A stretch of DNA of 64,000 nt, taken from contig NZ_JUGR01000001.1 in assembly GCF_000800015.1 (NCBI RefSeq), positions 1,984,001 to 2,048,000 on the forward strand. The letters run 5' to 3'. Within the stretch, counting starts at the first letter, position 1. The number at the start of each line of letters is the position of its first letter. A program made the position numbers and the translations under genes. Of the stretch, positions 1-64,000 are shown piece after piece. Source of the DNA: Terriglobus sp. TAA 43. Lineage in GTDB: Bacteria; Acidobacteriota; Terriglobia; Terriglobales; Acidobacteriaceae. The notes under the pieces were generated by a model, which had not been told where the DNA came from, did not search any database, and saw only the letters and a list, made by a program, of their open reading frames with translations.

Positions 1-152
1 ACGAGGAAGATGTTGGCTCCCTCTGCGGCCCAGATGCGGCAGGTGGCTTCTGCGATGCCACTGGTGGCACCTAAAACCAGGTAACGCTTGGGGTTATGCG
101 AAAGATCGCGCGTTGGTAGGGGTGTTTCCAATGCGGTTGTTGTCTCAGACAT
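1..152 (-). CDS. Short-chain dehydrogenase/reductase (SDR), N-terminal fragment cut by window edge
   Basis: Reading the minus strand from the ATG at 152 gives about 50 residues before the window ends. After a 23-residue polar lead comes YLVLGATSGIAEATCR, a beta strand plus the glycine-rich GATSGIA nucleotide-binding turn typical of classical SDR oxidoreductases (family consensus TGxxxGIG), then a strand ending NIFLV. These enzymes use NAD(P)H to reduce or oxidise alcohols and ketones in the cytosol. The catalytic Ser-Tyr-Lys part is outside the window, so the substrate cannot be guessed. A GAGGGA ribosome site lies about 10 nt before the start. The gene begins 25 nt after the MarR gene on the same strand, so the two are probably co-transcribed and the MarR protein may control it. 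Confidence 0.75.
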   Translation of the reverse strand, partial: MSETTTALETPLPTRDLSHNPKRYLVLGATSGIAEATCRIWAAEGANIFL

Positions 153-177
153 CGTTCGTTGTCCCTCAAAGAGGAGA

Positions 178-663
178 CTAACAAACGTCCTTTGCAGGAG
201 GGTTATAGCCCGCCTTGCGCAGCAGAGTGATCAGGGTTTGCTGGTCGTCGCGGCCAAGCTTCTCCAGCAGCAATTTGCTGGCTTCCAGATGGACTTCCAG
301 CATGCGCTGGCTGAGTCGCTGGCCTGCAGGTGTGAGGTGAACACGCACAATGCGGCGATCTTCCTCCGAGCGCTGGCGCACAACCTGCTTCTTTTCCACA
401 AGGCGGTTCACGAGGCTGGTGGCAGTGCTGAGTGGGATGTCCATAAAGTCTGCCAGCTCGGACATGAGCGCAGGCCCGTGCTGGTTAAGCCAGCCGAGAG
501 CGCGGCCTTCCTGCGGCGTGGTCTTGATCTTTTGCAGTGAACGCGAACCGGGCGCCATCGACATCTGCCGAAACATACCGTACAGGGCAATCAGGAACTC
601 CATGGGAGTTTTGTCTTCAACGGGCGGTGTTTTCGGCGTGCGCGACATCTCTTGGCTCAGCAT
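178..663 (-). CDS. MarR-family transcriptional regulator
   Basis: A 161-aa protein of normal MarR length. The winged-helix region spans about residues 55-115: GPALMSELADFMDIPLSTAT (helix-turn-helix), then VNRLVEKKQVVRQRSEEDRR with the conserved DRR wing tip, then a dimerisation helix rich in leucine. Such proteins are cytosolic dimers that usually repress their own and adjacent genes and let go on binding a small aromatic ligand or on oxidation. The start at 663 was chosen because GGGGAG lies 10 nt upstream; the next ATG at 648 has poor spacing. It is followed at 25 nt by the SDR gene and faces the ECF sigma gene, with a long inverted repeat between them that may be its operator. The ligand is unknown. 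Confidence 0.9.
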   Translation of the reverse strand: MLSQEMSRTPKTPPVEDKTPMEFLIALYGMFRQMSMAPGSRSLQKIKTTPQEGRALGWLNQHGPALMSELADFMDIPLSTATSLVNRLVEKKQVVRQRSEEDRRIVRVHLTPAGQRLSQRMLEVHLEASKLLLEKLGRDDQQTLITLLRKAGYNPPAKDVC

Positions 664-739
664 AAGCGTAGTTCTCCCCGCTTGGAAAGGTTCGATGCCG
701 TAATGACACAAAATTTTCCAAATTAATACGGAACCGGGA

Positions 740-774
740 TACTTCGATTGTCGTACTATTGAAAAATCGAAGTA
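740..774. promoter_or_regulatory. Perfect 10-bp inverted repeat between MarR and ECF sigma genes (candidate operator)
   Basis: TACTTCGATT (740-749) and AATCGAAGTA (765-774) are exact reverse complements separated by 15 nt. The element lies 16 nt before the sigma-factor start codon and 76 nt before the MarR start, in the shared divergent promoter region. It may be an operator for the MarR protein or a promoter-overlapping site for another dimeric regulator. The symmetry is directly visible; the role is inferred. Confidence 0.55.
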
Positions 775-790
775 CCGGAGTTGCTTCGCC

Positions 791-1426
791 ATGGCCCAAA
801 CGGAAACTGTACTTTCCCCCGCCGAAATTCTTACCGAACGCCGCCGCATTTCCGCCGGGCTCCGCCGCCAAGATCCGGACCTGCTGCAGGAATTGATCAA
901 CCGTTACCAACACCGCCTTTTGCGCTACCTTTGCAGCCTGACCGGACGCACGGATCTGGCCGAAGACCTGTTTCAGGAAACGTGGATCCGCGTGCTGGAA
1001 CGCGGCCATCTGTATGACGACCGCGGCGACTTTGATGCGTGGCTGTTTACGGTGGCACGCAATCGCGCGCTGGATCATTTCCGCCGCCGCAGCACGGTTT
1101 CGCTGGACGAGATGATGCATCCCGACGAGGAAGGTTCGGCCGCATTCGACCCGCCGGCTGCTGATTTGTCTCCGTTGGAAGCCTTTCGGCTGGCCGAACA
1201 GGCCTGCCTGCTGCATGCCACGATGGACCGGCTGCAACCCATCCACCGCGAAGTGTTGCAGATGCACTTTTATGAAGACCTGACGATGCGTGAAATTGCC
1301 GAAAAGACCGGCATTCACATGCCGACAGTGAAATCGCGCCTGTACCGTGCGATTGGATTCTTTGAGCAGTTTTTGCGGGAAGCGCTGACCGGCAGCAGCG
1401 TCCCGGTGGCGGCTGCGCAGCACTAA
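791..1426 (+). CDS. ECF-type RNA polymerase sigma factor (sigma-70 family)
   Basis: A 211-aa protein with sigma region 2 at about residues 30-97 (NRYQHRLLRYLCSLTGR, DLFQETWIRVLE, FDAWLFTVARNRALDHFRRR) and region 4 at about 135-190 (LQPIHREVLQMHFYEDLTMREIA then a helix-turn-helix with PTVKSRLYRA). Regions 1 and 3 are absent, which defines the ECF group. It should direct core polymerase to a small regulon in response to a signal. CGGAG sits 10 nt before the ATG. No anti-sigma gene adjoins it: serA follows, and the divergent gene is a MarR regulator. Control may therefore be transcriptional or by a distant partner. The C-terminal tail after region 4 is short and lacks an obvious extra domain. 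Confidence 0.92.
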   Translation: MAQTETVLSPAEILTERRRISAGLRRQDPDLLQELINRYQHRLLRYLCSLTGRTDLAEDLFQETWIRVLERGHLYDDRGDFDAWLFTVARNRALDHFRRRSTVSLDEMMHPDEEGSAAFDPPAADLSPLEAFRLAEQACLLHATMDRLQPIHREVLQMHFYEDLTMREIAEKTGIHMPTVKSRLYRAIGFFEQFLREALTGSSVPVAAAQH

Positions 1427-1553
1427 ATGTGCCTTCTGCGGACAAGACGGAACGGTTGGCTACAATAAGAGGGGACCTGTTTCATTCCGGACCGGCGATT
1501 TCCGCCGTGTTCTTGCACCCGTTCCGTCATCCAAGAAGGAAAATATTGCAGCG

Positions 1554-3146
1554 ATGAAGATCGTACTTGCCGAGAAGGTTTCGCCCGCCACCCTTGCCGT
1601 CTTCCAGCAGGAACCAAGCTGGAAGGTAGTCACCGCAGACAAGATCACCAACCTGGAAGCTGAACTGGCCGATGCTGATGCGCTGGTTGTCCGCTCTGCT
1701 GTACAGGTGACGGCGGAGTTGCTGGAGCATGCGCCGAAGCTGCGTGTGATTGGTCGCGCCGGTGTGGGTGTGGACAACATTGATGCGGACGCTGCAACCA
1801 AGCGCGGCATTGTGGTGATGAACACGCCGGGCGCAAACGCCGTGGCGGTCGCCGAGCTGACGCTGGGCCTGATGATCACCATGGCGCGCCAGATCCCCAA
1901 GGCAAACGCCGCGCTGCACAACGGCAAGTGGGAGAAGAAGTCGCTACAGGGCACCGAACTGCGCGGCAAGACGCTGGGCATTGTGGGCCTGGGTCGCATT
2001 GGCCTGGAAGTCGCTCGCCGTGCACGCTCTTTCGGCATGGACCTGATTGGCTATGACCCGTTTGTTGCTCCGGTGATTGCACGCGAAAACGGTGTAACGC
2101 TCGTTGACATTGACACCATCTTCAAGGGCAGCGACTACCTGACACTGCACGTGGGTCTGACCCCGCAGACGGAAGGCCTGATCAACAAGCACTCCATCGC
2201 GATCATGAAGAAGGGCATCCGCATTGTGAACTGCGCCCGCGGTGAACTGATTGTGGATGACGCGCTGGCAGAGGGTCTGACGACTGGTACTGTTGGCGGC
2301 GCTGCGCTGGACGTCTTCCGGCAGGAGCCGCTTAAGGAATCGCCGTACTTCGGTATCGACAACATCATTCTGACGCCGCATCTGGGTGGATCGACGGACG
2401 AAGCACAGGAGGCTATCGGCATCCAGCTTGCAGAACAGGTGAGCGCTTACCTGAAGGATGGCGTGGTGCAGAATGCGGTCAACGTGCCGTCGCTTTCGCG
2501 TGAGGAGTACGTCGAAGTGGCACCGTACATTGACCTGGCGCAGCGCCTGGGCACCTTCCTTGGTCTTGCGACACCCGGCAACCTGGAGAACATGGACATT
2601 GCCTATTCCGGTCGCATCGCCACTGGTAAGACCGACCTGATTCGTAATGCGGTTATCAGCGGAGTGTTGAGCGATTCCGATGTGAACACCATCAACGCGA
2701 CCGCTGTTGCCAACGATCGCGGCATCCGCGTGCAGGAAGATAAGAAGGAATTTGCCAGTGGTGGTGCGGGTTCCGTGCTGAAACTGACGCTGCACTCGGC
2801 TGAAGGCGATGCGTCTGCTTCTGCTACCGTGCTGCATGGCAATGCTCCGCGTCTTCTGTCGCTGGATGGCATTGACATTGAAGCGCCGCTCACGGGCACG
2901 CTGCTTGTCTTCCGCAACCACGACGTGCCGGGCGTGATCGGCCGCATCGGCACTGTGATTGGCGAGCACGGCGTGAACATTGCCAACTTCGCACTGGGCA
3001 AGAGCGTTCGTTCGCAGCGCGTGCCGCAGGGACAGGCCATGGCTGTGGTGCAGATTGAGGCTACGCCGGAGAAGGTGGCGGAGTTGCTCCAGGCCCTGCG
3101 CAAGGTGGACGCGATTGCCAGCGTTCGCACCGTAGAACTCTCGTAA
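1554..3146 (+). CDS. serA: D-3-phosphoglycerate dehydrogenase
   Basis: A 530-aa cytosolic enzyme that oxidises 3-phosphoglycerate to 3-phosphohydroxypyruvate with NAD+, the first step of serine synthesis. The order is substrate domain (about 1-95), NAD-binding Rossmann domain (about 100-285; GKTLGIVGLGRIGLEVA gives GxGxxG; NCARGELI, and the catalytic LTPHLGGSTDEAQ His region), an intervening ASB domain (about 325-450), and a C-terminal ACT domain (about 455-530; VPGVIGRIGTVIGEHGVNIA) that commonly binds serine for feedback control. The length fits the long bacterial form. A TACAAT hexamer at 1461-1466 may be its -10 box. It is followed at 25 nt by the fmdB-like gene, probably in the same transcript. 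Confidence 0.97.
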   Translation: MKIVLAEKVSPATLAVFQQEPSWKVVTADKITNLEAELADADALVVRSAVQVTAELLEHAPKLRVIGRAGVGVDNIDADAATKRGIVVMNTPGANAVAVAELTLGLMITMARQIPKANAALHNGKWEKKSLQGTELRGKTLGIVGLGRIGLEVARRARSFGMDLIGYDPFVAPVIARENGVTLVDIDTIFKGSDYLTLHVGLTPQTEGLINKHSIAIMKKGIRIVNCARGELIVDDALAEGLTTGTVGGAALDVFRQEPLKESPYFGIDNIILTPHLGGSTDEAQEAIGIQLAEQVSAYLKDGVVQNAVNVPSLSREEYVEVAPYIDLAQRLGTFLGLATPGNLENMDIAYSGRIATGKTDLIRNAVISGVLSDSDVNTINATAVANDRGIRVQEDKKEFASGGAGSVLKLTLHSAEGDASASATVLHGNAPRLLSLDGIDIEAPLTGTLLVFRNHDVPGVIGRIGTVIGEHGVNIANFALGKSVRSQRVPQGQAMAVVQIEATPEKVAELLQALRKVDAIASVRTVELS

Positions 3147-3171
3147 GGCATTTCAGGAAAGGAGACCACCG

Positions 3172-3489
3172 ATGCCACTGTACGAATACCAATGCCAGAA
3201 CTGCGGCCGCACGCTGGAAAAGCGGCAGAAGTTCTCTGATCCGGAATTGACCGAATGCCCGCATTGCGCCGGCAAGCTGGAAAAGCTGTTATCCGCACCT
3301 GCGGTGCAGTTCAAAGGCGGCGGCTGGTATGCCGACCTGTACTCGTCGTCGAAGGGTGGAACAAAATCTGGTGGGGATAAAAGCGCTGCAGCAAGCACTA
3401 CGTCCTCGTCGGATTCTTCCTCGTCGAGCAGCAGCACCACTTCCACTGCGGCACCGAGCACTGCATCGACCAGCAGCACGACGAAGTAA
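3172..3489 (+). CDS. FmdB-family zinc-ribbon protein with serine-rich tail
   Basis: A 105-aa protein. The first about 45 residues are the FmdB/CxxC regulatory-type zinc ribbon: MPLYEYQCQNCGRTLEKRQK with CxxC at 8-11 and a second CPHC pair at about 30-33, which should bind one zinc ion. Residues from about 65 to the end are low-complexity Ser/Thr/Ala/Gly and probably disordered. The family occurs in most bacteria and was named from a putative regulator of formamidase genes, but its general role is unknown. It sits 25 nt after serA and ends in a strong terminator, so it is likely the distal gene of that operon. Confidence 0.85.
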   Translation: MPLYEYQCQNCGRTLEKRQKFSDPELTECPHCAGKLEKLLSAPAVQFKGGGWYADLYSSSKGGTKSGGDKSAAASTTSSSDSSSSSSSTTSTAAPSTASTSSTTK

Positions 3490-3509
3490 CTAACTTACGA
3501 CAGATAACA

Positions 3510-3541
3510 GAAGGCCGCGGGCAAATGCCTGCGGCCTTCTT
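3510..3541 (+). terminator. Rho-independent terminator after serA-fmdB
   Basis: GAAGGCCGC (3510-3518) pairs with GCGGCCTTC (3531-3539), with inner GGC/GCC pairs around an AAAT loop, followed by a short T-rich stretch (TTC). It ends the serA-fmdB transcript just before the oppositely oriented lysine-rich gene and could act in both directions. Confidence 0.8.
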
Positions 3542-3557
3542 CACTTCGAACGAAGAG

Positions 3558-3953
3558 CTACTTCTTCTTCGGTGCGGGCGGCACCTTCTTGCCTGCCTTG
3601 CGAGCTTCGCTGAGGCCGATGGCGATGGCCTGCTTGCGGCTGGTGACCTTCTTGCCGCTGCGTCCACTCTTCAACGTGCCCTCCTTCATCTCGCGCATTT
3701 CTCGCTCAACCTGCTTACCCGCTGCGGGCGAATACTTACGAGTGCTGCTCTTCTTCGCAGCTTTCTTTGCGGTGGTCTTTTTGGCAGCCGTTTTCTTTGC
3801 AACTGTCTTCTTCGCCGCAACCTTCCTGGCAGTCGTCTTCTTTGCCGGAGCTTTCTTCGTTGCGGACTTCTTCACGGATGACTTCTTCACCGTGGTCTTT
3901 TTTGCGGGGGATTTCTTCGTTGCAGATTTCTTGCTTGCCTTTTTCGTTGCCAT
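3558..3953 (-). CDS. DUF6496 protein with lysine/alanine-rich histone-H1-like N-terminus
   Basis: A 131-aa very basic protein. Residues 1 to about 72 are repeated KKxxxKK, AKK and TAKK units made almost only of Lys, Ala, Thr and Ser, like eukaryotic H1 tails and bacterial AlgP/Hc1 proteins. Residues about 72-125 carry a compact motif (KYSPAAGKQVEREMREM, then LKSGRSGKKVTSRKQAIAIG, then LSEARKAGKKVP) that matches the DUF6496 family as I know it. A nucleic-acid-binding or nucleoid role is plausible but unproven. The ATG at 3953 has GGAG 8 nt upstream; an upstream GTG-type extension lacks such support. The gene stands alone, with a shared terminator at its 3' side. Confidence 0.8.
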   Translation of the reverse strand: MATKKASKKSATKKSPAKKTTVKKSSVKKSATKKAPAKKTTARKVAAKKTVAKKTAAKKTTAKKAAKKSSTRKYSPAAGKQVEREMREMKEGTLKSGRSGKKVTSRKQAIAIGLSEARKAGKKVPPAPKKK

Positions 3954-4006
3954 AACTACTTCTCCCTGATGCGGTACTACATTTCGTGCGGGGTGACTTT
4001 GCTGCG

Positions 4007-5476
4007 TCATGGTTTGGCGCTACGCCTTCTGCGCAGTACCCACAAAACGAATCCTGTTGCGGCGACGATACCAATGATCGTCATCTGTTCGCCGGTAAGC
4101 ACTACGCGGCGAGAGAGGGTTCCGTGTTGCCACGCGTCGTAACTTCGCTGCACATCGTCGCGCAGGCCGGGAACGGTGAGCGTGGCATAGTCCGTTGTCG
4201 GGAGTGATCCAAAAATACGCGCAGGATCCGGTGGTGCACCACCTGTGTCTTTCGGCACCGCCTCCATCAACTTCGTAATTTCAGCGTCGGGCTGATCTCG
4301 GAATAACTCGGTTTGCGCAGTGCTGGGAAAGAGCGTGGTCTTCCCTGTCATCTTGAATTCAATCGCGTTGACTACGTCCTGGCAGACGCCGAGCGTGTAA
4401 TAGCCACCGAAGGGTAGTTGCGCGTGCGCCGCATGGAGATACGCATAGGCTCGCAGCATGTTGCCGGTTAGTCGCGTGACTTCTACGGCGTCCGCGCCGT
4501 TGTATTCATGGGCGTGGCGGCCCATCACCCAGGGTTGATTCTGTTCGTCGTTGGTACGAAATTCTGCGCGGCCGTCGATACCGAAGTAGAACGCAACGTT
4601 CGCGTTGATCTTCGGCCCACTGATGAGCCACTCATATTCAGCATGTGCAACGGGGATCAGCAAGCGACGTTTTGGTTTCCACCAATGATCGCGTGGTACC
4701 AGCAACAGGCTGTCGAGGAAGAACGGCATCTCGACGTCTTTGCCGTTGTAGTGGAAGTGGCCGAAGTTTGCGAAGTAACGTGCGTCAGCCACCGTGACTG
4801 TATGGCCTGTGGCCACGAGTGCCTGCACTAATTCCTGCGGTGTGTGTGCGGTATGCTGATCCAACGTGACCGTGAAGTTCGATGTATCGCGATAGCTATT
4901 TAGCGACAGCCGATTCATCACCTCAGCCAGACGTGCGCTTTCACTATGCAGTGGAGCAATCTTCGGATCGGGGCCATCGCCGTGCGTTACCCCCGCCAGA
5001 AGAGGCGTGATGTCTGCCTTAAATTCAGGACGGTCGCTGGGAACATCCAGCGACTCTGTCTGCGGCTGCGTCAGGTTGTACGGACCGATGTTCACGCCGG
5101 CGGCAACGTCATAGGGCTGGTTGTCTGTCTTGACCATGCGGCTGCCGATGTCTACCGTTTGTGTGACGTGATGAATCGTCCATCCCGGAAAGCGATCCAG
5201 CCCGGTCCAGTCTTTACCCAGGATCATCTCTCGTAGAGTGTCAAAGAGCTTCGGCGTTAGATATGCGCCGTTCTTACCGCCCTTGTTCAGATAATCCAGA
5301 AGCTGTTCCGTGAAGCCCGGCTGCGCCGAAAGCTCGCTCATCATCTGCGAAAGCGCAACTGTGTTTGGCGGCAACGCAGCCTGATCGTTGGCAATGTTCC
5401 GCGCAACATCCGCCTTCGTCGCACATCCAGCGAGAAGCAAGAGAGTGGAGAGTCGTAGAACGTCCCATGCGCGCAT
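4007..5476 (-). CDS. Predicted lipoprotein with C-terminal membrane anchor, unknown function
   Basis: About 489 aa from the ATG at 5476. The N-terminus is a lipoprotein signal (basic start, leucine run, LLLLAGCAT lipobox with Cys as the lipidated residue). The long central domain is soluble, with no motif I can name with confidence. The last about 25 residues form a single hydrophobic helix (MTIIGIVAATGFVLWVL) followed by RRRRSAKP, a stop-transfer signal placing the end in the cytoplasm. It may therefore span the periplasm, lipid-anchored at one end and held in a membrane at the other. A GTG start 6 codons upstream is possible. An 18-bp inverted repeat lies 11 nt before the ATG. Confidence 0.7.
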   Translation of the reverse strand: MRAWDVLRLSTLLLLAGCATKADVARNIANDQAALPPNTVALSQMMSELSAQPGFTEQLLDYLNKGGKNGAYLTPKLFDTLREMILGKDWTGLDRFPGWTIHHVTQTVDIGSRMVKTDNQPYDVAAGVNIGPYNLTQPQTESLDVPSDRPEFKADITPLLAGVTHGDGPDPKIAPLHSESARLAEVMNRLSLNSYRDTSNFTVTLDQHTAHTPQELVQALVATGHTVTVADARYFANFGHFHYNGKDVEMPFFLDSLLLVPRDHWWKPKRRLLIPVAHAEYEWLISGPKINANVAFYFGIDGRAEFRTNDEQNQPWVMGRHAHEYNGADAVEVTRLTGNMLRAYAYLHAAHAQLPFGGYYTLGVCQDVVNAIEFKMTGKTTLFPSTAQTELFRDQPDAEITKLMEAVPKDTGGAPPDPARIFGSLPTTDYATLTVPGLRDDVQRSYDAWQHGTLSRRVVLTGEQMTIIGIVAATGFVLWVLRRRRSAKP

Positions 5477-5486
5477 GCAACTTATA

Positions 5487-5504
5487 CGATGCACCTTTGC
5501 ATCG
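5487..5504. promoter_or_regulatory. Inverted repeat before the lipoprotein gene
   Basis: CGATGCA (5487-5493), spacer CCTT, TGCATCG (5498-5504): a perfect 7-bp inverted repeat 11 nt upstream of the ATG at 5476. It could be an operator or an RNA hairpin covering the ribosome-binding region, where no clear Shine-Dalgarno sequence is seen. Confidence 0.35.
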
Positions 5505-5554
5505 CGAAGTCGATATAGACATGCACCAGAAAAATGCGCCAGGTCTCTTGGCGT

Positions 5555-5848
5555 CTAGACCTCTCGTTGTTTCTTGTCTACCTGAGGGAAAGGCCATATC
5601 AGCAAGAGGGAGACCATGATCGACAACGGGATGGAAAGGAGATCCCACCCGTCTCCGTGTAGACTGCCCATTCTCAAGGCGAGTCGGCCCAGTTCAAGGA
5701 CTACGAATCCAGGCAAAGTCAAAAGAGCAACAAGGCCGTGGGCTATGACGCCTGCATAGCTATTTGATAAGAACACCGGGGCAATCGCTGTTGCGAGTAG
5801 CGATGGAAAGATGCCAAGCCAAAATTCCAGCCTTGTCAGTTGGCGCAT
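5555..5848 (-). CDS. Small integral membrane protein, hypothetical
   Basis: A 97-aa protein with three hydrophobic segments: about residues 9-28 (FWLGIFPSLLATAIAPVFL), 33-55 (GVIAHGLVALLTLPGFVVLE) and 70-88 (LLSIPLSIMVSLLLIWPF), then a basic tail. GAGGTGAG overlaps the region just before the ATG and supports the start. It lies downstream of gatB on the same strand (55 nt gap) and 78 nt upstream of the lipoprotein gene, so it may be transcribed with either. I do not recognise the family and assign no function. Confidence 0.65.
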   Translation of the reverse strand: MRQLTRLEFWLGIFPSLLATAIAPVFLSNSYAGVIAHGLVALLTLPGFVVLELGRLALRMGSLHGDGWDLLSIPLSIMVSLLLIWPFPQVDKKQREV

Positions 5849-5903
5849 CTCTCACCTCGAGCTCTGGGGGCTTCGATCCTGGGATCAAAACGGCCCACGA
5901 TTC

Positions 5904-7385
<1,482 letters not shown>

Positions 7386-7563
7386 ATCTATCTTTCATTC
7401 TAGCGAAGGCGGGTGGAGAACCATTTTGGGAATCGCAGAATTCGCAGTCCTCCGACCGCTTGCACGTTAGCACGCGGTCACGTATTACTCCTGTATCCCG
7501 ATTTTCTGATTGACACTGCCGGGTGAATTCTTTGTCCGGCAGATATTTTGAGGTACTTTTCCC

Positions 7564-9558
7564 ATGCCGCCCGTTGCCCTGCCTGGCAGCCTGCTTCGCG
7601 CCGTCGCCGCATCCTGGCTGATGGCAGCATGCTGCATTCCCGCGTTTGCCAAAGATCAGGTTCCGGACTGGGTGAAAACCGCAGCCCAAACCTCCACCGA
7701 TAAGGTTTCGAGAGAAGCCGACGCCGCCGTCCTGCTGGAAGAAGTCGCATATACCGTTGCGCCGAATGGTTCGCTTGTGGAACATGTGCGCCGCGTGGTG
7801 AAAATTCTGCGTCCGCAGGGCCGCAAGCAGACAGAGATGTTTGCCTACTACCGCAGTTCGCGGGACAAGCTGAACTATCTGCACATCTGGAGCATTGGCC
7901 CGGACGGCAAGGAATATGCCCCCAAAGACAAGGAACAAAGCGATCTTGCAACCGATGGCGGATTCGCACTGTACAGCGATTTCCGCGTCCGTGGACTGAC
8001 GCCCCCGGCCATGGATGTGGGTGGCATTGCCGCCATGGAATATGAGCGGCAGGAACAACCCTACGAAAACGACATTATCTGGAGACCAGGGGAGGACATC
8101 CCGATTTTGCGGGAGCGCCTGACCCTGAACCTGCCGGACGGTTACACCTACAAAGCCACCTGGAAAGGCAAACCCAAGGCCCAGCCCGTGGATGCTGAAC
8201 ATGGAAAGACGCTTTGGGAGGTGGAGAACCAGGAGTCACTGGTAACGCACGACCGCGTTCCGCTATCGCCCAACCAATTCGCCATTGCACCGCGCATGGA
8301 CATCTTCTACCAGGGTCCGGTCACGACTCCGTATGGAGCGATGACGGGCGATTGGAAGAGCATTGGCGAATGGTACGAGCGGCTGGCCAAGGACCGTAAC
8401 AAGCCGGACCCAGCAATCACTGCAAAGGCGCAGGAGCTGGTCGCCGGCAAAACCGACTTCCGTGATCGCGTGGCTGCGGTATCCAACTTCGTGCAGAGTG
8501 ATATTCGCTATGTTGCGATTGAAATTGGTGTCGGTGGTAATCAGCCGCATCCCGCAGCGGATATTTTCCGAGCGCGCTATGGCGACTGCAAGGACAAGGC
8601 CACACTTTTGAGTGCCATGCTGGATGCAGTTGGCGTGCGCTCCACATGGGTGATGGTGGATACCCACCGCGGCATGATCAGTAGCGACGCGCCGTCGCTT
8701 ATGGGCAACCATATGATTGCCGCCATTGAGCTGCCCGCGAATTACATGCCCAAAGAGATGTATAGCGTGGTCATAGCGAAGAGCGGAAAACGCTTTCTGA
8801 TCTTCGATCCCACATGGGAGAAGACACCGTTCGGCCAACTTGAGCATGAACTCCAGGGCAGCGATGCATTGCTGGTGGATGGAGCCGACAGTCAGGCCAT
8901 CCGTCTCCCCATTCTGAAACCAGAACAGAATCACGTTCAGCGCAAAGCCAGCTTCCAGCTCGCAGCAGACGGCACGCTTTCAGGAACCGTGACACAAGAG
9001 GAAGGCGGCGACATTGCACGTACCCTGCGCGCGCTCTCTCTGAATGACGAGAAAACGCAGCAGCAAGCATTGGATCGGTCACTGGCCAGGGATCTTCGAG
9101 CTTTCCACGTGGAAGGCATGAAGATGGAGAACACTGCGGCGCTGGATCGCAACCTGCAGCTTCAATACACCATCAAGGCAGACCACTTTGCAGAGCCTGT
9201 CGGCAATCTTTTCGCTATCCGTCCGCGCGTGCTGGGAACTGAATCAATGCGGGTGGATGAGAAGCCACGCATCCTTCCCATTGATCTTGGGGAGACGCGC
9301 CTCATCCATGACGACTTCACCATCGAGTTACCAGCAGGCTTCTCTGTGGATGAACTGCCGCCACCGGTACATATAGACCTCGGCTTTGCCTCCTATACCA
9401 GCGAGAGCAAAGTGGTGGACCATGCGATTCATTACAGCCGCACGTACACCGTGCGCGAAGTAAGCCTGCCTGCCGAGCGTTATGCCGATGTGCAGAAGTT
9501 GGCACGCATCATTCAAGCCGACGAACAAAGTAGCGCTGTATTAAAGCGCGCCAATTAA
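7564..9558 (+). CDS. Secreted DUF3857 / transglutaminase-like protein, catalytic triad intact
   Basis: A 664-aa protein with an N-terminal signal peptide ending near AFAKD (about residue 30). A DUF3857 domain occupies about 60-220, followed by a transglutaminase-core domain at about 280-430. Its likely triad is Cys342 in RYGDCKDKATLL, His383 in GNHMIAAIE and Asp415 in LIFDPTW. The C-terminal third is beta-rich. Papain-like transglutaminase folds of this kind cut or transfer peptide bonds; the substrate is unknown and is probably periplasmic or cell-surface. GAGGT lies 9 nt before the ATG. A 7-bp inverted repeat (CTGCCGG at 7516-7522, CCGGCAG at 7536-7542) occupies the leader. It is followed 34 nt later by a diverged paralogue. 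Confidence 0.88.
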   Translation: MPPVALPGSLLRAVAASWLMAACCIPAFAKDQVPDWVKTAAQTSTDKVSREADAAVLLEEVAYTVAPNGSLVEHVRRVVKILRPQGRKQTEMFAYYRSSRDKLNYLHIWSIGPDGKEYAPKDKEQSDLATDGGFALYSDFRVRGLTPPAMDVGGIAAMEYERQEQPYENDIIWRPGEDIPILRERLTLNLPDGYTYKATWKGKPKAQPVDAEHGKTLWEVENQESLVTHDRVPLSPNQFAIAPRMDIFYQGPVTTPYGAMTGDWKSIGEWYERLAKDRNKPDPAITAKAQELVAGKTDFRDRVAAVSNFVQSDIRYVAIEIGVGGNQPHPAADIFRARYGDCKDKATLLSAMLDAVGVRSTWVMVDTHRGMISSDAPSLMGNHMIAAIELPANYMPKEMYSVVIAKSGKRFLIFDPTWEKTPFGQLEHELQGSDALLVDGADSQAIRLPILKPEQNHVQRKASFQLAADGTLSGTVTQEEGGDIARTLRALSLNDEKTQQQALDRSLARDLRAFHVEGMKMENTAALDRNLQLQYTIKADHFAEPVGNLFAIRPRVLGTESMRVDEKPRILPIDLGETRLIHDDFTIELPAGFSVDELPPPVHIDLGFASYTSESKVVDHAIHYSRTYTVREVSLPAERYADVQKLARIIQADEQSSAVLKRAN

Positions 9559-9592
9559 TTTCTCAGTACGACCCACTTAGGAGTTCCACGTT

Positions 9593-11602
9593 ATGAAGTT
9601 CCGCCTTATCGCAGCCGCTGCACTTGCTCTTGCGATCACACCGCTCAACCATGCACAACAATGGACCGCACCTACTCCGGAAGAGTTGAAGATGACTTCA
9701 TTCGCCGACGTTCCGGGCGCCGATGCCATTGTGCTGAACAAGGAAGAGATCGACGATGACGACATGCATGTGCAGCACCACTACATGCGCATCAAAGTTC
9801 TGACGGAAAAAGGTCTGAAGTACGCCGACATCGAAGTTGATTTCAATAAGAAAACGGATTCGTCCGGTTACACCATTGGCGAGTTCTCTGCACGCACTGT
9901 GCAGCCGGACGGCACAATCGTTCCATTTACCGGCAAAGGCATGGACAAGGTCCTGGAGAAGGACGCAATTAATAACTACACCCGACGCGCTTACACCTTG
10001 CCAGCCGCTAAGGTGGGCAGCATCCTGGAATATCGCTACTCGATCCGGCGTGACGATAACTGGTTCTCGTCACCGCGGTGGATCATGCAGGGCGACCTCT
10101 ATATCAAGAGCGAGCACTACCTTTGGAAGCCGACAGACCATCCGCTTGTGACACGATCACGCGGTGGCCGCGAGAATATTTCGGAACGTCTGACCTGGGC
10201 CAAGGCACTTCCCGCAGGGTTGGATGTAGCGCAGATTAAGACGCCGAACGGTCGCATTCAGTTTGAGGTCACTGCATCCGACGTTATGCCGTTTGCGAAC
10301 GAGCAGTACATGCCTCCCATCTACTCTTCGCGTTACCACGTGTTCTTCTATTACACGCCTTACTACAACGGTAAGGATTACTGGGATACGGAGATCAAGT
10401 ATTGGAACTCCGACACCAACAAGTTCACAGGCAGCAACAGCACAGTTTCTTCCACTGCACACGAGATCACTACAGGCGCAACCACGGATGAGGATAAGGC
10501 AAGAAAGCTCTATGCCTTTGTAATGACGCTCGAGAATACGGATTACACGCGCGAGCGGACATCGCAAGAAGAAAAGAAAGAGATCAAGTCGGCGGAAGAT
10601 GTTCTGAAGCGGAAGCATGGATCTGCAAACCAGATTGCCATGACGTATGTCGCTCTGGCACGTGCTGCTGGGCTGAAGGCAGATGCCATGCTCGTCTCAG
10701 ACCGCTCCTATCTCATCCTGGACGTGAGCTGGCTGGATATTTCGCAGCTTACGGACACCATCGCGATTGTGAACTATGGCGGCCAGGACCATTACCTGGA
10801 TCCGGGCAGCCGTTACACCCCCTTTGGCCACCTGGAATGGGATCACACTATTTCCGGCGGTATCCGAGAAGACAATAAAAACGCAGCGCAGCAGTTCACC
10901 ATGACTCCTAGTGACACTTATAAGTACTCGCACACGTCGCGCGTGGGAGATTTGACGATTGCAGACGATGGTCACATGACCGGAAAGGTGACGTTGACCT
11001 TTGAAGGCAGCCCCGCACTCCGCTGGCGCCACGTTGCATTGAAGAACGACGATGCAGAACTGAAGGATCAACTGAAGAAAGAAATCGAATCGATGCTGCC
11101 AAGTGGCTCTGAAGTGAACGTGGCATCGATTGGAAACCTTACTAACGGCGAGCTCCCGCTGAAGGTAGAAGCCACTGTAAGTGGCCGCATCGGCAACAGT
11201 GTTGGATCACGTGTGATGCTGCCCAGCGTATTGTTTGAGAACAATAACAATCCGCGCTTCCCGCATGAAAAGCGCGATCAAGCCGTCTATTTTCCTTACT
11301 CGGAGCTGAGCCAGGATGCCGTACGCTATACGCTTCCCGCCGGCTGGGCCGTAGATTCCGCTCCTGTCAACCAGGTAACCTCGTTTGAAAAGCTGGCAGC
11401 TTATACTCTCACCTCGCAGCAGAAAGCGAACACCATCACACTGCGGCGCGACTTCATTATGGGCGATATCTATTTCCCGAATGATAAGTACAAGGAACTC
11501 CGCACCTTCTACAACGACTTTGAAGCAAAAGATCATAGTAATGTCGTTATCAAACGCAGCCCTGCCACTGCCTCAACGGCTGCTTCCGCTAGTGCACAGT
11601 AA
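9593..11602 (+). CDS. Secreted DUF3857 protein with degenerate transglutaminase domain
   Basis: A 669-aa paralogue of the preceding gene, with signal peptide (LALAITPLNHAQQ) and the same domain order. Lining up the core motif, RYGDCKDKA of the neighbour corresponds to RKHGSANQIA here, so the nucleophilic Cys is Ala (about residue 345). The His position (NHMIAAI in the neighbour) reads TDTIAIV, while the Asp (YLDPGSRYTPFG) is kept. The domain should be unable to perform the usual cysteine chemistry and may act as a binding or partner subunit. AGGAG sits 9 nt before the ATG, and the 34-nt gap suggests one operon. The C-terminus is Ser/Ala/Thr-rich. A strong terminator follows. Confidence 0.87.
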   Translation: MKFRLIAAAALALAITPLNHAQQWTAPTPEELKMTSFADVPGADAIVLNKEEIDDDDMHVQHHYMRIKVLTEKGLKYADIEVDFNKKTDSSGYTIGEFSARTVQPDGTIVPFTGKGMDKVLEKDAINNYTRRAYTLPAAKVGSILEYRYSIRRDDNWFSSPRWIMQGDLYIKSEHYLWKPTDHPLVTRSRGGRENISERLTWAKALPAGLDVAQIKTPNGRIQFEVTASDVMPFANEQYMPPIYSSRYHVFFYYTPYYNGKDYWDTEIKYWNSDTNKFTGSNSTVSSTAHEITTGATTDEDKARKLYAFVMTLENTDYTRERTSQEEKKEIKSAEDVLKRKHGSANQIAMTYVALARAAGLKADAMLVSDRSYLILDVSWLDISQLTDTIAIVNYGGQDHYLDPGSRYTPFGHLEWDHTISGGIREDNKNAAQQFTMTPSDTYKYSHTSRVGDLTIADDGHMTGKVTLTFEGSPALRWRHVALKNDDAELKDQLKKEIESMLPSGSEVNVASIGNLTNGELPLKVEATVSGRIGNSVGSRVMLPSVLFENNNNPRFPHEKRDQAVYFPYSELSQDAVRYTLPAGWAVDSAPVNQVTSFEKLAAYTLTSQQKANTITLRRDFIMGDIYFPNDKYKELRTFYNDFEAKDHSNVVIKRSPATASTAASASAQ

Positions 11603-11616
11603 TCAATCATCCATAG

Positions 11617-11651
11617 AAAAAGAGGCGCTCCTTCGGGAGCGCCTCTTTTTT
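11617..11651. terminator. Bidirectional rho-independent terminator
   Basis: AAAAAGAGGCGCTCC pairs with GGAGCGCCTCTTTTTT around a TTCG tetraloop. There is a T-run on the plus-strand side and an A-run on the other, so it can end both the DUF3857 operon and the converging TolB-like gene. Confidence 0.95.
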
Positions 11652-11668
11652 CGTGTGTGCTGTAGCGT

Positions 11669-12628
11669 TCAGGGGATAGGTTCGTAAGTCACGTAGGCAA
11701 ACGAATGAGAATCCGGCGACCACGAATTTACATTGATCGTTCCCTGCCCACCGATCGCCGTGACTAACGGCTTAGGAGCCGATGCTGGTGTTCCTTTGTG
11801 CAATGGCACTCCCATGATCTGCACCTGTACCGTGCGAGGATCGTGCGTGGCTGTTCCCTTCGGGTAGGCAATGTAAACCAGCATCTTTCCGTTGGGCGAT
11901 GGATGCGGGAACCAGTCCTCATTGCCATCGGCAATCATCTTCTCAGCGCGTTCATCTGCTTGGCCCGCGCCCGTAACAGGCATGCGCCAGATTGATTGCT
12001 GCCCAGTTCGCTCGCTGTTGAAATAGATCGTGCGGCCATCCGGTGTAACGTCCGGTCCGTCATCGCGGCGTTCGTCTGTTGTCAGTCTCACCTCCGAACC
12101 ACTATTGAGCCGAAGGCTATATAGATCAAATTGCTTTGTGCCATTGCGTTGCGCAACGAAGACAATCGTGTTGCCGTCCGGGGTGAAACCGTGAAAGTAG
12201 CTGTTCCATTCCGTCGTTAACGGACGGATGTTTGTGCCGTCTGCATTTGCGAGATATACGTTCGATCCCTTTGCGGGAGCTTTCGTAGCAGAAAACACAA
12301 ACAATTTGCCGTCCGGCGAAAAGCCCTTGTCGTTGTTACAGCGATATTCCGAAGGAATCTGTAGGCGTTGTGGCTTCAAAGATCCATCGGGCTGCGGATC
12401 CATCCGATAGATCGTGCCGCCTGAGTTTGCAATCAGGAATTTTCCATCCGGCGACCATGTGGGAGCCTCCCACACCGCGTCCGCCTGAAAGACTTGGTGT
12501 GTCTTGTGGTCATTCATGCGATAGATCCACATGCGGCTGCGCAATGGCTGAGGCGGCGGTGTTGCTGCCTGCTGTGCAACCACTGCCCCTGTAACAAGGC
12601 ATCCTAAAATTACGCTGTATCGAGCCAT
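11669..12628 (-). CDS. TolB/WD40-like (PD40) beta-propeller protein, exported
   Basis: About 319 aa with a short signal peptide (YSVILGCLVTGAVVAQQ). At least five PD40-type blades can be seen, each with a WSPDG-like core: TWSPDGKFLI, GFSPDGKLFVF, GFTPDGNTIVFV, VTPDGRTIYF, HPSPNGKMLVYI and SWSPDSHSFAYV. Most end in a strand feeding the next blade. The fold is shared with TolB and with the propeller of prolyl oligopeptidases, but there is no hydrolase domain here. It probably binds a protein or glycan in the periplasm. AAGG lies 7 nt before the ATG at 12628, and an ATG one codon earlier is equally possible. The gene shares a terminator with the DUF3857 pair and is divergent from mfd. Confidence 0.85.
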   Translation of the reverse strand: MARYSVILGCLVTGAVVAQQAATPPPQPLRSRMWIYRMNDHKTHQVFQADAVWEAPTWSPDGKFLIANSGGTIYRMDPQPDGSLKPQRLQIPSEYRCNNDKGFSPDGKLFVFSATKAPAKGSNVYLANADGTNIRPLTTEWNSYFHGFTPDGNTIVFVAQRNGTKQFDLYSLRLNSGSEVRLTTDERRDDGPDVTPDGRTIYFNSERTGQQSIWRMPVTGAGQADERAEKMIADGNEDWFPHPSPNGKMLVYIAYPKGTATHDPRTVQVQIMGVPLHKGTPASAPKPLVTAIGGQGTINVNSWSPDSHSFAYVTYEPIP

Positions 12629-12680
12629 CATCCCGCCTTCACGGCACAACCTGACACCACTTTTCTGAACGACGGAAGAC

Positions 12681-12686
12681 TACACT
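12681..12686 (+). promoter_or_regulatory. -10-like TACACT nine nt before mfd start
   Basis: TACACT ends 9 nt before the mfd ATG. If it is a -10 element, transcription would begin at or within a few bases of the start codon, giving a leaderless or nearly leaderless mRNA. No good -35 hexamer is seen. The sequence is read directly; the function is inferred. Confidence 0.4.
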
Positions 12687-12695
12687 GAAAAGGCA

Positions 12696-15600
12696 ATGAT
12701 TCTCCCCTTTGTCCGCGACATGATTGCGGACCTGGAACATACCGAACCGTTTGAGCGCCTGCGTCGCCATCTTTCCGGCGGGTCGGGGCGACGCCGCGTC
12801 TCTGGGCTGACTGCAACAGCGCGCGCCATTTATCTGCCGTTAATGATTCGCGCCAGCAATGCTCCGGCGCTGATTCTGGTAAGCGATAACAAGGCCGCGG
12901 AAGCGCTCCATGCGCAGCTTAATGCCACATGCGAATTGACCGGTGCGCTGAAGTGCGAAGAGGTTCTACGCCTGCCCGCACATGATGTTTTGCCGTTTGA
13001 GAATCTGTCGCCGCACGCCGAAATTGCCGAGCAGCGCGCAAGCACTCTATGGAAGATCTGCACAGGCGCGGCGCGTGTGGTGATTGCGCCATTGGAAGCC
13101 GCGTGCATGATCCTGTTCGGTCGTGATTATTACGCGGCACTCACCATTGAACTGAAGCGCGGTGAAGAGCATGACACCACCATGCTGCTGGAGCATCTGC
13201 TAACGGTGGGTTACACGCGCGTGGATGTGGTTGAAATGCCCGGACAGGTGACTCTGCGCGGCGGCATTATGGATGTCTATTCGCCAGAGATGGATCGGCC
13301 TGTCCGCATTGATTTCTTCGGCGACGAGATCGAGTCCATGCGCAAGTTCGATCCGGAGACGCAACGCTCGTCTTCACCCGTGGATGAAATCACCCTGCTA
13401 CCGCTGACGGAAACGCCCGTAACAGAAAAGCTGTTGGGCGCAGTACACGCGCGGCTTGTTCGTGGTGGCGCTGCCGGCGCAGAGCTGGAAGGCGGCGAAG
13501 AGCCGCGCGAGATTGCATCCAGCGTTGGGAATGTTTCGGTCTTTCCCGGATGGGAGTTTTTCGCACCTGTGGCAGGCGCGGCAAGCACGCTGCTGGACCT
13601 GATGGGCCCGAAGACACGCGTGTACGTGGAAGAGCCCGCCATGGTGAAGAACCAGGGCGAGCGCTGGTGGAACAAGATTGAGCAGCGGCACGACCGCAGT
13701 GGCATTGGAAATCTTGTTAAGCCCGGCGATATTTATATCTCGCCATGGGATCTTGAGGATCGCATTCGCCGCTATCCCGGTGTGGAACTGGATCAGCTTG
13801 GCGCTGTAGATGTGTTGGAAGTAGACACGTCTTCGCAGACAGAGATTGAATTTGCATCGCGTCCCACGATGCGTTTTCACGGCTCGATTCCTGCCTTCAC
13901 AGAACATCTGAAATCACTGCAGCAGGCGGATGCGCGCGTGATGATCGCCGCGCCCAATCAGGGCGAAGTGGAACGGCTTGCGGGCATGTTGCAGGAGTAC
14001 GGACTGGCTTATCGCATTGGTTCGCGCGTGCAGCAGCAGAGCGGCTCTGCAACGGTATACGAAGAGAGTAGCTATCTCACCGGCGACATTCGCACGCCCG
14101 TCATCGTGCGTACGCCGCTTGCTGCTGGCGTGCAGTTTCTTGATCTGGACAAAGCGACGGCGCGGCAACTCATTATCTTTGGCGCGCAAGACCTAAATGA
14201 TGAAGCTGACGTCCAGGCGCGGCCCGTTCAGCGTAAGTCAAAAACAGCAGCCTTCATCAGTGACTTCCGCGACCTTACCGTGGGCGACTACGTTGTCCAC
14301 GTAGAACACGGCATTGCGAAGTACATGGGCCTTCGCACCATTGACCAGGAAGGCGCTCCCTTGGAGCTGATGATCCTGGAGTTTGCAGACGAGGCAAAGC
14401 TCTATGTTCCGCTGACGCGCCTTGATCTGATTCAGAAATATCGCAGCAGCGAAGCCGGGCCTTCACCGGAACTGAACAAGCTGGGCGGGCAGGCGTGGGC
14501 CAAGACCAAGGCTCGCGTCAAGAAAGCCATGCAGGACATGACGGAAGAACTGCTGAAGCTGTACGCGCAGCGGCAGGCCGCCATGGGTTTTGCATACACG
14601 CAAGACACGCAGATGATGCGTGAGTTTGAAGACGCCTTCGATTACAACGAGACGGACGATCAGATTGCCGCGATTGCGGACATCAAGAACGACATGGAAT
14701 CGAATCAGCCAATGGATCGGCTGCTATGCGGTGACGTAGGTTATGGCAAAACCGAAGTAGCAATGCGCGCTGCGTTCAAGGCAGTGCAGGATTCAAAACA
14801 GGTGGCGATTCTTACGCCAACGACGGTACTCGCATTCCAACACTTTCAATCGTTCAAGAAACGCTTCGCGCGCTTCCCTGTGAACGTTGAACTTGTTTCA
14901 CGCTTCCGCACGGCAAAGGAACAAAAGAAGATTCTGGAAGACACTGCAGAGGGCAAAGTCGATATCCTCATCGGCACACATCGCCTGCTGTCGAAAGACA
15001 TTGTTTTTCAGGACCTGGGACTGCTCGTTGTGGATGAAGAGCAGCGCTTTGGTGTGCGACATAAAGAACGCCTGAAACAGATGCGTGCACACATTGATGT
15101 GCTCGCGATGAGTGCCACGCCGATTCCACGCACACTGCACATGAGCCTGCTGGGCCTGCGCGATATGAGCGTGATTGAAACGCCCCCCAAAGACCGCATG
15201 GCGATTCAAACCATAGTGGCCAAGTTTGATGAGAAGCTGCTGCGTACTGCGATTGAATTAGAGCTGGAACGTAACGGCCAATGCTATTTCGTACACAATC
15301 GTGTAGAGACAATCTACGAGCTCGCGTCGAAGATACGCGAACTGGTACCACAGGCGCGCGTGATCACGGCGCATGGACAGATGGCAGAAGGTGAACTTGA
15401 AAAGGCGATGCTCGCTTTTATGAATGGTGAGTATGACGTTCTGTGCGCCACGAGCATTATTGAAAACGGCCTCGACATTTCGCGCGCAAATACGATCATC
15501 ATTAATCGCGCAGATCGCCATGGATTAAGTGAGCTCTATCAGCTTCGTGGTCGCGTGGGCCGCAGCGATCGTAGAGCTTATGCGTATCTTCTGATTCCGC

Positions 15601-16322
15601 CTGAGAACGAACTTACTGAGGTTGCACGCAGACGCCTTGCCGCGTTGAAAGAATTCAGTGATCTGGGCGCGGGCTTCAAGATTGCGGCGCTTGATCTGGA
15701 ACTGCGTGGCGCTGGCAACATGCTCGGCGGCGAACAGAGCGGCCACATTGAAGCCATCGGCTTTGAGATGTATACATCGATGCTGCAAGAAGCGGTAAGC
15801 CGCATCAAGGGTGAACTGAAGGATGAGCGTCCGGGCGTGGTGTTGAACCTTGGCATCTCGCTGCGCATTGATCCGACGTACATCGCAGAAGAAAACCAAC
15901 GCCTGCGCATGTACAAGCGTATTGCTGGCGCAACGGATACGGGTGTTCTCGCAGACGTTCGTTCTGAGATGATTGATCGCTACGGCGAGCTTCCTGACTC
16001 CGTTGCGAACCTGCTTGCCGCAGCGGAGATTCGTTTGCAGAGCGAGCGCATCAGCATTGCGCAGCTTGATCGTAAACGTGTGCAGATGGAAGAGAACCGT
16101 CAGAAGGTCTTCCGCGAGATGATCATCATCAAGTTCGATCCGAAAGCGAAGATCGATCCTGGCATGCTGATGAAACTGGTGTCGCGCAATACGAAAAAGG
16201 GCGCAAAGTTTACACCGCAGGGTGTCCTGTACTGGCCTCTGACCAGCGCGCAATCAGCAGATGTAATTGCAGAAACGAAAGCATTGCTGGAACAGCTTGA
16301 TCTGACGCCGGTGACTGCATGA
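12696..16322 (+). CDS. mfd: Transcription-repair coupling factor
   Basis: A 1208-aa DNA translocase that removes RNA polymerase stalled at lesions and recruits UvrA. The N-terminal UvrB-homology region (about 1-340, including [20 protein letters not shown]) is followed by the RNA-polymerase-interaction domain (about 520-600; [19 protein letters not shown]) and the superfamily-2 helicase core (about 640-1010). The core shows Walker [17 protein letters not shown], the DEEQ box ([14 protein letters not shown]), motif [17 protein letters not shown], and [15 protein letters not shown]. The C-terminal TRCF domain covers about 1030-1160. Length is typical. The next gene starts within its stop codon (ATGA overlap). 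Confidence 0.98.
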
Positions 16323-16987
16323 AGACAAAGCCGCAATCTTTTAAGGCCACGCTAGAAAAGATGCAGGACACGCTTGGCTGGACCATTGTCCCCGTGCCGT
16401 TTGATCCTGCGAAGGTGTGGTCAGAGAAGATTCGCCAGCGCGTCAAAGGCACTATCAACAGCTTTGCATTCCGCACTTCGCTCTTCCCTGTGACGGGAAA
16501 AACCGGCACTTACTTTTTGCTGGTAAATCGTGCCATGCAAGAAGGAGGTAACGCATCTCTGGGCCATGTGGCATCGTTCACGCTTGAGCCTGATCTTGAT
16601 CCGCGGCCTGCGGAGTTGCCGGAAGAACTGGACGCACTGTTGGATGAGGAGCCTGGCCTTCGTGAATACTACGAATCCTTTACGGAGTACACGCGCCGCG
16701 AGATGGGCAAGTGGGTTCTTGGTGTGAAAAGCGACGAGGCAAGGATGCGTCGTGCGCAGCAGGGCGCAGAACGGATGCTGTTTGCAATGGAGGGGGAACG
16801 CGAGCTTCCGCCTGCCATTGCAAAGGCGCTGAATGCGCGTCCCAAAGCAAAGGCTGGCTGGGCAAAGATGACAGAGTTGCAGCGCCGCAATGGATTGCTG
16901 GCCGTGGGCTACTACCAAACGCCGGAATCGCGCGCCAAACGCATTCAGAAGTTATGCGACGAAGCGGAAAAACGCGCCGGAAAGTAA
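16319..16987 (+). CDS. DUF1905 / YdeI-OmdA (bacteriocin-protection-like) protein
   Basis: A 222-aa protein starting with an ATGA overlap on mfd, so translation is probably coupled. Residues about 20-90 match a DUF1905 barrel (VWSEKIRQRVKGTINSFAF, TYFLLVNRAMQEGG). The C-terminal part (about 150-220) has the OmdA/YdeI pattern: PPAIAKALNARPKAKAGWAKM, then RNGLLAVGYYQTPESRAKRIQKL. Named members have been linked to bacteriocin tolerance or surface proteins, but no reaction is established. Coupling with a repair gene may be incidental. Confidence 0.82.
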   Translation: MKTKPQSFKATLEKMQDTLGWTIVPVPFDPAKVWSEKIRQRVKGTINSFAFRTSLFPVTGKTGTYFLLVNRAMQEGGNASLGHVASFTLEPDLDPRPAELPEELDALLDEEPGLREYYESFTEYTRREMGKWVLGVKSDEARMRRAQQGAERMLFAMEGERELPPAIAKALNARPKAKAGWAKMTELQRRNGLLAVGYYQTPESRAKRIQKLCDEAEKRAGK

Positions 16988-17025
16988 TCCACAACTCCGA
17001 CCGCGCAGTAATATGTTCGCAAGCC

Positions 17026-18780
17026 ATGCGACTGCTTCTACGCACTCTTACCGTTTCCGTTCTGACCCTCACGGCATGCAGCCTGCAGGCGCAACGCATC
17101 TCTGCCGACGGCGCCATGCAGACCTTTGATGTGCTGTCGAACCAGTACTTCGATGAGTTTTATTTCCCGAAGACGCCAACATCAGGAACGTCCGTTGGGT
17201 ATCACCAGTTTGATACCAAATTGGAGGATTATTCCGCTGCGGCTCGTACAAAGCAGATTGCCGGATTGCATGATTGGGAAAAGAAGTTCGAAGACATTCC
17301 CGCAGATGGGCTAGATGCCTCCGTCGCCGCGGACCGCGAAATCCTACTGAACTCCATCCGGTCGCAGTTGCTCACTCTAGAAGTGATTCGACCTTTGGAC
17401 AAAAATCCGGATGCGTATTCTTCTGGCGTTACGAGCAGCATTTTTGTGTTGATGGAGCGTCCGTTCGCACCTGCAAATGTCCGTCTGCGTGATGTCATTG
17501 CTCGAGAACGCCTGATTCCGCAGGTGTTTGAAGAAGCGAAAAAGAACCTGCAGAATCCCGCAAAGATATCCACGGAGATCGCGCTGGAGCAGATTGACGG
17601 CATTGTCAGTTTCTTCCAGACCGATGTGCCTTCTGCCTTCAACGATGCGACAGATCGCATTGCCAAGGTGCAGTTTGCAAAGACGAACGCCGCGGTGATT
17701 CAGGCGTTAAAGGATTACGGCACATGGATGAAGTCGGATCTGTTGCCGCGCTCTAACGGCGACTTCCGGCTTGGCGCAGATACCTATCGCAAAAAGCTGC
17801 TGTATGACGAGATGGTGGACACGCCGCTGGACAAGCTGCTTGCAGTGAATGAAGCGAACATGCGGCAGAACCAGGCGGACTTTGCGCGTATTGCTAAGGA
17901 GTTTGATCCGAACAAGACACCCGCGCAGGTGTTGGCGCAACTGGCGACCATCCATCCCGCACCGGACAAGCTGCTGGACGCCTTCCGCGACAGCTTTGCC
18001 GCGGAGATTGCCTTCATCAAGGATCATCACATCATCACGATGCCCAACGATGAGCGGCCAGTGCTGCAGGAGACGCCACCCTTTATGCGCGCCACCACAT
18101 CAGCCAGCATGGACCCGCCAGGGCCGTTTGAAACACGCTCTACCAAGGCTTACTTCAACGTGACATTGCCGGAAAAAGGCTGGACTCCGGAACATATTGC
18201 CGAGCACATGGCGGAGTTCAACGTGGGCACGATTGTAAGCACCAGCGTGCACGAAGCCTATCCCGGCCACTTCACCCAATTCCTATGGCAAAACCAGTTC
18301 CCATCGCGCGTTCGTAAGTTGATCGGAGCTAACACGAATGTGGAAGGGTGGGCGCACTACACAGAGCAGATGATGTTAGATGAGGGCTTCCAGACACCCG
18401 GCGCGGACGTTCGCACACAGAAGCTGATTCGCCTGGGACAAATTCAAGACGCGCTGCTACGCAACGCGCGGTTCACAGTTGGCATCAAGATGCATACCGA
18501 AGGTTGGAGCACGGATCAGGCTGAGCAGTATTTCATAACCGAGGGATATCAGTCCCCTTCTGTTGCGAAGATGGAAACAAAACGAGGCACGTCCGATCCA
18601 ACCTATCTGTACTACACGCTCGGTAAGCTGGAAATATTGAAACTACGAGCCGATCTGAAAGCAAAACAAGGTGCGGCGTTCAATTTGCAGCAGTTTCACG
18701 ACAACTTTATGAGGCAAGGACCTGTGCCGATCAAGATTATGCGACAGGCAATGCTTAAAGATAATTCGCCAGTCTTGTAA
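17026..18780 (+). CDS. Exported DUF885 metallopeptidase-like protein
   Basis: A 584-aa protein from the ATG at 17026, which gives a clean signal peptide (LLLRTLTVSVLTLTACSLQAQ). A reading frame running further upstream overlaps the preceding gene and lacks any signal. The DUF885 domain fills the rest. Its hallmark is STSVHEAYPGHFTQFLW (HExxxGH-type) followed about 30 residues later by NVEGWAHYTEQMMLDEG, giving His, His and Glu candidates for a zinc site as in M3/M32-like thermolysin folds. It is likely a periplasmic peptidase of unknown specificity. A TAATAT hexamer ends 11 nt before the ATG, and no ribosome site is seen. Confidence 0.85.
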   Translation: MRLLLRTLTVSVLTLTACSLQAQRISADGAMQTFDVLSNQYFDEFYFPKTPTSGTSVGYHQFDTKLEDYSAAARTKQIAGLHDWEKKFEDIPADGLDASVAADREILLNSIRSQLLTLEVIRPLDKNPDAYSSGVTSSIFVLMERPFAPANVRLRDVIARERLIPQVFEEAKKNLQNPAKISTEIALEQIDGIVSFFQTDVPSAFNDATDRIAKVQFAKTNAAVIQALKDYGTWMKSDLLPRSNGDFRLGADTYRKKLLYDEMVDTPLDKLLAVNEANMRQNQADFARIAKEFDPNKTPAQVLAQLATIHPAPDKLLDAFRDSFAAEIAFIKDHHIITMPNDERPVLQETPPFMRATTSASMDPPGPFETRSTKAYFNVTLPEKGWTPEHIAEHMAEFNVGTIVSTSVHEAYPGHFTQFLWQNQFPSRVRKLIGANTNVEGWAHYTEQMMLDEGFQTPGADVRTQKLIRLGQIQDALLRNARFTVGIKMHTEGWSTDQAEQYFITEGYQSPSVAKMETKRGTSDPTYLYYTLGKLEILKLRADLKAKQGAAFNLQQFHDNFMRQGPVPIKIMRQAMLKDNSPVL

Positions 18781-18898
18781 TCGCGCAGATGATGACAAGT
18801 TTTCATGGAACGCTATTTGGTTAACTCGGTTAAATCCGATAGCATGACGAAATCGCCCCCAGCGTCTTGTACGAAAACCTCCATTGGATAAGCCAGAG

Positions 18899-19774
18899 AT
18901 GACCAAGACCATTCGTAAAGCTGTTTTTCCCGCCGCAGGCATGGGCACACGTTTTTTGCCTGCAACCAAGGCGACACCGAAGGAAATGCTTCCTCTGGTA
19001 GACAAGCCCCTGATCCAGTACGGCGTGGAAGAAGCCGTGGCTGCAGGGTGCACCGAGATCATCATTGTGACTGGCCGCGGCAAGGGCACGATGGAAGACC
19101 ACTTTGATCGCGCTCCTGAACTGGAAGCTTCGCTGGAAAAGCGTGGCAAACATGCGCTGCTGGACATAGCACTCTCCACCACGAAGCTGGCGAAGATCAC
19201 CTATGTGCGTCAGCCGGAGGCGCTCGGACTAGGGCATGCCGTGTTAATGGCGAAGGAGCTCGTTGGCGATGAGCCATTCGCTGTTCTGCTGCCGGATGAT
19301 ATCGTCGACGCGCAAACACCCTGCATGAAGCAGATGGTAGAAGCCTTCGCAAAGACGGGCTCGTCGATTCTCGGTAGCGAAGTCGTAGAAGGTGATGCGA
19401 TCCAGAACTACGGCTGTCTTGCATGCGCACCTGATGCCTCGGACTCACGCTTGCTCAAGGTTTCCGACATGGTGGAGAAGCCGAAGCCAAGCGAAGCGCC
19501 GAGCCAGAACGCAATCATTGGCCGCTACATTCTGACCCCGCGCATCTTCGAAATGCTGGAGACAATCACGCCCGGTGCAGGTGGCGAGTTGCAACTTACT
19601 GACGGCATCAAGGCGCTGCTGCAGTATGAGAGCGTTTATGGCTTTACCTATGAAGGCAAGCGTCATGATGCGGGCGACAAGCTCGGGTTCCTGAAGGCAA
19701 CGGTAGAGTTCGCTCTGCAGCGGCCTGACCTGGGACCGAAGTTCCGCGAATGGCTGAAGAACTTCCCCCTGTAA
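18899..19774 (+). CDS. galU: UTP--glucose-1-phosphate uridylyltransferase
   Basis: A 291-aa cytosolic enzyme making UDP-glucose from UTP and glucose-1-phosphate for cell-envelope polysaccharide. The nucleotidyltransferase motif KAVFPAAGMGTRFLPATKATPKEM lies at residues 6-29, followed by LVDKPLIQYGVEEAVAAG, QPEALGLGHAVLMAK, and the metal-site region FAVLLPDDIV. The ATG at 18899 is preferred over a TTG five codons earlier. It is monocistronic and ends at a strong terminator. Confidence 0.96.
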   Translation: MTKTIRKAVFPAAGMGTRFLPATKATPKEMLPLVDKPLIQYGVEEAVAAGCTEIIIVTGRGKGTMEDHFDRAPELEASLEKRGKHALLDIALSTTKLAKITYVRQPEALGLGHAVLMAKELVGDEPFAVLLPDDIVDAQTPCMKQMVEAFAKTGSSILGSEVVEGDAIQNYGCLACAPDASDSRLLKVSDMVEKPKPSEAPSQNAIIGRYILTPRIFEMLETITPGAGGELQLTDGIKALLQYESVYGFTYEGKRHDAGDKLGFLKATVEFALQRPDLGPKFREWLKNFPL

Positions 19775-19789
19775 GCAGCGCTTCATTAC

Positions 19790-19831
19790 AAAGCGAAATG
19801 GGATGCGATGATCGCATCCCATTTCGCTTTT
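19790..19831. terminator. Bidirectional terminator between galU and GDPD gene
   Basis: AAAGCGAAATGGGATGCGA and TCGCATCCCATTTCGCTTTT form a near-perfect 19-bp stem with a 3-nt loop. T-runs occur on both strands, so it serves the convergent galU and glycerophosphodiesterase genes. Confidence 0.95.
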
Positions 19832-19834
19832 GCA

Positions 19835-20752
19835 CTACTGGTGCAAGGGCGGAGTCTGCTTACGCAGCCAATCCCGCAGCGCTTCAGGATCATCCACGAT
19901 GATGCCATCGACATGGGCGTCCGTCAGTCGTTTCCACTCTTCCGGAGTATTGGGCGTATACGGCAGCACCTGCAGACCAAGCTTGTGCGCAACACTCACT
20001 TCTTCTGGTGTCACGAGGCTTGCATCAGGGCTAAGGATGTTTGCGCCTGACACCTTCGCCATATTCGCAAAGCTCTTATCAGGTTCGTTGATGCCCATCA
20101 GCTTGTCGTACTTCGCCTGACCAAAGAGAGCGGAGCGGCGAATCGCCGGATCAAGCGTCTGCATGGCGTGCAGTGTGCGGAAATCAAAGCTCTGAAGGAT
20201 TACCCGCTGTTGCAGATGATGGTTGCGCACAGCCGTGTCGATCATCTGCACGAAGACCTCAGGCGAAGGTGTCATCTCCGGATGCAGCGGGAAGATTTTC
20301 GTCTCCACATTGAACTGGAAGGTGCCCTTCGGTGCCAGGTCCAGTACCTGACCAAACGTGGGAATATGCGTGTTGGGTACGGCTACCTGTTTTGGAAATG
20401 CTGTCAGCGTCTTAGCGCCGCAATCATATTGCTGCAACTGCTGGAAGGTCAGCGAATGAATTGGGGTGTCCTTAGCGAGCGGTGGGCCAACACATTCGCG
20501 CTCGCCAGGAAAGCTTGAGTTCAACACGGGTGAATGCGACACCACCAGAACATTGTCTTTGGTGACCGCGAGGTCCAGTTCCAGAACATCGGCACCATGG
20601 GCAATGGCGTATTCAAAAGCGGGAATGGTGTTCTCAGGCCGCGTGGCGCGCGATCCGCGATGCCCATGCACCACGACCATTTGTGCGCTGCACGCAGCGG
20701 TGCATAACAGCAGAGTGAAGACGTGTTTGATTCGCATCCATGCAGCATCCAT
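19835..20752 (-). CDS. Glycerophosphodiester phosphodiesterase, exported
   Basis: About 305 aa with an N-terminal signal peptide (HVFTLLLCTAACSAQ). The GDPD TIM barrel follows: HGHRGSRATRPENTIPAF holds the two catalytic His and the metal-binding Glu, ADVLELDLAVTKDN gives ExD, and VVSHSPVLN holds the second His. The barrel ends with NPEEW-like and DGIIVDDPEAL strands. It hydrolyses glycerophosphodiesters from phospholipid breakdown to glycerol-3-phosphate and an alcohol, using a divalent cation. The start is not certain: ATGs at 20752 and 20737 both work and neither has a good ribosome site. Confidence 0.92.
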   Translation of the reverse strand: MDAAWMRIKHVFTLLLCTAACSAQMVVVHGHRGSRATRPENTIPAFEYAIAHGADVLELDLAVTKDNVLVVSHSPVLNSSFPGERECVGPPLAKDTPIHSLTFQQLQQYDCGAKTLTAFPKQVAVPNTHIPTFGQVLDLAPKGTFQFNVETKIFPLHPEMTPSPEVFVQMIDTAVRNHHLQQRVILQSFDFRTLHAMQTLDPAIRRSALFGQAKYDKLMGINEPDKSFANMAKVSGANILSPDASLVTPEEVSVAHKLGLQVLPYTPNTPEEWKRLTDAHVDGIIVDDPEALRDWLRKQTPPLHQ

Positions 20753-20821
20753 CACGGCAATCAACGTACGATGAACCGTTTGGAAATTGCTCTCAAAACA
20801 TTCCGGCTGTGAACAGGGTTA

Positions 20822-21820
20822 TTACTGCTGTGCCTGTTGCATCTGCTGCATGTGTTTGATGTGATCGGCCACGGGATTCGATGGCGCAGGAAGCTGCTGC
20901 GCTTTCTCCACCAGCATGGACCAGTCCTCAGGCACCGGCATCTCCTGATCCAGTAGCGGCGTACCTTCGCTGGGACTAACTTGTACCGCCACGCTCAACT
21001 TTGAAGAAGCAGAACCGCGAAAGATGCCGTGCGTGGGCGGAACGTCCGCATAGTCGCGGCCAACGGCCGTGCGGATGTGACGGTCACTCCCCACGAGCCA
21101 GTTTGTGGGATCGAATCCCACCCATCCGAGCTGCGGCAGATAACACTCCACCCACGCATGCGTTGCCGAGTTGATGCTGCGGTCGTTGTCGCGTTCGCCG
21201 TGATAGAGATAACCGCTCACGTAACGGCATGGAATCTTGAGATATTCACGTACCAGCGCGATCATCACATGTGAGAAGTCCTGGCACACACCGCACTTCT
21301 GGGTCAGTGCTACGTCAATGGGTGAATCGACGTCTGTAGACTTCGGAACATAGTCAAAGTAGTGGTAGAGCTTATTGTTCAAATCATGCAACACCATCAG
21401 TGGATCGTCGCGGCGGCGCACATCCAAAGCCATTGCTAACTCAGCCAGCAACGGCGACGGTTTCGCAAATTCGCTGGGAAAGAGAAACTCCCAGAAGTCT
21501 CCCGCCTGAACATCGGCATCGAGAGCTGCCCAGGCATCAGGCGACAGAAACGCCGGGACGGGAGCAACTTCTTCCATCTCCACGAGGCTCTCCGCAACAA
21601 TCACCAGCTGCGCATGCCCACCCGGAATATCGAAGTGATGCACGTTGTTGTTCAGATGATCACGGTAAGAAAACACACGGCAACGAGGCGATACCGAAAG
21701 TTGAAAACTCAGGCATCGCTGTAACGCATCCGAACGCGGATGCATGCGAGTCTCCATAATGCTTTCGCTTACGTCGTTGGAATATACGAACTTGGTCAGA
21801 TGCCGCACGGTGTAATACAT
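20822..21820 (-). CDS. Transglutaminase-like cysteine protease family protein (alpha-E partner)
   Basis: A 332-aa protein with the N-terminal 'bacterial transglutaminase-like' beta domain (about 1-85, MYYTVRHLTKFVYSNDV) and a transglutaminase core at about 160-245. Triad candidates are the Cys in TQKCGVCQDFSHVMIAL, the His in SATHAWVECYLP and the Asp in LGWVGFDPTNW. There is no signal peptide, so it is probably cytosolic. The C-terminus is Gln/Met-rich. It lies 15 nt downstream of the alpha-E gene; these two usually occur with a circularly permuted ATP-grasp enzyme, which is not next to them here. The family is suspected to build or trim small peptides, but the substrate is unknown. Confidence 0.92.
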   Translation of the reverse strand: MYYTVRHLTKFVYSNDVSESIMETRMHPRSDALQRCLSFQLSVSPRCRVFSYRDHLNNNVHHFDIPGGHAQLVIVAESLVEMEEVAPVPAFLSPDAWAALDADVQAGDFWEFLFPSEFAKPSPLLAELAMALDVRRRDDPLMVLHDLNNKLYHYFDYVPKSTDVDSPIDVALTQKCGVCQDFSHVMIALVREYLKIPCRYVSGYLYHGERDNDRSINSATHAWVECYLPQLGWVGFDPTNWLVGSDRHIRTAVGRDYADVPPTHGIFRGSASSKLSVAVQVSPSEGTPLLDQEMPVPEDWSMLVEKAQQLPAPSNPVADHIKHMQQMQQAQQ

Positions 21821-21835
21821 AGTTCGTGTTCCTCA

Positions 21836-22822
21836 CTAACCTGCAAGCGCAGCCTGAATAGAGTAATCAACATACAGCTCGTAGATGGCGTTATGAATCT
21901 CGCGGCACTGCCGTTGAATATCGTGCAGATACGTCACCACATCACCGCTCATAATCTCTTCCACGCTGGAGTAACTCAGTGTGGATCGCAGCCTGCCTGA
22001 GATACGTGTCAACTTATCGCCACGCGCTCCGCCGCTTAGCCCCTGAACCACTTCCAACGCCTGCTGCATGGCGTCAATGGAGAATCGCAGCGAGTGCGGG
22101 AAGTCAGCATCCAGCAACAGAAACTCCAGAATCCAGTCTGGAGAAAGATCGGCTGTGTACACCTTGCAGTAGGCTTCAAACGCCGTTGCACTGCGAAGGA
22201 GTCCCATCCATTCCAGGTACTCATTCGAATCCGGTAGAGCGTCCGTGTTAGCCCACAGTTCCGGCTGATACGCCTCCAGCAACATGGCCGTCGCAGACGC
22301 GCGTTCCATGAACCGGCCTACCTGGATGAACTGCCAGCCTTCCCCGTGGCTCATGGTGGAGTCGGTCACGCCTTGAAACTGGTGGACGCCTTCCATCACC
22401 TGACCGAGAAATTCTGTAGGGCCCTCGTTGTGCTGCAACAGCGATTCGGCATGCGTATCGCTCTGCATCTCCGGCCGCGTCACCTGCAGATACAGTGAGT
22501 TCAACCGCTGCCACATCTCCGTGGAAATCTGCTCGCGCACATGCCGCGCATTTTCCCGGGCCCCGATGATGCATCCCAGCACGCTGGAACTATTGGAGGC
22601 ATCGAACGTGAGCCTGCGTGCAAGTGCGATGGCATCGCCTTCAAACTGCACATCGCGCGGCGCACCCAGCGCCTGCAACACACGCTGCCACCGTCGATCG
22701 GCGACGCTGGTTGGTTCATCCAGCATCAGGTTCAGGTTCACGTCCAGTAGACGCGTCGTGTGTTCCGCCCGCTCCAGATAGCGGCTCATCCAGTAAAGGC
22801 TGTCGGCGACTCGTGAAAGCAT
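21836..22822 (-). CDS. Alpha-E domain protein (DUF403)
   Basis: A 328-aa all-helical protein. It begins MLSRVADSLYWMSRYLERAE, the hallmark start of the alpha-E family, and continues with helices such as LNSLYLQVTRPEMQ and WQFIQVGRFMERASATAMLL. Genome-context work on ATP-grasp systems places this family with peptide-ligating ATP-grasp and transglutaminase proteins. It is the first gene of the two-gene minus-strand unit, and its promoter shares the 22823-23018 interval with the exporter operon. It has no recognisable catalytic residues. Confidence 0.92.
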   Translation of the reverse strand: MLSRVADSLYWMSRYLERAEHTTRLLDVNLNLMLDEPTSVADRRWQRVLQALGAPRDVQFEGDAIALARRLTFDASNSSSVLGCIIGARENARHVREQISTEMWQRLNSLYLQVTRPEMQSDTHAESLLQHNEGPTEFLGQVMEGVHQFQGVTDSTMSHGEGWQFIQVGRFMERASATAMLLEAYQPELWANTDALPDSNEYLEWMGLLRSATAFEAYCKVYTADLSPDWILEFLLLDADFPHSLRFSIDAMQQALEVVQGLSGGARGDKLTRISGRLRSTLSYSSVEEIMSGDVVTYLHDIQRQCREIHNAIYELYVDYSIQAALAG

Positions 22823-22898
22823 TTGGGGAACAACTCCTGTGGAGAGTGGAGTCTAGAGTAACAACACCTGACCGAATCACCAGCATTTTCGTCCGCTA

Positions 22899-22924
22899 AT
22901 GGACACTTTATCCATTTATGGACA
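22899..22924. promoter_or_regulatory. Repeated ATGGACA half-sites, candidate enhancer for the sigma-54 regulator
   Basis: ATGGACA occurs at 22899-22905 and again at 22918-22924, with an inverted near-copy TATCCAT at 22909-22915 between them. Read together they make two overlapping dyads. The centre lies about 100 bp upstream of the start predicted from the -24/-12 motif, the usual distance for an enhancer-binding activator. The response regulator encoded at 32816-34225 is the obvious candidate protein. This assignment is inferred. Confidence 0.5.
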
Positions 22925-22986
22925 TTCTCATTCCTCTGCCCTTATCCGTAAGGCCTATAAAACCAGTGTTTTATTTTGCTGCGAAA

Positions 22987-23001
22987 TGGCGCATGGCTTG
23001 C
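22987..23001 (+). promoter_or_regulatory. Sigma-54 (-24/-12) promoter candidate for the exporter operon
   Basis: TGGCGC (22987-22992), five bases, then TTGC (22998-23001) gives the diagnostic GG-N10-GC spacing (GG at 22988-22989, GC at 23000-23001) against the consensus TGGCAC-N5-TTGC. The predicted start is near 23013, only about 6 nt before the ATG at 23019, so the mRNA would be almost leaderless. The operon itself encodes a sigma-54 activator, which supports the call. Confidence 0.55.
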
Positions 23002-23018
23002 GTATTCAATACGTAACC

Positions 23019-24278
23019 ATGGACATCGCAAGGCCAGATCTAAAGCGCACAAAAGCTCGCCGCCGGTTGGTAATCGGCATCGTTGCGGCGATTGCCGTTG
23101 CTGTCACTGTTTACTTCGTCTCTCGCCTGAAGCCCGGAGCGCCCGAGGTGGACCGAGCGTCCATCTGGACGGACACCGTGAAGAACGGCCCGCTCCTTCG
23201 CCAGGTCCGCGGGCCTGGAACTCTGACGCCCCGTGAAGATAAATTGCGGCTTGTTCCCTCGCAAACAGAGGCCACCGTGGTGCGCATCCTGGTGCTGCCC
23301 GGCGCGCATGTGTCGCAGGACACGCCGCTGATGGAGCTGGTGGATCCGCAATTGTCACAAGAGCTTATGGACGCGCGTCTTCAACTAAAAGCTGCGGAAG
23401 CGGACATGGTGAACACCAAGGCCAAACTGCAGAGCGATCTGATGACACAGCGTGGCGCCGCCGCTACTGTGACTCAGGATGAGAAGCAGGCCAAGCTGCA
23501 GGCTGAGACGGACAAGCACCTGTACGACCTTGGCGTGATCAGCGGTCTGACCTACTCCGCTTCCAAGGGCAAGGCCGAAGAGCTGAACACCCGCAACGGC
23601 ATTGAAGGGCAGCGCCTGACGCTGAATGAGCGTGCCATCCAGACGCAGCTTGCAGTGCAGCAAACCAAGGTGGATCAGGCGCGTGCCTTGCTTGACCTGA
23701 AAGAGAAACAGGGAGCCGCGCTAACCGTTCGCGCCGGGATTGATGGCGTTCTGGTAGACCTGCCACACCAGGTGGGCGAACACATTGCGGTGGGCACGAC
23801 GCTGGCTAAGGTCGTGCAGCCGGACCAGTTGAAGGCCAGCCTGAAGATTCCGGAAACACAGGCGCGCGACATCTCGATTGGCCAGCCCGCGGAAGTGGAC
23901 ACACATAACGGCGTAATTAGCGGCAAGGTGATGCGCATTGACCCTGCCGTTGTGAACGGCACGGTCACGGTGGATGTGGAGCTGGCGGGCGATCTGCCGC
24001 AGGGCGCACGGCCTGACCTGAGCGTGGACGGCACCATCAACCTGGAGAACATGGGCAACGTTCTGCAAATTGGCCGACCGGCCAACGGAGCAGAAAACAG
24101 CACAATCAGCCTCTTCAAATTGAACTCCGACGGCAAAACAGCCGTAAGAGTCCCTGTACAGGTAGGACGGGGCTCGGTAAACAACCTTCGGGTTCTGAAC
24201 GGACTGCAGGCTGGCGACTCCGTCATCCTGTCGGACATGTCCAAATACGACAACACAGACCGCATTCGCCTGGAATAA
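23019..24278 (+). CDS. Membrane-fusion protein (HlyD/MacA-type periplasmic adaptor)
   Basis: A 419-aa adaptor that would link the inner-membrane ABC transporter to the TolC-like channel. It begins with a basic lead (RPDLKRTKARRR) and one membrane helix (LVIGIVAAIAVAVTVYFV, about 18-35). A split barrel-sandwich domain follows (EATVVRILVLPGAHVSQDTPLMELVDP, and its second half GIDGVLVDLPHQVGEHIAVG), flanking a long alpha-hairpin of about 120 residues (ELMDARLQLKAAEADM to QTKVDQARALLDLKEKQG). C-terminal beta-barrel domains complete it. The ATG at 23019 was chosen because it precedes the membrane helix; no ribosome site is seen. It is the first gene of the export operon, with the ATPase 13 nt downstream. 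Confidence 0.9.
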   Translation: MDIARPDLKRTKARRRLVIGIVAAIAVAVTVYFVSRLKPGAPEVDRASIWTDTVKNGPLLRQVRGPGTLTPREDKLRLVPSQTEATVVRILVLPGAHVSQDTPLMELVDPQLSQELMDARLQLKAAEADMVNTKAKLQSDLMTQRGAAATVTQDEKQAKLQAETDKHLYDLGVISGLTYSASKGKAEELNTRNGIEGQRLTLNERAIQTQLAVQQTKVDQARALLDLKEKQGAALTVRAGIDGVLVDLPHQVGEHIAVGTTLAKVVQPDQLKASLKIPETQARDISIGQPAEVDTHNGVISGKVMRIDPAVVNGTVTVDVELAGDLPQGARPDLSVDGTINLENMGNVLQIGRPANGAENSTISLFKLNSDGKTAVRVPVQVGRGSVNNLRVLNGLQAGDSVILSDMSKYDNTDRIRLE

Positions 24279-24291
24279 GGAGAAGAAACGC

Positions 24292-25017
24292 ATGTCAAGC
24301 ACGCAACCCGTCATCCACATTGATGGACTCACGAAGGTCTTCTACACCGATGAAGTGGAGACGCATGCGCTCAGCGGCGTCCAGCTTGAGATTGGCCGCG
24401 GCGAATACGTGGCCATGAGCGGCCCTTCCGGCTGCGGCAAATCCACCCTGCTGTCCATCGTCGGACTGCTGGATACCGCCTCTGCCGGCAGCTACCAGCT
24501 TAATGGTCGCGAAGTTGCCGGACTGGATTTTGCAGAGCGTTCGCGCATCCGCAACCAGGAGATCGGCTTCATCTTCCAGAGCTTCAACCTGATCGGCGAC
24601 CTGACTGTTGCAGAGAACGTGGAACTGCCGCTCACCTATCGCGCTGGCATGTCTTCCACCGAACGCAAGCGTCGCGCACAGGAAGCATTGGAGCGCGTAA
24701 ACATGGCGCACCGCATGCGGCATTATCCTGCACAGCTCTCCGGTGGTCAGCAGCAGCGTGTGGCTGTAGCGCGTGCACTGGCCGGTTCACCAAGCATCCT
24801 GCTGGCGGACGAACCGACCGGAAACCTCGATTCAAAGAATGGCGAAGCCGTGATGACGTTGCTGAAGGAGCTGCATTCCGACGGCGCGACCATCTGCATG
24901 GTGACGCACGATCCGCGCTTCGCCGCGCATGCGGAACGTCAGATTCATCTCTTTGACGGACGCGTGGTCAGCGAAGGCGAATTAAACGCACTGCTCAGCG
25001 AAGCCGCACTGGCATAA
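24292..25017 (+). CDS. ABC transporter ATP-binding protein, MacB/LolD type (first copy)
   Basis: A 241-aa ATPase with Walker A GPSGCGKSTLLS (about 44-55), Q-loop FIFQSFNLIGDLTVAENVELP, signature LSGGQQQRVAVARALAG (about 146-162), Walker B ILLADEPTGNLDS, and an H-loop His in CMVTHDPRFA. All catalytic positions are present. It is closest in style to MacB and LolD, which power substrate release without pumping it across the membrane. AAGGAGAA lies 6-7 nt before the ATG. It sits between the adaptor gene and the first permease. Confidence 0.96.
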   Translation: MSSTQPVIHIDGLTKVFYTDEVETHALSGVQLEIGRGEYVAMSGPSGCGKSTLLSIVGLLDTASAGSYQLNGREVAGLDFAERSRIRNQEIGFIFQSFNLIGDLTVAENVELPLTYRAGMSSTERKRRAQEALERVNMAHRMRHYPAQLSGGQQQRVAVARALAGSPSILLADEPTGNLDSKNGEAVMTLLKELHSDGATICMVTHDPRFAAHAERQIHLFDGRVVSEGELNALLSEAALA

Positions 25018-25066
25018 ACCACCGCGGATATAGTTCGGCGACAGTTGCCCAGAAGGGACGACAACG

Positions 25067-27565
25067 ATGATGCTCGGCCAAAATTTCCAGTACGCATTTC
25101 GGCAATTGCGGCGCAGCCCCGTGTTTACGGCAACTGCGCTGCTCACGCTAGCACTTGGCATCGGTGTCACCACGGCCATGTACAGCGTGGTGCGATCGCT
25201 GCTGCTGGAACCGCTGCCATACGCGCAGCCGGATCGCTTGGTCGCCATCGCCTTTCAGTTCCCTAACGAGAAGCCCTCTACATCGCAGGTGGGCTCTGTC
25301 GCTGATTTCCTTGTTGAGCATGCGCACTCCTTCTCCTCCTTCGGCATTGCGGATGGTGGCACGACCGCAGTGAATCTTGCACCGTCTGCCACCGGCGGTG
25401 GCCGCCCGTACCAGGTGCAGCAACTGCGTGTGTCGCGTGACTTCCTCCCCACGCTCGGACTGCATCCTGCACTGGGTCGCTTCTTCACCGCTGAAGAGGA
25501 TCGCAGTGGCGGTCCTCGCGCAGCACTAATGAGCTATCGCCTTTGGCAGACTACTTTTCAGGGCGACCCCACCATTGTGGGTCGCACCGTGCGCGTCAAC
25601 GGTGACGACGTTCCAGTGATAGGCGTTCTCCCGGAAGGAGTACTCGGCGATCTTTATGGCGGGACCGCGCAGTCCGCTCCCGCCGGTCTGTGGCAGCCCC
25701 TTCAACTCGGTTCGAAAGATCCAGGTTACGACGGCGACAACTATCAGATGATCGCGCGCCTGCGTGATGGCGTAACCATCTCGCAGGCACAGGCAGAGAT
25801 GCAGTCATTGCAACAAGCCTTTGCGCAACAGCACGCCTGGTTCTACCAATGGAAAGCACCCAACGGCACGCTGAATGAGTTTCATGTGTGGCCGCTGCAG
25901 ACAGCACTGGTCGGTGACGTTCGCGGCAGCCTCATCGTTCTGATGGGTGCGGTCGCAGCAGTGCTACTGGTGGCGTGTCTCAATCTCGCTGGTCTTACGG
26001 TTGCACGCAGCATCGCACGTTCACGCGAACTCGCCATGCGCACCGCGCTGGGAGCAAGCCGTTCTGATCTGCTGCGCCTCATGCTCTCAGAGAGCATCCT
26101 GCTCGCCATCGGGGGCGCCCTGCTTGGCCTCATGGTCGCACGCACAGCAGCTATCGCATTCGTTGCGTATGCGCCCATCTCGCTTCCCCACTTCCATGCC
26201 TCTTCCAATCTCTGGATGATGGCGTTGGTGGAATGCGCTCTGGCTGCATGTGCCACGATTTGCTTCGGTCTGCTACCGGCCTTGTTAGTGCTGCGTCGCG
26301 GTGTAAATGACAGCCTGCGCGATGCAGGCTCGCAGGGTCAATCCGTTGGCTACGGCCGTACCGGTCGCGTGCTTGTCGTAGCGCAGGTGGCTCTGGCATT
26401 CACCCTGTTGTCCGCAGCATCGCTCACGCTGCATGCGTTCCTCAGCATGCGTTCTATTGCTCCCGGCTTTGATACGCAACAGATATCGATTGCCCAGGTG
26501 ACGTTGAAAGGTGAGGCATACGCCAACGCGCAACACACCGTGCAGTTCGTTCAAAACGTATTGCAGGACCTTCAGCAGCAGCCTGGAGTAAGACAAGTTG
26601 GCGCGGTAAATGGCCTTCCTTTGGATCGTGGGCTGAATCTGAGCGGTGCTCCTGCGGACCACAAAGACCAACGGCGAGTCGTCAATGCACGCTTCGTTAC
26701 ACCGCACTACATACAGTCGCTGGGAATTGCTCTGTTGCAAGGACGCGACGTTACCGATGCAGACCGCTCCAACACACCACACATCGCCATTGCCAGTGAG
26801 ACCGCGGTGAAGAAATGGTGGCCCAATCAATCCGCACTTGGCCAGCGCATCACGATTGGTTCTGCAGGCGAATTTGAAATCGTAGGCGTCGCGCAGGATA
26901 CCCACGAGCGTTCGTTGATGGATCGTCCCGGTGTTCTCTTCTACATCCCATTGACGCAGATCGACGACAAGTTCATGACCATGATCAACGGTTGGTTCCC
27001 GACGACCTTCGTCATTCGTCAGGCTGGCGGCGTGGATCTATCAGCCGCCGTTGCGCACGCAATTCAGCAGGCTGATCCGGAACTTCCCGTCGCAAAATTT
27101 GAACGCATGCAAACTGTTGTGGATGAAACAGTAGCCGCGCCACGCTTCTTCTCATGGATGTCCAGCGCCTTCGCCTCATTCACGCTTCTACTCACTTCCA
27201 TTGGTGTCTTCGGATTGCTGAGCTATCAAGTGGTGCAGCGCACGCGCGAAATCGGCGTCCGCATGGCGCTGGGAGCCAGCCGCAGCCGAGTGCTGACGCA
27301 TGTATTGTGGCAGGGCATGGGCCTTACGGCCATTGGGCTTTGCATTGGCATGCTGGCCTCCGCATATATGCCGCGACTGATTGACCGCATTCTGTCAGAC
27401 TTTATCTTCACACCCGATGGCAGCCTGCACATGCCGCTTTTGCAACAAGTGAATGCAGCCGCCACCGCACTGATGCTGATGCTTTTGATTGCGGCAATTG
27501 CCAGCGCTCTTCCCGCGCGCCGCGCCGCTTCCATTGATCCCATGCGCGCGCTTCGCAGCGAATAA
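25067..27565 (+). CDS. FtsX/MacB-type permease, long duplicated (ADOP-like) form, first copy
   Basis: An 832-aa inner-membrane protein, roughly twice the size of LolC or FtsX subunits. Two MacB-periplasmic plus FtsX repeats can be seen: helix one near residues 21-43 (VFTATALLTLALGIGVTTAM), a periplasmic domain, then three helices at about 280-430 (SLIVLMGAVAAVLLVACLN; the coupling motif RSRELAMRTALGASRSDLLR). A second helix and periplasmic domain follow, then a last three-helix set from about 695 (FTLLLTSIGVFGLL, then RTREIGVRMALGASRSRVLT). Such proteins are called acidobacterial duplicated orphan permeases when they lack an ATPase neighbour; here the ATPase is adjacent. It starts 49 nt after the ATPase gene, with AAGGG as ribosome site. 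Confidence 0.93.
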   Translation: MMLGQNFQYAFRQLRRSPVFTATALLTLALGIGVTTAMYSVVRSLLLEPLPYAQPDRLVAIAFQFPNEKPSTSQVGSVADFLVEHAHSFSSFGIADGGTTAVNLAPSATGGGRPYQVQQLRVSRDFLPTLGLHPALGRFFTAEEDRSGGPRAALMSYRLWQTTFQGDPTIVGRTVRVNGDDVPVIGVLPEGVLGDLYGGTAQSAPAGLWQPLQLGSKDPGYDGDNYQMIARLRDGVTISQAQAEMQSLQQAFAQQHAWFYQWKAPNGTLNEFHVWPLQTALVGDVRGSLIVLMGAVAAVLLVACLNLAGLTVARSIARSRELAMRTALGASRSDLLRLMLSESILLAIGGALLGLMVARTAAIAFVAYAPISLPHFHASSNLWMMALVECALAACATICFGLLPALLVLRRGVNDSLRDAGSQGQSVGYGRTGRVLVVAQVALAFTLLSAASLTLHAFLSMRSIAPGFDTQQISIAQVTLKGEAYANAQHTVQFVQNVLQDLQQQPGVRQVGAVNGLPLDRGLNLSGAPADHKDQRRVVNARFVTPHYIQSLGIALLQGRDVTDADRSNTPHIAIASETAVKKWWPNQSALGQRITIGSAGEFEIVGVAQDTHERSLMDRPGVLFYIPLTQIDDKFMTMINGWFPTTFVIRQAGGVDLSAAVAHAIQQADPELPVAKFERMQTVVDETVAAPRFFSWMSSAFASFTLLLTSIGVFGLLSYQVVQRTREIGVRMALGASRSRVLTHVLWQGMGLTAIGLCIGMLASAYMPRLIDRILSDFIFTPDGSLHMPLLQQVNAAATALMLMLLIAAIASALPARRAASIDPMRALRSE

Positions 27566-27585
27566 CGCAGAAAGGAAGGCCAAAG

Positions 27586-30045
27586 ATGAACGAGCTTTTT
27601 CAGAACATTCGTTACGCATGGCGTAGCCTGCGCAATGCTCCGCTCTTCACCATGACGGTGATCCTTACGCTCGCTGTGGGTGTCGGCCTGAACACAGCCA
27701 TCTTCACCATGGTCGATTCTGTTCTGCTACGACCACTCGGTTATAACGATGCGAATCGCATCGTTGCGCTCGGCACACTCAAGCTACAGAGTGGCCATCT
27801 GAATCCGCGCATCGGCGGCGCAGACTACAGAGATCTGCAGCAGGTACAAGGACTCGATTCCGTCTCCTACTACTACCTCTACGGCAAGTCCGGTATCTCC
27901 GTCGCAGGACAGGCATACTACCTTCCCATTGGCGGAGTCAGCCCAACCTTCCCCAAGGTGATGGGCGTTGTCCCGGTTGCCGGAACCACCTTCCGCGAAG
28001 ATGACAACGCAGCAGACAAAGCCATGGTCAGCGAATCCTTCGCGCGCGATCACTTCGGCTCTGCGCAGAATGCTCTCGGTCAAACAATCAAGGCCGCTCG
28101 CGCCTACACCATTGTCGGTGTACTCCCTCCAGGATTCAGTTTTCCTCGTCAAAGTGAAGTCTGGCTGGAAGAACTCATCCAACCCGAAGTGCAGAACCGC
28201 ACTGCCTACAACCAGTGGGCTGTCGGCAAGCGCCGTGAGGGCGTCTCACAAAAGCAACTTGATGCAGAACTGGGCGGGCTCTCGCATCGCCTGCAGGTGA
28301 CGTATCCCGAAGAGAAGACAAACGCACTCGTTGCGCGCTCGCTGCAAGAATCCATTGTTGGCAACCTGCGTCCCACGCTGCGCCTGCTTATGGGTTCAGT
28401 CGGCATAGTGCTCCTCATCGTCTGCGCAAACGTGACACATCTTCAACTGGTCCGCTCCACGCGCATGCTCCGCGCTATCAGCGTGCGTGCTGCGCTCGGA
28501 GCCACACGCAAAGACCTCCTCATCCGCGCCATGACGGAGTCGCTGCTGCTTGCTGTTGCGGGTGGCGTTGGCGCACTCGCTGTTGCCGCATTCGGCCTCC
28601 GCGCACTTACGCACATGGCTCCTCCGGACACACCGCGTCTCGCAGACATTCATCTCAATCGCGATGTCTTTCTCTTCTCGCTCTCAGTCAGCGTAGTGCT
28701 GATGCTGCTGACGTCCATCCTGCCCGTGTGGCGCTCATGGCGACTTGATCCTGCCACCGTTCTGCGTGCTGACTCTGAACGCACCAGCGAAAGCCGCCGC
28801 TCTGTTCGCCTGCGTGACGGGCTCATCGTTGCGGAAGTCGCCTTCACGCTCGCGCTCTCCGTCACTGCAGTCACACTCACGCGCCAACTCATGCAGGATG
28901 CGCAACAGGAACTCGGTTTCCAACCGCAACACCTGCTCATGGTGGACACCCACCAGGTTTCCAGCGATGCTTACCCCGGCCTTAGCAGTGAAGGCCAGGA
29001 AACGCCCCAGCTACTTGCAGAACGCCAGGCATGGCGTCTTCGTCGCATGGCACGTCTTGATGCTCTTCTGACATCCGTTCGCAAAACACCCGGTGTGGAA
29101 GCCGCTGCCGCTATTGACGGCGCGCCCATGGGAGCAGGCAGTCCGGATGTGGGCTACGCCATCCGCGGACGCACCGTCTTCGCACCCGGCGTAACGTTGC
29201 CTTATGCAGACGTGCACACCGTCACTCCAGAGATCTTCGCCACAATGGGCGTTCCCATCCTGCGTGGGCGCAACCTCACTGACGCAGATAACTTCGGTGC
29301 AGCGAAGGTTCTCGTAATTAACCAGGCGCTCGCTGATGAACAGTTTCCCCACGCCGACCCCATTGGCCAGCAGATCATGTGTGGCCTCGATAGCAAGGGC
29401 GAGTGGTGGACCATCGTTGGTGTTGTCGGCAATGTGCGTCATGACAATCCCGGAACACCTGCAGGCACCGCGTTCTACATCCCATTGGCACAACATCCTG
29501 CACGCGCTTCTGACATTCAGCTCATCGCTCGCACCAAGATCGATCCCGCGATCATGACCAGGCAACTGAGCACCTCCATTCAGAACAACTTTCCAGATGT
29601 TGCCGCAACTGCATCCACGCTGAAAGAAAACATCGGCGAAAGCCAGCGCACCGATCGTTTCCGCAGCACACTACTCGCGTCCTTCGCAGCAGTTAGCCTG
29701 TTGTTAGCGGCTGTTGGAATGTACGGCGTCACAGCCTACTCCGTTGCGCAGCGTCGCTTTGAGTTTGCTTTGCGATTCGCACTCGGCGCTCAACGCGAAC
29801 AACTTGCAGGCATGGTGCTGCTTCATTCTGCCATCGTCGCAGCGCTTGGAATTGTTGCTGGCGTGATTGGCAGCATTGCCTTGATGCGTGTCGTCAGCGC
29901 GAATGTGGGCAAGCTACCAAAAGCTGATGCCTCCTCCTTTGTCATTGCCGCCGCATTGGTCTTTGTCCTAGCCATTGCAGCCACAGTCATTCCCAGCCAA
30001 CGCGCTGCATCCACAGAACTGATGCAGGCCTTACGTGCGGAATAG
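27586..30045 (+). CDS. FtsX/MacB-type permease, long duplicated (ADOP-like) form, second copy
   Basis: An 819-aa paralogue of the preceding permease with the same two-repeat plan. There is an N-terminal helix (FTMTVILTLAVGVGLNTAIF) and a mid-protein set with RMLRAISVRAALGATRKDLL. The C-terminal set includes LLASFAAVSLLLAAVGMYGV and RRFEFALRFALGAQREQL. Sequence identity to the first copy is clearly limited outside the helices. The two therefore probably form a hetero-pair or two alternative transport cores, not a recent tandem duplication. GAAAGGAAGG lies before the ATG, 20 nt after the first permease. Confidence 0.92.
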   Translation: MNELFQNIRYAWRSLRNAPLFTMTVILTLAVGVGLNTAIFTMVDSVLLRPLGYNDANRIVALGTLKLQSGHLNPRIGGADYRDLQQVQGLDSVSYYYLYGKSGISVAGQAYYLPIGGVSPTFPKVMGVVPVAGTTFREDDNAADKAMVSESFARDHFGSAQNALGQTIKAARAYTIVGVLPPGFSFPRQSEVWLEELIQPEVQNRTAYNQWAVGKRREGVSQKQLDAELGGLSHRLQVTYPEEKTNALVARSLQESIVGNLRPTLRLLMGSVGIVLLIVCANVTHLQLVRSTRMLRAISVRAALGATRKDLLIRAMTESLLLAVAGGVGALAVAAFGLRALTHMAPPDTPRLADIHLNRDVFLFSLSVSVVLMLLTSILPVWRSWRLDPATVLRADSERTSESRRSVRLRDGLIVAEVAFTLALSVTAVTLTRQLMQDAQQELGFQPQHLLMVDTHQVSSDAYPGLSSEGQETPQLLAERQAWRLRRMARLDALLTSVRKTPGVEAAAAIDGAPMGAGSPDVGYAIRGRTVFAPGVTLPYADVHTVTPEIFATMGVPILRGRNLTDADNFGAAKVLVINQALADEQFPHADPIGQQIMCGLDSKGEWWTIVGVVGNVRHDNPGTPAGTAFYIPLAQHPARASDIQLIARTKIDPAIMTRQLSTSIQNNFPDVAATASTLKENIGESQRTDRFRSTLLASFAAVSLLLAAVGMYGVTAYSVAQRRFEFALRFALGAQREQLAGMVLLHSAIVAALGIVAGVIGSIALMRVVSANVGKLPKADASSFVIAAALVFVLAIAATVIPSQRAASTELMQALRAE

Positions 30046-30081
30046 CACACTCTCATTTACGACGGATCGACGAGCAAACCC

Positions 30082-30762
30082 ATGATTGAACTAAAGAGCA
30101 TTGAACGAAGCTACAAACACGCCGTCGGCGAGACGTGGGTTTTGCGACGCATCAACATTACAGTGCGTCCGGGTGAGTTCATCACGCTGATGGGCCCCAG
30201 CGGCGCAGGCAAGTCCACACTGCTGAACGTACTCGCCATGCTTGACGATGGATGGCGAGGAGAATACTGGCTCGACCACGAACCCATTCACGCGATGAAT
30301 CGCAAGCAACGCGCAGAAGTCGCACGTCGGAAGATCGGCATGGTCTTTCAGAGCTTTCATCTACTGGATGACCTTACTGTGGCGGAAAACATTGAGCTTC
30401 CGCTCAGCTATAAGAACATGCCGCGGAGCGAACGGCAGGCGCTGGTAGCCGACACACTCGATCGCTTTCAGATTGTCGGCAAGAAGGACCTCTATCCCTC
30501 GCAACTTTCCGGCGGCCAGCAACAGATCGTGGGTGTCGCGCGCGCAGTCATTCACAAGCCTGAACTTCTGCTTGCGGATGAGCCCACTGGCAATCTGCAC
30601 TCAGCACAAGCCGCCGAGGTCATGCAGCTTTTCACAGAGCTGAACCAGGCAGGCACCACCATCGTCCAGGTAAGTCACTCCATGGAAAATGCGCGCTTTG
30701 GTTCACGCATCATCGAACTGCGCGATGGCTGGATGACACCGGAAAACGAAATACCTGCATGA
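30082..30762 (+). CDS. ABC transporter ATP-binding protein, MacB/LolD type (second copy)
   Basis: A 226-aa ATPase with Walker A GPSGAGKSTLLNVLA, Q-loop MVFQSFHLLDDLTVAENIELP, signature LSGGQQQIVGVARAVIHKP (an Ile replaces the usual Arg after QQQ), Walker B LLLADEPTGNLHS (a His where Asp is usual after GNL) and H-loop His in VQVSHSMENA. The catalytic core looks usable, but the signature and D-loop changes set it apart from the first copy. It may pair with that copy as the weaker partner of a heterodimer. It follows the second permease by 36 nt. Confidence 0.93.
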   Translation: MIELKSIERSYKHAVGETWVLRRINITVRPGEFITLMGPSGAGKSTLLNVLAMLDDGWRGEYWLDHEPIHAMNRKQRAEVARRKIGMVFQSFHLLDDLTVAENIELPLSYKNMPRSERQALVADTLDRFQIVGKKDLYPSQLSGGQQQIVGVARAVIHKPELLLADEPTGNLHSAQAAEVMQLFTELNQAGTTIVQVSHSMENARFGSRIIELRDGWMTPENEIPA

Positions 30763-30809
30763 CACTTTCTTCCCCAACGGAACAAACGCAATTTATGAAG
30801 GATCGACTG

Positions 30810-32798
30810 ATGGCATCTGCAAAACACGACCGATACTGCGAGCTTCTCCGCACGGCATGCATTGGGACAATGGCGCTCGCGTTCTCCGCTGTGCACCTGC
30901 ACGCACAGGACGCTGCTGCACCGCTACCGCAGAATCCTGCGCCCACAACGACTCAATTGAAAGGCACCGCAACCGCGCTACCCGCGCCGCTGCCGACCAC
31001 CGTGCCACACTCGTGGAACCCCTTCCGTGCTTATATGCCCAGCTCGGTAGCGCCTGCCAGCATCGCAAATTCGCCGCGCTTGGAAACGCTCACGCACGAC
31101 GGCAAGATTGAGCTGCATCTTCGCGATGCCATCGAACTCGCGCTGGAAAACAATCTTGATCTTGCGATTGCGCGATACAACCTACCCATCGCAGAAGCAG
31201 ACGTAATGCGTACGCGCGCCGGCGGATCAACTCGCGGCGTAAATACCGGCATCGTCTCGAACACGCCCAGCGGTGGGTCCGCAGGTTCTGGCAGCTCTGG
31301 CGGTGGTGGTGCAGGTGGCACCAGTGCGGGCGCAGGCGGTGCGGGCGCTGGCGCATCCGGTCTTGTGCAATCTACGCTCGGCACAGGTACGACAGTATCT
31401 TCTTATGACCCTATGTTTGCAGGGGATTTCAACGTTCATCACTTTGCAGAGCCGCTCTCGAACCTGTTGCTCAACGGTGTACCCATTCTGCAATCCAATA
31501 CGGTTGCAGGCGACATGAGCCTTCAACAAGCATTTGCTACCGGAACCAGCGTGAAGGTCAGCTTCTCTGGTGATCGTGTGGCCACGAACAGTAAGGGCAA
31601 CTTCCTGAATCCGCAGCTCGACAGTTACTTCCGCGTGCTAGTTCAGCAACAACTGCTTGCAGGTTTCGGCCTCGGTCCAAACCTTCGTTATCTGCGTATT
31701 GCAAAGAACAACCAGAAGATTTCCGATGCTGCTTTCCGTCTGCAGATCATCGCAACGGTCTCGCAGATTGAAAACATGTATTGGGATCTTGTCAGTGCAT
31801 GGCAGGACGAACGCGTGAAGCAAGAGTCTCTCGACTTTGCTCAGAAGACCCTTGAGACCGGACGCCAGCAGCTTGCACTGCAGGCCATTCCTGCTATGGA
31901 CGTACTTAAGGACGAAGCAGAGGTTGCAAAGCGTGAACAGGATCTCAGCATTGCAAAGTCTACGCTGGAGTTTCAGTCGCTACTGTTGAAGAACGCACTG
32001 ACACGCAACCTGGATGATCCAACGCTGGAAGCGATGCCTGTGGTTCCCATGGATGTGTCGCGTCCGCTGCAGCCTATGCCCACAGGCGATGAGCTTGTCA
32101 CACGCGCATTGTCCTCACGGCTGGAAATGGAAGAACAAAACCTGGATCTGAGCAATCGTCAGATCAGCCGCAAGGCGGCAAACAACGCACTGCTTCCCAC
32201 GGTTGCGCTAACCGGCTACTGGGCAGGTACAGGCCTTGCTGGCGTGAACAATCCGCTTGCCGGCGTCACTCCCACAGTCCCTTCAGACTACGGCGGAGCA
32301 CTCCGCAACGCCTTCAATGGGAGTGCCCCGGATTACTATGTGGGCGTCAACGTCAACATTCCTATCCGCAACCGCGTGAACAAGAGCGATCAATATCGTT
32401 CGGAACTGGAGTATCGCCAGGCGGAGCTGCTGCTTCAGCAGTTAAAGAAGCAGATTCGTATCGAAGTCCGCAACGCCGAGTATGCTTTGCGACAGGCCGA
32501 AGCTCGCGTTGTCTCCGCGGACAAGGCACGCGACCTGGCGCGCCGCACCTTTGACATCATGCAGCAGGAACAGAGCTTTGGTGCGGGCAGCGCTGTACAA
32601 ACCCTTGCAGCACGCAATGACCTTACGACTGCTGAATCCGCCTACTTCGCAGCCGTGGATGCACGTGAAAAGGCTCGTGTCGAATTGGAGCGAGCCGGTG
32701 GTATGACATTGGAAAACAATGGCATATCGATAGAATCAGCTAAGCAGGGTCAAGCACAGCTTTCAGCCACAGCAACTGTGCAAACACAAACGCCCTAG
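30810..32798 (+). CDS. TolC-like outer-membrane efflux protein
   Basis: About 662 aa from the ATG at 30810, which has AAGGA 7 nt upstream; an earlier ATG overlapping the ATPase stop has no ribosome site. The signal peptide ends at HLHAQ. A proline/alanine linker leads to two outer-membrane-efflux repeats beginning near GKIELHLRDAIELALENNLDL, with long coiled helices (VSQIENMYWDLVSAWQDERVKQ; LEYRQAELLLQQLKKQIRIE). Residues about 154-184 are an unusual Gly/Ser/Ala-only stretch before LVQSTLGTG. It forms the exit duct for the adaptor and ABC pair upstream. Confidence 0.92.
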   Translation: MASAKHDRYCELLRTACIGTMALAFSAVHLHAQDAAAPLPQNPAPTTTQLKGTATALPAPLPTTVPHSWNPFRAYMPSSVAPASIANSPRLETLTHDGKIELHLRDAIELALENNLDLAIARYNLPIAEADVMRTRAGGSTRGVNTGIVSNTPSGGSAGSGSSGGGGAGGTSAGAGGAGAGASGLVQSTLGTGTTVSSYDPMFAGDFNVHHFAEPLSNLLLNGVPILQSNTVAGDMSLQQAFATGTSVKVSFSGDRVATNSKGNFLNPQLDSYFRVLVQQQLLAGFGLGPNLRYLRIAKNNQKISDAAFRLQIIATVSQIENMYWDLVSAWQDERVKQESLDFAQKTLETGRQQLALQAIPAMDVLKDEAEVAKREQDLSIAKSTLEFQSLLLKNALTRNLDDPTLEAMPVVPMDVSRPLQPMPTGDELVTRALSSRLEMEEQNLDLSNRQISRKAANNALLPTVALTGYWAGTGLAGVNNPLAGVTPTVPSDYGGALRNAFNGSAPDYYVGVNVNIPIRNRVNKSDQYRSELEYRQAELLLQQLKKQIRIEVRNAEYALRQAEARVVSADKARDLARRTFDIMQQEQSFGAGSAVQTLAARNDLTTAESAYFAAVDAREKARVELERAGGMTLENNGISIESAKQGQAQLSATATVQTQTP

Positions 32799-32815
32799 TC
32801 GCATCAGGAAACACT

Positions 32816-34225
32816 TTGGAAACCGTATCAAACTCGTCGCATCACGCTGCTGCCCTGGCAACGCAGCAGCGTCCCTGCCGTCTGTTGTTAGCGGATGACC
32901 AACCGCACATTCTGGACGCGCTGGAACTTCTTCTGGAACCGGAAGGATATGTGCTTGAGCGTGCGGGTACACCTGCGCTGCTTATCTCTGCACTATCCAG
33001 CGAAGACTTCGACGGCATCCTGATGGACCTGAATTACACCCGCGACACCACCAGCGGCGAAGAGGGTCTTGCACTCATCGAACGCATTCGCGGACACCAT
33101 GCGCATCTCCCCATCATCGTGATGACAGCGTGGGGCAACATCGATCTTGCTGTAAAAGCAATGCACAGCGGCGCGAGCGATTTCATCCAAAAGCCGTGGG
33201 ACAATACGCGACTGCTGACCGTATTGCGCACCCAGCTTGAGTTGTACCGGATGCAGCGCTCTGCTGCACTGCTGGAAGCAGAGAACAAGATGCTCCATAC
33301 AGAAGGCGCTCCGGTCATGATCGCAACGGCGCCTTCCATGCAGCGCGTGATGGAACTGATCTCACGCGTTGGTCCCTCGGATGCCAACGTTCTCATCACC
33401 GGCGAACATGGCAGCGGCAAGGAAGTCGTCGCACAAACGCTGCATCGCATCTCGCTCCGATCGCAGCGCACCATGGTCGCTGTGAATACCGGTGCGCTCT
33501 CGGAAGGCACCTTTGAAAGTGAACTCTTTGGCCACGTCAAAGGTGCGTTCACAGACGCCCGCGCAGAACGTGTTGGCCGATTCGAACTCGCGCACGGTTC
33601 GACTCTTTTTCTTGATGAAATCGCAAACGTCCCTCTGCGCCAGCAGGCCAAACTCTTACGCGTACTGGAAACCGGAGAGTTTGAACGCCTCGGTTCCTCG
33701 CGCACGCAGAAGTCGGACGTCCGTGTCATTTCTGCCACCAACGCCGATCTCCGTTCCGCTGCAGCCGCAGGCACCTTCCGCCCTGATCTTCTCTTTCGCC
33801 TTAATACGGTAGAGATCAGCCTGCCGCCTTTGCGCGAACGGCGCGAAGATATTCCGCTGCTGGCGGCACATTTCCTTTCACGCTACGCCGCACAGTATCG
33901 CCGCCCCGTACATGGCTTTGAGCCTGCTGCGCTGGAACGCATGTTGTACTACGCATGGCCCGGCAACGTGCGCGAACTGGATCATACGCTGGAACGCGCC
34001 GTCTTGATGGCACGCGCGGAGTACCTCTCGCTCTCAGACCTTGCTCTCCAGGCAGACGGCCCCACAACCACGAACTCTCTGGATGAAATGGATCTTGAGG
34101 CAGTGGAAGCGCACCTGGTCCGCAAGGCACTCAATCGGTATCAGGGCAACGTGAGCGCCGCAGCAGAGGCACTGGGACTAAGCCGTGGCGCTTTATATCG
34201 CCGCATGGAAAAATATGGCCTTTAG
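32816..34225 (+). CDS. Sigma-54-dependent response regulator (NtrC family)
   Basis: A 469-aa activator. The receiver domain spans about 20-140 (LLLADDQPHILDAL acidic pair; phospho-acceptor Asp in GILMDLNY; Lys in DFIQKPWD). The AAA+ domain at about 165-400 has Walker A GEHGSGKEVVAQT, the sigma-54 contact loop GAFTDA (canonical GAFTGA), Walker B STLFLDEIANV and sensor motif FRPDLLFRLNTVEI. A Fis-type helix-turn-helix closes it (GNVSAAAEALGLSRGALYRRM). The start appears to be TTG, with AGGAA 5 nt upstream. The kinase follows 39 nt later. It probably activates the -24/-12 promoter before the adaptor gene. Confidence 0.94.
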   Translation: METVSNSSHHAAALATQQRPCRLLLADDQPHILDALELLLEPEGYVLERAGTPALLISALSSEDFDGILMDLNYTRDTTSGEEGLALIERIRGHHAHLPIIVMTAWGNIDLAVKAMHSGASDFIQKPWDNTRLLTVLRTQLELYRMQRSAALLEAENKMLHTEGAPVMIATAPSMQRVMELISRVGPSDANVLITGEHGSGKEVVAQTLHRISLRSQRTMVAVNTGALSEGTFESELFGHVKGAFTDARAERVGRFELAHGSTLFLDEIANVPLRQQAKLLRVLETGEFERLGSSRTQKSDVRVISATNADLRSAAAAGTFRPDLLFRLNTVEISLPPLRERREDIPLLAAHFLSRYAAQYRRPVHGFEPAALERMLYYAWPGNVRELDHTLERAVLMARAEYLSLSDLALQADGPTTTNSLDEMDLEAVEAHLVRKALNRYQGNVSAAAEALGLSRGALYRRMEKYGL

Positions 34226-34264
34226 CCGCAGCACGCAAGTTGCGCTGCTCGCTGGAGTGACTCC

Positions 34265-35680
34265 ATGAAGGAAGAAGAACGTTCCGAAGTCTTTCTGGAT
34301 TCCGCGCCATGGAAGCCCGGACAAGACGGCACACAATCCTCGCGCAGCGTGAGCTACGAACTGCGCATGCGATTGTGGCTTGCGGCAATCGGCGCAATTC
34401 TCCTGTTGCTCAGCGGCACGTTATTCCATACATGGGGCGTCGATGGCTTCACCAATAGCGTTGCGCTTCTCACTCTCGGCATCCTCTGGCTCTTCCTTGC
34501 AGAGCGCGCGCTTCACCGTATCGTCACGCCTCTGCAAACACTCACAAATGTCATCGCAGCCATTCGCAGCGAGGACTTTTCATTTCGTGTGCGTGGAGCA
34601 CGACGTGGCGATGCCGCAGGCGATCTCGCCAAGGAAATCAACCTGCTCTCTGAGTCGCTGCAGGCACAGAAACGTGACGCGACTGAAGCGCGAGCATTAG
34701 TCGATCGCGTTCTCTCCACTATGGACGCGCCAGTACTGGCGTTCGCAGAGGATGGCGCATTGGCCATGGTCAATCGCGCTGCCCGTACTGCACTGGGACT
34801 ACAACTCACAGACATAGGCCGCGCGGCAGAAGAACTACAAGTGGAATCGCTCCTCGAGTTAGAGGACAGCACATTGATGCCGCAACCGCCCCGTGGCCTT
34901 GCCGGACGATGGATGCTTCGACGCAGCGCCTTCCGCCTGCAGGGCCGTAGGCATTTGCTGGTGATGTTGACCGAGATTGGCTCAGCACTCCGCGAAGAAG
35001 AACGCCAGGCATGGCAACGACTCATCCGGGTTCTAGGCCACGAGATCAATAATTCGCTTGCCCCAATCAAGTCCATTGCCGGAACACTGCAACTGCGTCT
35101 CGCCCCCGAGATAGATTTTGAAAACACTCCCTCGAGAGATGCGCAGTTAAGAAAAGGCCTCGCCATCATTGAGGCGCGTGCTGACTCTCTCAATCGATTC
35201 CTGCAGGGCTATCGCAAGCTTTCCACCCTGCCTGCGTTGCAACGTCAGCCGGTTGCAATCCTCGCGTTCATGCAACAGGTCACGGCTCTGGATCATGGTG
35301 TTCCTGTAACCATCACTGAATCCGAAGATCGTATCGCTTTGATCGATCCGGTGCTGATGGAACAGGCAATGATCAACCTTCTCAAGAATGCAGCAGAGGC
35401 CACACTGGAGCGTTCGACGCACGAAGGCAGCGCCACCCGGCCGATTGAAGTCATGTGGCGAGTTGCTGGCGACGATCTCATCATCGAAATCCGCGACTAC
35501 GGCCTGGGCGTCCTGAACGAATCCAACCTGTTCGTGCCCTTCTACACCACCAAACCGGAAGGCAGCGGTATCGGCCTACTGCTGACTCAGCACGTCGTGG
35601 AGGCCCACAGCGGCACCGTCCAGCTTGCAAATCATCCCTCCCGGGTGGGTTGCATCGTCAGCATTACCATCCCCGCCTGA
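34265..35680 (+). CDS. Sensor histidine kinase (NtrB/NtrY-like) paired with the sigma-54 regulator
   Basis: A 471-aa membrane kinase. Two membrane helices occur at about 37-57 (LWLAAIGAILLLLSGTLF) and 62-80, with almost no periplasmic loop between them. Then come a HAMP-like segment (RIVTPLQTLTNVIAAIRSEDFSFRVR, read in two parts), a PAS-like region (about 145-240), the phospho-His in RVLGHEINNSLAPIKSIAG, an N-box NLLKNAAEAT, G1 DYGLGV, an F-box FVPFYTTKPEG and G2 GSGIGLLL. It should sense a membrane or cytosolic cue and phosphorylate the preceding regulator. GGAG lies 7 nt before the ATG inside an 11-bp palindrome (GGAGTGACTCC). Confidence 0.93.
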   Translation: MKEEERSEVFLDSAPWKPGQDGTQSSRSVSYELRMRLWLAAIGAILLLLSGTLFHTWGVDGFTNSVALLTLGILWLFLAERALHRIVTPLQTLTNVIAAIRSEDFSFRVRGARRGDAAGDLAKEINLLSESLQAQKRDATEARALVDRVLSTMDAPVLAFAEDGALAMVNRAARTALGLQLTDIGRAAEELQVESLLELEDSTLMPQPPRGLAGRWMLRRSAFRLQGRRHLLVMLTEIGSALREEERQAWQRLIRVLGHEINNSLAPIKSIAGTLQLRLAPEIDFENTPSRDAQLRKGLAIIEARADSLNRFLQGYRKLSTLPALQRQPVAILAFMQQVTALDHGVPVTITESEDRIALIDPVLMEQAMINLLKNAAEATLERSTHEGSATRPIEVMWRVAGDDLIIEIRDYGLGVLNESNLFVPFYTTKPEGSGIGLLLTQHVVEAHSGTVQLANHPSRVGCIVSITIPA

Positions 35681-35774
35681 CTTCGTTCGACACGCGAAGT
35701 AATTGCCACAGCCATCCCCTTCCGGCTATGCTTCAGGCGAACCTACCTTCACCTGAACCTCCGGAGCAGATCCG

Positions 35775-38492
35775 ATGCGACGCTTGATCGCGGCACTACT
35801 TTTCACCACCGTCCTCTCTGCGAAAGCGCAGCAACCGGCCTATCAAAACACCTCTCTCTCGCCCGAGCAGCGCGCCGCAGACTTGGTGGGGCGCATGACG
35901 TTGGAAGAGAAAGCTGCGCAGATGGTCAATGGCGCCGCTGCCATTCCCCGGCTCAACGTTCCTGCATACGACTACTGGAATGAAGCGCTACACGGTGTCG
36001 CTCGCTCCGGCTACGCCACCATGTTTCCTCAAGCCATCGGCATGGCCGCCACATGGGACGCGCCTCTGCTGAAAACCATTGGCGATGTCATCTCCACCGA
36101 GGCACGCGCCAAGAACAATGAAGCTCTGCGCCACAACAATCACGACATCTACTTCGGTCTCACATTCTGGTCGCCGAACATCAATATCTTTCGCGATCCC
36201 CGGTGGGGGCGTGGGCAGGAGACCTATGGTGAAGACCCGCACCTGACTGCGCAGCTTGGTGTGAACTTCATAGAGGGTCTGCAGGGTACCAACCCCAAGT
36301 ACTACAAGGTGATCGCGACACCGAAGCACTTTGCCGTGCACTCGGGCCCGGAGGAAAGCCGCCACCGCTTTGACGTGCAGCCTTCGCCGCATGATCTGTG
36401 GGACACCTATCTGCCGCAGTTCCGCGCGGCCATCGTCGATGCCAAAGCCGACTCCATCATGTGCTCCTATAACCGCATCGATGGCGCTCCCGCATGCGGC
36501 AGCAAGACTCTGCTAGCGGACATCCTGCGCAACGACTGGAAGTTCAAGGGCTTCGTCACCTCAGACTGCGGCGCCATTGACGACTTCTACCGCAGCTACG
36601 GACACAAGACCGATCCCGATGCCGAACACGCGGACAAGACCGCTCTGCTCGCTGGTACTGACACCAACTGCGGAGGCACCTACAAGAAGCTGGATTCCGC
36701 AGTGAAGGCCGGACTCATCAAGGAGTCAGACATCGACGTGAGCCTGCGCCGACTCTTCGAGGCACGGATTCGTCTGGGACTCTTCGATCCGCCATCGATG
36801 GTTCCCTATGCGCAGATTCCCTTCAGCGCGGTGAACTCACCTGCGAATGCTGCGGTGGCAAAACGCGCAGCAGAAGAGTCGATGGTGTTGTTGAAGAACG
36901 ATGGCATTCTGCCCCTGCGGGGGGAGAAGTACAAGACGGTCGCCGTCATTGGTCCCAACGGTGCCGCGTTGTCGTCACTGGAAGGCAACTACAACGGACA
37001 GCCGCATGATCCGGTGATGCCGGTCGATGCATTGCGTACGTCACTCAGTGGCACACGTGTGCTGTATGCGCCGGGTGCGCCGTATGTCGCGGGCTTTGCC
37101 ATGCCGGTCTCGCGCACCATGCTGCATCCCGCCAAAGGCTCGCAGGAGCATGGTCTGAAGGCGGAATACTTCACCTCGGCGAACTTCAGCGGTTCGCCCG
37201 TCACCACACGCGTCGATCCGGAGCTGAACTTCGACTGGTCGGGAGTCAGCCCGCTGCGCGCTACTCCTGCCGGGCCCTTTGCCGTGCGGTGGAGTGGCAC
37301 CATCAGCGCACCGGCGGCGGGTACGTATGAGTTCCTGGTGAAGACCGGCCGTTGCCGCGGCTGTGGTCCCGCGCAGGGATACACCGTCACGGTGGATGGC
37401 AAACAGGTCACCGAGCTGAAGCGGCAGGCTCCTGTCGCTCCGGGAGGTCGCATCAACGGCACCACGGGATTGCCTGAGGTGGATCGCGCCAACCGTCCCG
37501 GCGTATTCCAGATCACCTTTGACGACACCAAGCAGGAACACGACATCACGGTAGAGTTCTCCCGGGACTCTGCATCCGCTGGTTCCGGCATCCGCCTGGA
37601 ATGGTCGCCCAAGCCCGAGACGCTGCTGCCTGAGGCCATTGCCACCGCGAAGCAGGCGGATGTTGTGATCGCCATGTTGGGCCTGTCGCCCGACCTGGAA
37701 GGCGAAGAGATGCCGGTGAAGCTGCCGGGCTTTGTGGGTGGCGACCGTTCCGACATCAACCTGCCTGCATCGCAGGACGAGCTGCTGAAGCAGATCGTCG
37801 CTACCGGCAAACCAACCGTCGTCGTGCTGCTGAATGGTTCGGCACTCGCCGTGAACTTCGCCGATGAGAATGCCAATGCCGTATTGGAATCCTGGTATCC
37901 GGGTGAGGCCGGAGCGCAGGCTATTGCCGACACGTTGACGGGTAAGAACAATCCCAGCGGACGCTTGCCGGTGACCTTCTATAAGGCCGAAAGCGATCTG
38001 CCTGCCTTCGACGACTACTCCATGAAGAACCGGACCTATCGGTACTTCACGGGTGCGCCACTGTATGGCTTTGGTTATGGCCTGAGCTACACACGCTTTG
38101 CCTACTCCGGGCTCAAGCTGTCTACAGCGAAGCTGAAGGCGGGTGAACCGCTGACCGCCGAAGTGACGGTGAAGAATACCGGCAAGATGGCTGGCGAGGA
38201 AGTAGCGCAGCTTTACCTTCTTCCTCCTGCAGACGGCAATGGTGGACTGTCGCCGAAACAGCAACTGGAAGGGTTCCGGCGCGTTTCGCTGAAGCCCGGT
38301 GAAGCGAAGAAAATCACCTTCACGCTTTCTCCGCGCCAGCTTTCCGAGGTGGATGCGCAGGGTGTGCGTGCCGTGCAACCGGGCAGCTACTCCATCGCCG
38401 TTGGCGGGGCGCAGCCGAAGGACGCTCGTGCCACGGCCGCAGCACAGACAGCAGCCTTCACCATCGACGGAACGCAGGAGTTGCCGCACTAG
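35775..38492 (+). CDS. Secreted glycoside hydrolase family 3 with PA14 insert (beta-glucosidase/xylosidase type)
   Basis: A 905-aa enzyme with signal peptide (LIAALLFTTVLSAKAQ). The GH3 N-terminal barrel spans about 30-330 (DPRWGRGQETYGEDPHL; KHFAVHSGPEESRH; nucleophile Asp in FVTSDCGAIDDF). The GH3 C-terminal sandwich spans about 370-740 (VLLKNDGILPL) and is interrupted at about 455-610 by a PA14 domain (GLKAEYFTSANFSG). A fibronectin-III-like domain lies at the end (about 800-880, GEEVAQLYLLPP). It removes terminal beta-sugars from plant-type oligosaccharides; the exact sugar cannot be told. GGAG lies about 9 nt before the ATG. It follows the kinase by 94 nt but may have its own promoter. 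Confidence 0.95.
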   Translation: MRRLIAALLFTTVLSAKAQQPAYQNTSLSPEQRAADLVGRMTLEEKAAQMVNGAAAIPRLNVPAYDYWNEALHGVARSGYATMFPQAIGMAATWDAPLLKTIGDVISTEARAKNNEALRHNNHDIYFGLTFWSPNINIFRDPRWGRGQETYGEDPHLTAQLGVNFIEGLQGTNPKYYKVIATPKHFAVHSGPEESRHRFDVQPSPHDLWDTYLPQFRAAIVDAKADSIMCSYNRIDGAPACGSKTLLADILRNDWKFKGFVTSDCGAIDDFYRSYGHKTDPDAEHADKTALLAGTDTNCGGTYKKLDSAVKAGLIKESDIDVSLRRLFEARIRLGLFDPPSMVPYAQIPFSAVNSPANAAVAKRAAEESMVLLKNDGILPLRGEKYKTVAVIGPNGAALSSLEGNYNGQPHDPVMPVDALRTSLSGTRVLYAPGAPYVAGFAMPVSRTMLHPAKGSQEHGLKAEYFTSANFSGSPVTTRVDPELNFDWSGVSPLRATPAGPFAVRWSGTISAPAAGTYEFLVKTGRCRGCGPAQGYTVTVDGKQVTELKRQAPVAPGGRINGTTGLPEVDRANRPGVFQITFDDTKQEHDITVEFSRDSASAGSGIRLEWSPKPETLLPEAIATAKQADVVIAMLGLSPDLEGEEMPVKLPGFVGGDRSDINLPASQDELLKQIVATGKPTVVVLLNGSALAVNFADENANAVLESWYPGEAGAQAIADTLTGKNNPSGRLPVTFYKAESDLPAFDDYSMKNRTYRYFTGAPLYGFGYGLSYTRFAYSGLKLSTAKLKAGEPLTAEVTVKNTGKMAGEEVAQLYLLPPADGNGGLSPKQQLEGFRRVSLKPGEAKKITFTLSPRQLSEVDAQGVRAVQPGSYSIAVGGAQPKDARATAAAQTAAFTIDGTQELPH

Positions 38493-38504
38493 CCAAGCGC
38501 AGGT

Positions 38505-38516
38505 GGGGGTACCCCC
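38505..38516. repeat. GGGGGTACCCCC palindrome
   Basis: A perfect 12-bp palindrome 13 nt after the GH3 stop, followed directly by a C-run. It sits at the head of the repeat cluster below and may be part of the same dispersed element. Confidence 0.45.
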
Positions 38517-38530
38517 TCCCCCCGTTTCTC

Positions 38531-38624
38531 TAAAATCGTCTTTCTATTGGAGTTACGGATTCTGTGCCGCTAAAATCGTCTTTCCATTGGAGTTAGCGGC
38601 AAAATCGTCTTTCTAAAAGAGTTA
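38531..38624. repeat. Three copies of a ~25-bp AAAATCGTCTTTC repeat
   Basis: Copies begin at 38531, 38571 and 38600. Each reads (T/C)AAAATCGTCTTTC, then (T/C)ATTGG or TAAAA, then AGTTA(C/G). The middle copy is flanked by GCCGCTAA (38566-38573) and TTAGCGGC (38593-38600), perfect 8-bp inverted arms. This 253-bp gap between GH3 and the TIGR03435 gene has no reading frame I would call a gene. It holds this cluster and a terminator, then T-rich DNA. Confidence 0.7.
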
Positions 38625-38650
38625 GGGCCGCGCACAAGCGCGGCCCTTTC
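38625..38650 (+). terminator. Terminator-like hairpin after the repeat cluster
   Basis: GGGCCGCGC and GCGCGGCCC form a perfect 9-bp stem with an ACAA loop, followed by TTTCC. It would stop transcription coming from the GH3 gene through the repeats. Confidence 0.75.
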
Positions 38651-38745
38651 CGTCTATTTCTATTCTAGTGAATTCGCGGAAATACCATGCCAACTCTATT
38701 TCTTTTCTTTTGTTGGGTTTATTCGCATAGAGGGCTTGACAGCAT

Positions 38746-39492
38746 TTACTCGGAAACCGGCTGAGTCACGTTGTCCACGACGATGACATCGATGGGGCCT
38801 TTTGCGGATTGCAGGCGGAGGCCGAGTTGCTCTCGGATAACGGTGAAGAGCGTGGCGTCGTCGGATTCTGGCGAGGGATCGGTGGCCCAGCGAATTTGAA
38901 AGTCGTACTTGCCGGTGAGTCCGGTGTGGTCTTCAACGGTGCGGCCTGCGCGCTTCTGAATGGATTTCGCGAAGTCCGTCATGGAGACGTTGGTGACCCG
39001 CATATCAATGCGGCGGTCGCCATTCATGCTCATGTTCATGGGCGTGCCTGGTTTGGTTTCCTTTAGTGCCGGGCCGATTTTGCCGGGCTTATCGACGACG
39101 AGCCAATAGACAGGGCCTTCGCGCTGATCGCGATGGAAGCGGAAGCCGAACTGATCCTGCAGCAGCGAGAGAATCAGTTGCTGGAACTGTTCCGGGTTGG
39201 TGATCTCCGCATGGTCGGCGATGGTGGCCTGCATGTCGAAGAGTTCGCTCTCTGTCCACGCAGGCGCATTCACGATGGCTTTGGGATCGATGCCGAACGC
39301 GGTGCGAATGAGCGTTTGCACCGTGGTGGCGGTGGCAACGAAGCGTCCGCCGATCACCTGGCGGTTCGATGGATCATCGCCAGTGATTTTGTGCGGATGA
39401 ACTACAGCAACTTCAACATGGATGGGCTTTGTTTGCGCGTGCAGTGTGGGGACAACAAGCGCAAGAACGAGCGCACAGGTGGAAAGTCGCAT
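38746..39492 (-). CDS. TIGR03435 family secreted protein
   Basis: A 248-aa protein with signal peptide ([18 protein letters not shown]). The body matches the acidobacterial TIGR03435 pattern: an early [19 protein letters not shown] region, then [24 protein letters not shown], a hinge with [14 protein letters not shown], then [17 protein letters not shown] and a final [20 protein letters not shown]. The family is strongly expanded in soil acidobacteria and has no known function. It is thought to be exported and is sometimes found near TonB-type regulators. GGAGG lies 11 nt before the ATG. It is divergent from the ankyrin gene. Confidence 0.88.
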
Positions 39493-39620
39493 GGATTGGT
39501 CAGCCTCCCCGTGCGATACGCGAAACTTTGCCCCTGGGTTCCGTGGATTGTTTGCCCGTGGAGACTTCTAACTTCGCCACTGTGATCAAGCCGGGCGTAT
39601 TCTTTCCCCGGGAGGGCATC

Positions 39621-40316
39621 ATGGCTGACAGGCTCACCTCAATGTTGCGGGATTTTGCAGCTGGACGCACTGACTTGATATCCGGGCTGATCGAAGCGGC
39701 TGTTGATCCGAATAGTGAGGATGAAAGCGGAGTCTCGCTTCTGCAGTGGTGCTCTTACTACGGAGATGTCAGCGCGATGCGATACCTGCTCTCGAAAGGT
39801 GCAAGCCTGACTTCTTTGGGCGAAAACTTTGACCTGAACGGAGCTTGTTTCCATGGGCACTGGAGGTTATGCAAATTCCTCCTGGAGCAAGGAGCCGACC
39901 CGAATTTCATCGATATCCGAACCGGCGAGAGTCCCCTTCATAGCACATTGTGCACAACGGATCGCGTCCGGCACGACCGAGTGCTGGAGGTACTGCTCTA
40001 CAGCGGCGCAAACCCGAATGTAGCCACGAAGAACGGTGTGGAGACAGAAGGTTTTATGCGTGATGCGAGGACAAAGGGCGAAACACCGTTGCATCGTGCC
40101 GCAGCCTTTGGATGCGAAGACACCATCGAGCTGCTTCTCAAACATGGCGCCAGAGTGGATGCCCGAGATGCGAACGGAGAGTCTCCACTGAGCTGGGCGA
40201 GCTGGTATCTTCGGCCTGATCCCATTTTGCGGCTGCTCTGTTTCGATAAGTTCAGAGTGCGTCCTGACCGAAAATCGATGCGAGCGAACCTGGTGGGATT
40301 TCCCTCGGTTCCGTAA
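39621..40316 (+). CDS. Ankyrin-repeat protein
   Basis: A 231-aa protein of about five ankyrin repeats with no signal peptide. Units seen are [95 protein letters not shown] and [10 protein letters not shown]. Such repeats bind other proteins. The ATG at 39621 follows GGGAGGG; reading further upstream runs antisense to the TIGR03435 gene without support. The partner is unknown. Confidence 0.85.
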
Positions 40317-40368
40317 TTTGCTCTTCGTGCGCGATCGGGTATCGTGCTGGGAATAGCGTCTTAAGTTA

Positions 40369-41190
40369 GTGCTGGCCACAGGACCACTCTTGCGACTCAT
40401 ACTCACTTTGCTTCTATGCATCAGCATGAGCTGTGCTGCACAAACCTTTGAGGCCGCCTCGCTGCGCCTGCTGCCAGAAGGTGCAAAGCCCGATTACACC
40501 CAGCTTGACGTTCTGGATGCCACGCATCCGGGCATCTGGAAGGCACCTTCGCTCCTCACCATCGATCTCAACCTATTCGAGATGATCGTCACTGCCTACT
40601 CCGTCTCCAACAGCGGCATGCATGACGCGCTTATGGCGCAACTGCCGCTCTGGGCAATGAAAGAGACGTACCACCTCACCACCCGCATCCCCGAAGGCGC
40701 AACGCTCGCCGACCTGCGGCTCATGCTCCAGGCGCTTCTCAAAGAACGCTTCGCACTCGCCACACATTGGGACAACCGCACGATGCCCGTCCTGCTGCTT
40801 CAGCAGGCTGGCACGTCAACCAACCTTGCGCCCTTTAAAGGTATGTGCCAGCAACAACCCGCGAACTGCACCAGTGACTTTCGTTGGAAAGACGGCATGG
40901 TTCACATGGCCTTCACCGGCCAAACCATGTCACAGATTGCAGACACGCTCAGCGGCCTGGGCCACTACATGGGTGGGCAAAAGCGCGGGCCTATCGTCGA
41001 TGACACCAACTTACCCGGCCAGTGGAACTCGACGATCGACTTTTCGCCGCTTATGGGAACCAACGAAACTCAGGGCGATACCTTCGCAACGGCGCTGAAA
41101 AAGCAGATGGGCCTGACGCTCAAACCTGCCGAACGCCCAGTCCCATCCCTCGTCATCGATCACGTAGACCACCCAAAAGACGAGCAATAG
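40369..41190 (+). CDS. TIGR03435 family secreted protein, second copy
   Basis: A 273-aa protein, probable GTG start, signal peptide LILTLLLCISMSCAAQ. It keeps the family layout: a segment on the choice of basis (IDLNLFEMIVTAYSV), LMLQALLKERFALATHWDNR, then MSQIADTLSGLGHYMG, and VDDTNLPGQWNSTIDFSP followed by LKKQMGLTLKPAERPVPSLVIDHV. It is diverged from the copy at 38746-39492 and is on the opposite strand. No ribosome site is convincing. It converges on the beta-helix gene 22 nt away. Confidence 0.82.
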   Translation: MLATGPLLRLILTLLLCISMSCAAQTFEAASLRLLPEGAKPDYTQLDVLDATHPGIWKAPSLLTIDLNLFEMIVTAYSVSNSGMHDALMAQLPLWAMKETYHLTTRIPEGATLADLRLMLQALLKERFALATHWDNRTMPVLLLQQAGTSTNLAPFKGMCQQQPANCTSDFRWKDGMVHMAFTGQTMSQIADTLSGLGHYMGGQKRGPIVDDTNLPGQWNSTIDFSPLMGTNETQGDTFATALKKQMGLTLKPAERPVPSLVIDHVDHPKDEQ

Positions 41191-41212
41191 AGACAGCGAT
41201 AGCATCGCCAAT

Positions 41213-43066
41213 CTACGGCGTAACTGTAAGCGGGAGGTTCGCCCGCGCAGTCTGTCCCGAAGTCGAATCCGTTCCTGTGATCACCACGTTATAGCTGGCC
41301 GGGATAATCGACACGATGTCTTTACAGCCACTCAGAAACAACACGCTGCAAGACATCAGCAACACCGTTAGAGCCACCAGACGCGATCGTTTACGCAGGC
41401 CCAGCAATACTCCTGGCATCATCACCGCAGCCAACACGGCCCATGAACCACGCACACTCGCGGTTGAGTTGTTTACAGCCAGCGTTAGGTTAGTGTTGTA
41501 TGTTCCGGCCCCGTTGATCGCCAACGAGCTTTGACCAAACACACATGTCGCATACGCAGGCAGATTGGTACACGCTAACTGCACCGGCCCTTGCAAAGCT
41601 CCCGTCACCACAGTCGTCACCTGCACCACACCACTGCTTCCCGAAGGTAAGGAAAGCGAAGCAGGATTCACGCTGAGAGACAGCCCCGCTGCGGGAGGCA
41701 ACGTCCCTCCTGCACCTGCTACCTCGTAGGCTCCACGATCAATCACAGCGGAAGGTGTGCCAGTAGCATTCTGCAAACGGTTGTTCCCCAGCAAGTCCGT
41801 CGGCAACAACGAAGGCGCATTATTGTTACCGCTATCGACTGCAGGCGACACCTTCGCCACTTGATACGGTGCGTTCCCGCTGCGAGCCACAAACTGCGGA
41901 TCGACAAACAGGTTCCCATTCGTACCAGCAGGCGACGAGCAATCCGCGCTGAAGCTGGAACCTGCAGTTCCCTGCGTAAACACAAGATTGTGATCAAACA
42001 CAGGCAGTGGAATCGGCTGCTGCGTACCTCGCTTGCAGTCCACCGCGCTCAAGCTGTCTGACGACGCAATGATGTTGTTGTAAAACGAAATGCTGTCATA
42101 CGCATTCAACAACAGCACCTGACTGCCAGCCATCCGCGCTCCGGAAACAAGCTGCAGAACGTTATCTGCAAACGTGTTGTTCACCACCACAGTGCGTGTG
42201 CTGTGCTGGCTACCTGCCGTCAGATCGAGGTTCAGACCCGCACCAATGTCTGCATACGCCGGATTCCCCAACGTGGGATTTAGCACGTTCGCGTAGATCA
42301 GGTTCTGCACAATCTCGGCGGAGACGTCTTTGTAGAGAGCGATGGCCGATCCTGCGCCATTCGATGTATTCGCAGTGATCACATTGTTTCGAATCACCAC
42401 GTGACCGGCATCCTGCACCGTGATTCCGGCGGCACTCCACACAGCGGTGTTCTGTGCAATCGTATTGTCAGAAATCTCCGCGACCTGGCCGCCAGCGGGC
42501 GCGCCCTCAATCGTGAGGCCACCACCAGCGATTCCAATGTTGCCCGTTGTATACAGCGGAATGCACCCACGCGTACGGCCACCGTTGTTCGCAGTAATCG
42601 TGTTCCCGGTGATTAGCGGCGCGCCGAAGTGAATGCCAATGCCGCAATCGGAATTTCCGGTGATCGTCGAATTCTTCACCGTGGGCGAAGCATGATCAAT
42701 CCACACGCCGCCAGCATCAATCGCTGCAGTCGCCGCGCCGCCCTGTACTGTCACGTTGTCCAGTACTGACCCGCGGCCCTCGCCATGATGAAACAACACC
42801 ACTGGCCCTGCGCTCGCTCCCTGAAAAATCACGCCAGAGGCTGTGCCCTGCACCGTAATCGCTTTGCCAGCAAAGTCGATTACACCGCTATAGGTTCCCG
42901 GGGCAACGGAAACGGTATCGCCATTGGAAGTCGCAGCAATCGCCTGCTGAACCGTGGGCGCATCCGCGGGCACATGAATCACTCGCTGCGCTTCGGCACT
43001 AGTCCAACAAGATGAAACAAAAAGACAAAACAACACACAGGCAGCAAAACGCAGTCGGGGAGACAT
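41213..43066 (-). CDS. Secreted right-handed beta-helix protein with C-terminal Ig-like and membrane segments
   Basis: A 617-aa protein from the ATG at 43066, with signal peptide (FAACVLFCLFVSSCWTSAEAQ). Residues about 30-420 form a parallel beta-helix of the pectate-lyase/NosD type. DAPTVQQAIAATSNGDTVSVAPGTY is the classic opening (read in two parts), followed by repeated NxxxxN ladders such as NNVITANTSN, NLIYANVL and NNTFADNVL. A low-complexity Ig-like part (about 455-545; LSVNPASLSLPSGSSG) follows. A hydrophobic region (WAVLAAVMMPGVLLGLRKRSR and LVALTVLLMSCSVLFLSGC) precedes a short tail. It is likely a surface or periplasmic polysaccharide-binding or -cutting protein; catalytic residues cannot be assigned. 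Confidence 0.82.
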   Translation of the reverse strand: MSPRLRFAACVLFCLFVSSCWTSAEAQRVIHVPADAPTVQQAIAATSNGDTVSVAPGTYSGVIDFAGKAITVQGTASGVIFQGASAGPVVLFHHGEGRGSVLDNVTVQGGAATAAIDAGGVWIDHASPTVKNSTITGNSDCGIGIHFGAPLITGNTITANNGGRTRGCIPLYTTGNIGIAGGGLTIEGAPAGGQVAEISDNTIAQNTAVWSAAGITVQDAGHVVIRNNVITANTSNGAGSAIALYKDVSAEIVQNLIYANVLNPTLGNPAYADIGAGLNLDLTAGSQHSTRTVVVNNTFADNVLQLVSGARMAGSQVLLLNAYDSISFYNNIIASSDSLSAVDCKRGTQQPIPLPVFDHNLVFTQGTAGSSFSADCSSPAGTNGNLFVDPQFVARSGNAPYQVAKVSPAVDSGNNNAPSLLPTDLLGNNRLQNATGTPSAVIDRGAYEVAGAGGTLPPAAGLSLSVNPASLSLPSGSSGVVQVTTVVTGALQGPVQLACTNLPAYATCVFGQSSLAINGAGTYNTNLTLAVNNSTASVRGSWAVLAAVMMPGVLLGLRKRSRLVALTVLLMSCSVLFLSGCKDIVSIIPASYNVVITGTDSTSGQTARANLPLTVTP

Positions 43067-43126
43067 AGGCGTAAGACTTCTCTGGCGAACTTTGGTAAGC
43101 GTTTCCGACAAGATCTTCAAACGCAG

Positions 43127-43155
43127 AAAAGCCCTGCCGAAGCAGGGCTTTCTCA
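43127..43155 (-). terminator. Terminator after rplU-rpmA
   Basis: On the minus strand GAAAGCCCTGC, loop TTCG, GCAGGGCTTTTC forms an 11-bp stem ending in a T-run, 20 nt beyond the rpmA stop. Confidence 0.9.
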
Positions 43156-43174
43156 AAATTAGTGAAGCTGCGAT

Positions 43175-43432
43175 TTAAGCAGCCGGCTCGATGGAGACGA
43201 AGCGACCGTGGTTGCCACGATCGGAGAAGATCACGCGTCCGCCAACCTTGGCGAACAGGGTGTCGTCCTTGCCGCGACCGACGTTCAGACCAGCCTTGAG
43301 CGGTGTGCCACGCTGACGCACGATGATGCTGCCACCCGTGACCAACTCGCCAGCGAAGGCCTTCACGCCCAGGCGCTGCGCGTTGGAGTCACGACCGTTG
43401 GAAGAGGAACCGCCACCTTTTTTATGTGCCAT
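43175..43432 (-). CDS. rpmA: 50S ribosomal protein L27
   Basis: An 85-aa ribosomal protein near the peptidyl-transferase centre. It begins [24 protein letters not shown] and continues [18 protein letters not shown] and [13 protein letters not shown], all family signatures. No N-terminal extension needing cleavage is present. GAGG lies about 8 nt before the ATG. It is the second gene of rplU-rpmA, 113 nt after rplU. Confidence 0.98.
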
Positions 43433-43545
43433 TGCTTTGCCTCGTTGCGGTTGCCATCGTCTTTCAGTGACGTGGTCCGCGAATCTTCAGAAATATTGTG
43501 CCGCTGACGCGGCGAACTACCAAAACTGGAACGCAGTGGCGCGAG

Positions 43546-43878
43546 TTACTTGCTCTCGGCCTTGAAGCTCTTGCCGTTGACCAGGATCTCGTTGATCTTG
43601 ACTTCAACGAAGTTCTGACGGTGGCCCTGCATCTTCTTGTACTGCTTCTTGCGCTTGAAGTGGAAGACCAGAATCTTGTCGCCGCGGCCTTCGCCCACGA
43701 CGGAGGCGAGCACCTTGGCTCCGCCCAGTTCCTGCTCAAACTTGCCTTCTTCGGCGCTGACAGCCAGGACGTCTGCGAACTCGATCGCGCCGTCGTTGTG
43801 TTCTGTCGTTTCAATCTTCAAGGTGTCGCCGGGGGCGACACGGTACTGCTTACCACCGGTACGGATCACTGCGTACAT
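43546..43878 (-). CDS. rplU: 50S ribosomal protein L21
   Basis: A 110-aa protein binding 23S rRNA. It begins MYAVIRTGGKQYRVAPGD, with FKRKKQYKKMQGHRQNFVEVKI near the end, both typical. GGAGG lies 7 nt before the ATG at 43878. A longer in-frame reading to 44031 lies in the mRNA leader and is not protein. A strong promoter lies about 150 nt upstream. Confidence 0.98.
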   Translation of the reverse strand: MYAVIRTGGKQYRVAPGDTLKIETTEHNDGAIEFADVLAVSAEEGKFEQELGGAKVLASVVGEGRGDKILVFHFKRKKQYKKMQGHRQNFVEVKINEILVNGKSFKAESK

Positions 43879-44024
43879 CACAAACCTCCACGCCCGGCCG
43901 TGTTGCCGGTGCGCCTGAAACACCATGAGCTCAATATGTGAGAGGCGATACGGAGTGGTCTTTAAATCAGACCCCACCACGACGCGGCCGGATGCCCCAC
44001 AGCCATGCGCCTGATGCGCCAAAC
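43879..44024 (-). promoter_or_regulatory. Long leader of rplU-rpmA mRNA
   Basis: About 145 nt separate the predicted transcription start from rplU. It contains a GGTCT...AGACC hairpin and a possible 14-codon reading frame (44006-43962, MAVGHPAASWWGLI) with only a weak AGG ahead of it. Leaders of L21 operons in other phyla bind L21 for feedback control; whether this one does is unknown. Confidence 0.45.
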
Positions 44025-44030
44025 CTGACA

Positions 44031-44059
44031 AGAATATCGTGAATCGGGGATGGGGTCAA
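44031..44059 (-). promoter_or_regulatory. Sigma-70 promoter for rplU-rpmA
   Basis: On the minus strand TTGACC (44059-44054), a 17-nt spacer, and TATTCT (44036-44031) give a good housekeeping promoter, with a start near 44024. Confidence 0.75.
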
Positions 44060-44137
44060 GGGTGATTGCGTCCCAAATTGCCTCGTGCGCTAAACTCCCT
44101 TTCTCGTTATGGTTGCTGCGATCCACGCGGTGATCGA

Positions 44138-45592
44138 TCAGGCTTTGGCAGGGTCGGAAGGCATCTGCGCGGGCAGCAGGATGCGGAAGGTGGTGCCGCT
44201 ACGGCCTGGTGTGGTGCTGCTCTCAAAGTCCAGGGTTCCGCCGTGGCGCTGAATAATTTCCGCGCAGATGGAAAGTCCAAGGCCCGTACCGCCCGCTCCC
44301 TTGGTTGTAAAGAAGGGTTCCAGGATGCGCCTTTGATCATCTGCGGAGATGCCGCCGCCCGTATCAGAGACAAGCATTTCGCACCCGCCGGAAGGCGCAG
44401 GGCTGATTTTTAGAGTGAGCGTACCGCCGTGCGCGTGCATGGAATCGATTGCGTTGCCGACGAAATTGGCCAGCACCTGCCTGATTTCGCCTGCGCGACA
44501 GTAAACCGACGGAGTGGCAGGATCCCATTCGCGGACAACGACGATGCGACACTTCTCAAGACGATTCTGGAAGACAGCCAGCGTGGATTCCATGAGTTCC
44601 ACCAACGAGGTCTGCGCAGGGGCGTAGGGCTGACGGTAGAACTTCAGAGTGTGCGTGGTGATTTCGGCGATGCGGCGAAGCTCGTCCTGTGCGGTTTGCA
44701 GATATTTGCGCTCTTCAGAGCCGATGGTTCCGTTTTCCGCGAGATAAAGCAGGTTGGTTACGGCTTCGAGCGGATTGTTGATCTCGTGCGCGATGGAGGC
44801 GGCGATGCGACCGGCTGCTCCCATGCGTTCTGCCGTGCGTGCCGCAGCGACGGCCTGCTGTTGCGCCTGCGTGGTGCTTTCCAGAAGCCGGACCTTGTCG
44901 CGATAGAAGACCACTAGGAGGCACGCCATGAAAACAAGTGCGTTGCCCACGCCGACGCGAGCGAGCGACGCTCCGGAAAATTCGTGCGATTGCTGGACAG
45001 AGACGGCCCCCGCGGGCAGCATCATGGCCAGCATGCCGGTGTAATGCATGCCGCATATTGCAACAGCAATCACGAGCGATGCCGCCACCTGGCGCCGCAC
45101 ACTGAAGCTGCCACTGTGACGGAGCATGGCCATGGCGCCAAGCGAAGCGAAGATGGCGATCACAAAAGACAGCGCCACACCGGGGACACTCCACGCGACC
45201 GGCTCGGAGAACTTCAGCGCGTCCATCCCGATGTAATGCATGGAGCAGATGCCCGCGCCCACCACGAATGAACCCAGGACGATGTTGCGCGAGTTGCTGA
45301 GGTTGCTGACGGTGAGGTACATGGCCAGCCACGACGAGAGGATCGCCACCAGAACACTGAGGACTGTTGGTGTGATGGAGTAGTACAGCGGAAAGGGCGG
45401 CTGCCACGCCAGCATGCCGACAAAGTGCATGGACCAGATGCCAAGGCCCAGAGTAAGTCCGCTCACCATCGTCCACACCGCGGGCTGCGGGCTATAACGG
45501 GTATGCTCCATGGACTCAAACGCCACAAACCCCGCAAGTGAGGCAATGGTGAATGAGAACAACACAGTCCAAAGATCAAAAGTGCCAGGCAC
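44138..45592 (-). CDS. MHYT-domain sensor histidine kinase
   Basis: A 484-aa membrane kinase, probably from GTG at 45592 with AAGGA 11 nt upstream. Seven hydrophobic helices occupy about 1-240 and carry three MHYT motifs on successive helices: SMHFVGMLAW, SMHYIGMDAL and GMHYTGMLAM. MHYT domains have been proposed to hold copper and to sense oxygen, CO or NO. A short coiled segment leads to the phospho-His in ASIAHEINNPLEAVTNLLY, then N-box NFVGNAIDSM, G1 DTGGGI, F-box LEPFFTTKGAGG and G2 GTGLGLSI. No response regulator is adjacent, so the partner is elsewhere. Confidence 0.93.
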   Translation of the reverse strand: MPGTFDLWTVLFSFTIASLAGFVAFESMEHTRYSPQPAVWTMVSGLTLGLGIWSMHFVGMLAWQPPFPLYYSITPTVLSVLVAILSSWLAMYLTVSNLSNSRNIVLGSFVVGAGICSMHYIGMDALKFSEPVAWSVPGVALSFVIAIFASLGAMAMLRHSGSFSVRRQVAASLVIAVAICGMHYTGMLAMMLPAGAVSVQQSHEFSGASLARVGVGNALVFMACLLVVFYRDKVRLLESTTQAQQQAVAAARTAERMGAAGRIAASIAHEINNPLEAVTNLLYLAENGTIGSEERKYLQTAQDELRRIAEITTHTLKFYRQPYAPAQTSLVELMESTLAVFQNRLEKCRIVVVREWDPATPSVYCRAGEIRQVLANFVGNAIDSMHAHGGTLTLKISPAPSGGCEMLVSDTGGGISADDQRRILEPFFTTKGAGGTGLGLSICAEIIQRHGGTLDFESSTTPGRSGTTFRILLPAQMPSDPAKA

Positions 45593-45751
45593 GAAAGGTA
45601 TGTTTCCTTGCAGATATTCCGGGAGTGGCGTTGCGTTCCCCTACTGTAAGCGTAGAGGTGGGATGTTTCGCTAGTGAAAAAGCGCGGTCACTGTGTACTC
45701 GCGATATGCTCAGAACCAATCCCATCCATTGCTGAGGTGCTTCCCGGACCG

Positions 45752-47533
45752 ATGAAGACTCGCTGGCTTGCCGCATGTGTAACTCTCGCTGTTGGCGTTT
45801 CGCCGTTTTCCGCGCTGGTGGCGCAGGTGTCGCCCACGCCCACGCCCGTCCGCACACAACACGCGATGGTCGTCAGCATTCACCACCTGGCAACAGATGC
45901 TGGCGTGGAAGTGCTGAAGCAGGGCGGTAATGCGGTGGATGCTGCCGTGGCTGTCGCGTTTGCGCTGGCCGTGGTGTATCCGCAGGCAGGCAACATTGGC
46001 GGCGGTGGATTCATGCTGATTCGCCCGGCTCATAAGCACGGCGAAAAGAAGCTGGGCGATGGCAAGGCGCACTTCATTGACTATCGCGAAGAGGCTCCGG
46101 CAGCGGCGTTTCGCGATATGTACCTGGACAAGGATGGCAATGTGATTCCCGGCATGAGCCGACAGGGATACAAGGCCAGCGGTGTTCCCGGCACCGTGGC
46201 AGGCATGGCATATGCGGAAAAGCACTACGGCAAACTGGGCCTGAAGGCCGCAATGCAGCCCGCGATCCGATACGCTCGCGACGGTTATGTGGCCACCGAA
46301 GAAGAACTGAGCACGTGGAAGAGTAAGGTGCTGGCTGCGAATCCTGAGGGACGCAGAATCTACCAGCGCGATGGCAATTTCTACAAGGGTGGCGAGACGG
46401 TAAAGCTGCCCGATCTGGCCGCGACGCTGGAACGCATTTCGAATGATCCCGAGGATTTTTACAAGGGTTCGATTGCCGATGCGATTGCCGCAGACATGGC
46501 GGCGCATGAAGGCAACATTACGAAGGCCGATCTGGCCGCCTATCAGGTGAAAGACCGTGTGCCCCTCGAAGGCAAATACCGCGGCTATAAATTCCTGACG
46601 GCCCCTCCGCCTTCCAGTGGTGGCATTGTGTTGCAGGAAGTCCTGAACATCCTGACCGGCTATGACCTGAAGAAGCTGGGCGCGGACCGTTCGCCCGGAC
46701 AGGTACACATCATCACGGAGGCTTATCGCCGCGCGTTTATGGATCGCAGCGACTATCTTGGCGATCCGGATTTCACCACCATGCCGCTGAAGCAGATGGC
46801 CGACAAGAACTATGCGAAGGCGTGGCGCAAGACGATTGATCCGGTGAAGCCAACAGCCTCAAAAGACCTGGTGCGTCCTGCGGGATTTATGCCGGAGCCG
46901 CCGAAGCAAACCGACAAGCATGAGAGCACGCAAACCACGCACTTCAGCGTGGTGGATGCCGATGGCAACGCCGTTAGCAATACCTACACACTGAACTTTC
47001 TGTTCGGTTCGGGAGTCGTGATCAAGGGCGCAGGGTTTGCCATGAACGACGAGATGGATGACTTCACAGGTAAGGTGGGTGTACCCAATGGGTTCGGACT
47101 GATCCAAGGGCCGAACAATTCCATTGCTCCATACAAGCGCCCACTCTCTGCCATGACGCCGACGATTGTGACCAAGGGTGGCAAGGTGCGGCTTGTGCTG
47201 GGATCGCCCGGTGGACCAACGATCATCACCACAGTTGCCAATGACATGATCAGTGTTCTGGATAACGGATTGAACATTCAGGAAGCAGCGGATGCCCCGC
47301 GGTTCCATCATCAGTATTTGCCCGATGAACTTCAGGTGGAGAAGAAGTTTCCTGCAGCGGTTGCGGATACTTTGAAGGCAAGCGGATACGTCATCAAGCG
47401 TTCCGGTGAGTTCGATGAGAAGAATCCCGGAGTGTGGGGCGATAGCGAATTGATTGCCGTCGACCCCAAGACGGGTGAACTACTCGGCGGCCACGATACG
47501 CGCAAGCCGTACGGCAAGGCAGATGGGTATTGA
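45752..47533 (+). CDS. ggt: Gamma-glutamyltransferase (glutathione hydrolase), exported proenzyme
   Basis: A 593-aa proenzyme with signal peptide (WLAACVTLAVGVSPFSALVAQ). The large-subunit part has GGNAVDAAVAVAFALAVVYP and the substrate region NIGGGGFMLI. Self-cleavage should occur before the Thr of QTTHFSVVDADGNAVS, which becomes the N-terminal nucleophile of the small subunit. PLSAMTPTIV and GSPGGPTIITTV are the other family signatures. It removes or transfers gamma-glutamyl groups from glutathione in the periplasm. The ATG at 45752 gives the signal peptide; ribosome site weak. It is divergent from the MHYT kinase. Confidence 0.95.
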   Translation: MKTRWLAACVTLAVGVSPFSALVAQVSPTPTPVRTQHAMVVSIHHLATDAGVEVLKQGGNAVDAAVAVAFALAVVYPQAGNIGGGGFMLIRPAHKHGEKKLGDGKAHFIDYREEAPAAAFRDMYLDKDGNVIPGMSRQGYKASGVPGTVAGMAYAEKHYGKLGLKAAMQPAIRYARDGYVATEEELSTWKSKVLAANPEGRRIYQRDGNFYKGGETVKLPDLAATLERISNDPEDFYKGSIADAIAADMAAHEGNITKADLAAYQVKDRVPLEGKYRGYKFLTAPPPSSGGIVLQEVLNILTGYDLKKLGADRSPGQVHIITEAYRRAFMDRSDYLGDPDFTTMPLKQMADKNYAKAWRKTIDPVKPTASKDLVRPAGFMPEPPKQTDKHESTQTTHFSVVDADGNAVSNTYTLNFLFGSGVVIKGAGFAMNDEMDDFTGKVGVPNGFGLIQGPNNSIAPYKRPLSAMTPTIVTKGGKVRLVLGSPGGPTIITTVANDMISVLDNGLNIQEAADAPRFHHQYLPDELQVEKKFPAAVADTLKASGYVIKRSGEFDEKNPGVWGDSELIAVDPKTGELLGGHDTRKPYGKADGY

Positions 47534-47547
47534 TGCTCTCATGGTCA

Positions 47548-47587
47548 GGAAAAGGGTCGCGATGAATCATCGCGACCCTTTCCTTTT
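47548..47587. terminator. Bidirectional terminator between ggt and VOC gene
   Basis: AGGAAAAGGGTCGCGAT and ATCGCGACCCTTTCCTTTT pair over about 16 bp with a GAATC loop and T-runs on both strands. Confidence 0.92.
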
Positions 47588-47604
47588 GGGGCAACTGTAG
47601 ATGT

Positions 47605-48381
47605 TTAGCTCTTGGTGGACACCAGGGCGAAGGCACCGCCCTGCGGATCGATTGCCTGCACAATACGCGATCCACCGGGAACATCCATAGGAGGTAGCGT
47701 GACCTTGCCACCACCTGCTTCGATTTTCGGCACTGCCGCGTCCACATCTTCCACCTGGAAGTAGTACGTCCACCGCGCGGGCCCCATGCTGCCATCAGGA
47801 GGCAGCGTCATCATAGCGCCGATATATTTGTCCGTGTCGATGCGGAAGGTCTGGTAAATGCCCATCTCCTTCATATCCATGGCAAAGTCTTTTTCCCAGC
47901 CGTAATGCTTGGAATAGAAGTCCCATGCCTTTTCCCAGTCCGTGGTCACGAGTTCGTGCCAGCCGACATTACCCACTTCATTTTGCGCGAGGCGTGGCGG
48001 CGCGTACTCCCGGGAAGGCTGAAACAACATGTATTCCACGCCTTGAGGATCAGAAACGACGGCGAAACGACCGATGTTGGGAATGTCCTGCGGGGGACGA
48101 TGTACCGTGCCCCCGTCGCGTTTGACGGCTTCTGCTTCCGCGTCGACATCCGGCGTGTAGATGTGAGCTTTCCACACGCTGGGGTTGTCCATGCCAATGG
48201 ATTTCCAGCTCATGATGCCGCCAACATCCTTGCCGCCTTTGCCGAAGATGAGATATTTCATGCCGGGCATCTCGGCATCGCGCACGTCCCAGCCCACTAC
48301 ATCGCCATAAAATTTTGCAGCGGCATCCACGTCGCCGCTGGCCGTCAATTCATACCAGACGAATCCTGCCTTGCCTGCCAT
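47605..48381 (-). CDS. VOC-superfamily (glyoxalase/bleomycin-resistance fold) protein, two domains
   Basis: A 258-aa protein made of two VOC modules: about 5-120 (FVWYELTASGDVDAAAKFYG to FAVVSDPQGVEYMLFQP) and about 135-255 (VGWHELVTTDWEKAWDFYSK to IVQAIDPQGGAFALV). The layout matches the Mycobacterium Cfp30B-like group. Metal-ligand positions are incomplete, so catalysis is uncertain. GGGAG lies about 8 nt before the ATG at 48381. A perfect operator-like repeat lies 18 nt upstream and the divergent gene is a TetR regulator, so the pair looks like a regulated resistance or detoxification unit. Confidence 0.9.
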   Translation of the reverse strand: MAGKAGFVWYELTASGDVDAAAKFYGDVVGWDVRDAEMPGMKYLIFGKGGKDVGGIMSWKSIGMDNPSVWKAHIYTPDVDAEAEAVKRDGGTVHRPPQDIPNIGRFAVVSDPQGVEYMLFQPSREYAPPRLAQNEVGNVGWHELVTTDWEKAWDFYSKHYGWEKDFAMDMKEMGIYQTFRIDTDKYIGAMMTLPPDGSMGPARWTYYFQVEDVDAAVPKIEAGGGKVTLPPMDVPGGSRIVQAIDPQGGAFALVSTKS

Positions 48382-48398
48382 TTTCCGCTCCCTCATTT

Positions 48399-48416
48399 CA
48401 CCGTATGTGTACGGTG
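48399..48416. promoter_or_regulatory. Probable TetR operator between VOC and TetR genes
   Basis: CACCGTA (48399-48405), TGTG, TACGGTG (48410-48416): a perfect 7-bp inverted repeat, 18 nt upstream of the VOC start and overlapping a TACACAT that could be its -10. TetR-type dimers often bind such 16-18 bp sites. Confidence 0.65.
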
Positions 48417-48492
48417 TCCACATTCAACCACCGGATGCGCGTTTTGTCTACGCGATTTGATGAAACTTCGATTTAGAATTGATTTCACAGCC

Positions 48493-49176
48493 ATGGCAAA
48501 AACCGAACCAAAGCCGCGACAAAAACCCGCAAAACGAGCTGCGAAAGGCACTGCGCGCGACACGTTTCGACATGGCGATCTGCGCCGTGCATTGTTAGAT
48601 GCCGCAATCGAGATGGCGCGGCAGGGCGGCCCGCAAGCTGTGGTTCTGCGCGAAGCGACGCGGCAGGCAGGCGTGGTGCCGAATGCGGCCTACCGCCATT
48701 TTGCAAATCAGAACGACTTACTGGCCGCTGTTCGTTCCGAGTGCATTTCGCAATTGGCCATGGCGATTGAAGCCGAGATGAATACCCTTCGTCCGGGGAA
48801 AGATCCAGCAAGTTATGCACGGCGCAGTCTTCGAGCGGTGGGTACGGGTTATCTGACCTTCGCGTTGAGCCAACCGGGACTGTTCAAAACAGCGTTCAGC
48901 GTTGCCGCGCCGGTCTTTGAGACGCCGAACCCTGCGAATGCTGGCGCTACCGGGCTGAATCCGTTTCAGCTACTGAGTCTGGCGCTGGATCGCATGTTGG
49001 CTGCGGGCATTTTGAAAGCCAAAGATCGACCGGGCGTAGAGTTTCTGGCGTGGTCTACAGTGCACGGCATGGCGCTGCTGATGCTGGATGGGCCGCTACG
49101 CGGCCTCGATGCAGCGACCGCTCAGATGTTCGGAAAACGGCTGCTGGATATGGTGGAAAAAGGCTTGAGCGCCTGA
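48493..49176 (+). CDS. TetR/AcrR-family transcriptional regulator
   Basis: A 227-aa regulator. A basic Lys/Ala-rich lead of about 22 residues precedes the DNA-binding region (RHGDLRRALLDAAIEMARQG, then VVLREATRQAGVVPNAAYRHFANQNDLLAAV), a standard TetR helix-turn-helix. The C-terminal ligand domain has helices such as SYARRSLRAVGTGYLTFAL and LSLALDRMLAAGIL. The ATG at 48493 follows TAGAAT by 13 nt; an ATG 11 codons earlier is possible. It probably represses the divergent VOC gene. The ligand is unknown. Confidence 0.93.
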   Translation: MAKTEPKPRQKPAKRAAKGTARDTFRHGDLRRALLDAAIEMARQGGPQAVVLREATRQAGVVPNAAYRHFANQNDLLAAVRSECISQLAMAIEAEMNTLRPGKDPASYARRSLRAVGTGYLTFALSQPGLFKTAFSVAAPVFETPNPANAGATGLNPFQLLSLALDRMLAAGILKAKDRPGVEFLAWSTVHGMALLMLDGPLRGLDAATAQMFGKRLLDMVEKGLSA

Positions 49177-49190
49177 GACTGAAAAACCAG

Positions 49191-50681
49191 TCAGAACCGC
49201 CAGACGGGCCCCACGCGTACACCCCAGTTCGTTGAGTTGATGTAGTTGTCGTGCGATAGGAAGTAAAGATTCGGCGGCGTGCCAATGCCCTCCGGATCGC
49301 GATACCAGCTTTTGTATCGAATGAGGGTGTTGTGCACCTCAAAGCGCACGCCCACGTTGTGCGCGATCTTGACGTCGGAATTGATGCCCACGGTGGCTGC
49401 GAAGTCCGTGGTGCGGTAGTAGTTGGCGTTAGACGTACCCGGAGGGCTGTCGGACGTTTTGGAATAACTGACGAATCCGGGCGCGAGGAACGCCTTCACG
49501 GAAAACCGTTTGCCGTTGTAGCCAGAACGAAGTCCGAACATGGCTTCGCTGATATTGCCGCCAACGTTTGTGCTGGACTCTGGGCTGGCATCCGGCGCCA
49601 TGCTGAAATCGCCGAAAACATCCAGGTAGCGCCGCAGTTGCACTGCCACCGTGATGCCTCCGCCACGCACCCATCGCCTGCATTCCGTGCAGCCATCGCG
49701 GTTCGTGCGCAGATACTGTGACTGGAAGTACAGCGAGACGTCTCCGCGCTCCACCGGCTCCTTATCCAATGCATTCTGAAAAGCATGGATCATTGCGGAA
49801 TCGTACTGTCCCAAATGTTCGTAGTCGCGCCACCAGGGGTAATGACCGCGAAGCATCGTCGCCAGCGAACGTGAGGGGTTGGCGCCCGCGCGCAGCAACA
49901 GGAACGGAAACGATCCCGGATGTCTCTGCACAAGAGGATCCGTCACATAGCGATCCAGAACATCCTCACCAACAACCCAGAGCGTTCCAACGGTCGGGGT
50001 GACAATCAAATCGACCCAGCCGGTATTGTTAGTGTATTTGGAGTAGGGTCCGCAGTTAGGTTTGCACTGAATCGGGTAAGTGAAACCGCCCTGATTAAAG
50101 ATGGCCGATTCGCCCAGCGGCCCCAGCTCCCACTGCGTGCTGTAAACGGCTGCCCAGGCAGCTCCGCGCAGACGGCTCATCCAATAGGGCCGGTTATTCC
50201 CGAACTTCACGGCGCGGTCACGAGGGTTGTTCTGGATTTCCAGGTATCCGGCGATGGCTCCCTCAACGGGATGCCCGATGTAATTCACGGGAAAGCTGTC
50301 ACCGTCGTTCCAGCGCCGCCAGTTGAATTGGTCGACGGAGGCCCAATAGTCACTCCAATACGGTTTGTTCACCAACAGGTGCATGTCATGGTCGTTGGCC
50401 ATGGAAATGCGGACGCTATGCTGCAGCAGCAGGAATCCCATGGATTGCAGAATTAGGCCCTTCCAGTGGAATTTTTCATTTGGAGCGTAGGTAATGTTTG
50501 GCTGATTCGATCGGCGCGCCGACGTGAACAGGGGCTCAGGGGCGGAAGGCACCGGGGGACGCAGGGATATCTCAATAGTCGTGCCGGGAGAATCCGGCAG
50601 GATGGATTGTGCCGGCAGGGCGAAGCTTCCCAGCAGGAAGGCGCAGACGGCCAATTGCCCGAATCTACGAAGTCCGACCAT
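49191..50681 (-). CDS. Predicted outer-membrane beta-barrel protein, unknown function
   Basis: A 496-aa protein with signal peptide ([17 protein letters not shown]), a Pro-rich linker and a body with many alternating aromatic strands. It ends in [11 protein letters not shown], with the terminal Phe typical of barrel assembly signals. A conserved-looking patch [23 protein letters not shown] (read in two parts) resembles the HP-containing motif of DUF3943-type proteins, but I am not certain of that match. Four cysteines occur close together in two pairs (CKPNC and CTEC). It lies 14 nt from the convergent TetR stop and diverges from aspS. Confidence 0.68.
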
Positions 50682-50785
50682 TCGTAGAGACGGTATCCGG
50701 GTTCATAGAACGGGAAAGCTGGCAAAAGAATCAGTCACATCAGATTCAGTCGACGCGGGATAGGGCCATCCGTGACCAAACTTCG

Positions 50786-50791
50786 TACAAT
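50786..50791 (+). promoter_or_regulatory. -10-like TACAAT nine nt before aspS start
   Basis: TACAAT ends 9 nt before the GTG taken as the aspS start, so the transcript would start almost at the codon. No -35 match is visible. Confidence 0.45.
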
Positions 50792-50800
50792 AGGGTCATC

Positions 50801-52657
50801 GTGACTCTCGATTTTCTCGGCCAACACCAGCGCACACACATGTGCGGAGACCTGCGCGCAGCCGACGCAGGACAGAACGTCACCCTGATGGGGTGGATTA
50901 ACCGGCGCCGCGACCACGGCGATCTGATCTTTCTTGACCTGCGCGATCGCAGCGGCATCACCCAGATCGTGGTCGACCGCTCCAATTCCGGCGCGGAGAC
51001 ACTGGCCAAGGCCGAAGTCGCTCGCCCCGAGTTCGTGGTGGCGTCGCTGGGCACCGTCCGCGTGCGCGGCGAAGGCCTGACGAATCCGAATATGCCCACC
51101 GGCGATATTGAAGTCGTCTGCACGGAACTGCTGCTGCTCTCCGATGCGAAGACGCCGCCGTTCTCGCCTGCCGAAGAAGGCATTGGCAATGAGGAACTGC
51201 GCCTGCAGTATCGCTACATCGATCTGCGCCGCCCGGAGATGCAGCACAACTTCCTGACGCGCCATAAGGTTGCGCAGGCTGTGCGTGCGCAGTTGAGCAG
51301 CGAAGGCTTCCTTGAGATTGAAACGCCGTTCATGACACGTTCCACTCCAGAAGGTGCGCGCGACTACCTGGTTCCCTCACGTGTGCATCCCGGCAACTTC
51401 TACGCGCTGCCGCAGTCACCGCAAATCTTTAAGCAGATTCTGATGGTCGGCGGATTTGATCGCTACTTCCAGATTGCTCGCTGCTTCCGCGATGAAGACC
51501 TGCGCGCTGATCGCCAGCCGGAGTTCACCCAGATCGACCTTGAAGTGAGCTTCCCTACGCAGGAGACGATCTTCGGTGTGGCCGAGCGTTTCCTCGTCGC
51601 CGCATTTGAAGCTGCAGGACAGAAGATCAACACGCCCTTCCTGCGCATGACGTACGACGAAGCCATCAGTAAGTACGGCATCGACAAGCCGGATATGCGC
51701 CTGCCGCATATGGCCGACCTGTCCACCGTGCTGACCGACGAGCTGCGCACGACGCTGAAGATCGAGCAGGGCCTGCCAGTCTACGGCTTTGTGATTCCGA
51801 AGGTCGGCGAACTGAGCAGCACCGCTCGCAAGGCGCTCCTCAGCGAAATTCGTACCTTCTTTGGCGATAGCGGCCTGGATGCGCTGGACCTCGTACGTCT
51901 GCGCACTGCGGAGCAGTTTGTGCCTCTGGCAGAAGAGATTGGTTCGCATCTGAACGCGACCACCATTGCCTTCAACGGCGAAAGCTTCACCACAGACGAC
52001 CTCGCAGTTGTGGTCACACCCAAGCTGGGCACGCCTGCAATGTGGAACTTCGATCGCCAGTGGATTCCGAAGCGTGTGGGTGGTCTGCGTCTCGAACTCG
52101 CGAAGAAGTACGCCGACAAGCACAAGCTGTTTGAGAAGAAGGGCACCGCGGAGGACTATCGCTTCCTCTGGGTCACCGACTTCCCGATGTACGAATTCAA
52201 TGAAGAGAAGAAGACGTGGGATGCCGCGCATCATCCGTTCACTGCGCCGCATGAAGACGACATCAAGAGTGGCGCACTCTTCAACGACAAGGGCGTAGTC
52301 CGCGCGCTGGCCTATGACGTGGTGCTGAACGGTCTTGAGCTTGGTTCGGGTTCGATCCGTATCCACCGCAAGGATGTGCAGGCGGAGATCTTCCGTTCGC
52401 TCGGCATGTCAGAAGAAGAGGCGAAGGAACGCTTCGGCTTTTTCCTGGAAGCGCTGGAGTACGGCACACCGCCGCACGGCGGCATCGCCCTCGGCTTGGA
52501 CCGCATCGTGATGCTGCTTACAGGTGCGACTTCGCTTCGTGAAGTGATCGCATTCCCCAAGACCGCGAAGGCTGTGGACCTGATGGTGGACGCGCCAAGT
52601 GCGCCCACCGAACAGCAGATGCGCGACCTACATTTGAGGACAGCCGTCCGCAGTTAA
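50801..52657 (+). CDS. aspS: Aspartyl-tRNA synthetase (bacterial type)
   Basis: A 618-aa class II synthetase. The anticodon-binding OB fold covers about 1-110 ([22 protein letters not shown] is the usual opening, read in two parts). Motif 1 includes [21 protein letters not shown]. Motif 2 is [20 protein letters not shown]. The bacterial GAD insert covers about 290-400. Motif 3 is [16 protein letters not shown] near 570. It attaches Asp to tRNA(Asp); since gatB is present in this genome, it could be the non-discriminating type that also serves tRNA(Asn). The GTG at 50801 gives the expected N-terminus; an ATG at 50840 would cut into the OB fold. Confidence 0.97.
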
Positions 52658-52663
52658 GTTATG

Positions 52664-52702
52664 GCGTACGTGCGAGAATGGCAGCCATGCTCGCACGTAC
52701 GC
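52664..52702. repeat. 39-bp near-perfect palindrome spanning the start codons of the TonB-C gene
   Basis: GCGTACGTGCGAG (52664-52676) and CTCGCACGTACGC (52690-52702) are exact 13-bp inverted arms. Inside, ATGGC (52678-52682) and GCCAT (52684-52688) pair again about a central A, so only one of 19 arm positions mismatches. Both candidate ATGs (52678, 52687) lie inside. There is no T-run after it, so it is not an ordinary terminator. Confidence 0.85.
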
Positions 52703-53628
52703 TGTTCCTGCTGGCTGTATTTTTCTCCTCTTTCTCGGTCGAAGCTCAAGACCCAGGCCATGAAGTCATTGTTGGGAATGCTTCCTATTTCGACTTTGGG
52801 CCGCCTTTCAGCTTCTACAACGTCTACGTCCTGAGACCCGATGGGCAGAATACATCGATTGATCTTCTCAGCCTGACTCCACCGGCAAATCAATGCAATG
52901 CGCAGACGACCTTTGAGCATTCGCAGGTAGTCGCACATAAGACTCTCGCGTCGCTTTTGGAACATGACCCGTGCACAATCACAGATAAGCAAATCCTTAA
53001 GGAAAGCAAGAGGAAGAGAGGGCTGCAATTCAGCGGCGCAGTGTTGAGCATGCGTCTTTCCTGTTCGGGTAAAGAACGCATCATTCCGATGCAATTTTTG
53101 GAAGAAGACTTATTCAGCGATCGTCCCAATCCCCCAAAGGGCGTTTCCTGGGCCATGTCTCTGATGGAGCGATTGGCTAATGAATTCAAATCGCACCCAT
53201 CGAACTCCACTGAACAAACGGATGTAACACACGCGCTCGCGGAGGGTGCATACGACAACTTATATGCTCGTCCACCTCACGTCTTATCGAGACTGTATGC
53301 CGAATCGCAAGTGCCTGTACGGTCGAGCGAAGTAACGCTTGTGTCCTCAACAGTGCAACCTGGAGTACACGTTTTACCCGGCTATCCACCGATTGCTCAA
53401 GCCGCACATGTTGAAGGCGATATAGAACTGCGGGGCGTGATCGGGGAGGACGGCCGCCTGACATCATCGAGTAGGACAAGCGGCCCCGAACTTTTCGAGG
53501 TGTCCTCAAAAGCTGCGCTTCAGAAGTGGATCTTCAAAGCTGAAGATGCCAAGAAAACTGTCGATGTGACGCTGCATTTCGCACTAAACTGCAGCACGGT
53601 TCAACGAGCCCCAGACCTCCCGCGCTAA
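52687..53628 (+). CDS. Exported protein with TonB C-terminal-like domain
   Basis: A 313-aa protein with a signal peptide (TLFLLAVFFSSFSVEAQ). The middle is not recognised. The last about 85 residues resemble the TonB C-terminal domain: GVHVLPGYPPIAQAAHVEGD, then IELRGVIGEDGRLTSSSRTSG, then AALQKWIFKAED and a final strand VTLHFALNC. Acidobacteria have many such proteins without a membrane anchor, and they are probably not true energy transducers. Start codons at 52678 and 52687 both lie inside a large palindrome. The second is preferred because GAG lies at a better distance and the signal peptide is cleaner. Confidence 0.78.
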   Translation: MLARTLFLLAVFFSSFSVEAQDPGHEVIVGNASYFDFGPPFSFYNVYVLRPDGQNTSIDLLSLTPPANQCNAQTTFEHSQVVAHKTLASLLEHDPCTITDKQILKESKRKRGLQFSGAVLSMRLSCSGKERIIPMQFLEEDLFSDRPNPPKGVSWAMSLMERLANEFKSHPSNSTEQTDVTHALAEGAYDNLYARPPHVLSRLYAESQVPVRSSEVTLVSSTVQPGVHVLPGYPPIAQAAHVEGDIELRGVIGEDGRLTSSSRTSGPELFEVSSKAALQKWIFKAEDAKKTVDVTLHFALNCSTVQRAPDLPR

Positions 53629-53638
53629 CAATCAATCC

Positions 53639-53866
53639 TTAATGTCCGGCGCGAGCAGCTCGTAGCCGTCGCTGCTCTTCGCATGTGCAGATTCCGAGTG
53701 CCGCCCACAATGGGCAGAAGCGGTATGCCGCGGTTAGCAGCGGGACAAAGCCCAGCAGCGCGAGCCAGCGCCAGTTGCCTGTGAGTAGAGTTGCCAGGCT
53801 GAACAGCGCCATTCCAATCAGAAAGCGCACGAACATATCGAGCGCACCGACGTTTACTTCGTCCAT
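53639..53866 (-). CDS. DUF2892 (YgaP-like transmembrane) protein
   Basis: A 75-aa membrane protein. It begins with a short polar lead containing NVGALDMFVRFLIGMALF, then a second hydrophobic stretch WLALLGFVPLLTAAYRFCPLW, the typical DUF2892 pair of helices with the conserved CPLWAALGICTC cysteine patch. The domain also occurs as the membrane tail of the rhodanese YgaP, but no rhodanese is fused here. GGAGG lies 8 nt before the ATG at 53866. It converges on the TonB-C gene with an 11-nt gap. Confidence 0.85.
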   Translation of the reverse strand: MDEVNVGALDMFVRFLIGMALFSLATLLTGNWRWLALLGFVPLLTAAYRFCPLWAALGICTCEEQRRLRAARAGH

Positions 53867-53962
53867 GACACTCACCTCCGCTGCGCTGAGAGATTTCCAG
53901 CCAGCGGCGTCACAGTACGCCCGCGCACAGATTGTTGTCCAGTAAAGATTTTTGGGTGAATT

Positions 53963-54700
53963 TCAGCCCTTGATCCATGCCGTCAGCACATGCCACCAGC
54001 CCCAGTCCTGCGCGAAGTTGGCGCAGATTCCGACAATGGTATTTGCAATAAACGCGACGGGATAAGCGGCATACAGCTTGCCTTTGCGCTTGTCATCCAC
54101 CATGAGCAGCAGAAGCACAAAGCTCATGAGGCCAATGATCAGGTTCAAATCGAAAAGGAAGCTGCGCCGCAGAAACGGCAGTAGCGGCGCGGCACGCACT
54201 AATGCAGGCGGCATCAGAAGAACCACCGTGCATACGATGTATCGCGCATGCAACTGTGTATTGCGGGCATACCAGACGCTAAGTCCAACAAACAGTGGAA
54301 ACAGAATAAGCCCGGCGACATCCAGAAACGCCAGATGGTTCACGAACATGGGTGGAATGTGGGTGAAGCGCAACATGCTGCGGAGCATCAGGAATGCGCA
54401 GACCACAATGGCGGGAACCAGCAAATACACAGCCCAGCGTCCCAACGTGCGATGCAGCCGGATGCGATTTTGCTGATAAAGGATAGGCTGCACAATCAGC
54501 GTAAGAATCCATCCGCCCATGAGCGCGCCATGGATGTGGTGCAGCAGCGGCTGCGTTCTGATCTGTGCGAAATAGCTCTGGGCGAAACCAACCCACGTGA
54601 GCACGATGCACAGCAGAAACCACCACTGGGCATAGGGATAAAGCACGCCGGGACGTTTACTGTCACCGCCGGTAAACCAGGAAAGCGCGGATGTCGCCAT
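53963..54700 (-). CDS. Multi-pass membrane protein, hypothetical
   Basis: A 245-aa protein with about seven hydrophobic segments, the first near 27-45 (WWFLLCIVLTWVGFAQSYF) and the last near 215-232. Paired histidines on adjacent helices, HHIHGALMGGWILTLIVQ and RLHRTLGRWAVYLLVP, recall families of predicted membrane proteins in which His pairs might hold haem, but no firm family can be named. No ribosome site stands out. It ends 97 nt from the DUF2892 start on the same strand. Confidence 0.68.
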   Translation of the reverse strand: MATSALSWFTGGDSKRPGVLYPYAQWWFLLCIVLTWVGFAQSYFAQIRTQPLLHHIHGALMGGWILTLIVQPILYQQNRIRLHRTLGRWAVYLLVPAIVVCAFLMLRSMLRFTHIPPMFVNHLAFLDVAGLILFPLFVGLSVWYARNTQLHARYIVCTVVLLMPPALVRAAPLLPFLRRSFLFDLNLIIGLMSFVLLLLMVDDKRKGKLYAAYPVAFIANTIVGICANFAQDWGWWHVLTAWIKG

Positions 54701-54783
54701 GGAAGCGATCTTTTCCTGAAGCAGAGATTTTAAGGACGATTGAAAGTATTTTGCGCGGTAAACCGCTGATCCGCAAGGACAAA

Positions 54784-55725
54784 CTACGTGGCTACGACAG
54801 ACTCGCGCGAGGCCACCAGCAACGAATGAGCAACGCGGTTACGTCCACGCAGCTTCGCCTTATACAGCGCAGAATCAGCCGCCATCAGCAGGCTTTCCGG
54901 CATTTTCAGACGTCCGCCGTCGCGAGACAGCGCCGTAGCAACACCGATACTGACCGTGACACGTCCGTGGCCTTCTTCATTGGCAACGTGCGTAATATTC
55001 AGCTCTTCAATGGCCGCACATGCAAGTTCTGCCACATGCAGAGCGCCCTGCATATCGGTCCCCGGAAGGATGATGGCAAGCTCCTCACCACCGTAACGAG
55101 CCACCATGTCGCCAGGACGCTTCGTTACCCCACGCACCGCATGCGCCACAGCACGAAGGCAGTCATCGCCCGCCACGTGGCCGTACTCATCATTGAAGCC
55201 TTTGAAATGATCCACATCCAGGAGCAACAACGAAGCCTGCGTTCCGTCACGCAAAACGCGACGCCATTCGCGGTCCAGGGCTTCGTCAAACGCGCGGCGG
55301 TTCGGCAGTTCTGTCAGACCGTCGGTCATGGCCAGCCGTTGCAGTTGTTGCTCCATCTGCTTGCGCGCAGCAATGTCGCGAAAGATAACCAGGAATTCCA
55401 GCGGCTTCCCTTCTGCGTCGCGCAGAACGCTGCCACGCATCTCCAGCCACACCCAGTCACCCTGCCGATTGCGAACACGCATCTCCGTGGCCTGGCTTTC
55501 GTCGCCCTGCAAACGGCGTTCGCCCGCTGCCAGTGCAGCCGGAAGATCCTCTGGATGAATAATTTCCGCCGCGCTCCGACCGGAAATCTCTTCCGGCGCA
55601 AAACCAAGAATCGGCCGCGATGCAGGCGAAACATAGCTGGTGCGGTAATCCAAACCAATGCGGCAGACCAGGTCTGCGCTGTGTTCGGCGAAAGCGAGGA
55701 AATCGATTGCGGGGGAGGGTTCCAT
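54784..55725 (-). CDS. PAS-GGDEF diguanylate cyclase
   Basis: A 313-aa cytosolic protein that should make cyclic di-GMP from two GTP. The PAS domain spans about 8-130 (YVSPASRPILGFAPEEISG, IIHPEDLPAAL, then the PAC tail LEFLVIFRDIAARKQMEQQL). The GGDEF domain spans about 138-305, with MTDGLTELPNRRAFDEAL, LLLDVDHFKGFNDEYGH and the active site YGGEELAIILPG. RPGD lies five residues before GGEEL, matching the RxxD inhibitory site, so product feedback is likely. There is no receiver or membrane segment. Reading further upstream overlaps the divergent gene and is not credible. Confidence 0.93.
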   Translation of the reverse strand: MEPSPAIDFLAFAEHSADLVCRIGLDYRTSYVSPASRPILGFAPEEISGRSAAEIIHPEDLPAALAAGERRLQGDESQATEMRVRNRQGDWVWLEMRGSVLRDAEGKPLEFLVIFRDIAARKQMEQQLQRLAMTDGLTELPNRRAFDEALDREWRRVLRDGTQASLLLLDVDHFKGFNDEYGHVAGDDCLRAVAHAVRGVTKRPGDMVARYGGEELAIILPGTDMQGALHVAELACAAIEELNITHVANEEGHGRVTVSIGVATALSRDGGRLKMPESLLMAADSALYKAKLRGRNRVAHSLLVASRESVVAT

Positions 55726-55822
55726 TCTTGTGACTCTTGGGCAGTGTAGGAAACACCTTAGAGGGACGCCATACCACGTCAGTGTGCGCGAATACCCCGT
55801 ACGCACTACCGCTTCGGCTGGA

Positions 55823-55828
55823 TAAAAT
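55823..55828 (+). promoter_or_regulatory. -10-like TAAAAT nine nt before the zinc-ribbon gene
   Basis: TAAAAT ends 9 nt before the ATG at 55838, the same spacing as the hexamers before mfd and aspS. There is no ribosome site between. Confidence 0.4.
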
Positions 55829-55837
55829 AAACCTGTT

Positions 55838-56056
55838 ATGCCGTTGTTCCCGATCAAAACCTGCGTCGTGTGTGGTGAAGAGTTCGAACTAAAGCCGGAC
55901 AAGCCCGGCTTTGCTAACCGCTGTCCTGAGTGCACCGAAGAAGAGATGGAAGCACAGAAGGAAAAAATGGATGCCGACCAGCGCAAAGAGAAATCCGAAA
56001 TGGATGCTGCGCGGCGCGAGACCATCCGCAACATGCTCTATCGCAAAGAAAGTTAA
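55838..56056 (+). CDS. Small zinc-ribbon protein with charged helical tail
   Basis: A 72-aa protein. Residues 1-33 carry two CxxC pairs (KTCVVCGEEFEL and RCPECTEEE) forming a likely zinc ribbon. The remaining about 40 residues are a highly charged helix (KEKMDADQRKEKSEMDAARR) ending in ETIRNMLYRKES. The compact, well-formed reading frame and near -10 box make it a real gene despite its size. No function is known to me; nucleic-acid or protein binding is plausible. Confidence 0.78.
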   Translation: MPLFPIKTCVVCGEEFELKPDKPGFANRCPECTEEEMEAQKEKMDADQRKEKSEMDAARRETIRNMLYRKES

Positions 56057-56065
56057 CCCACTTTC

Positions 56066-56103
56066 CTTCTTATGCTGTGCACTTAAACGCGCAGCATAAG
56101 AAG
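56066..56103. repeat. 15-bp stem hairpin without T-run
   Basis: CTTCTTATGCTGTGC (56066-56080) pairs with GCGCAGCATAAGAAG (56089-56103), with one G-U, around an 8-nt loop. Neither side has a T-run. It overlaps the end of the possible 28-codon gene on the minus strand and lies just past the zinc-ribbon stop. Confidence 0.6.
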
Positions 56104-56169
56104 TGTGGCCATGGAGAGAAACAGCAGCAGAAGCGCTGTCGCGGCAGCGTGATAAAAGTAACCCTTCAT
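56083..56169 (-). CDS. Possible 28-aa single-span membrane peptide
   Basis: From the ATG at 56169 the minus strand encodes 28 residues: MKGYFYHAAA, then an unbroken hydrophobic run TALLLLFLSMATLLML, then RV and stop. This is what a small membrane protein looks like. It lies 32 nt downstream of the DUF72 stop on the same strand. GGAGGG is 18 nt upstream, which is too far to be convincing, so translation is unproven. The last codons form one arm of the hairpin at 56066-56103. It may instead be chance. Confidence 0.35.
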   Translation of the reverse strand: MKGYFYHAAATALLLLFLSMATLLMLRV

Positions 56170-56201
56170 GGCACGTGTGACCGCAGGCCCTCCGGCGCGG
56201 A

Positions 56202-56927
56202 CTACACGCTCTGCAAAAGTTCACAGAGACGCAGCGCATTTGGCGTGGCATGGCCGAGCGCCGTGTTATCAAACACCACCCACACAGGCGTTTCAGGGTG
56301 CTGTCGCACACGCTCTGCAAGGCCGTGCAGGAAGGCTTCGCCGTATTCCGAATAGTATGTGCGCGGCGTTCCATGCAATCGCCAATAACGCAGATGCGCG
56401 CTGCCCGCGGGCTCTGTGGCGTGTGGCGATCCTTTCGGCGGATCGGCTGCTACACGGGCAATATCAAACTCGCGCAACAGACGATCGGCACGGCCATCAA
56501 ACCAGCTTGGGTGGCGCGCTTCGCAGACGGTATCACCTGCGTATAGTTCCCGAAGCACGCCGAAGAAGTCGCGTACGACGCCCTCATCAAACTCCAGCTT
56601 CGGTGGCAGTTGCACCAGCACCGGCCCAAGCTTTTCACCCAGCCCGCTGATCTCTTCAAAGAATGGCAGAAGCCGCGCCCCGGTATTCACCAGCTTTGCT
56701 TCATGCGTAATGCTCTTCGGCATCTTCACCGCAAAACGAAAATCCTGCGGCACGCTGCGCGCCCATCGCTCCCATGTGGTGCGGCGATGCGGACGGTGAA
56801 AGCTGCTGTTCACCTCTACAAAACAGAGGCGCGATGCATAACGTTCCAGGTGCGACCCTTCTTCTGCAAACAAAGCTGCGCTTTGCTTTGGCAGCGTCCA
56901 TCCTGCGGTTCCAATGCGAATATTCAC
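56202..56927 (-). CDS. DUF72 family protein
   Basis: A 241-aa TIM-barrel-like protein of the YecE/DUF72 family. IRIGTAGWTLP opens it, followed by YASRLCFVEVNSSFHRPHRRTTWERWA, FRFAVKMPKSITHE (the KxPxxITH signature), LGPVLVQLPPKLEFD, and YWRLHGTPRTYYSEYG near the end. The function is unknown, though metal-dependent nuclease or isomerase activity has been guessed from the fold. It starts 5 nt after the stop of the upstream esterase gene, so the two form an operon. Confidence 0.93.
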   Translation of the reverse strand: MNIRIGTAGWTLPKQSAALFAEEGSHLERYASRLCFVEVNSSFHRPHRRTTWERWARSVPQDFRFAVKMPKSITHEAKLVNTGARLLPFFEEISGLGEKLGPVLVQLPPKLEFDEGVVRDFFGVLRELYAGDTVCEARHPSWFDGRADRLLREFDIARVAADPPKGSPHATEPAGSAHLRYWRLHGTPRTYYSEYGEAFLHGLAERVRQHPETPVWVVFDNTALGHATPNALRLCELLQSV

Positions 56928-56932
56928 TCATG

Positions 56933-57991
56933 CTATGGATGCGCAAGTTGCTTGTTGAAGAAGTCTGCCATGTAAGTCCATGCTTCGCGGGTTTCCGGTA
57001 GTGATGCGTTATTCCAAAAACAATGTGGCAGAGCTTCAAAGACAACTAACCGGCCATCGCTGCCCGCGCGAAGATACGCGCGATGCAGCATGGTGGTGCT
57101 GCTGAGAAGCAGATCGCGCTCACTCGTTAGGAAGAGTGCAGGCGGCATACCCTTCAAGTCCGCATACAACGGCGACAACACAGGGTTGCGTGGATCAGTA
57201 CTACCAACGTACGGATTCGGCGTTGCGTTGTTAGGAACCGGCACATAGCCGCGCAAACCATCGGTGTTGTAAAGCGAACGCGAATCTCCACCGTCATCCA
57301 TTGCTGCAGGCACAGAGAACGGACCAAGCGCCGCGGGCATGGGCAGCTTCAACTGTTTGATGCGTACCGCTGCCTGCATGGTCAGCCCCGCGCCTGCGCT
57401 GCTGCCAAAGATAGCGATGTGTTGCGGTCGATACTTCTTCAACAGTTCGCGATAGACAGCAACGACATCGTCCACACCAGCGGGGAACGGATGTTCCGGC
57501 GCCATGCGATACAGCACGCTAACAATGCGGCTTCCCGTCATTGCAGCCACAGGAATCGATTCCGAGTACGAGCCGGAATCAGCATTGAATCCGCCGCCAT
57601 GCAGGCAGATCAATACACGATCCGGGTGCTTCATCTCCTTCGGCAAAACTTCACGCACCGGCACGCCAGCGACCGTGCTGTCGCGAACAGTAACCTCGAA
57701 CATCTTCAACAGAACATCGCGGTGCTGTGCCTGCGATTTATCCAGCATCGTGCGGCGCTGCTCCAACGTCTGCGGCACATCCGCATCACCTGCAGGACGA
57801 CTCAACCACGCCTTCGCCTCCGGGCTAAGTCCTTTGGGCAAAGGCACCACGCGCTGCATACGGACGGTGCCGTCTGCCTCCGTAACCGCATGATTCGTCT
57901 GAATGTTTGCCGCTGGATTTTCCTGCGCACACATGCCACCGCACACAAACGCACTCATCAGAACCGCAACCGACACACGCAACATGGCCAT
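56933..57991 (-). CDS. Exported alpha/beta hydrolase, hormone-sensitive-lipase (HSL) type
   Basis: A 352-aa esterase-like protein with signal peptide (VSVAVLMSAFVCGGMCAQ). The oxyanion motif ICLHGGGFNADSG, the nucleophile Ser in FGSSAGAGLTMQ, a candidate Asp in TSERDLLLS and the His in ALPHCFWNN give a complete triad in the HSL layout. It probably hydrolyses short-chain esters in the periplasm. The ATGs at 57991 and 57985 are both possible; the GGGGGAA run fits the second better. It leads the esterase-DUF72 operon and diverges from the Crp-type regulator. Confidence 0.88.
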   Translation of the reverse strand: MAMLRVSVAVLMSAFVCGGMCAQENPAANIQTNHAVTEADGTVRMQRVVPLPKGLSPEAKAWLSRPAGDADVPQTLEQRRTMLDKSQAQHRDVLLKMFEVTVRDSTVAGVPVREVLPKEMKHPDRVLICLHGGGFNADSGSYSESIPVAAMTGSRIVSVLYRMAPEHPFPAGVDDVVAVYRELLKKYRPQHIAIFGSSAGAGLTMQAAVRIKQLKLPMPAALGPFSVPAAMDDGGDSRSLYNTDGLRGYVPVPNNATPNPYVGSTDPRNPVLSPLYADLKGMPPALFLTSERDLLLSSTTMLHRAYLRAGSDGRLVVFEALPHCFWNNASLPETREAWTYMADFFNKQLAHP

Positions 57992-58075
57992 TTCCCCCGT
58001 CCCAAACTACTTCAGACGAAGCCCCGCCAGCTACGGGAATTTTGCGACTCCCATACACTGGAAGCAGGGAGTCCC

Positions 58076-58798
58076 ATGCCGCTGCGCCGCAGTTGCCTTC
58101 AATGCGAGACGAAAGGTCCGCACTGTTTCTGTTCTTTGGACCGCGTCGCCCTTGAAAGGCTCGACGGCATGGGCCACTTCATGCAGCTCGGCGCGCATGA
58201 ACCTGTGCTGCGCGAAGGCTACGCGCCGGAACAGGTGTACGTGGTCTGCCGCGGCACCATCAAGCTGACAACTTCATCTCCCGATGGCCGATTGCTGCTG
58301 CTGCGCATTGTCGGCCCCGGCGATGTTCTCGGCCTCGCCGCTGCTCTCAAACGTAGCCGTTACGAAGCCACCGCGGAAACGCTGGAGCCCACCCAGGTGA
58401 AAGCAATTCCACGCACGCAGTTCCTGTTGTTCATGGAAGAGTTTCAGGCAGTCAGTCGCAACTCCGTAATGGCGATGGCGCGCGAATATGACTCTGCCGT
58501 TCTCAGCGCACGACGTCTCGCGCTTTCCAGTTCTGCATCCGCAAAACTCGCCAGCGTTCTGGTGGAGTGGGGTGGACTTGTACTGGCTGGCGAACACGAC
58601 GATCACAACGGTCGCTTCCCTAACTCGGTTCGATTCCACATGCCGCTCACCCATGAAGAGCTGGGCCACATGGCTGGCATCTCGCGTGAAACGGTGACCC
58701 GCGTTCTGTCCTCCTTCCGAAAAGAAGGTCTGTTGCAGATGGATGGAAACACCCTGCACCTGAAAGACATGCAACAGTTGCGCCACTGCGCTGAGTAG
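58076..58798 (+). CDS. Crp/Fnr-family regulator with N-terminal cysteine cluster
   Basis: A 240-aa regulator. Cysteines at 7, 10, 17 and 19 (CLQCETKGPHCFC) precede the cyclic-nucleotide-type beta barrel (about 35-145; VYVVCRGTIKLTT, VGPGDVLGLAAAL). The cAMP-contacting Arg-Ser of CRP is replaced by Glu-Ala (YEATAETLE), so cAMP is an unlikely ligand; the cysteines suggest an iron-sulfur cluster or redox switch as in FNR. The winged helix (about 185-230) has GISRETVTRVLSSF, the same RETxxR recognition pattern as CRP, predicting TGTGA half-sites. AGGGAG lies about 6 nt before the ATG. A TGTGA-N6-TCACA site lies 1.9 kb away, before the ctaD operon. Confidence 0.92.
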   Translation: MPLRRSCLQCETKGPHCFCSLDRVALERLDGMGHFMQLGAHEPVLREGYAPEQVYVVCRGTIKLTTSSPDGRLLLLRIVGPGDVLGLAAALKRSRYEATAETLEPTQVKAIPRTQFLLFMEEFQAVSRNSVMAMAREYDSAVLSARRLALSSSASAKLASVLVEWGGLVLAGEHDDHNGRFPNSVRFHMPLTHEELGHMAGISRETVTRVLSSFRKEGLLQMDGNTLHLKDMQQLRHCAE

Positions 58799-58803
58799 TC
58801 CAA

Positions 58804-58842
58804 GAAAAAAGGGCGGCCTGCCAGGAGAAGACAGCAGGCCGC
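58804..58842 (-). terminator. Terminator after ctaD
   Basis: On the minus strand GCGGCCTGC, a 12-nt loop, GCAGGCCGC and CCTTTTTTC give a 9-bp GC-rich stem with a T-run, 16 nt past the ctaD stop. Confidence 0.85.
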
Positions 58843-58857
58843 GGCACGGAAGTGTTG

Positions 58858-60525
58858 CTAGATGTGGACCGGAGCGCGACGCTCACGGTGCGGGAAATCA
58901 AGCGACTCATAGTCATACGCTTCATGCGTGACAACCGGAGTCTCAAGAAAGTTCGCCGTGATTGGCGGGGACTGTGTCTGCCACTCAAGCCCATACGCAT
59001 GCCAGGGGTTATCACCCGCAACAGCGCCGAACTTTAATGACCACACAAGATAGATCATGGTGAAGAAGAAGCCAGCACCCATCACGGTTGCGCCCGCCGT
59101 CGACATCACATTCAGCACCTGGTACTCCGGCGGATACGCAGCATAACGACGCGGCATTCCAAGGAAGCCAAGGATAAACTGCGGCCCAAAGGTCACGAAG
59201 AAGCCCACGAAGATCATCACCGCAGCAACCTTTGCAGGGCCTTCGGGATACATGCGTCCAAACATCTTGGGCCACCAGAAATGAACGCCACCCAGGAACG
59301 CCATCAGCACAAAGCCCACCATCACAAAATGGAAGTGCGCCACGATGAAGTACGTCTCCGTCAGGTGTACATCCATACCCAGCGAACCAAGAAACACGCC
59401 CGTGCATCCGCCTACAACAAACAAACCAAGGCAGCACATCGCATAGATCATGGGCGCGCGGAAAGTAATCGAGCCCTTGTACAAAGTGAACGACCAGTTG
59501 AACACCTTGATCGCTGAAGGCACCGCCACCAACATGGTTAACAAACTGAACACCAGAGCCGAGTACTGCGATACACCCATGATGTACATGTGGTGCTCCC
59601 ACACGAAGAACGAAAACAGCGAAATCGCAATGGAAGAGAACGCAACAGCCGTATAGCCAAAAACACGCTTACGACTGAAGCACGCAATGATCTCGCTGAT
59701 GCACGCCATGCCGGGCAGCAGCATGATGTACACAGCCGGGTGCGAATAGAACCAGAACAGATGTTGAAACAGTAGCGGGTCGCCGCCCTTGGCAGGATCG
59801 AAGAAGCCAAAGTTGAAGATGCGTTCCACCGCCACCAGCACAATCGCAATCGACACCACAGGCGTTCCCAGGATCATGATGACGCTGGCCGCATACATGC
59901 TCCAGATGAACAGCGGCAGTCGAAACCACGTAAGCCCCGGCGCACGCATGCGATGAATCGTCGCAACAAAATTAAGTCCGGTGAAGATAGACGAAAAGCC
60001 CGCAACGAACGCAGCGAGTCCAGCAGACACCACATTCGTATTCACATAATGTGTGCTGAGCGGAGTCGTGAACGTCCACCCCGTATCCACGCCACCTGCG
60101 CTGATGGTGTACAGCAACAAACAAGCGGCAACACAATACAGATAAAACGACAGCAGATTGATCTTTGGAAACGCCAGATCTTTCGCACCAATCATCAACG
60201 GCACAAGAAAGTTGCCAAGGATGGCAGGCACCGCCGGAATCAACACGAAGAACACCATCGCAACACCATGCATGGTGAACATCTTGTTGTAGGTGTCGTA
60301 GCTCATCAGGTCTGCTTCCGGCGTGAGCAGCTCCATGCGAACAATCATGGCCAAGATGCCGCCCACCGCAAAGAAGAATGTCACAGCCACCATGTACATC
60401 AGCGCAATGCGCTTGTGATCACTGGTGAGCAGCCAGCTCTTGAGCCCATGCCCGTTGTTCAGATAATTACGCTCGTTGTAACGCGGCGCTCGCACGTCCG
60501 GCAAAACAGGTGCAACAGCACTCAT
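58858..60525 (-). CDS. ctaD: Cytochrome c oxidase subunit I, haem-copper A2 type
   Basis: A 555-aa, about 12-helix subunit carrying the haem and copper-B site where O2 is reduced. Haem ligands occur in [11 protein letters not shown] and [13 protein letters not shown], copper-B His residues in [14 protein letters not shown] and [18 protein letters not shown] replaces the XGHPEVY of mitochondrial-type enzymes; loss of that Glu and presence of Tyr-Ser mark the A2 (caa3-like) group. The ATG at 60525 has GGGAG 7 nt upstream and overlaps the stop of a 50-codon reading frame (ATGA). An ATG at 60531 is the alternative. Subunits II and III are not adjacent. Confidence 0.96.
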
Positions 60526-60674
60526 CGGCATGCTCCCGCTTCATCGCATACCGATGTGGCCAGCACCGCCAATACGATCAGCGGCGGGCAGTTGGAGCTG
60601 GTGCCATAGCCTGCACACTTACCGGTGCACGGCCGGTTGGAGCTGGGGCAGATCTTCGTCGACGGAATACGCAT
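60522..60674 (-). CDS. Putative 50-aa six-cysteine peptide coupled to ctaD
   Basis: From the ATG at 60674 the minus strand encodes 50 residues with GAGG 8 nt upstream, an ideal ribosome site. Its TGA stop overlaps the ctaD ATG at 60525 as ATGA, so translation should be coupled. The peptide begins MRIPSTKIC, has Cys at 9, 16, 20, 29, 43 and 49, a repeated SSN element (CPSSNRPC and GTSSNCPP, encoded by two copies of GTTGGAGCTGG at 60591 and 60636), and one short hydrophobic run [14 protein letters not shown] recognise no family. Binding copper or another metal for the oxidase is a hypothesis only. A chance frame in a leader cannot be excluded. Confidence 0.5.
60591..60646. repeat. Direct repeat GTTGGAGCTGG, two copies
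   Basis: GTTGGAGCTGG occurs at 60591-60601 and 60636-60646, 45 bp apart, a whole number of codons for the six-cysteine peptide. It yields the repeated SSN motif in that frame. Confidence 0.6.
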
Positions 60675-60721
60675 GGGCAGAACCTCGTATGCGTATCCTC
60701 AGCCCAATCGCAAAACGAATC

Positions 60722-60737
60722 TGTGACGGCCATCACA
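60722..60737. promoter_or_regulatory. Crp/Fnr-type binding site upstream of the ctaD operon
   Basis: TGTGACGGCCATCACA is a perfect TGTGA-N6-TCACA pair, the classical CRP consensus. Its centre is about 55 nt before the 50-codon gene and about 130 nt before the divergent hydrolase gene. The Crp/Fnr protein encoded at 58076-58798 has the RETxxR recognition helix that reads TGTGA, so it is the likely ligand. The match is read directly; occupancy is inferred. Confidence 0.65.
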
Positions 60738-60862
60738 CCGTTTGTCAGGGTTTCGTCACCAGAGCCTCAATGCTCTCCACAAGAGGTGAAACGGTCAGCC
60801 CAACCCACACGAATCCCGATAACGCAGATAGAGTGAAAGAACCCATACCGGAGCTACTGCGC

Positions 60863-61969
60863 ATGTCATTGCACCGCATCCCTCGCCTCGTCGCACTGGC
60901 AACTCTGCTCGCAATGCCGTGCGTCGCGCAAAGCACGCAGGCCACGCAGAACCGATATCAGCGCGAAGCAGTCGACGCCGACGTCGCACTTCGCAACGTC
61001 CACTTCGGCACTGGAGAAACGCTGGGCACACTGCGCCTCCACTACAAGACATTAGGCAAGCCGCATCGCAACGCCGCAGGCAAAATCGACAACGCTGTCC
61101 TGATTCTCCACGGCACCGGCGATCGCAGCGACAGCATGCTCACCAGCGTCTTTGCCGATCCACTCTTCGGCCCCGGCGATCCGCTCGACATCACCCGTTA
61201 CTACATCCTCTTCCCTGACGACATCGGCCACGGCAAGTCTAGCAAACCCTCTGACGGCCTGCACGCGCGCTTCCCGCACTACGACTACGACGACATGGTG
61301 CAAACCCAACACGCCATGTTGACCGAAGAACTCGGCATCGATCATCTGCGACTCATCCTTGGCGTCTCCATGGGCGGCATGCAGACCTTCGTCTGGGGCG
61401 AAACCTATCCGGGATTCGCGGACGCGCTCATGCCACTCACCTGCCTGCCGGTGCCACTCGCCGGACGAAACCGCATGATGCGCTACGCCGCCATGCAGGC
61501 CATTCGCACTGATCCCGCGTACAACAACGGCGAATACAAAACCCAACCGCCCAGCATCCACACGGCAAACACCATCCTGCTTGTCACCGGCACCAGCCCG
61601 CTCGTCCTGCAAGGCATCGCACCCACACGCAAGCAGGCTGAAGCCTACGTCGATCAAACAATCCCACAGCGCGACGCCAACACCGACGCGAACAACTTCC
61701 TCTATTACATCGACAGCTCGCGCAACTACGACGCTTCGCAGCACCTCGACCGCATCACCGTCCCCATCACCTGGGTCAACACCGCAGACGACTTCATCAA
61801 CCCACCCGAACTCCGCATCGCCGAGCACTACGCCCCACAACTGAAGCAAGGCAAATTCATCCTGCTGCCCATCTCTCCGGAAACGCGCGGCCACGGCACC
61901 AACATGCTCGCCAGCATCTGGCGCCCCTACCTCTTCGAACTCATGCGCCGCTCCCAGCCCACGCACTAA
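60863..61969 (+). CDS. Exported homoserine-O-acetyltransferase-like alpha/beta hydrolase
   Basis: A 368-aa protein with signal peptide ([16 protein letters not shown]). It has the MetX/acetyltransferase fold: [39 protein letters not shown], nucleophile Ser in [15 protein letters not shown], acid Asp in [11 protein letters not shown] and His in ETRGHGTNM. The true MetX enzymes are cytosolic, and the secretion signal makes a role in methionine synthesis unlikely; it is more probably a periplasmic esterase or hydrolase. GGAG lies 9 nt before the ATG at 60863. A frame continuing upstream reaches the ctaD region with no support. Confidence 0.87.
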
Positions 61970-62005
61970 ATAAGACCCGCGCAACCTCTTTTCACGCACC
62001 GCGTC

Positions 62006-62011
62006 TACACT
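62006..62011 (+). promoter_or_regulatory. -10-like TACACT eight nt before glmS start
   Basis: TACACT ends 8 nt before the glmS ATG and there is no ribosome site between. The 50-nt gap has no room for a glmS ribozyme. Confidence 0.45.
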
Positions 62012-62019
62012 CACTAACT

Positions 62020-63972
62020 ATGTGCGGAATTGTTGGTTACATCGGCCCCAAAGACGTCGTCCCCCTCATCGTGGAAGGCCTGCGCCGCCTTGAGTACCGC
62101 GGATACGACTCCGCCGGCATCGCCGTCGCTGGCATCGCGGATAACCCCACGCTACTCGACGTCCGCCGAGCCCCCGGCAAGCTCAGTAACCTCGAGTCCG
62201 TACTCCGCGACAAGCCTCTCCACGGCACCTACGGCATAGGCCACACCCGCTGGGCCACGCACGGCCGCCCCACCGAAGAGAACGCGCACCCACACCGCGA
62301 CGGCACAGGAACACTCGTCGTCGTGCACAACGGCATCGTCGAAAACTACCTCGCCCTCAAGCGCGACCTCATCGCCCGCGGCCATCGCTTCGTCTCCGAA
62401 ACCGACACCGAAATCATCGCGCACCTCATCGAAGACGAACTCGAGAAAGCCGCACTCACCGTCTCCGCGCCGCAACTCATCGAAGCCAACACCGCCGAAG
62501 CCATCGTCACCGCGCCAGCCTCGCCCATCCCGCTCGAAGAAGCCGTAAGACGAGCCGTCAAGCGACTCACCGGTGCCTTCGCCATCGGCGTCCTCTCCGC
62601 GCGCGAGCCCAACAAGCTCGTCGCTGCACGCCTCGGCCCGCCCGCCGTCATCGGCATCGGCGACGGCGAATTCTTCCTCGCCTCCGACGTCCCCGGCATC
62701 CTCCACCACACCCGCGACATCGTCTTCCTCAACGACAACGAAGTCGCCGTCCTAACCAAAGAAGGCGTCATCTACACCGACTTCGAAGGCACGCCCCACA
62801 CCCGCACGCCACAGCGCATCACCTGGGACCCCATCCAGGCGGAAAAGGCCGGCTACAAGCACTTCATGCTCAAGGAAATCAACGAGCAGCCCCGCGCCGT
62901 CCGCGACACCACACTCGGTCGCGTCTCCCTCGACAGCGGCGAAGTCTTCCTCCCCGACCTCCAACTCACCCGGGAAGACATACAAAAAGCCACCAGCCTC
63001 ACCATCGCCGCCTGCGGCACCAGCTGGCACGCTGGCCTCGCCGGCAAGTTCATGATCGAGCGCCTCGCCCGCATCCCCGTCGACGTCGACTACGCCAGCG
63101 AGTATCGCTACCGCGACCCCATCCCCGGCTCACTCGGCCTGCTCATCACCCAAAGCGGAGAAACCGCAGACACCATCGCCGCGCAGCTTGAAATGGTCAG
63201 CAAAGGCACACCCACGCTCGCCATCTGCAACGTCGTCGGATCAGCCATCACCCGCAAAGCCTCCGGAGTCATCACCACCAACGCAGGCCCGGAAATCGGT
63301 GTCGCCTCCACCAAGGCCTTCACCGCCCAGCTCACCGCACTCTTCACCCTCGCGCTTTACTTAGGACAACAACGCGGCACCGTCACACCCCAGCAGTCAA
63401 AGCAATACGTCGCCGAGTTAGCCGAAATCCCCCGCAAGTTAGAAGAAATTCTGCGCTCCGTCGACGACCAATGCAGCGAACTCGCCAAGTCCTTCTCCAC
63501 CGCGCGCGACTTCCTCTTCCTCGGCCGAGGCATCCACTACCCCATCGCCCTCGAAGGCGCACTCAAGCTGAAAGAGATTAGTTACATCCACGCCGAAGGC
63601 TACCCCGCCGGCGAAATGAAGCACGGCCCCAACGCCCTCATCGACGAAACACTCCCCGTCGTCTGCATCGCCACCAAGGACCCCGCAGACCCCACCAGCG
63701 TCCTCAAGTACGAAAAGACCCTAAGCAACATTCAGGAAGTAACCGCCCGCAGCGGCCGCGTCATCGCCATCGCAACCGAAAGCGACCCCATCGAACACAG
63801 CCACCTCACCGGCCTCGTAGAACACACCATCACCATCCCGCAAGCCCCGGAACTACTCCTGCCCATCCTCGAAGTAGTCCCGCTACAACTACTCGCCTAC
63901 CACATAGCTGTAAGAAGAGGCTGCGACGTAGACCAACCACGAAATCTAGCCAAGAGTGTAACCGTCGAGTAA
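62020..63972 (+). CDS. glmS: Glutamine--fructose-6-phosphate aminotransferase (isomerizing)
   Basis: A 650-aa enzyme making glucosamine-6-phosphate for peptidoglycan and LPS. The glutaminase domain starts MCGIVGYIG, with Cys2 as nucleophile after Met removal, and has [33 protein letters not shown] and VHNGIVENY. Two SIS domains follow ([59 protein letters not shown]), and it ends in LAKSVTVE. It is about 40 residues longer than the usual 609; the extra piece, roughly residues 148-178, is an Ala/Glu/Pro-rich insert in the glutaminase domain. Codons end in C far more often than in genes such as serA. Confidence 0.97.
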
Positions 63973-64000
63973 AGTATCGACATTCCACAATTGAGAATGC

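Follow-up and report, generated by a model that had tools for sequence, protein, structure and literature searches.

A small cysteine protein family of the Acidobacteriaceae, often encoded ahead of an A2-type ctaD, as a candidate member of an FNR-like low-oxygen regulon

Low-oxygen regulons of the FNR/CRP family are characterised by regulators with an N-terminal Cys cluster and a CRP-like helix-turn-helix (HTH), by sites of the form TGTGA-N6-TCACA, and by targets such as cydA, Usp, hydrogenase and the like. Sco, Cox11 and PCuAC are copper chaperones of cytochrome oxidase. Acidobacteria are abundant in soil and respire nanomolar O2 with 'low-affinity' oxidases, which challenges the standing view (Trojan et al. 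2021, PMC8407424). According to the text of that study, both ctaD genes of Terriglobus roseus KBS 63 were higher at 0.001 than at 10 μM O2, and upregulation of the 'single' ctaD persisted once conditions had turned anoxic; this orphan ctaD and its induction at low oxygen have been published before (PMC8407424).

The window, which is the whole analysed stretch of 64,000 nucleotides from Terriglobus sp. TAA 43 (genome G000, C1:1984001-2048000), contains the following features.

58076 to 58798, plus strand: gene of a CRP/FNR-family regulator with N-terminal CLQCETKGPHCFC and the HTH SRETVTR, convergent with ctaD
58858 to 60525, minus strand: ctaD, A2-type (YSHPAVY) haem-copper oxidase subunit I (PF00115, E 3.7e-141)
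60522 to 60674, minus strand: gene of a 50-aa Cys microprotein, identified by ORF reading, homologs and dN/dS
60683 to 60686, minus strand: GAGG ribosome-binding site of the microprotein gene, read off the sequence
60722 to 60737: palindrome TGTGATGGCCGTCACA (minus-strand reading), centred 55 nt ahead of the microprotein gene's start codon

The original prediction had proposed an unlisted six-cysteine peptide ahead of ctaD without naming a strand. The analysis assigned it to the minus strand and confirmed its ORF, its cysteines, the GAGG and the ATGA overlap. The ORF runs for 50 codons from an ATG at 60674 to a TGA at 60524-60522, with the GAGG eight bases 5' of the ATG, and its product holds Cys at positions 9, 16, 20, 29, 43 and 49 and a single hydrophobic run of 13 residues. 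The TGA and the ctaD ATG (60525-60523) overlap as ATGA. Because an alternative ATG at 60531, which lies six bases upstream and would lengthen ctaD, is GTG in T. roseus and missing at that place in other subclades, 60525 is likely the true ctaD start. The window's genus includes T. roseus DSM 18391, which is taken here to be strain KBS 63. A gene of an alpha/beta hydrolase (PF00561) is divergent at 60863-61969 on the plus strand, so the palindrome sits in a shared intergenic region. The window CtaD scored 631.1 bits on TIGR02891 (CtaD_CoxA), under the cut-off of 670.75, and an automatic pipeline may therefore name it less precisely.

At least six Cys occur in 5 of the 165 ATG ORFs of 40-70 aa counted in the window, so that the Cys count alone is not decisive and conservation decides. 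Among the five closest genomes the ORFs are identical in length, dN/dS of the microprotein frame is 0.08-0.25 in all ten pairs, and in the two other frames dN is larger than dS in 17 of the 20 comparisons. Searched against 101 genomes (that of the window and relatives), the single sequence had 12 matches at E<=7e-5, further matches up to E 1 looking like chance, and ctaD sequence lies downstream in all 12 of these first loci, of which that of G008 keeps just the first 47 codons. A profile search of 398 Acidobacteriaceae genomes then located the microprotein in 55, spread over seven genera, at E<=1.4e-6 with one match each (scoring in the profile searches covered the top 14-16 candidates of each genome, 14 in this one); five weak hits (E 0.0038-0.0065, three with internal stops) were left out of the members. 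Judged from this conservation, the ORF is a real protein-coding gene. The frame and the core cysteines upstream of ctaD, on which the original prediction depended, are thus both retained in relatives. Its further suggestion that a repeated 'SSN' reflects growth by internal duplication was rejected: two GTTGGAGCTGG copies are present at 60591 and 60636, but in the five closest genomes the two places agree at 11, 10, 10, 8 and 6 of 11 positions, so that the copies diverge and leave no trace of duplication.

The family was also sought more widely. A phylum search of 347 genomes (E<=0.001) yielded ten genomes that belong to the family of the window, plus two proteins confirmed as DUF2284, and a scan of 84,980 species with one 9-residue pattern, which is not exhaustive, gave 26 confirmed loci among 48 pattern matches, with titles naming Acidobacteria apart from one titled 'bacterium'; an extension beyond the Acidobacteriaceae was dropped on these two results. 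No plasmid-borne copy was found up to E 1 in 72,556 records. Edaphobacter aggregans DSM 19364 carries three copies (L139, L140 and L141), none adjoining ctaD in the available flanks.

The core C-x3-C-x-GYG-x4-CPPLIVLA is mostly retained across the family. In an alignment of 42 chosen rows out of the 55 members (A2), C20, G22, C29, P30 and V34 never vary, and Y23, P31, L32 and A36 hardly do; a further alignment (A3) comprised 26 of 27 available rows. Members are about 50-93 aa long, and a Cys stands 4 or 6 residues ahead of the core Cys in 53 of 55. All 55 contain at least four Cys (4 to 7 each, with starts partly chosen by hand), whereas C43 and C49 are not conserved, so the Cys-rich character of the original prediction stands while its six cysteines are not a functional set. 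An extra C-x3-C-x2-C stretch occurs in 15 of 55 members, those of 62-93 aa. A subgroup (L095, L100, L101, L103, L104, L106, L107, L109 and L110) ends in CPSLLV or CPPLLVL and lies divergent from a large gene, presumably 2-oxoglutarate dehydrogenase E1-like, whose early part contains TFD(I/L/V)FRRWGYLQASLDPLGQ. So high a Cys content in so short a chain would suit a small metallothionein-like buffer of thiols or metals, induced at low oxygen. Nevertheless, parts of GYG and CPPLIV are conserved as the Cys are, unlike in a plain buffer, and Pfam and NCBIfam scans of four members gave no metallothionein match, which makes such a buffer quite improbable.

The window ctaD is one of two ctaD found in G000, and ctaD lies directly downstream of the microprotein gene in 26 of the 55 loci. 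All 26 display the stop/start overlap (ATGAG in 23, GTGAG in 3), in agreement with the original reading of the window, and ctaD and the microprotein are probably made together through translational coupling. The linked ctaD carry YSHPAVY together with the haem and Cu ligands of an A2-type subunit I; YSHPAVY, HHM, HFHF and SAIK occur in 26 of 26, FTMHG in 25 and FSMHG in one. YSHPAVY, replacing the glutamate of GHPEVY, is presumably what marks the A2 type. In a tree of 49 ctaD rows (25 of the 26 linked and 24 others, two of 51 having been dropped for a stop symbol) the linked ctaD form one clade with support of 100/100. Among the best 30 ctaD loci of a 150-genome search, the 6 in the linked clade carry the microprotein, and none of the other 24 has it within about 1.5 kb; the second ctaD of G000 (L125) likewise has none within about 1.5 kb.

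This pairing, along with Cys pairs that could bind Cu, speaks for a dedicated assembly or metal-delivery factor (for Cu or haem insertion) of the low-oxygen A2-type CtaD, translationally coupled to it, as originally predicted. However, no intact ctaD comes next in 29 of the 55 loci: 27 have none (among them G345, where just 120 nt of contig remain) and two keep an intact microprotein beside ctaD remnants. Moreover, ctaD is carried by 129 of 150 sampled family genomes, and the microprotein occurs in 12 of these 129 and is absent in 117. Both results argue against an obligatory oxidase assembly factor, and with no copper chaperone matched in Pfam or NCBIfam a dedicated one is considered unlikely. 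As for the two remnants, the ctaD of G008 is cut to its first 47 codons at a locus that retains the promoter site, the intact microprotein and a regulator of 95% identity, and that of G129 consists of two pieces (residues 3-49 and 482-551) beside an intact microprotein. The truncated ctaD of G008 belongs to locus L121, 1295000-1306000 of C2.

In G426 and G375 (L096 and L093), the microprotein stop overlaps not ctaD but the gene of a 114-aa protein; the two 114-aa proteins are 71% identical, and a carboxypeptidase-regulatory-like domain (CarboxypepD_reg) is found in the G426 copy. Such an overlap with a different downstream gene, the conserved overlap with ctaD, and the fixed place between promoter site and ctaD would all be expected of a regulatory leader ORF whose translation alone controls ctaD through coupling, the peptide itself having no job. 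Yet the amino-acid constraint on Cys, GYG and CPPLIV is strong, 16 of the 29 loci lacking an intact ctaD have no ATGA or GTGA string at the microprotein stop, and no known RNA family was recognised, a search of 60400-60900 for a structured RNA leader giving no Rfam match up to E 1. A leader without a functional product is accordingly very improbable.

The promoter palindrome is tied to the microprotein gene more closely than ctaD is. TGTGAYN4RTCACA occurs once in the 4.95-Mb G000 genome, at the microprotein gene. Upstream of the family members, TGTGA-N6-TCACA is perfect at 40 of 55 loci and present with at most one mismatch at 52 of 55, compared with 8 and 27 among 1100 windows drawn at random from these loci; three loci have no site even at one mismatch. 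All 40 perfect sites match TGTGAYNNNNRTCACA. The site centre lies at a median of 55 nt from the start codon (quartiles 51 and 57, 52 loci), with 10 of the 52 distances outside 48-66, partly owing to automatic choice of the start. The promoter site is therefore a nearly constant partner of the microprotein gene, ctaD being present about half the time. Between 1 and 9 occurrences of the pattern were counted per genome in 20 other genomes, the reversed control giving 0 to 2. Extension to a whole regulon from a looser site was dropped, since with one mismatch allowed the pattern occurs too often (115, against 45 for the control). G008 carries its 16-base site (TGTGACCGTCGTCACA) a second time, elsewhere in the genome.

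The regulator encoded beside ctaD in the window combines a cNMP-binding fold (PF00027, 3.2e-17) and a Crp-type HTH (PF13545, 7.1e-18) with the N-terminal Cys of CLQCETKGPHCFC, putatively cluster-binding; a C..C..C pattern was present in 31 of 38 neighbouring regulators. A relative of this regulator lies within the available flank (<=5 kb) at 39 of 55 loci, namely 22 of 26 with ctaD, 1 of 2 with remnants and 16 of 27 others, these counts being lower bounds because the flanks span 0.1 to 6.6 kb; none was seen at the other 16 of 55. From this arrangement and the type of site, the microprotein gene appears to be regulated by the FNR-like protein. The neighbourhood would also fit a protein partner of the regulator, whose metal site senses O2, NO or redox state and feeds back on regulator activity: the regulator adjoins the gene at many loci lacking ctaD as well, and in G008 the microprotein and regulator stay where ctaD has been cut. 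Neighbourhood can nonetheless reflect mere co-regulation, and the loci with no regulator in the flank fit a partner poorly. In addition, 125 of 150 family genomes encode FNR-like homologs and 112 of these 125 lack the microprotein, so the regulator does not need it. A partnership of this sort is possible, although it is rated as rather unlikely.

The genes that share the site give an indication of its physiological context. Of 20 site loci in other genomes, 12 were chosen for inspection, one locus per genome, and a recognised gene lies beside the site in 8 of them. In G173 the site stands between cydA and the regulator, which diverge around one TGTGAYN4RTCACA, and the microprotein of this genome (L118 / L215) lies near the cytochrome bd genes and 2.7 kb from the regulator. 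The site precedes universal stress protein genes in G052, G123, G012, G005 and G037, a phosphoketolase gene in G227, and the gene of a NiFe hydrogenase small subunit in G185; in G335 it is the microprotein's own, and no recognised target was found at the site in G009, G008 and G195 (3 of the 12). These targets and the published T. roseus data together point to oxygen limitation. The 'single' ctaD of T. roseus is presumably the microprotein-linked one, and as both T. roseus ctaD were upregulated, induction is not special to the microprotein operon. The main text of that report has no mention of a small protein, a hypothetical protein, Fnr, CRP or a regulator (PMC8407424).

With respect to known families, none in Pfam or NCBIfam was reached at its cut-off by four members, and no PHROGs family matched the window microprotein. 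The sole family likeness is to DUF2284 (PF10050), which four divergent members, one cut to 69 aa, met with 15.3, 13.1, 15.3 and 17.8 bits, all under the gathering cut-off of 25 bits. The N-terminal DUF2284 motif C-x3-C-x-x-[YF]-G-x4-C-P-P is present in the microprotein, where it is spaced, as C-x3-C-x-GYG-x4-CPP, exactly as in the two DUF2284 proteins from the phylum search (L136 and L137). Two further DUF2284 proteins differ, one having C-x4-C and the other lacking the CPP Cys, which indicates that the DUF2284 motif itself varies. Comparison by hhalign with a DUF2284 alignment (A4) of three proteins, the fourth without the CPP Cys being left out, gave a probability of 85.8 and an E of 5.3e-6 over 22 columns. 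The four DUF2284 proteins are 171-210 aa long, against about 50-93 aa in the microprotein family; the three in the alignment (171-200 aa) share a second Cys cluster, whereas the microprotein carries the first motif alone, the rest of the domain (about 160 residues) being missing from its 50 aa. By these scores and lengths the microprotein is not a DUF2284 member, and its Cys site may work like that of DUF2284. No solved relative was found, the sole match up to E 10 being NttC (E 0.97), and an AlphaFold model was uninformative (pLDDT 55.6, pTM 0.28).

Considering all of these results, the preferred reading, to which a probability of roughly 0.6 is given, is that of a microprotein with a Cys-ligated metal, probably Fe-S, that belongs to an FNR-like low-oxygen regulon and serves the response and not one oxidase. 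On this reading the ORF product is a true small protein, probably located in the cytoplasm, and its core Cys would most likely coordinate a metal, probably as an Fe-S cluster. As the first gene of its transcript, it would be turned on at low oxygen by the FNR-like regulator, with TGTGAYN4RTCACA, found about 55 nt before the start, as the predicted binding site. In about half of the carriers the second A2-type ctaD follows and, with its overlapping start, is presumably co-produced. Service to the low-oxygen response in place of one oxidase is suggested because the microprotein is kept where ctaD is broken or non-adjacent, often near the regulator. As for its molecular role, the weakest step of this scheme, it would most likely act as a metal-dependent or redox-sensitive partner, either tuning the regulator or protecting or supplying metal centres while oxygen is limiting. 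A more specific version, held to be doubtful, is a self-contained, regulator-driven low-oxygen module in which the stripped-down DUF2284-type Fe-S motif of the microprotein reports O2 or NO back to the regulator, with different respiratory genes (ctaD, cydAB and others) plugged in behind or beside the microprotein.

In PMC open-access text, the sole literature searched, no description of the microprotein was found, and the family, the promoter rule and the DUF2284-like motif appear to be new. In several genera a family member identifies the promoter and the opening gene of a low-oxygen oxidase operon, and the locus offers a defined regulator-site pair for testing. Moreover, in the microprotein the uncharacterised Cys motif of DUF2284 stands by itself in minimal form, and its chemistry would become testable in a protein of 50 residues.

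Among described systems, a close one is the 'single' A2 ctaD of Trojan et al. (2021), likewise a second A2-type ctaD, which in T. roseus KBS 63 lies outside the ACIII superoperon and is upregulated at nanomolar O2; its Results and Discussion do without the microprotein, promoter palindrome or regulator that accompany ctaD here (PMC8407424). The microprotein resembles Sco, Cox11 and PCuAC, which are small or Cys-containing and encoded near oxidase genes. In contrast to them, it is often found away from oxidase genes, has no membrane anchor or export signal by eye, and matched none of their Pfam or NCBIfam profiles up to E 10 in four members; its motif match is to DUF2284, which is predicted to bind metal, and to no known Cu chaperone. 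The FNR/CRP-family regulons share the HTH, the Cys cluster, the type of site and the kinds of targets seen at this locus, and to their targets the Acidobacteriaceae list, with binding predicted, adds the microprotein.
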